DNA of 35,383 bases from an uncultured Pelagibacteraceae bacterium (GCA_902532645.1 CACAIU010000007.1:1-35383); one strand, 5' to 3'; positions 1 to 35,383 are shown, counted from the first letter of the stretch. Notes: generated from the letters alone by a model not told the origin. Program-made: numbers and translations.

Positions 1-89
1 AGATTGTCTGTTTTAAATTAGTTAATAAAAGGCATTTTCAACTAATAAGTGTTCTTAAATATTTAAAGAATCACTTAGTTTGGAACTAT

Positions 90-128
90 GAGGTGATGGA
101 GGGAGACTGAAATCACCTCTTTTTTTTT
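90..128 (+). terminator. Rho-independent terminator-like hairpin for a gene upstream of the window
   Basis: 8-bp inverted repeat GAGGTGAT (90-97) / ATCACCTC (112-119) followed directly by a run of T (120-128). Confidence 0.65.
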
Positions 129-133
129 GCTTT

Positions 134-919
134 TTATAATTTTAAGTATTCATAAAAAAATTTAATCGAAACCACTAAAAGAAAAATTCCAAAAAACTTA
201 CTAATTTTATTCTTATCAATACTGTGTACTGTTTTAGCTCCTATCCGAGCCATGAAAGTTGTAATTGGAATAAATATTAAAAATGCTGGTATATTTATAA
301 AACCAATACTTAGTGGAAGACTAGAATTTAAAAAACTTCCTGAAAGAAGAAATCCTATTGCTCCAAATAGAGCAATTAAAAATCCTATAGCTGCTGCACT
401 CCCTATAGCTTTATTTATTGAATAACCAAAAAACTTAAGAATAGGTACATTCATTACAGCTCCTCCTATACCCATAGGAGCAGATATAAACCCAACAAGA
501 AAACCAAGAATTACTTTTAAATGTAATTTCATTTTAACAATTATGTTTTGCTCCTTTTCTTTTATTAAAAGTAAGTAAATTCCTAAAAACAAGATCATTA
601 TAGAAAAAAATAAAACCAAAGATTTGGTTTTTAGAGAAGCTGCAAAAACAGTTCCAATAATCACTCCTAGTACAACAAAAAGACCATAATTCTTTACAAT
701 ATCAAAATCAACTGCTTTAAATTTATGATGTGTTAAAACTGAAACTGTAGAAGTTGGTATTATGATTGCAAAAGAAGTTCCAACAGCAAGATGCATTACA
801 TATTGAGGATCAATTTCTAGAGAACCAAAAATAAAATATAAAAAAGGAACAGTTATCAACCCTCCACCAATACCAAATAATCCAGCCACAAAACCTACTG
901 GAATAGCTGTTAAAGCCAT
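134..919 (-). CDS. TSUP-family (TauE/SafE) membrane permease
   Basis: Hydrophobic multi-TM ORF with repeated GFxxGxxGIGGG / GFISAPMGIGGAVMNVP motifs. Confidence 0.85.
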   Translation of the reverse strand: MALTAIPVGFVAGLFGIGGGLITVPFLYFIFGSLEIDPQYVMHLAVGTSFAIIIPTSTVSVLTHHKFKAVDFDIVKNYGLFVVLGVIIGTVFAASLKTKSLVLFFSIMILFLGIYLLLIKEKEQNIIVKMKLHLKVILGFLVGFISAPMGIGGAVMNVPILKFFGYSINKAIGSAAAIGFLIALFGAIGFLLSGSFLNSSLPLSIGFINIPAFLIFIPITTFMARIGAKTVHSIDKNKISKFFGIFLLVVSIKFFYEYLKL

Positions 920-959
920 TAATAAAATAATATAACTGTATTCGTTTGTTAGAATTGAA

Positions 960-1952
960 TTAAGCAGACTGTCCTACTCTAGTATCTACATTGTTATATT
1001 TAATTTTATCCATGATGTGATCAATTTTTTTCACATCAGCATCTCTCACACACATGTTTTCACTTAAATATCTTTTCCAATAACTTGCACCTGTTTGACC
1101 ATGAAATAAACCAAGAGTATGCCTCATTATTTGATTTAGTCTTGTTCCTTTTTTTAATTCTTCTTTAACATAAGGAATGAGTTGTTCAATCACATCTTGT
1201 CTGCTTGGCACATCTTCATTATTAAATATTTCTCTTTCAATATCTGCTAACAAATATGGGGTATGATAAGCGGCTCTTCCAATCATTACACCATCTGTTT
1301 TTTCTAAATGAGGCTTCATTTCATCTACTGAAGTTATTCCTCCATTAATAATGATCTCTTCATTAGGAAAATCTTTTTTTAATTTATAAACATATTCGTA
1401 TTTTAGAGGAGGAATATTTAAGTTTTGCTTAGGTGTAAATTTACCTAACATTGCTTTTCTTGCATGAATGATGAAAGTTTTAACTCCAGTTGCTTTTAAG
1501 GTAGTAATAAAACTATGTAAATTTTCATAATCTTCTACATCATCGTAACCAATTCTTGTTTTTATAGTTACTGGAAGTTTTGTAACTGATTGCATTTTAC
1601 TTAAACAATCTGCAACTAAATTTGGCTCTTTCATTAAACAAGCCCCAAATCTATTTTTTTCAACTTTTTTACTAGGACAACCTAAGTTTAGATTAATTTC
1701 ATCATAACCAAAATCTTCGCCTACTTTAGTGGCTTCAGCTAAAAGTTTTGGAGAAGAGCCTCCTAATTGAAGCGCTACAGGTTTCTCATTAATATTAAAC
1801 TCCAATAACTTTTTTTTATCTCCTCTATTTATAGCTTCATCGACTACCATCTCAGTGTAAAGAAGAGTGTTTTTGGATATCAATCTTAGAAAAAATCGTT
1901 CATGACGATCTGTGCAATCCATCATAGGAGCAACTGATACTTTCCTATTCAT
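960..1952 (-). CDS. dusA: tRNA-dihydrouridine synthase A
   Basis: N-terminal VAPMMDCTDRHERFFLRLIS, LNLGCPSKKV, IKTRIGYDD and INGGI motifs. Confidence 0.93.
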   Translation of the reverse strand: MNRKVSVAPMMDCTDRHERFFLRLISKNTLLYTEMVVDEAINRGDKKKLLEFNINEKPVALQLGGSSPKLLAEATKVGEDFGYDEINLNLGCPSKKVEKNRFGACLMKEPNLVADCLSKMQSVTKLPVTIKTRIGYDDVEDYENLHSFITTLKATGVKTFIIHARKAMLGKFTPKQNLNIPPLKYEYVYKLKKDFPNEEIIINGGITSVDEMKPHLEKTDGVMIGRAAYHTPYLLADIEREIFNNEDVPSRQDVIEQLIPYVKEELKKGTRLNQIMRHTLGLFHGQTGASYWKRYLSENMCVRDADVKKIDHIMDKIKYNNVDTRVGQSA

Positions 1953-1974
1953 GGTATAACTTTATATTATTTTT

Positions 1975-2511
1975 TTATGAGTTTGAAGCTTCAGTGTCAT
2001 CTGAAGAAACGTCTGCTTCTTGATTTTCTGATTCTGATACTTCATCTAAAGAAACTTCTCCTTGCTCATTCATCGTTTCTTCTCCTACTGAATTATCAAC
2101 TTCTGCTGTAGCTGTTTCAGATAGCTCAGCCAAATCTTCTTTTGTTAATTGAATTTTTTCCGGAGTTTTTCTTGCTCTTTTAGATGGTAAAATTGGGGTA
2201 CCACTTTTTGAAATTTCACCTTTATATAGATTTTCAAAATCATCACCTATTTCTTCATCATCCTCAGCAGTATCGTCAACTTGCTCAACATGTTTTCTAA
2301 GTTTATAAACGGCGCTATCAGTTAAATCTGAAACTTTAATTTTTTCTTCAGCAATTTCTCTTAATGAAATAACCGTATTTTTATCGTTATCTCTATCAAT
2401 TGTTGGTTCTATTCCTGCATTAAGTTGAGTAGCTCTTTCTTTAGCAACAAGTACTAATTCGTAAGGACTCTCTACTTTATCAATACAATCTTCTACAGTA
2501 ACTCGTGCCAT
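1975..2511 (-). CDS. rpoZ: DNA-directed RNA polymerase omega subunit with long acidic C-terminal extension
   Basis: MARVTVEDCIDKVESPYELVLVAKERATQLNAG...DNDKNTVISLREIAEEKI is the omega core; about 95 extra acidic/low-complexity residues follow. Confidence 0.92.
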   Translation of the reverse strand: MARVTVEDCIDKVESPYELVLVAKERATQLNAGIEPTIDRDNDKNTVISLREIAEEKIKVSDLTDSAVYKLRKHVEQVDDTAEDDEEIGDDFENLYKGEISKSGTPILPSKRARKTPEKIQLTKEDLAELSETATAEVDNSVGEETMNEQGEVSLDEVSESENQEADVSSDDTEASNS

Positions 2512-2555
2512 GCGGAGTATCTACACAGTGAGTCTTTAAAAATCAAGGCCTATTT

Positions 2556-3761
2556 TTATAAATAATGAGGATTTAACTTATTTTTAACTAAATAAAGAAG
2601 AATAATTGATCCAAAGATATAAGTTCCTGAAACAACGGCTATGTCTTCAATTGAAAAACCAATATCAATCAGAAAGCCAAATAGAGCCGTACCAAATGCT
2701 GTTGAAAATACCATTAAAGCAGTTGTTAAGGCTTTTATAGATCCAATATATTTAACACCATAAATCTCAGCCCAAGTTGAGGAACCAAGTACGTTTGCCA
2801 AACCATTGGTGACACCAACTAAACCAAAAAATACAAAGGAAGAAATCGGTGCATTAAAATAGTAAAGAACTAAAGTACCAAAAAGAAGTGGGATATTCAT
2901 ATAGATTAATAATTTTCTACTTGAAAATTTATCAATTAAAAAACCAGATATAAAAAGAGTGATAACTGATAAAATAGAGTAAGCCATAAATGATTGGGCA
3001 ATCACATAGGGACCCCACTCTTTAGATGAGGATATAAAAGACTGATAAACAAAAGATCCTGTTGCAATCCATGGCATTGCTAACATCGTCATACAAATGA
3101 TGTAAAATCTATAATCTTTTAAGACTTCTATTCTTTTCCATTGTTTAATTTCTTTATTGTTCTCTTCAATTTTAGATTCTTCTCTAGTATCAAGTTTAAT
3201 CTCTTTTACTAAAATAAATGTTGCAGCAGGTAAAACTAATATAACCAAAATAGAAATTGAAACCCAAATATCTCTCCATTCTATAAAAGTTAATAAAAAA
3301 ACAATTAAGACTGGCATAACAAATTCGGCTAGTGACAATCCTAACCAACCTGTGCTTAAAGCTCTGCCTCTATTTTTTTCAAAAAAACGAGATATGGTTG
3401 TTGTAGCTGTATGACTTGATAATCCTTGTCCAGCTAAACGCATTAAAAAAATTCCTACAAATAGAAAAATAACTGATGAAATTTTTGAAAATATAAAACA
3501 GGAAGCTGACAAAAAAATTATTACATAAGATGCAAACTTTAATATATTTACATCATCAATTTTTTTTCCAATCCAAACTAAAACAATACTACTTAATAAA
3601 GTAGCTGATGCATAAATTGAGCCAAATTGTCCATGTGTAATTGATAAGGCGTCTCTTATACTAGAATTAAATAGGCCAAGAAAAAAACTCTGTCCAAAAC
3701 TTGAAAAAAATGTAAAGATAAATCCAAATACAATTACTTTTAAACTTAAACTTTTAAACAT
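2556..3761 (-). CDS. MFS transporter
   Basis: 12-TM-like hydrophobic ORF with an MFS-like layout. Confidence 0.8.
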   Translation of the reverse strand: MFKSLSLKVIVFGFIFTFFSSFGQSFFLGLFNSSIRDALSITHGQFGSIYASATLLSSIVLVWIGKKIDDVNILKFASYVIIFLSASCFIFSKISSVIFLFVGIFLMRLAGQGLSSHTATTTISRFFEKNRGRALSTGWLGLSLAEFVMPVLIVFLLTFIEWRDIWVSISILVILVLPAATFILVKEIKLDTREESKIEENNKEIKQWKRIEVLKDYRFYIICMTMLAMPWIATGSFVYQSFISSSKEWGPYVIAQSFMAYSILSVITLFISGFLIDKFSSRKLLIYMNIPLLFGTLVLYYFNAPISSFVFFGLVGVTNGLANVLGSSTWAEIYGVKYIGSIKALTTALMVFSTAFGTALFGFLIDIGFSIEDIAVVSGTYIFGSIILLYLVKNKLNPHYL

Positions 3762-3772
3762 AGAAAAAAATT

Positions 3773-4648
3773 ATGACTTGTAATGTTGCTTTCATAGGTC
3801 TTGGGGTTATGGGCTACCCAATGGCTGGATATATATCAAAAGCCGGACACAATGTAACTGTTTTTAATAGAACTAAATCTAAAGCTGAAAAATGGATTGG
3901 TGAATATAAAGGTAAAATGGCCAATACACCTGCTGAGGCTGCAGATGGTGCTGATTTCATTTTTACATGTGTTGGTAATGATGATGATTTAAGAGAAGTA
4001 GCAACTGGAGAAAATGGATTATTTAACACAGCAAAATCTGGGTCTATTTTTATTGATAACTCAACTGTATCTGCAGAAGTATCAAGAGAATTAAATAAAA
4101 AAGCAAATGATAAAGGATTTAGTTTTTTAGATGCACCTATTTCTGGAGGGCAAGCTGGTGCTGAAGGCGGAATACTAACAGTAATGGTTGGTGGTGATGA
4201 AGAAGTTTTTAAAAAGGCTGAACCTATAATTGATTGTTATAGTAAAAAAGTAAAATTAATCGGTCCTTGTGGAAGTGGTCAATTAACAAAAATGATGAAC
4301 CAAATGTGTATTGCTGGAACAGTTCAAGGTTTATCTGAAGCAATTAATTTTGGAATAAATGCCGGTTTAGATATGGATAAAGTTATGGAAACTATATCTA
4401 AAGGTGCAGCACAATCTTGGCAGATGGAAAATAGATACCGAACTATGACTGATGATAAGTTTGATTATGGCTTTGCTATTGATTGGATGAGAAAAGATTT
4501 AAAAATTGCAATCGAAGAAGCAAAAAAAAATGGTTCACCTGTTCCAATAACAGAAATTATTGATGGTTATTATGCTGAGGTTCAAAAAATGGGTGGAAAT
4601 CGTTGGGATAGCTCAGGTTTGATTGCTCGATTAAAAAAGAAAAAATAA
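3773..4648 (+). CDS. NAD(P)-dependent beta-hydroxyacid dehydrogenase (3-hydroxyisobutyrate dehydrogenase family)
   Basis: VAFIGLGVMGYPMAGYISKAGHNVTVFNRT Rossmann start; FLDAPISGGQAGAEGGILTVMVGG signature. Confidence 0.9.
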   Translation: MTCNVAFIGLGVMGYPMAGYISKAGHNVTVFNRTKSKAEKWIGEYKGKMANTPAEAADGADFIFTCVGNDDDLREVATGENGLFNTAKSGSIFIDNSTVSAEVSRELNKKANDKGFSFLDAPISGGQAGAEGGILTVMVGGDEEVFKKAEPIIDCYSKKVKLIGPCGSGQLTKMMNQMCIAGTVQGLSEAINFGINAGLDMDKVMETISKGAAQSWQMENRYRTMTDDKFDYGFAIDWMRKDLKIAIEEAKKNGSPVPITEIIDGYYAEVQKMGGNRWDSSGLIARLKKKK

Positions 4649-4653
4649 TATTT

Positions 4654-5259
4654 GTGACGGATACAGTTCCTTATTACGAGGACTTTGCAGAGATCAAAAA
4701 GAAAATTTGGTCAATGTTGGATAATGCTGTCAAAGACAGGAGTTCACCATTTAGAATACCTGTATTTATTTGTGGGGATCAATCTGATTTAGATGGAAGA
4801 ATCGTAGTTTTAAGAAAATCTGATCAATCAAAGAATCTTGTTCAATACCATAGCGATATTAGATCAGATAAAATTGAAAAGTTGAAAGTAAATAAAAACG
4901 CCGCAATGTTGTTTTACGATAAAGATGAAAAAATTCAGGTTAGATTAAAAGTTGAATGCACGGTTAATCACAATAACGATGTAACTAAAGATTCTTGGTC
5001 TAAAACCCAGCATATAAGTAGAAAATGTTATTTAGTTGATAATGGACCTGGAACTGAGTCAGATCTACCAACCTCTGGACTAAAACCAGAATTAGATAAT
5101 TTTGACTATACAAAAGAACAAAGCGAAGAAGGTTATAAAAACTTTACTGTTATTCAGTGCAAGATTAAATCTATAGAATGGCTTTATTTAGCAGCTAAAG
5201 GCCACCGAAGAGCAAAGTTTAATTTAGAGAATAATAAAGATACTTGGTTAGTTCCATAG
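4654..5259 (+). CDS. Pyridoxamine 5'-phosphate oxidase-family flavoprotein
   Basis: RIVVLRKSDQ...YHSDIRSDKIEKLKVNKNAAMLFYD and C-terminal RRAKF resemble PNPOx-like split-barrel proteins; GTG start. Confidence 0.75.
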   Translation: MTDTVPYYEDFAEIKKKIWSMLDNAVKDRSSPFRIPVFICGDQSDLDGRIVVLRKSDQSKNLVQYHSDIRSDKIEKLKVNKNAAMLFYDKDEKIQVRLKVECTVNHNNDVTKDSWSKTQHISRKCYLVDNGPGTESDLPTSGLKPELDNFDYTKEQSEEGYKNFTVIQCKIKSIEWLYLAAKGHRRAKFNLENNKDTWLVP

Positions 5260-5463
5260 ATGGTAACTGGATACATATTTACAGCATTTCTTATAATTTT
5301 AGGATTGGCTGTAATGAGATTTGGGAGTATTCATTTTAAAAAATTTAAAGAAGGTAAAACCAAAATTAAATCAAGATTAAGTGGACAATTATCTTTTTTA
5401 ATTTTATTCGTAATAATAATTGGATTGATAGTTTATTCAGTCAATGATCTCTTATTTAATTAA
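5260..5463 (+). CDS. Small two-TM membrane protein, unknown function
   Basis: 67-aa ORF with two hydrophobic segments, immediately downstream of the previous CDS. Confidence 0.5.
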   Translation: MVTGYIFTAFLIILGLAVMRFGSIHFKKFKEGKTKIKSRLSGQLSFLILFVIIIGLIVYSVNDLLFN

Positions 5464-5471
5464 ATAAAATA

Positions 5472-6338
5472 TTATTTTTTCCACTTCTTAAACCAATCTT
5501 CTTTAGCATATTCGGTTAATTTGTAAGTACACCATTCATTTTTTCTACCTTTAAGTAATTTCTTATGAGTATATCTGGCTGGTATTTCATAATTTCCTGG
5601 TGGCTGACCTCTTTTATTTTGGCCTAATGCACATGCAATTTGTAAAGGATCGAATGGTGTTTCAGATGTTGGTGTTAAATAAACAGAGTCTTTTAAATCA
5701 GGACAGGTTGGATCTTTATGATCATAAACTGCTTTACCAAATTTTGTAGATAGATCATGACTAAGAATACCTGTGCTTAAATGAGCTCCGTCTTTAACTC
5801 CTTTGGTACAAGGCATAGCAAACCCATTACCATGCAGCAATTCATGGATTGAAATTTTTGTTATTTGGCCAGAGGCTCTTTTAATAAATAAATATCCATG
5901 ATGAGGTCCCATTTGACCTCCATCACCACTTGATGCGTCAGTAAAAGAAAAATACAATTTTTTAGGATTATTAAATCCTTGTTTTTGCAAATAATAATCT
6001 GGATAATTTACATTCCACCCACCTTTTCTTGCCTTACGATCCAATCTTGCGAATGAAATATCAAGCTTACCATCTTTTCGATAATCAAATTTTAATCTTT
6101 GCTTATCTCCAGTCATTTTGAAAAATAAATCATCTATTTTTTTAACTTCTTTTTCTATCCAACCGTTTATATCTCTTTCTTTATCTTTGGTTTTTTTTGC
6201 TAGAAGATAGATAAAATGGATTTGATAATCATCATTTACATCTGGTTGATCTTCAAAGAATCTACCTGGTTTATCATCAGAAGCAAAAATTGATGAACTA
6301 AATAGTGTAACAATTAAAATTAAAAATATTTTTTTCAT
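5472..6338 (-). CDS. Secreted protein with HExxH motif (putative zincin-like)
   Basis: Signal peptide MKKIFLILIVTLFSSSIFA; HELLHGNG motif. Confidence 0.6.
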   Translation of the reverse strand: MKKIFLILIVTLFSSSIFASDDKPGRFFEDQPDVNDDYQIHFIYLLAKKTKDKERDINGWIEKEVKKIDDLFFKMTGDKQRLKFDYRKDGKLDISFARLDRKARKGGWNVNYPDYYLQKQGFNNPKKLYFSFTDASSGDGGQMGPHHGYLFIKRASGQITKISIHELLHGNGFAMPCTKGVKDGAHLSTGILSHDLSTKFGKAVYDHKDPTCPDLKDSVYLTPTSETPFDPLQIACALGQNKRGQPPGNYEIPARYTHKKLLKGRKNEWCTYKLTEYAKEDWFKKWKK

Positions 6339-6637
6339 ACACCTTTAATAACTATATTTGTACCTTCAGAATTATCTAGTCTTATTTGTTTTATTGGTTT
6401 GTACTCTTCAGAATTATACCATTCTAATGCTTTTTCATAACTAGGAAACTTAAGAACGATAATTCGAGGGAATTTTGTTTCTCCTTCAAAGATTGTAAAT
6501 TCACCAGCTCTTACTAAAAATTCTCCACCAAATTTTTTTACAAGTGGGGTTACTTTTTCAACATACTCTTTGTAATTCTCGGGATTAGTTATTTTTAATT
6601 GAGCTATTACATATCCTGCTGGCATTTTTTTTCTCAT
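6335..6637 (-). CDS. DUF1330-family protein
   Basis: GYVIAQLKITNPENYKEYVEKVTPLVKKFGGEFLVRAGEFTIFEG...RIIVLKFPSYEKALEWYNSEEY is typical of DUF1330. Confidence 0.9.
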   Translation of the reverse strand: MRKKMPAGYVIAQLKITNPENYKEYVEKVTPLVKKFGGEFLVRAGEFTIFEGETKFPRIIVLKFPSYEKALEWYNSEEYKPIKQIRLDNSEGTNIVIKGV

Positions 6638-7707
6638 TTAACTCTTGATGCTATAAAATCTAATATTTGGGGATAATAAGAGTCGAAACACTCTCGATAT
6701 AACATATTATGACCTTTAGCTTTTTTCATCATCGCTTTTTTTTCTTTTTTATCTACTGGAATAAATTTTTTTGCGCTTCTGAGTTTCTTTTTTCCCTCTG
6801 GCCAAACTTCTTCCCATCCACCATGCATTCTAGGTAAATTTTCACAGAGCTTTCCATTAACTGATATTTCCTTACCATTTTTTGCATTATGACCTGGTAA
6901 TTTAATCATTTTTGCACCTGGTATGTCGCCTATCCATTTTAAATCTTGGTAACTTGCTTTCCAATCTTCACCCCCATCGACTGGACTTGAATAAATTATT
7001 GCATCGATTTTTTCAAATGTTTTCATTTCATCAATTAATGTTTTTCTAACAAGTCCACTTGGTCTTCTATCCCAACAATTAGGCATGTAAGAAATTGCAG
7101 CATTAAATGCATCAGGATATTTTCCTTCTAGTCTTAATGCATTCCACCCTCCACAAGAATGGCCTGATAAAAATATTTGATCTCGAGGGGTGCCTTTATC
7201 TGCAAAATAATTAATAATTTCTATAGTTCTTTTTTCCCTTAAATAGGTTGGGAAGTCATTTAAGACACACTCATGCCATTCTTGATGCCACGCACCCTTT
7301 AACTTCCACCCACAAGCATATCCAATTTCTTTACCTTTATAGGGATCATTTTTTTTATCTATCAAACTTCCATTCATCCATAATACAATTTCTTTTCCAT
7401 TTATTTTTTTTCCTGAAAGTTGCGGTGCCATAAGTTTTGCTAAATAAAGATCCCAGCCCGGACCCCAGCCTTTATTCCATCCCCAACCACCGTGATTATA
7501 TATAACGATAATTTTATCCCTTGGATTATCTATGTCTCTACCTTTTATAATTTTTAGTTTTTCACCTTCGTGCCAAACAAATGCATCAAAATTTTTAGGT
7601 TTTTCATAATTAGATGATTTAAATAATAAATATTCAACTTCTTTTGCAAATGAAATGTTAATAATTAGTAAATTAAAAAATATTATTAGTGTTAAAAATT
7701 TTCTCAT
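6634..7707 (-). CDS. Secreted alpha/beta hydrolase
   Basis: Signal peptide; GHSCGG nucleophile elbow; YNHGGWGWNKGWG. Confidence 0.7.
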   Translation of the reverse strand: MRKFLTLIIFFNLLIINISFAKEVEYLLFKSSNYEKPKNFDAFVWHEGEKLKIIKGRDIDNPRDKIIVIYNHGGWGWNKGWGPGWDLYLAKLMAPQLSGKKINGKEIVLWMNGSLIDKKNDPYKGKEIGYACGWKLKGAWHQEWHECVLNDFPTYLREKRTIEIINYFADKGTPRDQIFLSGHSCGGWNALRLEGKYPDAFNAAISYMPNCWDRRPSGLVRKTLIDEMKTFEKIDAIIYSSPVDGGEDWKASYQDLKWIGDIPGAKMIKLPGHNAKNGKEISVNGKLCENLPRMHGGWEEVWPEGKKKLRSAKKFIPVDKKEKKAMMKKAKGHNMLYRECFDSYYPQILDFIASRVK

Positions 7708-8219
7708 TAAAATATTGATTTAGAGTATTTTTTCCAATTGTCTTGATAATGTTTTGTGTTTTCAAATACTGCTTTTTTTTCTTCCTCTGAAACTTCTCTA
7801 ATAACTTTACCTGGTGAGCCAACAACCAAAGAGTTATCTGGTATAACTTTATTTTCTGTTATCAAAGCTTTCGCTCCAATGATGCAATTTTTTCCAATTT
7901 TTGCATTATTAAGTATGACAGCCCCTATACCAATCAAACTATTATCTCCAATAGTACATCCATGAAGCATAACTAAATGCCCAACAGTAACATTTTTTCC
8001 TACCTTTAAAGGACATCCAGGATCTGTGTGTAATACGCTTCCATCTTGTACATTAGATCCTTCACCAATATGAATATTTTCAATATCTCCTCTTAATACT
8101 GCATTAAACCAAATGCTTGTATTTTTTTCCAAAGTAACATCTCCAATTATTGTAGCATTCGGAGCTACCCAATTTTCGCCAGAGTTTTTTGGTTTTTTAT
8201 CTTTTAAATCATAAAACAT
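7707..8219 (-). CDS. Gamma-class carbonic anhydrase-like left-handed beta-helix protein
   Basis: Hexapeptide repeats; [45 protein letters not shown]. Confidence 0.9.
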
Positions 8220-8238
8220 AATCTATATATTTTACATT

Positions 8239-8793
8239 ATGCCTATAAAAACTCCAATATGTGATTTTGGTCAAAAAGCTATTCCATTTGAATTAAAATC
8301 CACTGAAAATAAAATTCTGTCCTTAAATGATGTCAAAGGTGAAAATGGAATTTTGATAATGTTTATTTGTAATCATTGTCCATATGTAAAAGCTATTACA
8401 AAAGAATTAGTTGAGGATTGTAGTGAATTGAAAAAAATTGGTATCAACACTGTTGCTATATGCTCAAACGATTTTGTAAATTATCCAGAAGACTCATTTG
8501 AAAACATGATCAAATTTTCAAATAAAAATCATTTTAATTTTCCTTATCTGCATGATGAAACTCAAGAAATTGCTAAAGCATATGATGCTGTATGTACTCC
8601 AGATTTCTTTGGGTACAATAAAAATTTAGAACTTCAGTATAGAGGAAGATTGAGAGAACTTAAAAAATTCATTCCAGTTAAAGATGGAGAAAGTGATCTA
8701 CTAACAGCTATGAAACAAATAGCTAAAACTGGAAAAGGCCCTGAGGATCAAATACCAAGTGCAGGATGTGGTATTAAATGGAAGTATGATTGA
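8239..8793 (+). CDS. Thioredoxin-fold (AhpC/TSA-like) family protein
   Basis: FICNHCPYVKAITKEL and AYDAVCTPDFFGYNKNLELQYRGR motifs. Confidence 0.85.
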   Translation: MPIKTPICDFGQKAIPFELKSTENKILSLNDVKGENGILIMFICNHCPYVKAITKELVEDCSELKKIGINTVAICSNDFVNYPEDSFENMIKFSNKNHFNFPYLHDETQEIAKAYDAVCTPDFFGYNKNLELQYRGRLRELKKFIPVKDGESDLLTAMKQIAKTGKGPEDQIPSAGCGIKWKYD

Positions 8794-9875
8794 TGTATCT
8801 AATTGTAACTAGATCATTTCCACCAGAGTTGGGTGGAATGCAAAGTCTTATGTGGGGTTTATCAAGAGAGTTATCAAAAAACTTTATGATAAAAGTTTTT
8901 GCAGATCATATAGAAGGTCATAAAGAATTTGATGAACAAGCATCTTTTTCGATTGAAAGAGTTGGAGGAATTAAATTGCTTAGAAAATATAGAAAAGCCC
9001 AATTAATTAATGAATATATTAAAGAAAATAAAATAGATGGAATTATTGCCGATCATTGGAAAAGTTTAGAACTTATTAAAACTTCTAAGAAAAAATACTG
9101 TTTAATTCATAGTAAAGAAATCAACTATCCTAAAGGTTCTGGTCAAAATAAAAGGGTAGTTAGTGCTTTAAATAATGTTGAAAAAGTTATAGCAAATTCT
9201 CAGTTTACAAAAAATCTAGCGATAGAACTTGGTGTTAATGCAAATAAAGTAATTGTTATAAATCCAGGTGTAGATCCTGCTGAAGAATTAAATAAAAAAA
9301 CTTTAGATAAAGTTGAAAGTATACTTAAATTCAAAAATCCAAGACTAATCACAGTTTCAAGATTTGATAAACGTAAAAATCATGAAAAAATAGTAATGGC
9401 TTTAAGAAATTTAAAACAAATTTATCCTGACATTGTTTACATATGTGTTGGATATGGAGAGGAAGAAGAAAATATTAAGAAACTGGTGAAAGAACTGGAT
9501 CTTGAAGCACAAGTTATGTTTTTTAAAGATATTAGCAATGATTTAAAAAATGCTTTAGTTTCAAAATCAAATATCTTTGTAATGCCATCCATAATCCATA
9601 AAAAATCAGTTGAAGGTTTTGGTATTGCGTATGTTGAAGCTGCACAATACGGTATTCCATCAATTGGTGGTAAAGATGGTGGTGCCGCAGATGCAATTGA
9701 TCATGAAAAAACTGGTTTAATATGTGATGGTAACAGTCTTGATGAAGTTTATTCTTCAATTAATTCAATATTGGAAAATAAAAAATATTTAAACCTTGGG
9801 AAAAATGCAAAAGAATTTGTTAATAAATTTCAATGGTCAAAAATAATTGAAGAGTACAAAAAGATACTAAATTGA
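8790..9875 (+). CDS. Glycosyltransferase family 4
   Basis: PPELGGMQ N-terminus; PGVDP; SRFDKRKNHEKIV; EGFGIAYVEAAQYGIPSIGG. Confidence 0.9.
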   Translation: MMYLIVTRSFPPELGGMQSLMWGLSRELSKNFMIKVFADHIEGHKEFDEQASFSIERVGGIKLLRKYRKAQLINEYIKENKIDGIIADHWKSLELIKTSKKKYCLIHSKEINYPKGSGQNKRVVSALNNVEKVIANSQFTKNLAIELGVNANKVIVINPGVDPAEELNKKTLDKVESILKFKNPRLITVSRFDKRKNHEKIVMALRNLKQIYPDIVYICVGYGEEEENIKKLVKELDLEAQVMFFKDISNDLKNALVSKSNIFVMPSIIHKKSVEGFGIAYVEAAQYGIPSIGGKDGGAADAIDHEKTGLICDGNSLDEVYSSINSILENKKYLNLGKNAKEFVNKFQWSKIIEEYKKILN

Positions 9876-10762
9876 TTTCAAATAATAAATTAGCAATTTT
9901 TTTAATTATAATCTCAGTTTTTTGTGGAACATTGATGTTAACATTTTTAAAATTAGCACAAGAAGAAGTTAATGTTTATGTTGCTGGATTTTTTAGATTT
10001 TTATTTGGTTTACTAATTATTTTTCCCTATATGCTAAAATCTAAATTTACAGTTTTTAAAACTAATCACCATAAAAAACATTTTTTAAGAGCGGTTTTAA
10101 ATTTACCTTCAATGTTGTTATATTTTTCAGCTTTAGTAATGATGCCAATTGAGAAAGCTACAGCGATATCTTTTGTTGTTCCTTTCATAGTAACTATTTT
10201 GGCTGTTTTGTTTCTTGGAGAAAAAATTTACATATACAGAAGTTTTGCCCTAGTTTTAGGATTTATAGGAATGTTAATAATTTTAAGACCTGGAATAATT
10301 GAAATCTCTCTTGGAGTTTATATGGCATTAGCCTCTTCATTTATGTGGTCAATAGTGATTATAATTACAAAAACTATCGCAAAAGATGATAGTTCGATTA
10401 CGATTTTATCTTATGGATACACGTACATGACAATTTTTAGTTTCATTATTGCGTTGTTTTATTGGCAAACACCTAATTTTCAAACTTTGATTTATTTATT
10501 TTTTGCAGGTTTATTTGGTACATTGTTACATCTTTGCATAAATCATGCATACAAATTAGTAGATGTTAGTATGACACAACCATACTCGTTTCTAAGTTTA
10601 GTGTTTGCTTCTTTAATTGGATATTATGTTTTTAGTGAAACACCTGATCTCTATACTTGGATTGGTGCTAGCGTTATATTTTTAGGTGTTTTAATCATGT
10701 CATATCGTGAAATGAAGCTTGATAAAGAAATCATTAGAAAACGAATAGATATTAAATCTTAA
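9872..10762 (+). CDS. EamA/DMT-family transporter
   Basis: 10-TM-like ORF with two EamA-like halves; TAISFVVPFIVTILAVLFLGEKI. Confidence 0.85.
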   Translation: MISNNKLAIFLIIISVFCGTLMLTFLKLAQEEVNVYVAGFFRFLFGLLIIFPYMLKSKFTVFKTNHHKKHFLRAVLNLPSMLLYFSALVMMPIEKATAISFVVPFIVTILAVLFLGEKIYIYRSFALVLGFIGMLIILRPGIIEISLGVYMALASSFMWSIVIIITKTIAKDDSSITILSYGYTYMTIFSFIIALFYWQTPNFQTLIYLFFAGLFGTLLHLCINHAYKLVDVSMTQPYSFLSLVFASLIGYYVFSETPDLYTWIGASVIFLGVLIMSYREMKLDKEIIRKRIDIKS

Positions 10763-12258
10763 TATTTCTTCTTAAAGGTTTTGTAAATATGCCAAACTAC
10801 AATTAAAATTGTAGTTGCTAGGATGCATGCGGTTAATGTTCTGTCCCACAAAAATTCCCACGAACCATTACTTAATAACAAAGACCTTCTAAGATTTTCC
10901 TCCATCAATCCACCTAAAACAAAAGCTAATATCAAAGGTGGCATTGGAAAATCATATAATCTTAAAAAAGTTGCAACTACTGCAATCCCAATCATTAAAT
11001 AAATATCAAAATTATTAAATGACATTACGTAAATCCCTGTAACAGAGAAAAATAAAATAAGAGGAATTAAATAATTTTTAGGAACAGCAAGAATTCTAGC
11101 AATATAAGGAATAAGTGGTAAGTTTAATATAAGAAGAATTACCATTCCAATATACATAGACATAATTATTGACCAAAAAATCTCTGGATTAGTCATGTAA
11201 AGTCTAGGACCAGGCTGAACACCAAATCCTAAAAGTGCACCTAGCATTACCGCAGTTGTTCCACTTCCCGGAATTCCTAAAGTAAGCATTGGCACAAAAG
11301 AGCCTGAGCAAGCTGCATTATTTGCAGTTTCTGGTGCAGATAAACCATTTACACTACCTTTACCAAATTTTTCTTTTTCATCATCACTAACTACGTTTCG
11401 TTCCATTCCGTAAGCTAAAAAAGATGCAATTGTTGCACCAGCTCCAGGCAAAACACCAATTAAAAAACCAATTACTGATGATCTTGGAATTGTCTTATAC
11501 ATTTTTGTTCGTTCTTCTTTATTAATTTTAATTGAGCCTAATTCAGTTAAAGAAACTTGCTTAGCAGCACTAGTTGGATCATTTCTTTTTAAAATAATTG
11601 TTAATGCTTCACTCATTGCAAAAGTTGCCATCACAACTAGTACGAAACTAATTCCGTCAGTTAAGTTCATATTGTTAAATGTAAATCTTGTAATATCAGA
11701 CAAACTATCTTGGCCAACAGATGCCAACATCAAACCAAGCACTACCATCATCATTGCTTTTAAAAATTGTCCTTTAGACGAAAAAGCAGCAATCGCTGTT
11801 AAACCTAAAATCATTAAAGCAAAGTAATCTGGTGATCTAAAAGATAAACTTACTTTTGATAAACTTGGTGCCATAAATAATAAATAAATTGCAGATAATG
11901 TACCACCTGCAAATGAACTCCATGCTGCAATCGCTAAGGCTTTTCCTGCTTTACCCTGTTGTGCCATAGGATAACCATCAAATGAAGTTGCAACTGTTCC
12001 AGGGACACCGGGTGCATTTAATAATATAGAAGAAGTAGAACCACCAAATACTGCTCCATAATAAACACCAGCCATCAAAATTAATCCTGTTGCAGGATCA
12101 AAACCATAGGTAATTGGTATCATCAATGCGATAGCTGTCATTGGCCCAAGACCAGGAAGCATTCCAATTATTGTTCCAAAAAAACAACCAACCATAACCA
12201 TTAATATGTTCTGAAAAGTAAGTGCTGTTGTTAATCCAATTAATATTCCTTCAATCAT
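10759..12258 (-). CDS. tctA: Tripartite tricarboxylate transporter large membrane subunit
   Basis: GTIIGMLPGLGPMTAIALMIPITYG and VLPGAGATIASFLAYGMER motifs. Confidence 0.95.
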   Translation of the reverse strand: MIEGILIGLTTALTFQNILMVMVGCFFGTIIGMLPGLGPMTAIALMIPITYGFDPATGLILMAGVYYGAVFGGSTSSILLNAPGVPGTVATSFDGYPMAQQGKAGKALAIAAWSSFAGGTLSAIYLLFMAPSLSKVSLSFRSPDYFALMILGLTAIAAFSSKGQFLKAMMMVVLGLMLASVGQDSLSDITRFTFNNMNLTDGISFVLVVMATFAMSEALTIILKRNDPTSAAKQVSLTELGSIKINKEERTKMYKTIPRSSVIGFLIGVLPGAGATIASFLAYGMERNVVSDDEKEKFGKGSVNGLSAPETANNAACSGSFVPMLTLGIPGSGTTAVMLGALLGFGVQPGPRLYMTNPEIFWSIIMSMYIGMVILLILNLPLIPYIARILAVPKNYLIPLILFFSVTGIYVMSFNNFDIYLMIGIAVVATFLRLYDFPMPPLILAFVLGGLMEENLRRSLLLSNGSWEFLWDRTLTACILATTILIVVWHIYKTFKKKY

Positions 12259-12725
12259 CCCATAACTCCTATTGATTGTAAGAATGGATCCCTCAAATAT
12301 ATATCAAGAATACCGTGTAGGAGATACATAAAGGCTGCAACAAATGGAAAGGATAATAAAAACATTAAAATCCATCTTCGTTCTCCTAAAAAATAATATG
12401 ACGCAAATAAAAATAAAGATGTAGTTAAAAAATATCCAACTTTTAAAATTGTAGCTCCATAAATAATAGCAATAAGTATAAGTATTCCTGTTTTCTTATA
12501 TTCTAAATTTTTATGATCAACTTTAATTGTATTTGGATCTGGTAAAATAAGTTTTAATCCAGAAAAAAATAATCCTGCATAACCTAAATAAATTGGAAAT
12601 GTTCGTGCATTAAATGGTGCATTTTCATCAAATGCAAATACTTGAATTTGGTAAGCAGTATATAAATAAAATGCTGAAAAAATAAAAAAGAGCAGTGATA
12701 TAATTTTTGTAGTATTTATATTCAC
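12255..12725 (-). CDS. tctB: Tripartite tricarboxylate transporter small membrane subunit
   Basis: Four-TM ORF between tctA and tctC, 4-bp overlap with tctA. Confidence 0.88.
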   Translation of the reverse strand: MNINTTKIISLLFFIFSAFYLYTAYQIQVFAFDENAPFNARTFPIYLGYAGLFFSGLKLILPDPNTIKVDHKNLEYKKTGILILIAIIYGATILKVGYFLTTSLFLFASYYFLGERRWILMFLLSFPFVAAFMYLLHGILDIYLRDPFLQSIGVMG

Positions 12726-12752
12726 TGCTCTAATTTCAAATAATCCTAAGGA

Positions 12753-13733
12753 TTATATAACTCCTAATTTTTTCATAAGAGCTGTCATTTCTTGAGTTTG
12801 TTTTTCTAAGAAAGAAACAAACTTGCCTTCTGGATTGTAAATATTAACCCAAGCATTTCTTGCTCTGACATTTTCCCATTCAGGAGTTTTTTGTACATCG
12901 CCAAGCATTTTTGCAATAGCTGATCTATCAGCATTGCTCATACCTGGAGGGCCAAAGAAACCTCTCCAGTTAACGAATTGTACATCATATCCTTGTTCTT
13001 TAAGAGTTGGTGCATCTGGTGCATCAGAAACTCTTGAAGGCGCAGTGATACCAATAATTCTTACTTGGTCTCTTGCACCCATCAATTCACCTAAACCAGT
13101 TGATATGATTTGAGTTTCTCCTGATAAAAGTCCAGCTAAAGCTTTTCCACCAGCATCATAAGGAATGTATTGAACAGCATTCGGATCTGCACCTGCAGCT
13201 TGGAAAGCTAAAGCACCAATTAAATGGTCCATACTTCCTCTCACTGATCCACCAGCCATTTTAACTGAATTTGGATCTTTTTTGTAAGCATCAACTACAT
13301 CTTTAAAGTTTTTAAAAGATGAACTTTTAGCAACTGCGATAGCACCGTAGTCACCAATTACACCAGCTATTGGCACAACATCTTTATAAGATAAAGTTCC
13401 ACTTCCTTTTACATAACCTTTGTGTCTAGTAATTGATCTTAATACTAATGGTGTTGATTGAACTAAAACTGTATTAGCAGGTTTAGTATTGATCATGTAA
13501 GCTAAAGCTTTACCACCACCACCACCTGACATATTTTCAAATGATGCACTACTTAACATACCAGCTTTTGTTAAAGCTTCTCCAGTACCTCTAGCGGTTC
13601 CATCCCAACCACCACCAGCACCACCACCAATTACAAAGTGCAATTTGTCAATTGCTACTGAGCTTGTAGTTGTTGCTGAGAATAATAGGATTGCTGAGAA
13701 TAATACTGAAACTATTTTTTTTAAGTTTTTCAT
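12753..13733 (-). CDS. tctC: Tripartite tricarboxylate transporter substrate-binding protein
   Basis: Signal peptide; GGGAGGGWDGTARGTGEAL; VQYIPYDAGGKALAGLLSGE. Confidence 0.93.
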   Translation of the reverse strand: MKNLKKIVSVLFSAILLFSATTTSSVAIDKLHFVIGGGAGGGWDGTARGTGEALTKAGMLSSASFENMSGGGGGKALAYMINTKPANTVLVQSTPLVLRSITRHKGYVKGSGTLSYKDVVPIAGVIGDYGAIAVAKSSSFKNFKDVVDAYKKDPNSVKMAGGSVRGSMDHLIGALAFQAAGADPNAVQYIPYDAGGKALAGLLSGETQIISTGLGELMGARDQVRIIGITAPSRVSDAPDAPTLKEQGYDVQFVNWRGFFGPPGMSNADRSAIAKMLGDVQKTPEWENVRARNAWVNIYNPEGKFVSFLEKQTQEMTALMKKLGVI

Positions 13734-13955
13734 TATTTATCCCTCTCTAATTTAAAAACGCTAGTTAATTATAGTCTTAATGTTTATTCAACCTGTAATT
13801 AAGTAACACAACTTTTAATTGAAACTACTTTAACAAAAAAAATATCAATCAAATACAATGTTTTATTTTTTTTACAGATTAAAGTTTCACTTAATTCACT
13901 AGTTTTAATTTCTTTTTTCTTATCTTTTAAAAAGTTGATGATAGAAGCTTAATGA

Positions 13956-15032
13956 ATGATTAATCATCAAATCATATTTTACCTTAATAATGCAAAACAA
14001 GTTTTTTCAATTAAATTTGTTACTGTTCTAATAATTTCTATTCCTAGCGCAATTATTGCTGACTATTTTAATATTCCTCTAGCTTGGTTTTTAGGCCCTA
14101 TGATTATCACCTCAATTGCTGCTTTATCTGGTCTAAAAATCCTGATGCCTAAAATTGTATTAAGTTTTATCTTGATAATTTTAGGTTTGCATATTGGAAA
14201 TTACATAGACCAAAATTTGTTTAATCAAATGCTTGATTGGATTTGGACTTCATTAATTATGTTAATCTACATAATAATTTGTATTTTAGTTGTCGCTAAA
14301 TACCTCCAAAAATTTGCAAGTTATGGAGAAAAAGCTTCAATATTTTCAGCAGCACCTGGGGCATTGGGTCCTTTAATGATTTTAGCAGAAAATGAAAAAA
14401 CAGATTTATCTCAAGTTGCAACCTCTCACTTAATTAGATTAATCATCATAATAACTGTCATTCCATTTATTATAGTTAATAATACTGACAACAGTGTTTT
14501 GTTAAATAATGACTTCGATTATTTAGCTCAAAATCATTTCAATTTAATTTTACTTATTATTACGTCTTTGTTTTTTATATTTGTTTTTGATAAAATTAGA
14601 ATACCAGCAGCTTTACTTTCTGGAACATTATTTGCTAGTGGTTTGTTGCAAATTACTGATATAGCTTCTTATAAATTACCAGATGAAACAGTAAATTTTT
14701 GTTTGCTAATTCTTGGTTCTTCAGTTGGTTGTAGATTTGCTGAAAAAACTGTTAAAGAAATAGCCAATAATTCTCTTCATAGTATTGTAGCTACTACTAT
14801 TTTGGTAGTATTAGGTTTACTTGCAGCCTATGTTGCAACATTTTTTGTTGAGACAAATATTTTAACTCTAATTTTATCTTTTAGTCCTGGTGGAATTTAT
14901 GAGGTAGCAGTTATAGCAATTGCATTTGATTTAGACCCAGACTTTGTTGCTTTTCACCATATAATAAGATTACTTTTCATACTTTTCACAGTTCCTATAT
15001 TTTTAAGAGTATTAGAAAAAATTAGGAAATAA
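13956..15032 (+). CDS. AbrB-family (PF05145-like) duplicated membrane protein
   Basis: PLAWFLGPMIITSIAALSG; FSAAPGALGPLMILAE; repeated SFSPGGIYEVAVIAIAF. Confidence 0.85.
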   Translation: MINHQIIFYLNNAKQVFSIKFVTVLIISIPSAIIADYFNIPLAWFLGPMIITSIAALSGLKILMPKIVLSFILIILGLHIGNYIDQNLFNQMLDWIWTSLIMLIYIIICILVVAKYLQKFASYGEKASIFSAAPGALGPLMILAENEKTDLSQVATSHLIRLIIIITVIPFIIVNNTDNSVLLNNDFDYLAQNHFNLILLIITSLFFIFVFDKIRIPAALLSGTLFASGLLQITDIASYKLPDETVNFCLLILGSSVGCRFAEKTVKEIANNSLHSIVATTILVVLGLLAAYVATFFVETNILTLILSFSPGGIYEVAVIAIAFDLDPDFVAFHHIIRLLFILFTVPIFLRVLEKIRK

Positions 15033-15963
15033 TATCAGAAAGTCTTTCAAAAACTTTTTCTGCTGAAAGTTTAGATAATTCAGGAGCTTGTATTGCTTTA
15101 AAATTTTCTCTTTCAATACTTACTTTAAATGGAGTTGTATGAGATCCAAATAAAGCGATACCTTTTGATCCTAAGTGTGCTGTCATATGTGCTGGTCCAG
15201 TATCATTTGCAATAACAAAAGAACTATCTCTAATTAATGTTGCTAACTGAGAAATATCTAAGGCTTTGCCATTATCTAAAACACAAAGTGCATTAATATT
15301 TGATGCTTCTTTAATTTCACTCGGTCCAGGTGCAATTACTACTTTAAATTTGTTTTCTGATTTTTCATTAATCATAGAAATTAACTCATTATAATAAGGC
15401 CATTTCTTTATAGTTAAATGAGGCGAACAAAAAGGAAAAAGAAGAATATATTTATCTAATTGATGGTGATTTTTTATTTGAGATATGTCTGTTGTGCTCC
15501 ATGAAAAATCAGGACTTAAAGTATAATTTGTTTTGATACCTGAACTTTTTAATTGATGATCAAATCTAGACAAAACAGAATCATTATCAAAATCTTGTTT
15601 TGTAGTTCCTTCTGGTAAAGTGGTTTCTGTAGAAGACCAAATATCTTTTGTTGCTTTTGGAAATAAAATTTTTTTATAAAAAGCAGTTCTACTAGAATTC
15701 TGTAGATCGTAAACTTTAGAAAAATTATATTTTTTTATATTTTTCATTAATGAATATAAATAAATTAGGTTTAATCTAGATAATCGCTTATCTAAAATAA
15801 CATCAGAAATATGTGGATTTTTTTTTAATAAATCAATGTATGGTTTGGTTGTGAGCAAATAAATTTCATCTCCTTTATGATTCTCAGAAATATCTTGAAT
15901 TGCACCACAAGCTTGAGCTATATCACCCAAAGAACCATGTTTAATAATTAAAATATTAGACAT
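15022..15963 (-). CDS. Glycosyltransferase family 9 (heptosyltransferase-like)
   Basis: ILIIKHGSLGDIAQACGAIQDI; FVIANDTGPAHMTAHLGSKGIALFGSHTTP. Confidence 0.92.
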   Translation of the reverse strand: MSNILIIKHGSLGDIAQACGAIQDISENHKGDEIYLLTTKPYIDLLKKNPHISDVILDKRLSRLNLIYLYSLMKNIKKYNFSKVYDLQNSSRTAFYKKILFPKATKDIWSSTETTLPEGTTKQDFDNDSVLSRFDHQLKSSGIKTNYTLSPDFSWSTTDISQIKNHHQLDKYILLFPFCSPHLTIKKWPYYNELISMINEKSENKFKVVIAPGPSEIKEASNINALCVLDNGKALDISQLATLIRDSSFVIANDTGPAHMTAHLGSKGIALFGSHTTPFKVSIERENFKAIQAPELSKLSAEKVFERLSDIIS

Positions 15964-15995
15964 ATTTTTAACAATTTAACATAGTATAAAATTTA

Positions 15996-16385
15996 ATGAA
16001 TAAAATTATAGTAGAAGTATCGGTTGGTGAGCTTTTAGACAAAATTTCAATCTTAGAAATTAAAAAAGAAAAAATTAAAGACCCTGAAAAACTAAAATTC
16101 ATATCGAATGAACATTCGATTCTGAAAGATCAATTAAAAAAAAATGTTAAATCTGATGATAAACTAAATAAATTATTCCAAGATTTAAAAGAAATTAATG
16201 CTAAACTTTGGGTCATAGAAGATAACAAAAGAGATTGTGAAAAAAATAAAGACTTTGGTGATAAATTTATAAAATTATCTAGAGATGTTCATTTTTTAAA
16301 TGATGATCGAGCAAAAATTAAATTAGAAATGAATAATCACACTGGATCAACTATCAAAGAAATTAAAGAATATACTAGCTATTAA
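15996..16385 (+). CDS. DUF6165-like protein
   Basis: IIVEVSVGELLDKISILEIKKEKIKDPEKL N-terminus followed by coiled coil. Confidence 0.75.
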   Translation: MNKIIVEVSVGELLDKISILEIKKEKIKDPEKLKFISNEHSILKDQLKKNVKSDDKLNKLFQDLKEINAKLWVIEDNKRDCEKNKDFGDKFIKLSRDVHFLNDDRAKIKLEMNNHTGSTIKEIKEYTSY

Positions 16386-17163
16386 AAACTTTAGGAAACC
16401 AATCATCTCTCATCAAATCTCCCGTTTTCAAATTAATTCCATCAAATGGAGGTGAAGTCGGCCCTCCTCTATCAATATATTTTACATCATCTCCTATAAA
16501 TCTCATCGAAAATGCTCTTCGTGATTTAGAAGAATTGTTTCCTGTTGAGCCATGTACAGTTTTAAAGTTAAACAAAACAGCATCACCCAAACTTAATTCT
16601 GGAATTAAAATATTTTTTTCAAATTCTTTTAAGGGTGGTAAATCCATAAAAGAACTATTATCATCGTACCAAGATTGGTTATTTGACCATTTTGTAGGTC
16701 TAATTAACTTTGACCATTTGTGAGATCCTAAAATTATTTTTAAATTATTTTTCTGATCAACTTCATCTAATGGAATCCAAAAACTTCCCGTATCATTACC
16801 ATCAACACAGTAATATGGCATATCTTGATGCCAGGGTGTTTCTTTGTGAGTACCTGAATCCTTTATAAAAATGTGTTCATGAAATATTTGAGTAGATTTA
16901 GAATTAGTTGCTTCTGCAACTATTTGGGCTCCAGGTGATTTATACAAACAATCTTTAAATTCTTCTATCCTCTCCCAGTTACAATAATCCTCAAAAAATC
17001 TTCCATTATCATCAGTCACATTTTCTCTTCCATGCTTACTTGGATTATCTAAAACTTTTTGAAATCCTTTTCTAAGTGGCCCAATCCAATCTTTAAATAC
17101 ATCCTTAATTATTATTACACCATCATTTTGATAATCTTTAATTTGTCTATCGGATAAAAACAT
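16375..17163 (-). CDS. Phytanoyl-CoA dioxygenase (PhyH)-family Fe(II)/2OG oxygenase
   Basis: PWHQDMPYY (HxD) and distal VHGSTGNNSSKSRRAFSMRFIGDD. Confidence 0.9.
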   Translation of the reverse strand: MFLSDRQIKDYQNDGVIIIKDVFKDWIGPLRKGFQKVLDNPSKHGRENVTDDNGRFFEDYCNWERIEEFKDCLYKSPGAQIVAEATNSKSTQIFHEHIFIKDSGTHKETPWHQDMPYYCVDGNDTGSFWIPLDEVDQKNNLKIILGSHKWSKLIRPTKWSNNQSWYDDNSSFMDLPPLKEFEKNILIPELSLGDAVLFNFKTVHGSTGNNSSKSRRAFSMRFIGDDVKYIDRGGPTSPPFDGINLKTGDLMRDDWFPKVFNS

Positions 17164-17165
17164 TT

Positions 17166-17843
17166 CTATTGTTGAAAACTGTACTTTTTTTCTAAATATT
17201 TAATGACGTTATGAATGATAAAAGTCATAAACAAATAAATTCCTCCAGCAACAACAAATACTTCTATTGGTTTAAAAGTTGTTGAAATTATATATTTAGC
17301 AACACCAGTTAAATCCATCAAGGTTACTGTACTTGCTAATGAAGTGCCTTTCATCATCAATATTATTTCATTTCCGTATGCTGGAAGTGATTGTCGAATT
17401 GCAATTGGAATTTGAATTTTAAAAAAGATTATCTTATTTGATATACCTAAACTTTTTCCAGCCTCGATTATACCTGGTTTTATTGTTTGAAATGCTGATC
17501 TTAAAATTTCAGAGGTATAAGCACCAGTATTTAGAGTAAAAGCTATGATTGCACACCAATATGGTTCTTTTAAAATAACCCATAAAAATGTTGTTCTTAA
17601 ATATTCGATTTGTCCTAATCCAAAATAAATAATAAAAATCTGAACCAACAAAGGTGTTCCTCTAAATATGTAAGAATAAACGTATGCAAATTTATTAATA
17701 AATATATTTTTATTTAATCTTAAAATTGCAAAAAAAAGACCTAAGAACAATCCAAAAAACAGAGATGCAGACAATAGTTTTAATGTAACAATGGTTGCTC
17801 CTAAAAGTTTGGGGAAACTAGTTATCATTAAATCTAAATCCAT
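17166..17843 (-). CDS. Polar amino-acid-type ABC transporter permease
   Basis: FRGTPLLVQIFIIYFGLGQ; GAYTSEILRSAFQTIKPGIIEAGKSLG EAA loop. Confidence 0.93.
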   Translation of the reverse strand: MDLDLMITSFPKLLGATIVTLKLLSASLFFGLFLGLFFAILRLNKNIFINKFAYVYSYIFRGTPLLVQIFIIYFGLGQIEYLRTTFLWVILKEPYWCAIIAFTLNTGAYTSEILRSAFQTIKPGIIEAGKSLGISNKIIFFKIQIPIAIRQSLPAYGNEIILMMKGTSLASTVTLMDLTGVAKYIISTTFKPIEVFVVAGGIYLFMTFIIHNVIKYLEKKYSFQQ

Positions 17844-18535
17844 TAATACCCCCTGCTATACTTAACTTCTAACTTGTTAATTAATTTCATACTTACGTAA
17901 GTAAGCAATAGATACAAAACTGCTGCAAATGAATAGAAAAATAATGGATCTCTCGTTGAACCAGCTGCTATATATGATTGTCTCATAATCTCTACTAATC
18001 CTGTTACTGAAATAAGAGAAGTGTCTTTTAAAGTTATTTGCCAAACATTACTTAAATTTGGAATAGCCAATCTTAACATCTGGGGGAGAATTATTTTATA
18101 AAATTGCCCAAACTTATTTATTCCAAGTACCTTTGCTGCTTCAAACTGGCCTTTATCTATTGATTGAATCGCTCCCCGAAATACTTCAGTTGAATAAGCT
18201 CCTGATATAATACCAATAGCCATTGAACCAGTAATAAATGCATTAATCTCTATGTATTCGTAATAACCGAAAATTGAAGCTACATACATGATAGCCCCAC
18301 TTCCCCCAAAGAAAAAAAGATAAATTACAAGTAATTCAGGCACTCCACGGATTACTGTTGTGTAAAAATTACCTACTAAATTTAAAGCTTTATACTTTGA
18401 GAGTTTTAGAGGTGTAAAAATTAATGCGAAAAGGAAACCAACCAACATTGCGGTAATCGATACAGCAATTGTCATTAAGGTTGCGTAAAATAATTCGTCA
18501 CCCCAACCTGTTTTGCCAAATGCTAGAAGTTCCAT
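17843..18535 (-). CDS. Polar amino-acid-type ABC transporter permease
   Basis: IRGVPELLVIYLFFFGG; GAYSTEVFRGAIQSIDKGQFEAAKVLG EAA loop. Confidence 0.93.
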   Translation of the reverse strand: MELLAFGKTGWGDELFYATLMTIAVSITAMLVGFLFALIFTPLKLSKYKALNLVGNFYTTVIRGVPELLVIYLFFFGGSGAIMYVASIFGYYEYIEINAFITGSMAIGIISGAYSTEVFRGAIQSIDKGQFEAAKVLGINKFGQFYKIILPQMLRLAIPNLSNVWQITLKDTSLISVTGLVEIMRQSYIAAGSTRDPLFFYSFAAVLYLLLTYVSMKLINKLEVKYSRGY

Positions 18536-18542
18536 ATAGATT

Positions 18543-18565
18543 GGCGACTATATCTTATAGTCGCC
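18543..18565 (-). promoter_or_regulatory. Perfect intercistronic hairpin between substrate-binding-protein gene and first permease gene
   Basis: GGCGACTATA (18543-18552) / TATAGTCGCC (18556-18565), 10-bp stem with 3-nt loop, 7 nt upstream of the permease ATG (18535). Confidence 0.75.
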
Positions 18566-18579
18566 AGATCTGAAATGAA

Positions 18580-19431
18580 TTACATAGATGCGTCGAAACC
18601 AAAGTGCTTAATAGCAAGTTTGCTTATAATTCCTTGTTTTCTAGCTTTGTTAATTGCTTTATTGAAGTCTTTTAAGATTTTGGCATCTCTTTTTCCAATC
18701 GCACTATCGCTAGCTTGTCTGATACCAACACCTACACCATTACCAAATGCACCACCTGAAAAAGTTGGACCAACTAATACAACTGGTTTACCTGATTTGT
18801 CTGCATAATCTGTAAATGCTACTGCTGCAGCTAAAGCAACATCACATCTTCCAGAAGTTAGATCTAGGTTAACTTCATCTTGAGTTTTGTAAGTTCTAAC
18901 ATTCACACTTCCTACGTCACCTGACTCTAAAAAGTTTTGGTGAATTGTTCCTGTTTGAGTACATACTGTTTTACTAGCAAGTGCTCCAGTTAAAGTTTTA
19001 AGAGCTTTCTTAACATCAGATCCACCTAATGATAAATTAATACCTTCTGGTGTATCCATACCCTCTAAACTTGAACCTTTCATTACCGCAAGAGAAGCTA
19101 CTTCGTCAGCATAACCTTGTGAAAAAGTAATTGTTTTTTGTCTTTCAGCAGTAATTGACATTCCAGCCATTATTGCATCAAACTTTCTCATTACTAAAGC
19201 TGGGATCATTCCATCCCAATCTTGTTCAACAATTGTGCACTCATACTTCATTATTGTACAAAGTTCTTGAGCAAGCTCAACCTCAAAACCGATTAGATTA
19301 CCTGAAGCATCTTTTGAATTCCATGGAGGGTAAGCTCCTTCAGTTCCAATTTTTATTTTTTCAGCAGAAACATTTCCAATGATAAATAAAGAAGCAAGAA
19401 CTGTTAAAATAGTTTTTTTGAATATATTCAT
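18580..19431 (-). CDS. Polar amino-acid-type ABC transporter substrate-binding protein
   Basis: Signal peptide; KIGTEGAYPPWNSKDASGNLIGFEVELAQELC; MIPALVMRKFDAIMAGMSITAERQ. Confidence 0.95.
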   Translation of the reverse strand: MNIFKKTILTVLASLFIIGNVSAEKIKIGTEGAYPPWNSKDASGNLIGFEVELAQELCTIMKYECTIVEQDWDGMIPALVMRKFDAIMAGMSITAERQKTITFSQGYADEVASLAVMKGSSLEGMDTPEGINLSLGGSDVKKALKTLTGALASKTVCTQTGTIHQNFLESGDVGSVNVRTYKTQDEVNLDLTSGRCDVALAAAVAFTDYADKSGKPVVLVGPTFSGGAFGNGVGVGIRQASDSAIGKRDAKILKDFNKAINKARKQGIISKLAIKHFGFDASM

Positions 19432-19490
19432 TATTTTCTCCTTTAATTTAGAAGAATTATTTCACAAATTTAAATAAGAAAAAAGAAAAA

Positions 19491-20531
19491 TTAATGATTA
19501 ATTGATGAAGAAAAATTCCAAGAGCAATCAAAACTAGGTATGTAAACTCTTGATAATTTTGCATTCCCAAAATTTTGATTAAACACATTTAACCAATTTT
19601 CAACCTGTTGTGGTTTTTTGTCCTGACTTCCAACTTGTGTAGTAATGACTCCTTTGGGTTTTAAAATTCTTACTAATGAGTCCATATTCCTAGCAGCTAA
19701 ATCTATGCAAAATTGATCATCGTTAAGATCTACAAATATATGATCGTAAGTATCATCATTTACAGATTTAATACTTTCGAAAGCATCACCCCAAACACAT
19801 TTAACAGAATTTTTTTCGGTTGCTTTTTTACCAATATCTCCAAGGTGTTTATTGCATATATCTACTACTTCAGGATCTAATTCATACCAATCGATGAAGT
19901 TAAAGTTTTTTGAAATACATTCTCTTGCAACTCCCCCATCTCCTCCACCGATAATTGCTGCTCTTTCATTTTCATTATTTAAATCTAAACCAGAACCCAC
20001 AAAGGTTGAGCTATATAAATGCTCGTCAGTAGACGCGACTTGTATTTCACCATCTATAAATAATGATTTTCCAAACTGTTCTAAATCTAGTATTTCAATA
20101 TGTTGACCTACTTTAGATTTAAAGTCCTCCAATACATCGTTTACAACATATGACTTTTGTAAACCTGGTGAACTATAAATGTCATGATAAAGAGATTTTG
20201 TATCTCTGTTAAACTCTTTTTTTACTATTCTTTTATGTTTGAATTCTTTTTTAATAATATCTATTGCAACTGATGGGCTTACCTTTCCACAAGTAAAAAA
20301 ATCAAAACTAATAATCCCCTTTTCTGGAAATGTATGAAAGCTAATGTGACTTTCAGCTAATAAAGCAAGAATTGTAAAACCTTGGGGTTCAAATTTATAT
20401 TTTGAAATATTTAAAATTGTTACTTTTGAAGCTTTTGCAATATCATTAATTACTTTTTCAAATACAGACGGATCATACTCTTTAGTTGTTCCAATAATAT
20501 CTAGGGTTATATGTTCACCAACTTTTGTCAT
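19491..20531 (-). CDS. Bifunctional S-adenosylmethionine decarboxylase proenzyme / spermidine synthase-family aminopropyltransferase fusion
   Basis: N-terminal LLAESHISFHTFPEKGIISFDFFTCG (SpeD processing site region) then C-terminal IIGGGDGGVARECI and VDLNDDQF (SpeE). Start taken at internal MTKVGEHITLD (20531) rather than the longer ORF start. Confidence 0.88.
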   Translation of the reverse strand: MTKVGEHITLDIIGTTKEYDPSVFEKVINDIAKASKVTILNISKYKFEPQGFTILALLAESHISFHTFPEKGIISFDFFTCGKVSPSVAIDIIKKEFKHKRIVKKEFNRDTKSLYHDIYSSPGLQKSYVVNDVLEDFKSKVGQHIEILDLEQFGKSLFIDGEIQVASTDEHLYSSTFVGSGLDLNNENERAAIIGGGDGGVARECISKNFNFIDWYELDPEVVDICNKHLGDIGKKATEKNSVKCVWGDAFESIKSVNDDTYDHIFVDLNDDQFCIDLAARNMDSLVRILKPKGVITTQVGSQDKKPQQVENWLNVFNQNFGNAKLSRVYIPSFDCSWNFSSSINH

Positions 20532-20611
20532 AATATGCTTGATGAAACTAATCAAATTTTTTGCTTCTTTCAAACAAAAAACTATTATAATACTTCGCTG
20601 AGGTTGTAACT

Positions 20612-22645
20612 GTGAAAAACAATTGGTCAAATTTAGAAGCAAAAAAATACATCAAAAAGTATACAAAACTTGGTCATTCAAAAGATATGGCTTTAAGAGT
20701 TTATACAACAAGACTATTAGGAAGAAATAGTGAACTTGTTCTTCATGGAGGTGGAAATACTTCTGTAAAAACATCAATTAAAGATATTGATGGCAAAAAT
20801 TACGAGGTACTCTGTGTTAAAGGAAGTGGTTGGGACATGGCTGAAATAGAACCAGCTGGTTTACCTGCGGTGAAATTAAATCCACTTTTAGCTCTTAAAA
20901 ATAAAAAATATTTAAGTGATGAAGATATGGTTGCTTATCAAAAAAGAAACTTAATTGATATTAAGTCACCTAACCCATCTGTAGAAACTTTTTTACATGC
21001 CTTTTTGCCTTTCAAATTTGTTGATCACACCCATTCTGATGCAATTATGGATGTAACAAATAGGCAAAATGGTAAAGATCTTTGTAAAAAAATTTTTGGA
21101 ACCAAGGTTAGTATTGTACCTTACGTGATGCCTGGATTTGGTTTGGCTCAAAAAATTAATGAAGTTTATAATAAAAATCCAAATATTAATTGCTTAATAC
21201 TTTTAAACCATGGAATATTTACTTTTGATAATGATGCTAAAAAATCTTATGACTTAATGATTAAATATGTTTCGATTGCAGAAAAAACTATTAGAAAATT
21301 AAAACGAAAAAAAATAAAACAAATCAAAAATTACAGCACTAAGTTTAAACCTCATGAAATTGCACCAATTTTAAGAGGTCTATTAACTGAAAATAAAGAT
21401 CAAAAATTTATACTAAATTTTAGGTCAAACAAAACTTTAGATTATTTTATAAATGGTAAAGAGGTTAAAAGATATTCTGGTATTGGAACTGCTACTCCTG
21501 ATCATGTTATTAGAGTCAAACCTTTTCCACTAGTAATTACACCAAAACAAAATTCAACTATTGAAGATTTCAAAAGAATAGCTGAGAAAAGTTTCAAAGA
21601 TTATAGAAAAAAATATGTAAAATATTTCAACACAAACAAAAAAAAAGTTAAAGGTAAAAAAACAATGTTAGATACATCACCTAGGGTAATCTTGGTACAA
21701 AACGTTGGTTTATTTAGTGTAGGTGATAGTCTTAATGCTTCCAAAATAGCTGGGGATTTGACGGAGACTAATGCAAGAGTAATTTCATCAGTTGAGGAAA
21801 CTACAAAATACAAATTCATTCCTGAAAAAGATTTATTTGATGTTGAATATTGGTCGCTAGAACAAGCTAAAATTAAAAAAGCTAAAAAAATTCTTCAAGG
21901 AAATGTTGTTGTAATAACTGGTGGATTTGGTGCAATTGGTTCAGCCACTTATAAACTATTTAAAAGTTATGGTGCAGAAATTGTATTGCTTGATTACGAT
22001 TCAAAAAAAGTAAAAGAAATGCAAAGTAAAATTAAAGATTTATGTTTGCACTGTGATGTGAGAAATAAAAATAGCGTAAAAAATGCTTTTAAAAAGATAA
22101 GTGAACAATATGGTGGTATAGATATCTTAATATCAAATGCTGGAACAGCGGTTGGTGGATCTATTGCTGAAGTTGATGATAAAACTTTAAGAGATAGTTT
22201 CGAAGATAATTTTTTTTCTCATCAAAATTGTGCATCAGAAACAATTAAAATTATGAAAAAACAAAATATCCAGGGATGTTTACTTTTTAATATTTCAAAA
22301 CAATCAGTTAATCCTGGAAAAAATTTTGGTCCTTATGGTCTTCCGAAAACAGCATTATTAAGTTTATGTAAACAATATGCAGTTGATTATGGATCACTTG
22401 GAATTAGATCAAATGGGGTTAATGCTGATAGAATCAGAAGTGGTCTTTTGAATGATGGAATGATTAAATCTAGAGCTAAGGCTCGAGAGGTTTCAACAGA
22501 CGAATATATGAGAGGAAACTTGCTTTTAAACGAGGTAAAAGCAGAAGATGTCGCAAAGGCATTTTTTCATTTAGCTGTATCAAAAAAAACAACTGGTGCA
22601 GTATTAACTGTTGATGGTGGTAATATAGCTGCGTCCCTAAGATAA
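20612..22645 (+). CDS. Class II aldolase / short-chain dehydrogenase fusion (RhaD-like bifunctional protein)
   Basis: Aldolase half: HGGGNTSVK, VKGSGWDM, DHTHSD, LLNHGIFTF. SDR half: VVVITGGFGAIGSATYKLF and YGLPK (YxxxK). GTG start. Confidence 0.9.
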   Translation: MKNNWSNLEAKKYIKKYTKLGHSKDMALRVYTTRLLGRNSELVLHGGGNTSVKTSIKDIDGKNYEVLCVKGSGWDMAEIEPAGLPAVKLNPLLALKNKKYLSDEDMVAYQKRNLIDIKSPNPSVETFLHAFLPFKFVDHTHSDAIMDVTNRQNGKDLCKKIFGTKVSIVPYVMPGFGLAQKINEVYNKNPNINCLILLNHGIFTFDNDAKKSYDLMIKYVSIAEKTIRKLKRKKIKQIKNYSTKFKPHEIAPILRGLLTENKDQKFILNFRSNKTLDYFINGKEVKRYSGIGTATPDHVIRVKPFPLVITPKQNSTIEDFKRIAEKSFKDYRKKYVKYFNTNKKKVKGKKTMLDTSPRVILVQNVGLFSVGDSLNASKIAGDLTETNARVISSVEETTKYKFIPEKDLFDVEYWSLEQAKIKKAKKILQGNVVVITGGFGAIGSATYKLFKSYGAEIVLLDYDSKKVKEMQSKIKDLCLHCDVRNKNSVKNAFKKISEQYGGIDILISNAGTAVGGSIAEVDDKTLRDSFEDNFFSHQNCASETIKIMKKQNIQGCLLFNISKQSVNPGKNFGPYGLPKTALLSLCKQYAVDYGSLGIRSNGVNADRIRSGLLNDGMIKSRAKAREVSTDEYMRGNLLLNEVKAEDVAKAFFHLAVSKKTTGAVLTVDGGNIAASLR

Positions 22646-22646
22646 T

Positions 22647-23717
22647 TTAATTAAATAATTTTTTTAATCCTTCGGTGGAAGCTTCTGAAATCCCTTTTTC
22701 TGTAATCAAACCTGTAACATATTTTGCAGGTGTAACATCAAATGCTAAGTTCATTGCTTTGCTTTTATTTGGATATATCAAAATTTTTTTAATTCTATTA
22801 TTCTCATCAATACCTTCTACATGAGATAATTCCTCCGAACTTCTGACTTCTATTGGAATATCTTTTGCATCTTTAATATTCCAATCTATTGTAGAGCTTG
22901 GGAGAGCAACATAAAATGGAACATTATTATCATGAGCGGATAATGCTTTAAGGTATGTTCCAATTTTATTGCAAACGTCTCCATTGGACAAAGTTCTATC
23001 AGTTCCTACAATGCACATATCAACTTCTCCTCTCTGCATTAAAATACCACCTGTATTATCAGCAATAATAGTATTGGGGATTTCTTCTTCATTTAATTCA
23101 TATGAGGTTAAATTGGCACCTTGGTTTCTTGGTCTTGTTTCATCTACCCATACATGGACTGGTATACCTTTTTTGTGCGCATGATAAATTGGTGATGTAG
23201 CTGTACCCCAATTAATTGTTGCTAACCAACCTGCATTACAATGTGTTAATATATTTACTGTATCTTTTTTTTTATTATAAATTTCCTCAATTATTTTTAA
23301 TCCATAAATACCAATACTTTCACAAAACTTTTCATCTTCATCACATATTTCTTTTGCCTCATTTAAGGCAATACTTAATATTTGATCACTGTTAATACCT
23401 TCTAATTTTTTTATCATTCGGTCTACAGCCCATTTTAAATTAATAGCAGTAGGTCTTGATTGAATTAATTCTTCAGCACTTTTTTTTAAAAATTCTGGAT
23501 TATTATTTTCTTGAACTGCCAAAGCTATACCATAAGCAGCCGTTCCTCCTATTAAAGGTGCTCCTCTTACCTCCATTACTTTAATAGCATTGATTGCATC
23601 TTTTACTGATTTGAGATCTTTTATTATAAATTGATGAGGAAGCTTTGTTTGATCAATAATCTTAACAACATTATTTTCAAACCAAATAGTTCGATACTCT
23701 TTTCCCTCTATTCTCAT
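22647..23717 (-). CDS. mtnA: S-methyl-5-thioribose-1-phosphate isomerase
   Basis: EVRGAPLIGGTAAYGIAL; ILTHCNAGWLATINWGTATSPIYHAHKKGIPVHVWVDETRPRNQGA; GTDRTLSNGDVCNKIGTY. Confidence 0.95.
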   Translation of the reverse strand: MRIEGKEYRTIWFENNVVKIIDQTKLPHQFIIKDLKSVKDAINAIKVMEVRGAPLIGGTAAYGIALAVQENNNPEFLKKSAEELIQSRPTAINLKWAVDRMIKKLEGINSDQILSIALNEAKEICDEDEKFCESIGIYGLKIIEEIYNKKKDTVNILTHCNAGWLATINWGTATSPIYHAHKKGIPVHVWVDETRPRNQGANLTSYELNEEEIPNTIIADNTGGILMQRGEVDMCIVGTDRTLSNGDVCNKIGTYLKALSAHDNNVPFYVALPSSTIDWNIKDAKDIPIEVRSSEELSHVEGIDENNRIKKILIYPNKSKAMNLAFDVTPAKYVTGLITEKGISEASTEGLKKLFN

Positions 23718-24586
23718 TTATTTAAAACTCTACCAGCTACAGTTTTTAATTTATCTATAGTCTTTTTTGTTCTTTTCTCTGGAGCAGTAATTATTGCTAC
23801 ATCTAAACAATTATTAGTGGGATCATTAGGATCAATATGATCTTCAAAATTATCAATCAAATTTTTAATCATGATTTTTGCTTTTTCAGCATTACCTAAT
23901 AGAACTTTAATTACCTGTTGAACATCAACATTTTCATGATCTGGATGCCAACAATCAAAATCTGTTACCATAGATACTGATGCATATCTAATTTCAGCTT
24001 CTCTTGCTAATTTTGCTTCTGGCATGTTGGTCATTCCAATTACATCTGCTTTCCATGATCTATATAAATTAGACTCTGCCAAAGTAGAAAATTGTGGCCC
24101 TTCCATAACAATATAGGTTCCATTTCTTTGATAATCTATATTTGATTTTTTAATTGCTTCCTCGCATGCATTCATTAATCCATTAGAAGTTGGATGAGCC
24201 ATTGATACATGAGCAACAATTTCATCATCAAAAAAAGTTTTTTTTCTTGCAAAAGTCCTGTCTATAAATTGATCTACAATTACAAATTTTCCTGGAGGAA
24301 GATCTTCTTTTAGAGAACCAACAGCTGAAACTGAAACAATGTCACTTACACCCAATTGTTTGAGAGCATCTATATTCGCTCTAAAATTTATATTTGAAGG
24401 AGAAACAAAATGTCCCCTTCCGTGTCTTGGTAAAAAATAAACTTCCTTTCCATTATATTTAGTTTTTAAAATCTGATCAGATGGTTTTCCCCAGGCAGTT
24501 TCTAAATCAATTAATTCTCTATCTTTAAATTCTTCAACATCATAAAGGCCACTACCACCAATTATTGCTAATTTATTTGTTGTCAT
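23714..24586 (-). CDS. mtnP: S-methyl-5'-thioadenosine phosphorylase
   Basis: LAIIGGSGLYDVEEF; FLPRHGRGHFVSPSNINFRANIDALKQLGV; VMEGPQFSTLAESNLYRSWKADVIGMTNMPEAKLAREAE. Confidence 0.95.
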   Translation of the reverse strand: MTTNKLAIIGGSGLYDVEEFKDRELIDLETAWGKPSDQILKTKYNGKEVYFLPRHGRGHFVSPSNINFRANIDALKQLGVSDIVSVSAVGSLKEDLPPGKFVIVDQFIDRTFARKKTFFDDEIVAHVSMAHPTSNGLMNACEEAIKKSNIDYQRNGTYIVMEGPQFSTLAESNLYRSWKADVIGMTNMPEAKLAREAEIRYASVSMVTDFDCWHPDHENVDVQQVIKVLLGNAEKAKIMIKNLIDNFEDHIDPNDPTNNCLDVAIITAPEKRTKKTIDKLKTVAGRVLNK

Positions 24587-24627
24587 AAGTAAAAATTTAT
24601 TTATTTATACTTCTATATTGAACAATT

Positions 24628-25155
24628 ATGAATTTAAAAAATTATATTAGATCTATACCAGATTATCCTAAAAAAGGTATTTTATTCAGAGATATTACTA
24701 CTTTAATTAAAGACGAAAATGCATTTGCTGAAACAATTAATCAGATTGTTGAAAGATCAAAAAAATTTAAATTTACTAAAATTGCAGCTATAGAGTCCAG
24801 AGGGTTTGTATTTGCTTCTGCTGTTTCATTTGTACTTAAAAAACCTTTTATATTGTTAAGAAAAGAAAATAAATTGCCAGCAGATGTTCACTCAATAGAT
24901 TTTGAGCTTGAATATGGAACTGCAACAATTGAAGTCCATAAAGATTCAATTAATGAAAAAGATGAAGTTTTGATAATAGATGATTTAATTGCAACTGGAG
25001 GTACAGCTGAAGCAGCAGCAAAATTAGTTGAAATATCAAAAGGTAAAGTTGCAGCATTTATATTTGTAATAAACCTATTTGATCTAGGAGGATCAGATAA
25101 TTTGGTAAAAAGTAATTATAAAGTTGAGAATTTAATTGAATTTCCAGGGCATTAG
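24628..25155 (+). CDS. apt: Adenine phosphoribosyltransferase
   Basis: IRSIPDYPKKGILFRDITTLIKD; AAIESRGFVFASA; VLIIDDLIATGGTAEAA. Confidence 0.95.
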   Translation: MNLKNYIRSIPDYPKKGILFRDITTLIKDENAFAETINQIVERSKKFKFTKIAAIESRGFVFASAVSFVLKKPFILLRKENKLPADVHSIDFELEYGTATIEVHKDSINEKDEVLIIDDLIATGGTAEAAAKLVEISKGKVAAFIFVINLFDLGGSDNLVKSNYKVENLIEFPGH

Positions 25156-25168
25156 GAAATAAAAAAAC

Positions 25169-25177
25169 TTATCCACA
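25169..25177 (+). promoter_or_regulatory. Isolated consensus DnaA-box sequence TTATCCACA
   Basis: Exact 9/9 match to the E. coli-type consensus in the apt-guaC intergenic region. Confidence 0.35.
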
Positions 25178-25226
25178 GGCTATATATTGTTTGAAATAAA
25201 TTATTATGATTATAACTTAATTGGGA

Positions 25227-26261
25227 ATGAGAATTGAAGAAGAGTTAAAATTAGATTATTCAGATGTACTTTTTAGACCTAAAAGAAGTACCTTAAAAAG
25301 CCGTAAAGACGTAAATCTCTTGAGAACTTATAGATTCAAACATAGTAAAAATGAATGGTCAGGTATTCCAATAATGGCGGCAAATATGGATGGTGTTGGA
25401 GAGCTAAGTGTTGCTGAAAAATTAAATGAATATGGAATGATTACATCCTTAACCAAACAACATGATGTTAAAAAAATTAAACAAAATAAAAATATAAAAA
25501 AAATATATCCTAATATTGCACTAAGTGTAGGTATCAAAAAAGAAGATTTTCAAAATTTAGATAAGGTATTAAAAGAATTTAGTTTTTTTAAATTTATTTG
25601 TATTGATGTTGCAAATGGTTATACAGAACATTTTACCAACTTTATTAAATCTGTAAGAGATAAATATCCAACTAAAACAATAATTGCAGGTAATGTAGTA
25701 ACAGCCGACATGACTCAAGAATTAGTTCTAAGTGGAGCAGATATAGTTAAAGTTGGTATAGGACCTGGAAGTGTTTGCACAACAAGAATTCAAACTGGTG
25801 TTGGTTACCCTCAATTAAGTGCAGTAATTGAATGTGCTGATGCTGCTCATGGACTTGGTGCACATGTAATTGCAGATGGTGGATGTACTTGTCCTGGCGA
25901 TGTAGCAAAAGGTTTCGGAGGTGGTGCTGATTTTGTAATGCTTGGAGGTATGCTTGCAGGTCATGATGAAGGAAACGGTAAAATTGTAAAAATTAACGGA
26001 GAAAAATATATAGAGTTCTATGGATCTAGCTCTGAAGTTGCTAATAAAAAACACTATGGTGGACTATCAGATTATCGAAGTAGTGAAGGACGTAAAGTAA
26101 GAGTCAAATACAGAGGTAAAATTAACGATACAATTTTAAATATTCTTGGGGGTGTAAGAAGTAGCTGCACTTATGTAGGCGCACCTTCACTTAAACAATT
26201 AAGTAAATGCACAACTTTCGTAAGAGTATCCAGTCAATTTAATGACAGTTTAATTAAATAA
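25227..26261 (+). CDS. guaC: GMP reductase
   Basis: [100 protein letters not shown] at 25227 preferred over TTG at 25221. Confidence 0.93.
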
Positions 26262-26262
26262 T

Positions 26263-26781
26263 TTATTTTTCAAAATTAAAATCTTTAATATTTGTAGTTT
26301 CATATTTCTCAAAAGGCATATGTATCCAAGGGGAGTCTTTTAAGTAATCTACAGAATAATCAGGTTTAAATTTTGAAGTTGACTTGTGCCATATAACTGC
26401 AGATTTAATTTTTTCATCTAAGTAAAATCCATAAAAATGCTCTAACCATTTAATGCTTTTTATTAAAGTTTTTCCAGAGTCCGCTAAATCATCAACCAAT
26501 AAAACATGCGATCCTAAATTTGGTGTAGTTTTTGCCAAATCTCTTGAAAAAGTAAACTGACCCTGTTGGTTTTTAATATCATCGCTATCACCATGGTAAG
26601 ATTCGACAGATAAGATTGCTAAAGGGACATTAAACAGTCTACTAAAAACATCACCTACTCTTAATCCACCTTTTGCAATACAAATAATTTGATTAAATTT
26701 TAAATTATCTTCATGAACTTTTTTAGCTAATTGCTCTATCTTTTTATGATAATCTTCCCAAGTTATATAAATATCTTTCAT
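26263..26781 (-). CDS. Purine phosphoribosyltransferase (xanthine/hypoxanthine PRT-like)
   Basis: ICIAKGGLRVGDVFSRLF and HVLLVDDLADSGKT PRPP loop. Start taken at MKDIYITW (26781) because the longer ORF start reads through tRNA sequence. Confidence 0.85.
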   Translation of the reverse strand: MKDIYITWEDYHKKIEQLAKKVHEDNLKFNQIICIAKGGLRVGDVFSRLFNVPLAILSVESYHGDSDDIKNQQGQFTFSRDLAKTTPNLGSHVLLVDDLADSGKTLIKSIKWLEHFYGFYLDEKIKSAVIWHKSTSKFKPDYSVDYLKDSPWIHMPFEKYETTNIKDFNFEK

Positions 26782-26787
26782 AATTTT

Positions 26788-26834
26788 TGGTAGCGGGAAG
26801 TGGGATCGAACCACTGACCTCGGGCTTATGAGTC
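26788..26834 (-). pseudogene. tRNA-Met(CAT) 3'-half remnant (displaced attachment site)
   Basis: 47 nt identical to 31593-31639 of the intact tRNA-Met, from CCA end through the anticodon loop; identity ends at 26834. Confidence 0.95.
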
Positions 26835-26934
26835 TATCGCCATGAACCCTGCTCACTCACTCTAAAGCAATTACTCCTGTAAATGCTCTCTTTCCTTTCT
26901 ATGCATATTGAATCAAATTAAAGAATCTTAGTCA

Positions 26935-26967
26935 AGAACCAATGTCATTGGAGCACTATTGGAGCAA
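26935..26967 (+). repeat. 33-bp direct repeat copy 1 (contains two ATTGGAGCA units 11 bp apart)
   Basis: AGAACCAATGTCATTGGAGCACTATTGGAGCAA identical to 27727-27759. Confidence 0.93.
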
Positions 26968-27023
26968 GAGTCAATTTAATTATATTGTAGATTGTAACTG
27001 AATTGTATTAAGTAATTTTAAAA

Positions 27024-27653
27024 TTATTTATCAAGCGATTTAAATCCTAATAAAAGCGCAGCAACTAACATTAATGAGCCTCCAACTTTATTAATCATCA
27101 AGCTTGAATTGCTCTTTATCATCATAGTGATTTTCGAAGCTGCAAAACCATAAAAAAAAAGAAATATTCCATCAATGAAAATATATGTAATTGATAAAAT
27201 TAAGCATTGAGTCCAGATATCACCATTTACAGATATAAATTGTGGAAAGAGAGCAGCAAAAAATAAGATTGCTTTAGGGTTTGATGCGGATGTTAAAAAA
27301 CCTTGTAAAAACAATTTTCTATAAATTTTTTTATTATTTGTTTTTTTATAATTGTTAGCATTTTCCTTTTTTTCAAAAATTAATTTTAAAGCGTTCCAAA
27401 CTAAATAAGTAACACCAATCCATTTTATGTAGATTAAGATGTTATTATCAAATGATGCTATCAATAACCCAATACCAGCTGTGGCTATTATCATTTGTAA
27501 AAGATTTGCTGACAAATCCCCTACTATTGTTGCAACTGAATTTTTAAGGCCATAAGTTGCGCTGTTGGATAACATTAATAATTGACTTGGCCCAGGTGTG
27601 CTCATAAGAGCTAAAACCGCAAAAATAAATAATACCCAGTTATCTAAAGTCAT
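27024..27653 (-). CDS. LysE/RhtB-family exporter
   Basis: LMSTPGPSQLLMLSNSATYGLKNSV; FLTSASNPKAILFFAALFPQFI. Confidence 0.92.
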   Translation of the reverse strand: MTLDNWVLFIFAVLALMSTPGPSQLLMLSNSATYGLKNSVATIVGDLSANLLQMIIATAGIGLLIASFDNNILIYIKWIGVTYLVWNALKLIFEKKENANNYKKTNNKKIYRKLFLQGFLTSASNPKAILFFAALFPQFISVNGDIWTQCLILSITYIFIDGIFLFFYGFAASKITMMIKSNSSLMINKVGGSLMLVAALLLGFKSLDK

Positions 27654-27726
27654 AATTTATTAGTTAAAAAAAATTTTATTAATTGATTAATAACAATATC
27701 AAATTCATAAATAAAGCAATTACTCG

Positions 27727-27759
27727 AGAACCAATGTCATTGGAGCACTATTGGAGCAA
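27727..27759 (+). repeat. 33-bp direct repeat copy 2
   Basis: Identical to 26935-26967; preceded by AAAGCAATTACTC (27713-27725), also present at 26864-26876. Confidence 0.93.
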
Positions 27760-27880
27760 ATATGTTTGGAAATGTAAAACATGATTTGGTCTGAATATAT
27801 AAAGATTAATTTACTAGTTGGTTGGTTCCAAAATAATTTTTAAAAATACTAATTTGTGTTATATTTTTAACGAAAAACAC

Positions 27881-28246
27881 ATGTTGCAAAAAGTAATAAA
27901 TTTTAAAGATAAGTTGGCTAAATTTTCCGAACACTGGTCTCCACGTGTTATTGCTGAAATGAATGATTACCAATTCAAGCTAGCAAAATTCAAAGATAAA
28001 TTTGTTTGGCACGACCATCAAGATACTGACGAAGTATTTCTTGTACTTAAAGGTTCAATGTCAATTGAATTGTCAGATCATACAGTGAAACTAAATGAAG
28101 GAGAAATGTTTGTGGTTCCCAAAGGAACAAAACATAGGCCATATGCCAAAGAAGAATGCCATGTCCTTCTTGTTGAACCCCGTGGTGTTGTAAACACCGG
28201 TGACAGCGGCGGTGAGTTGACTGCTCAAAATGATGTATGGGTTTAA
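27881..28246 (+). CDS. Cupin-domain protein
   Basis: VWHDHQDTDEVFLVLKGSMSIEL...LNEGEMFVVPKGTKHRPYA cupin motifs; ATG at 27881 preferred over alternative start 27818. Confidence 0.92.
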   Translation: MLQKVINFKDKLAKFSEHWSPRVIAEMNDYQFKLAKFKDKFVWHDHQDTDEVFLVLKGSMSIELSDHTVKLNEGEMFVVPKGTKHRPYAKEECHVLLVEPRGVVNTGDSGGELTAQNDVWV

Positions 28247-28300
28247 AATATCTTTAAGATATTAATTTGAGAAACAGTGCAAAACTTTTTCAAATAATTG

Positions 28301-28642
28301 TCAGCCAATCAAAATTTGATGCATAACACGTCCAGGCATAAGTGTAAAAAAGCCTGTTAGGATTAGAGCAAAAAAATATAAAGCGATCATTACTTGTTTG
28401 TGACGTTTAATATTACAAACTCTTACAAAGTAAATTCCAAGACCAAGTGAGAAAATTGTCCACAAACTTAATAAATGTATAGGACTATAAGCGCCCCATA
28501 ATTTAATTTCATGAATAAATAAAGAAGATATCGCTACAATCAGCATTAAGCCTACCCATACACGACCTAACAATTTATGAATGGCTCCACCTTTTTTCAT
28601 AGAAAGTTGTATGCCGCCTAAAATTATAGCAATCATTGCCAT
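28301..28642 (-). CDS. Small DUF2306-like membrane protein
   Basis: Hydrophobic ORF with KKGGAIHKLLGRVWVGLM; possible short in-frame N-terminal extension lacking ATG. Confidence 0.6.
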   Translation of the reverse strand: MAMIAIILGGIQLSMKKGGAIHKLLGRVWVGLMLIVAISSLFIHEIKLWGAYSPIHLLSLWTIFSLGLGIYFVRVCNIKRHKQVMIALYFFALILTGFFTLMPGRVMHQILIG

Positions 28643-28755
28643 AATAGCGTGAACTGGTATGGGTGATATATTTATTAAACTAGCAAGATAATTTTAGAGT
28701 AATTATTGCTAAGATCTAATGGTGGGAGCTAACGCCCCCACGCTTAATTTAGCTA

Positions 28756-30006
28756 TTAATCTAAGCTATAAATTGTAACTGATTTTTCTTTATCAACTTC
28801 GTTAGCACTTACAAATAAGTTCCTCTCAGGAATAGCAACTAAACCTTCAGGTCCAATGCCTGTTGGTAATATAGTAACTAATTCTGGGTTAGATAAATCA
28901 TTTGCTTTATAAACACCGATAGCATTTGCTCTTTCAGCACCAACAAAGATGTAACGCGTATCACCATATATTGCCACCTCAACCGATTCTGGTTCTACCC
29001 CTTTTTTCTCTGCACGATTTTCTGGCCAATAACCTGCTGAAGCAAGTGCTCTTTCATATGATGAACCTGACTCGTACACAACTGAGCCATCTTTGTTAAA
29101 GATTGTCCATCCACGGCTTCCACCACGCTTAGCTTGACCTGGCGCTTCATGTTTATAGTCCCCTTCATTTGCAGTAGCAAAATGATCATTACCAATCCAC
29201 TTAACTGCATCTGGCTCTCTTCTTACATTTTCAATGCTGTCAGACATATTTAACTTACCGTCTTTTTTATTATCGACACCCACAAGTGTTACAAGTCCTG
29301 CATCAAACTCTGAAATTACATTTCCATTTCGATCAATAACTGCCATCCAGTTATTCTCTTGCATCGTAACAACTATTTCACCTAAGTTATTAATGTCGAC
29401 AAACTCTGGCTCTGGATCGTTTGGAGCAATAGTTGAAAAACCAACTAAGTCTGCTTTGATAACACTATTATCTGCTAAATTAACGATTGCCACAAAGCCC
29501 CCTGGAAGTTGTGGAATTTTTTCGTCATTAATATCTTCGTTACGCTCATTTTCAATAGCGACTGCCACAAAAGTTCCATCTGGACTAACTGCAACAGAGT
29601 CTGGTTGTCCACCTAGTTCTACTTTTGCAACTTCTTTTTCTGAAGCAAGATCAATAACTAACAAGTGTCCACTTGGTTTTACGTAGTCTGGAGAAGTGTT
29701 AATACCAACATATGCTTTCCCATTTTTAATAGCAACACTAGTTGGCTCACCACCTAAGCTCATTGAGCCTAATGGCTTTGGGTTAGATGGATCAGTGATA
29801 TCAATCATCCCTAATGCATTTGCAGGGCTATCACTATATACTAGCTTCATACCGTCTGAGGTTGCAGCAATGATTTCTGCTGATGTTTCTTCTGCACCAG
29901 GATTGTTGACTGGTGTTCCAAAATTTCCAATTTCTTTAAAATCTGCATTTACTGTACTAACAAACGCAGTTGAGGCCAGTAAGACTGTTAAAATAAATTT
30001 AATCAT
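28756..30006 (-). CDS. Secreted beta-propeller / choice-of-anchor-I-like protein
   Basis: Signal peptide; SPDGTFVAVAIENERNED, LPGGFVAIVNL, EPDAVKWIGNDHFATANEGD, KGVEPESVEVA, GPEGLVAIPERNLFVSANEVD. Confidence 0.8.
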   Translation of the reverse strand: MIKFILTVLLASTAFVSTVNADFKEIGNFGTPVNNPGAEETSAEIIAATSDGMKLVYSDSPANALGMIDITDPSNPKPLGSMSLGGEPTSVAIKNGKAYVGINTSPDYVKPSGHLLVIDLASEKEVAKVELGGQPDSVAVSPDGTFVAVAIENERNEDINDEKIPQLPGGFVAIVNLADNSVIKADLVGFSTIAPNDPEPEFVDINNLGEIVVTMQENNWMAVIDRNGNVISEFDAGLVTLVGVDNKKDGKLNMSDSIENVRREPDAVKWIGNDHFATANEGDYKHEAPGQAKRGGSRGWTIFNKDGSVVYESGSSYERALASAGYWPENRAEKKGVEPESVEVAIYGDTRYIFVGAERANAIGVYKANDLSNPELVTILPTGIGPEGLVAIPERNLFVSANEVDKEKSVTIYSLD

Positions 30007-30198
30007 TGTAATTTTTCCTTTTTTTGATTCCTTAAGGAAATACTTAGATAAGATTAAAAATTTATAACATTTTAATTACAATTATATTTCATTCTAACTA
30101 CTGGAATTATTTTAAAAATTTAAATCAATAAAAAGTTAATTGTGAATTACTTTGTGGATTGTAACTGAATTGTAATATTATTTTAATGTATTGTAATA

Positions 30199-30732
30199 TT
30201 AATTGTTAAATTTAATCCTCGTTAAGGTTTCATCTCTTCTTATGTAGTGATGGTATAAAGCCGCTATGAAATGTAAAACAAAAGTATACAACAATAAATC
30301 ACCAGCAATCCCATGAAAATTGTGAGCAAGTTTTTCAAAATCACCGTTACTTTCAACAATATTAACTAATTCAACCCCAAAAAATAACACCTCTTTGCCC
30401 TCTATATTCATCAAAACATAACCTGTTATAGGTGCAGCAAGCATTCCAAAATAAAATATAAAAAATACAAGATTAGATAATCTATTTAAAAGCCTGCTTT
30501 TATTAATATTTTCTGGTTTTGGGTTTGACCACCTCCAAAACAATCTTAAAATAACTAAAATAAAAATAATTATGCCCAATGAATTATGAACTAACATTAA
30601 AAAGTCATAATACTTTTTTGGTGTATGCTCTGATAAATTCCCTAACAATAGTACAAACAACAAAATTCCAGCCATATACCAATGAAAAGTTTTTGAAATT
30701 AAGCCGTATTTTTTAATTGTGTTTCGAATCAC
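30199..30732 (-). CDS. Cytochrome b561-family membrane protein
   Basis: KTFHWYMAGILLFVLLLG; LVHNSLGIIIFILVILRLFWRWSNP; NFHGIAGDLLLYTFVLHFIAALYHHYI with paired His in TM segments. Confidence 0.9.
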   Translation of the reverse strand: MIRNTIKKYGLISKTFHWYMAGILLFVLLLGNLSEHTPKKYYDFLMLVHNSLGIIIFILVILRLFWRWSNPKPENINKSRLLNRLSNLVFFIFYFGMLAAPITGYVLMNIEGKEVLFFGVELVNIVESNGDFEKLAHNFHGIAGDLLLYTFVLHFIAALYHHYIRRDETLTRIKFNN

Positions 30733-30901
30733 AGAAATTCTTTAACAAAAAAAAATTACAATGAAGTTACACTCAATAATCAAAAAAAGAGTTTTAATAA
30801 TTCATTCATAGGAGTGTAAGAAATAGTTAATAAAACTTCCTTATAGAGTTTTAAATATTAATTATTAATCATTATTCTTTATAATTGTTAGCTCTCTATT
30901 G

Positions 30902-30933
30902 TTAGGAGCTTGGTAATATTATCAAGCTCCTAA
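30902..30933. terminator. Strong 11-bp hairpin in a divergent intergenic region
   Basis: TTAGGAGCTTG (30902-30912) / CAAGCTCCTAA (30923-30933), 10-nt loop. Confidence 0.5.
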
Positions 30934-31095
30934 TTTACTTTTCAAAAATATAAAATATTAATCAGCTTTTGGTGTCTCATTCTTTTCTAATTGTAATTTA
31001 TTTCGTTGATTAGATATTCTTTGTAACAAATTTGTAATTTAATTTTATAAAATTTAACATATAGTGTTTTTAAAACTAATTAATAAAAGAAAATT

Positions 31096-31512
31096 ATGCA
31101 AAGACTACACTTACATCTTGGAGTTAAAAACTTAAACGAAAGTATAAATTTTTACAAAAACTTATTTAAATCTGAACCAACAAAATTAAAAAAAGATTAT
31201 GCTCAATGGGTTTTAGATGATCCTAAAATCAATTTTGCAATATCTACAAGAGTGAAAACTTTAGGAGTGGATCATCTTGGAATACAGGTTGATAAAGTTG
31301 AAGAACTAAACGATATAAGAACTAATCTAGATAAAGCTGATATATCTACTTACTCAGATGGTGAAGTGACATGTTGTTATGCAAAGTCAGAGAAATCTTG
31401 GGTAAATGATCCAAACGGTGTTGCATGGGAAGCTTACCATACAATGGAAGATGCTGAGATTTATAATATAGAAGGCTCAAGATCAGATGCAGAGAAAAAA
31501 GGCTGTTGTTAA
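31096..31512 (+). CDS. ArsI/CadI-type vicinal-oxygen-chelate (glyoxalase-fold) metalloprotein
   Basis: LHLGVKNLNESINFYKNLF; VDHLGIQVD; TCCYAKSEKSWVNDPNGVAWEAY with vicinal Cys pair. Confidence 0.85.
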   Translation: MQRLHLHLGVKNLNESINFYKNLFKSEPTKLKKDYAQWVLDDPKINFAISTRVKTLGVDHLGIQVDKVEELNDIRTNLDKADISTYSDGEVTCCYAKSEKSWVNDPNGVAWEAYHTMEDAEIYNIEGSRSDAEKKGCC

Positions 31513-31527
31513 TAAAATTAATTAATA

Positions 31528-31547
31528 AATCTTAGTCAAGAACCAAT
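31528..31547 (+). repeat. Third, degenerate copy of the island repeat
   Basis: AATCTTAGTCAAGAACCAAT identical to 26924-26943, then TCATTG after one mismatch. Confidence 0.85.
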
Positions 31548-31592
31548 CTCATTGACACCTCAGAGACGCAAAACAGACTTATGCTTCTAGAA

Positions 31593-31669
31593 TGGTAGCG
31601 GGAAGTGGGATCGAACCACTGACCTCGGGCTTATGAGTCCCGCGCTCTAACCAACTGAGCTACCCCGCC
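31593..31669 (-). tRNA. tRNA-Met (CAT), intact, CCA encoded
   Basis: GGCGGGGTAGCTCAGTTGGTTAGAGCGCGGGACTCATAAGCCCGAGGTCAGTGGTTCGATCCCACTTCCCGCTACCA folds as a 77-nt cloverleaf; anticodon CAT. Confidence 0.97.
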
Positions 31670-31685
31670 ATTAAATTTATCTTGA

Positions 31686-31713
31686 TATATACTACTTTTA
31701 TTTTCTATTTCAA
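31686..31713 (-). promoter_or_regulatory. Putative promoter of intact tRNA-Met
   Basis: Minus-strand TTGAAA (31708-31713), 16-bp spacer, TATATA (31686-31691), about 16 bp from tRNA 5' end. Confidence 0.55.
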
Positions 31714-31751
31714 ACAAGATATTGCAAAATAAGATTAACATGAAATTCTTG

Positions 31752-31793
31752 GTGTGTCCTATGTGAGTCCAGTGTGTCCTAAAATTGAGTCCA
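31752..31793 (+). repeat. 10-bp-phased tandem repeat GTGTGTCCTA/TGTGAGTCCA/GTGTGTCCTA
   Basis: Three consecutive 10-bp units 31752-31781 plus a TGAGTCCA half unit; related copy at 32328-32347. Confidence 0.85.
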
Positions 31794-31810
31794 ATTTTTA
31801 GAGGGTGCGA

Positions 31811-32311
31811 TTACTTTAAATTTTTTAAAAATTTGTAAACTTTTTCTATTTGATCAACTGTAGCATCCTGCTTAATTCGATTAGCGAGATTGCTAATAAT
31901 AGATACATTATTTTTTGTATAACCTTTGTCAGGTATTAATCTATCTACAGAAGGCGAATTATCTGTTAAAGATTTTTTCACATTCAATTCAGAATATTTT
32001 ATTTCAATACCTAAAATAGGACAAACTTTGGGCCTGTTAGCAAATAATTCTTTAATGTCGTCTTTCGTAAGAGTGAATTTTATACCTTTTTGTTCGGCTC
32101 TTCTTTTAATTGTATAAAACAACTGATGATACGGATTCTTTCTGTATCGTAAAGACATCTCATTAGATTCACACTTAATACATTGAGAATATCTTTTTGA
32201 ACCATCCGCTGCTTTCCATCCACTAACTTTGGTTTTTCTAATTTTAAGTTTTCTGAACTCTTTGAATTTTTTATCTATCTTGCAAATTGTACATATTTTA
32301 GATTCTCGCAT
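31811..32311 (-). CDS. Putative HNH/treble-clef nuclease-like protein
   Basis: CTIC...CIKC cysteine pairs; CPILGIEI...SPSVDRLIPDKGYTKNNVSIISNLANRIK resembles small phage-associated HNH-like proteins. Confidence 0.65.
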   Translation of the reverse strand: MRESKICTICKIDKKFKEFRKLKIRKTKVSGWKAADGSKRYSQCIKCESNEMSLRYRKNPYHQLFYTIKRRAEQKGIKFTLTKDDIKELFANRPKVCPILGIEIKYSELNVKKSLTDNSPSVDRLIPDKGYTKNNVSIISNLANRIKQDATVDQIEKVYKFLKNLK

Positions 32312-32327
32312 TTACAAAATATTATCA

Positions 32328-32347
32328 GTGTGTCCTATGTGTGACCA
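32328..32347 (+). repeat. Second copy of the phased GTGTGTCCTA repeat
   Basis: GTGTGTCCTATGTG identical (14 nt) to 31752-31765. Confidence 0.85.
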
Positions 32348-32406
32348 GATTTAAGTTGATATTGAATTGAGATTGTATTTCAAGGATCTTGAACAATGGA
32401 CAAAGA

Positions 32407-32447
32407 GCTTATGAGTCCCGCGCTCTAACCAACTGAGCTACCCCGCC
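32407..32447 (-). pseudogene. tRNA-Met(CAT) 5'-half remnant
   Basis: 41 nt identical to 31629-31669 of the intact tRNA-Met, from the 5' end through the anticodon loop. Confidence 0.95.
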
Positions 32448-32462
32448 TTAATTGATAAATGG

Positions 32463-32490
32463 TTTATAATATAAATCTTTATTGTTTCAA
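32463..32490 (-). promoter_or_regulatory. Putative promoter reading into the tRNA-Met 5' half
   Basis: Minus-strand TTGAAA (32485-32490), 16-bp spacer, TATAAA (32463-32468), 15 bp from the tRNA 5' end. Confidence 0.55.
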
Positions 32491-32516
32491 TAAACTTTTT
32501 TAAATCAAACCCTAAA

Positions 32517-32726
32517 CTAAATAATAAAATAAATAGCTAATGAGCTAACTAAAACAGCTAAAATAATTGAAAAAACAATTCTTTTTTTTAAAGTTCTTTT
32601 TTGGTCTAATCGAACTCTGTTTAGTAAAATATTTACATTAGTGGTTTTAATCATATCTACTTCAAAATCTTTATTTCTAGCAATATCAGTACTAAATAAT
32701 GATGTGTCTTGATCACTTTTTTTCAC
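32517..32726 (-). CDS. Small single-TM protein, unknown function
   Basis: 69-aa ORF with C-terminal hydrophobic helix IVFSIILAVLVSSLAIYFII. Confidence 0.5.
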   Translation of the reverse strand: MKKSDQDTSLFSTDIARNKDFEVDMIKTTNVNILLNRVRLDQKRTLKKRIVFSIILAVLVSSLAIYFII

Positions 32727-32774
32727 AGTATATTTAACCAGTTAATTAACTTAAATACAATAAATTAAAATTAA

Positions 32775-35219
32775 CTAAATTTTTCTAAAATCTTTTGTAT
32801 TTAGTGGTTTTGAAAGAATTTCGATTGGATATTTGATCTTCTCTACTTCTATGAACAAATTTTTATCTTTAAGCGTATCTATTGTGTTTCCTGAATTAAC
32901 ATAGCCAAATGATAAATTTTTATCAAAGCAGAATGAATAATTTCCAGAAGTTGTTCTTCCAATGATTTTATCATCTAAATAAATAGGCTCTTCATGTAAC
33001 AACAAAGGTTGACCTGGTTTACTATCTTTTAATGTAAACATCATCATTGTCTTTACTAAAGGTTTGTCTTTAATTTTTAACAATGCGTCTTTACCTATAA
33101 AATTAGCATTTTTTTTAAAACTAATAGTAAAATTTAAGCCTGCTTGATACTGATTTTCTTCTGGTGAAATGTCATGTCCCCAATGTAAAAAACCACTTTC
33201 CATTCTCATTATATCCATTGCATGCATACCACAATGAGATAAGCCAAAGTTTTTGCCTTCATTAGTTATAATTTTATATAAATCCAAAGCATCGTTTTTA
33301 TTTACGTATAATTCAAAGCCAAGTTCACCTACATAAGATATTCTTTGTGCCCAAACTTTTATATTATCAATTAATACATTTTTTCCTAATCCAAATTGAA
33401 AATTTTCTGGTGAATAATCCTCATCACTAATCTTTTGAATCATGTCTCTACTTTTAGGACCAAATAAACCAAGACAGCAAATCTCTTCTGTAACATCGAT
33501 AAATTTAACATCTTCAGATAAATATTTTAAAATATGAAATTTATCTCTTTCTCTTGTTGCTGCCGAACTAACTATTCTAAAATAATTTTTATCTATACAT
33601 ACAACGGTTAAATCTGCTTCTATTCCACCGTCCTCATTCAGCATGTGAGTATAAGTTGTTTTCCCAATTTCATTTTTAATATTAGCTGTACAGATTTTTT
33701 GTAATTCGCTATGAGTGTTTTCACCTTTTAAATCAAATTTAGAAAAAGTTGAAAAATCAAAAAGTCCAACATTTTTTCTGGCATTTATTGTTTCATGTTT
33801 TGCAGATGGGTACCAATTTTGATAATTAAAATTATAATTATATTTTGGCTTTTCTCCGTTTAAAGAGTACCACATAGGTCTTTCAAACCCTCCGGCTACT
33901 CCAAAACATGCGCCAGCTTTTTTTAATTCTTCATGATAAGGTAATAATTTTTCATTCCTTGAAGTTTCGTGTTGTTTATACGGCCAATGCATACCATAAA
34001 GATCTCCTAAGGTTTCAGTAACCCTATCTATGATAAATTTTTTAGATGAGTGAAACTTTTGAAATCTTTTTATATCCAGCGAAAATAAATCTTCATTTAT
34101 ATGACCATTAATAATCCATTCTGCGGTTACTCTTCCTGCTCCTCCTGAACTTGCTATTCCAATACTATTGAAACCACAACACGTATAAAGGTTTTTTACT
34201 TCTGAGGTTTCTCCAAGCAAATACTGTGTATCAGGCGTGAATGATTCAGGCCCTGAAAAAAACTTTCTTATACCTGCGTTTTCTAACATTGGAAGTCTAT
34301 GAAAGGATTTTTCAAGGTAAGGTTCAAAGTGATCAAAATCATCGGGAAATTCTCCAAATGAAAAATCGTCAGGGACTCTTCCACTATCTTTAAATGCAGG
34401 TTTTGCATTAGGTTCGAAAATTCCTACCAACATTTTTCCAGCATCTTCTTTTAAATAAAGACAAGCATTGTAATCCCTCAAAACAGGTAAATCTTTAGGA
34501 AGATCTTTCATTGGTTCTGTAATCACATAAAAGTGCTCATTAGGATATAGCGGAACACTAACACCAATATCTTCCCCAATTTGTCGAGACCACATTCCTG
34601 TAGCTAAAACTACATATTCACAATCAATTTTTCCTTTAGAAGTTTCAACACCAAATATTCTTTTATTTTTTACTAAAATTTTTTTTACTGGTGACTTCTC
34701 AAATATTTGAACACCTAACATTTTTGCAGCTTTGGCCAATACAGTGGTAACTCCGACAGGATCTGCCTGACCATCTTTTGGCATATAAACACCACCAACT
34801 AGATCCTCGTTTTTTGCTACTGGATATAATTCTTTTACTCTCTCCTTATTTAAAACCTCTACCTCAACATTAGATAGTTGTGCAGTTGTAGCTTGCCTTA
34901 ATAACTCCTGCATCCTTTCTTTAGATGATGCAACTGTTATTGCTCCATTCTGTTTCAGACCAGTTGATAAACCTGTTGTTTTTTCTAACTTTTTATAAAG
35001 ATCTAAAGAATATTTTCTTAATTTTGTAATTGTAGAAGTTGCTCCCAATTGTCCTATTAATCCAGCAGCATGCCAGGTTGTACCGGAAGTTAATTGATCC
35101 CTCTCTAGTAAAACTACATCTTTCCAACCAAATTTAGCTAAATGATAAGCGCAAGAAGTGCCAGCAACACCACCCCCTATTACAACTACCTTTGCGCTTG
35201 AAGGATAGTTTTTTTCCAT
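32775..35219 (-). CDS. FAD-dependent dimethylglycine/sarcosine dehydrogenase-like protein with C-terminal GcvT domain
   Basis: VVVIGGGVAGTSCAYHLAKFGWKDVVLLERDQLTSGTTWHAAGLIGQ; C-terminal FDFSTFSKFDLKG, RISYVGELGFELYV, FIGKDALL. Confidence 0.92.
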   Translation of the reverse strand: MEKNYPSSAKVVVIGGGVAGTSCAYHLAKFGWKDVVLLERDQLTSGTTWHAAGLIGQLGATSTITKLRKYSLDLYKKLEKTTGLSTGLKQNGAITVASSKERMQELLRQATTAQLSNVEVEVLNKERVKELYPVAKNEDLVGGVYMPKDGQADPVGVTTVLAKAAKMLGVQIFEKSPVKKILVKNKRIFGVETSKGKIDCEYVVLATGMWSRQIGEDIGVSVPLYPNEHFYVITEPMKDLPKDLPVLRDYNACLYLKEDAGKMLVGIFEPNAKPAFKDSGRVPDDFSFGEFPDDFDHFEPYLEKSFHRLPMLENAGIRKFFSGPESFTPDTQYLLGETSEVKNLYTCCGFNSIGIASSGGAGRVTAEWIINGHINEDLFSLDIKRFQKFHSSKKFIIDRVTETLGDLYGMHWPYKQHETSRNEKLLPYHEELKKAGACFGVAGGFERPMWYSLNGEKPKYNYNFNYQNWYPSAKHETINARKNVGLFDFSTFSKFDLKGENTHSELQKICTANIKNEIGKTTYTHMLNEDGGIEADLTVVCIDKNYFRIVSSAATRERDKFHILKYLSEDVKFIDVTEEICCLGLFGPKSRDMIQKISDEDYSPENFQFGLGKNVLIDNIKVWAQRISYVGELGFELYVNKNDALDLYKIITNEGKNFGLSHCGMHAMDIMRMESGFLHWGHDISPEENQYQAGLNFTISFKKNANFIGKDALLKIKDKPLVKTMMMFTLKDSKPGQPLLLHEEPIYLDDKIIGRTTSGNYSFCFDKNLSFGYVNSGNTIDTLKDKNLFIEVEKIKYPIEILSKPLNTKDFRKI

Positions 35220-35221
35220 TT

Positions 35222-35383
35222 CTAATGTTTGATAGCTTCTCCAGGTTCTACAAAATTATGTCCAAAGACATCAGCAACTGCTTTGTAAGTTACTTGACCT
35301 TTATGAACATTTAACCCTGCTAAAAAGTTTTTATCTTCAGTTAATGCTTTTTGATAACCTTTATTAGCAAGCTTAACTAAGAA
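35222..35383 (-). CDS. ald: Alanine dehydrogenase, C-terminal part (runs off window edge)
   Basis: Reverse-strand translation ends LAGLNVHKGQVTYKAVADVFGHNFVEPGEAIKH*, matching the GxNxxKGxVTYxAVA C-terminus of Ald. Confidence 0.75.
   Translation of the reverse strand, partial: FLVKLANKGYQKALTEDKNFLAGLNVHKGQVTYKAVADVFGHNFVEPGEAIKH

What the first reader, a model, noticed from the sequence alone, without database searches (positions are those of the whole stretch)
26788..32447. A tRNA-Met gene split into two distant halves with an intact copy between them
Seen directly: a 47-nt 3' half at 26788-26834, an intact tRNA-Met at 31593-31669 and a 41-nt 5' half at 32407-32447, all on the minus strand. 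The two halves add up to exactly one tRNA. Simple tRNA integration displaces only one half. Here both a 3' and a 5' half are displaced, which implies two events: one downstream element (about 4.8 kb, 26835-31592) bringing a 3' half and one upstream element (about 0.74 kb, 31670-32406) bringing a 5' half. No integrase ORF is in the window, so these look like cargo-only or satellite elements mobilised in trans. The concept resembles tRNA-targeted elements such as cyanobacterial tycheposons and tRNA-integrating pelagiphages, but the two-sided arrangement is unusual.
Basis: partly seen in the sequence, partly recalled or inferred. Interest (0 to 1): 0.85.

Follow-up and report, generated by a model that had tools for sequence, protein, structure and literature searches.

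The report
Integrase-less cassettes on both tRNA-Met sides
In this SAR11-type ocean bacterium two small mobile DNA pieces, neither with a recombinase gene of its own, have inserted into the same tRNA gene from opposite sides, so the working gene is now built from the two invaders; relatives carry many similar, often single-gene, insertions at the same place.

Summary
The three pieces are real. The intact tRNA-Met lies at 31593-31669(-). A 3' fragment (nt 31-77) lies at 26788-26834 and a 5' fragment (nt 1-41) at 32407-32447. The fragments overlap by 11 nt (GACTCATAAGC, anticodon loop), so they do not "add up to exactly one tRNA".

The clean empty site exists in a close relative (L066; 62/62 nt identical upstream of the 5' fragment, ~91% over 1-kb flanks). 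Other relatives have only a 3'-side insert (L050) or only a 5'-side insert (L035) at the same site. Among ~150 same-genus genomes with the gene, 11 carry a duplicated 5' fragment and 12 a duplicated 3' fragment; only the window has both.

Of 24 inserts delineated (0.5-5.4 kb), one encodes an integrase. They share end sequences with unrelated cargo: 18 of 23 integrase-less inserts have a perfect 7-nt repeat pair at 11-bp period, against ~5% of shuffles. The ends of the window's 737-bp HNH cassette match an integrase-bearing element at the same tRNA elsewhere (z about 20).

Best reading: two independent insertions of non-autonomous cassettes, integrase supplied in trans (inferred). Known relative: tRNA-targeted "additive" islands. 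Unusual: size, missing integrase, two-sidedness, promoter swap.

The parts
32448..32509 (-). native tRNA-Met upstream (promoter) region, now upstream of the displaced 5' fragment
   Evidence: 62/62 nt identical to the region upstream of the single intact tRNA-Met in empty-site relative L066; -35/-10-like TTGAAA..TATAAA read by eye; the consensus scan did not list it
32407..32447 (-). displaced native 5' fragment, tRNA nt 1-41
   Evidence: exact match; lies next to the 69-aa gene as in empty-site relatives
31670..32406 (-). body of the 5'-side cassette (737 bp, integrase-less)
   Evidence: bounded by the two 5' copies of the tRNA; absent from L066, L048, L088
32326..32347 (-). left arm-like repeat pair GGTCACACATAGGACACAC
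   Evidence: TGGTCACACATAGGACACA matches TGGGCACACATAGGGCACA just before the integrase gene of L118
31811..32311 (-). cargo gene: 166-aa HNH / endonuclease VII-like protein
   Evidence: phrog_3322 endonuclease E=4e-31; 30-39% identity to endonucleases of marine and other phages
31751..31792 (-). right arm-like repeats GGACTCAATTTTAGGACACACTGGACTCACATAGGACACACC
   Evidence: aligns over ~57 bp with the right end of integrase-bearing element L118, z about 21 over shuffles
31670..31731 (-). element-borne upstream (promoter-like) region of the intact tRNA
   Evidence: TCTTGTTTGAAA..AGTAGTATA block shared with the same position of 5'-side cassettes L033, L035, L036, L037, L040; differs from the native region
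31593..31669 (-). intact tRNA-Met(CAT), inferred chimera: 5' half from the upstream cassette, 3' half from the downstream element
   Evidence: ARAGORN and Rfam RF00005 E=3.7e-12; both outer flanks are element-type
31586..31592 (-). TTCTAGA, hallmark of the tRNA-proximal end of 3'-side elements
   Evidence: TTCTAGA-like flank in 12 distinct contexts, 11 of them with a displaced 3' fragment; 0 of 58 other contexts
26835..31592 (-). 3'-side composite element (4758 bp, integrase-less)
   Evidence: bounded by two 3' copies of the tRNA; absent from L066, L048, L088
31532..31571 (-). left arm-like repeats of the 3'-side element (GCGTCTCTGAGGTGTC class)
   Evidence: direct-repeat family D2; same class at the left end of L055 and L151
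31096..31512 (+). cargo: glyoxalase-like gene
   Evidence: PF00903 just below cut-off; 95.7% identical copy with LysE between two 3' fragments in L150
30199..30732 (-). cargo: cytochrome b561 gene
   Evidence: PF01292
28756..30006 (-). cargo: NHL / choice-of-anchor I protein gene
   Evidence: PF22494; stand-alone ~1.65-kb 5'-side cassette at tRNA-Gly(GCC) in L143-L147
28301..28642 (-). cargo: DUF2306 membrane protein gene
   Evidence: PF10067
27818..28246 (+). cargo: cupin gene
   Evidence: PF07883
27720..27759 (-). internal left arm of the LysE cassette, relic of a once separate element
   Evidence: same sequence as the left end of LysE cassettes L056/L148
27024..27653 (-). cargo: LysE-type transporter gene
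   Evidence: PF01810; 98-99.5% identical copies in four other Pelagibacteraceae genomes, all near tRNA-Met
26928..26967 (-). right arm-like repeats TTGCTCCAATAGTGCTCCAATGA
   Evidence: direct-repeat family D2; class shared with L050, L051, L054, L056
26835..26934 (-). conserved right end of 3'-side elements
   Evidence: 84-99 of 100 nt identical to L051, L054, L055, L056, L058, which carry other cargo except L056
26788..26834 (-). displaced native 3' fragment, tRNA nt 31-77
   Evidence: exact match; next to the phosphoribosyltransferase gene as in L066

Best explanation
Two independent site-specific insertions hit one tRNA-Met gene. One non-autonomous cassette (737 bp, one HNH gene) came in on the 5' side and brought its own copy of the tRNA 5' half plus an upstream promoter region. 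A second element (4.8 kb, six genes, itself a fusion of smaller cassettes) came in on the 3' side and brought its own 3' half with a TTCTAGA trailer. The native gene was pushed apart, and the working tRNA-Met is a chimera of the two elements' halves. The likely enzyme is a tyrosine integrase acting near the anticodon loop (nt 33-41), supplied in trans by integrase-bearing elements (one is satellite-like, with a primase/ATPase and a terminase small subunit) whose arm-like repeats match those of the cassettes. Shown by sequence: the empty site, single-insertion intermediates, fragment boundaries, shared ends with different cargo, end matches between integrase-less and integrase-bearing elements. 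Inferred: integrase identity and trans action, the crossover position, the native tRNA promoter driving cargo in 5'-side cassettes, and packaging by a helper phage.
For: Empty site in L066, L048, L088; 3'-only L050 and 5'-only L035 at the same locus. 5' duplications in 11 of 153 and 3' duplications in 12 of 149 genomes with the gene, with tandem 3' inserts in L052, L053 and L058. Every 3' fragment bounding an insert starts at nt 24-33 and every 5' one ends at nt 41-63. TTCTAGA flank tied to 3'-side inserts, 0 of 58 elsewhere. Perfect 7-nt pairs at 11-bp period in 18 of 23 integrase-less inserts vs ~5% in shuffles and 4.4% of control windows. Last 100 nt of the downstream element 84-99% identical to five other 3'-side inserts. 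Integrase-bearing 5'-side elements at the same tRNA: L038, L118, L124, L126. Window vs L118 right end z about 21; L033 vs L038 left end z 20; L039 vs L118 left end z 15.5. Terminase small subunit and primase-like gene in L038.
Against: No excision or circular form could be tested. No integrase matching the GCTCCA, GGTCCA or GCGTC classes was found, and the one 3'-side integrase element examined (G082) has unrelated ends. Five scans of viral contigs found no such element or close integrase. The genomes are incomplete, so an unassembled integrase elsewhere cannot be excluded. The window's own repeat pairs are imperfect and were not counted among the 18. Some 5'-side inserts (L034) lack the shared arms and promoter block. 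The repeat test was run after the motif was seen by eye, and several inserts are related, so the counts are not fully independent.
Confidence: 0.75

Rival explanations
1. One event: a single 5.6-kb element carrying a complete tRNA-Met inserted at an 11-bp core and split the native gene, as in tRNA-dependent lysogeny of mycobacteriophages.
For: The fragments overlap by exactly 11 nt, as a short common core would leave; an intact tRNA lies inside the block; the mechanism exists (PMC10865867).
Against: Each side of the intact tRNA carries the end signature of an element type that occurs alone in other genomes: TTCTAGA and GCGTC arms on the 3' side, GGACACA arms and promoter block on the 5' side. 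Single-side relatives exist at the same locus. No integrase in the block.
Confidence: 0.12
2. Gene flow by homologous recombination in the conserved tRNA and flanking genes, with tRNA fragments as passive relics, rather than site-specific integration.
For: SAR11 populations recombine (established knowledge); cassettes appear to have swapped arms or fused, e.g. the LysE cassette with GCTCCA arms in L148 and GCGTC arms in L151.
Against: Origin of the fragments with recurring boundaries and arm repeats needs site-specific integration; empty and filled sites differ exactly at the tRNA. Recombination may still spread or remodel inserted cassettes.
Confidence: 0.1
3. HNH-endonuclease homing: the cargo nuclease cuts the tRNA gene and copies itself in.
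For: The 5'-side cassette encodes a phage-type HNH protein.
Against: Other 5'-side cassettes with the same architecture carry a protease or unrelated proteins of unknown function instead; the ends match integrase-bearing elements.
Confidence: 0.02
4. Assembly or amplification artefact, or ordinary segmental duplication.
For: The genome is a fragmented draft (58 contigs, 70% complete) and named relatives are draft assemblies of uncultured cells.
Against: The same kinds of fragment boundaries and end sequences recur in more than 20 separately assembled genomes with different cargo; only the tRNA piece is duplicated.
Confidence: 0.01

Closest known systems
tRNA-targeted genomic islands of tyrosine integrases (Islander set, PMC4383910)
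   Same: Regenerated tRNA plus displaced fragment marking the ends, correct orientation, anticodon-loop region as one of the known crossover sites; 5' fragments known but rare there (159 vs 3760 with 3' fragments)
   Different: Islander requires an integrase and at least 2 kb; most inserts here have no integrase and many are 0.5-2 kb; 5' and 3' types are about equally common at this gene; the window has both
Additive flexible genomic islands / tRNA gene cassettes of marine bacteria (Methylophilaceae PMC10872708, Actinomarinales PMC7771536, Alteromonas PMC4119200)
   Same: Small cassettes accumulating at a tRNA with repeated tRNA fragments; 330 bp to 42 kb in Methylophilaceae
   Different: Two-sided use of one tRNA, promoter-carrying 5'-side cassettes, paired 11-bp-period repeats, matching integrase-bearing relatives and cargo shared between tRNA-Met and tRNA-Gly are not in the passages read
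Tycheposons (as described in PMC10872708; primary paper not held)
   Same: tRNA targets including tRNA-Met, cargo genes in streamlined marine bacteria
   Different: Defined there as 4-200 kb with a tyrosine recombinase; none here in cis
tRNA-dependent lysogeny (PMC10865867)
   Same: Short shared core in a tRNA gene; element-borne tRNA sequence rescues function
   Different: There one phage carries a whole tRNA and an integrase; here two half-gene replacements without integrase
Integron cassettes and CALINs
   Same: Works like them: mostly few-gene units, integrase in trans, insertion behind a resident promoter
   Different: tRNA halves and paired arm-like repeats at the ends; no integrase of any tyrosine type nearby; attC sites not searched

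Membership tests
tRNA-targeted genomic island (tyrosine integrase) | intact tRNA plus co-oriented fragment on the correct side | tested here: met
   5' fragment upstream, 3' fragment downstream, same strand
tRNA-targeted genomic island (tyrosine integrase) | empty site in relatives | tested here: met
   L066, L048, L088
tRNA-targeted genomic island (tyrosine integrase) | integrase gene inside the element | tested here: not met
   none in the window by PF00589 search of the own genome
tRNA-targeted genomic island (tyrosine integrase) | excision to a circle with attP | not testable with these tools
   needs reads or PCR
Additive flexible genomic island | presence/absence of cassettes at a tRNA target with repeated tRNA fragments | tested here: met
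Tycheposon | tyrosine recombinase in the element | tested here: not met
Tycheposon | size 4-200 kb | tested here: inconclusive
   5'-side cassette 0.78 kb fails, 3'-side element 4.8 kb passes
tRNA-dependent lysogeny | one element carries a whole tRNA and splits the host gene at a ~10-bp core | tested here: inconclusive
   11-nt overlap fits, but single-side relatives and side-specific flanks favour two elements
Phage satellite (PICI/PICMI/VEIME type) | integrase, replication and packaging genes | tested here: not met
   none in the window elements by annotation; L038 at the same tRNA in a relative has all three kinds
Integron cassette array | attC sites and IntI | not tested
   no attC search was run

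The most novel reading that the evidence does not exclude
Pelagibacter has a dispersed, integron-like gene-capture system: minimal cassettes (often one gene between arm-like repeats and half a tRNA) move in trans on satellite integrases into tRNA genes. 5'-side cassettes swap promoters, giving the tRNA an element-borne promoter and taking the resident tRNA promoter for their own gene; cargo moves between tRNA-Met and tRNA-Gly sites.
Probability: 0.4. Interest if true: 0.8.

Novelty: new variant of a known kind. Interest (0 to 1): 0.62.

Why it matters
SAR11 genomes are streamlined yet have large pangenomes, and how single genes enter them is largely unclear. A family of small, integrase-less cassettes at an apparently single-copy tRNA gene, with matching integrase-bearing elements in other genomes, gives a concrete and testable route. 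Island finders that demand an integrase and at least 2 kb would miss most of it. The chimeric tRNA also shows that both halves of a translation gene can be replaced by mobile DNA without changing its sequence.

Tried and rejected
Viral-contig scans for the tRNA 5' half, the 3' half plus TTCTAGA, two conserved end sequences and the L118 integrase found nothing. The HNH gene was found in no other of 300 genus genomes, so its own history could not be traced. HNH homing, artefact and segmental duplication were considered and rejected (see rivals). A defence role for cargo was tested with PADLOC: only partial or weak matches, to protease and HNH domains. Split or trans-spliced tRNA was rejected because an intact copy exists. 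The consensus promoter scan did not list either tRNA promoter, so promoter statements rest on alignment and reading by eye. The primary tycheposon and VEIME papers are not held, so comparison with them is second-hand.

Full report
What is there. The window is a whole 35-kb contig (C7) of an 880-kb draft genome of 58 contigs, 70% complete. The four close matches to its LysE gene in named genomes are uncultured Pelagibacteraceae. On the minus strand lie a 3' tRNA-Met fragment (26788-26834, nt 31-77), the intact gene (31593-31669) and a 5' fragment (32407-32447, nt 1-41), all exact copies. The fragments share 11 nt, GACTCATAAGC, in the anticodon loop.

Empty site and intermediates. In L066 the order is DMGDH, 69-aa gene, one intact tRNA-Met, phosphoribosyltransferase, IMPDH, with nothing inserted. 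The 62 nt upstream of its tRNA are identical to those upstream of the window's 5' fragment, and the 1-kb flanks are 90.6% and 91.5% identical. L048 and L088 are also empty. L050 has only a 3'-side insert at this locus and L035 only a 5'-side insert. Both fragments in the window are thus the native gene, pushed apart by insertions on each side.

How common. In a sample of 201 same-genus genomes the 5' part of the gene was found in 153, twice in 11; the 3' part in 149, more than once in 12. Only the window's genome has both, against about 0.9 expected if independent. Ten 5'-side and fourteen 3'-side inserts were delineated, with bodies of 498 to 5409 bp and usually one to six ORFs. Only one of these 24, L038, was found to encode an integrase; L038 also has a primase/ATPase-like gene and a terminase small subunit, so it looks like a phage satellite. 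Three 3'-side cases are tandem (L052, L053, L058).

End structure. Every displaced 3' fragment that bounds an insert starts at nt 24-33 and every 5' one ends at nt 41-63, so one zone, nt 33-41, is shared by all. 3'-side inserts begin with a TTCTAGA-like trailer after CCA; this flank is absent from 58 other tRNA-Met contexts, and 11 of the 12 contexts that have it carry a displaced 3' fragment. Most 5'-side inserts end with a promoter-like block that differs from the native one. Near the left end, 18 of 23 integrase-less inserts have a perfect 7-nt direct repeat at exactly 11-bp period, recurring at the right end, against about 5% of shuffles and 4.4% of control windows. Motif classes differ (GCTCCA, GACACA, GCGTC, GGTCCA, GATCACA). 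This is what integrase arm sites would look like, but binding has not been tested. The test followed inspection by eye and some inserts are related.

Integrase partners. A search with the L038 integrase found relatives in 15 of 399 genus genomes. Three more, L118, L124 and L126, sit in 5'-side inserts at tRNA-Met, and one (L128, genome G082) lies next to a 3' fragment. Paired repeats of the same layout lie next to these integrase genes. The right end of the window's HNH cassette aligns with L118's right end over about 57 bp (z about 21); the left ends of integrase-less L033 and L039 match L038 and L118 (z 20 and 15.5). Integrase-less and integrase-bearing elements thus share ends, the main support for action in trans. 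No partner was found for the 3'-side classes.

Cargo and cassette behaviour. The 5'-side cassette holds one HNH/endonuclease VII-like gene of a type found in phages. The downstream element holds glyoxalase-like, cytochrome b561, NHL-type, DUF2306, cupin and LysE genes. Its last 100 nt are 84-99% identical to five other 3'-side inserts. LysE occurs 98-99.5% identical in four other genomes near tRNA-Met: alone in L148 and L151, with the glyoxalase gene in L150, and as an inner relic in L149. The NHL gene is a stand-alone 5'-side cassette at tRNA-Gly(GCC) in five genomes. The window's 4.8 kb is therefore a mosaic, and an internal arm at 27720-27759 marks an old cassette boundary.

Mechanism. The most likely course is two separate integrations near the anticodon loop. 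Because the crossover lies mid-gene, an element must replace either the 3' half or the 5' half plus promoter; both kinds exist, and the window has one of each. The working tRNA-Met is then element-derived on both outer sides; within the identical tRNA letters the join cannot be placed. In most 5'-side cassettes, the window's included, the first gene starts 71-96 nt after the displaced fragment and points away from it, which suggests that the resident tRNA promoter drives the cargo; this is inference.

Rivals and novelty. The single-event model (tRNA-dependent lysogeny, PMC10865867) explains the 11-nt core, but not the side-specific end signatures or the single-side relatives. Homologous recombination may spread and remodel cassettes. 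The general idea of tRNA cassettes in marine bacteria is known (PMC10872708, PMC7771536, PMC4119200), and 5' fragments are known but rare (159 vs 3760; PMC4383910). Searches of the held literature found no description for SAR11 tRNA-Met, but the primary tycheposon and VEIME papers are not held. I file it as a new variant of a known kind.

Noticed in passing
L008, L039, L049, L052, L053 (three genes): Different small predicted secreted proteins share an almost identical leader MKKLLGIVVLGLLW, conserved at the DNA level (ATGAAAAAACTTTTAGGGATCGTGGTTCTGGG...), mostly in cassettes with GACACA repeats; the leader may be a shared recombining module.
   Followed up: partly
L143-L147: NHL-type gene as a stand-alone 5'-side cassette at tRNA-Gly(GCC) with the same layout of fragment, repeats and promoter.
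   Followed up: yes
L125, L130: Integrase-bearing 5'-side elements at tRNA-Gly(GCC), with paired repeats before the integrase gene.
   Followed up: partly
L123, L127, L129, L131, L121: Integrase genes preceded by 3' fragments of other tRNAs (another CAT tRNA; apparently tRNA-Asn in L121), suggesting several SAR11 tRNA genes are targets.
   Followed up: no
L033 and L050: Related trypsin-like proteases (49% identity) are cargo of a 5'-side and of a 3'-side cassette; both resemble the protease part of a PADLOC RT-protease model.
   Followed up: partly
L128:9012-9056 and 12165-12209 (genome G082): Two oppositely oriented tRNA-Met 3' fragments with the same upstream end sequence flank an integrase region, suggesting an inversion.
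   Followed up: no
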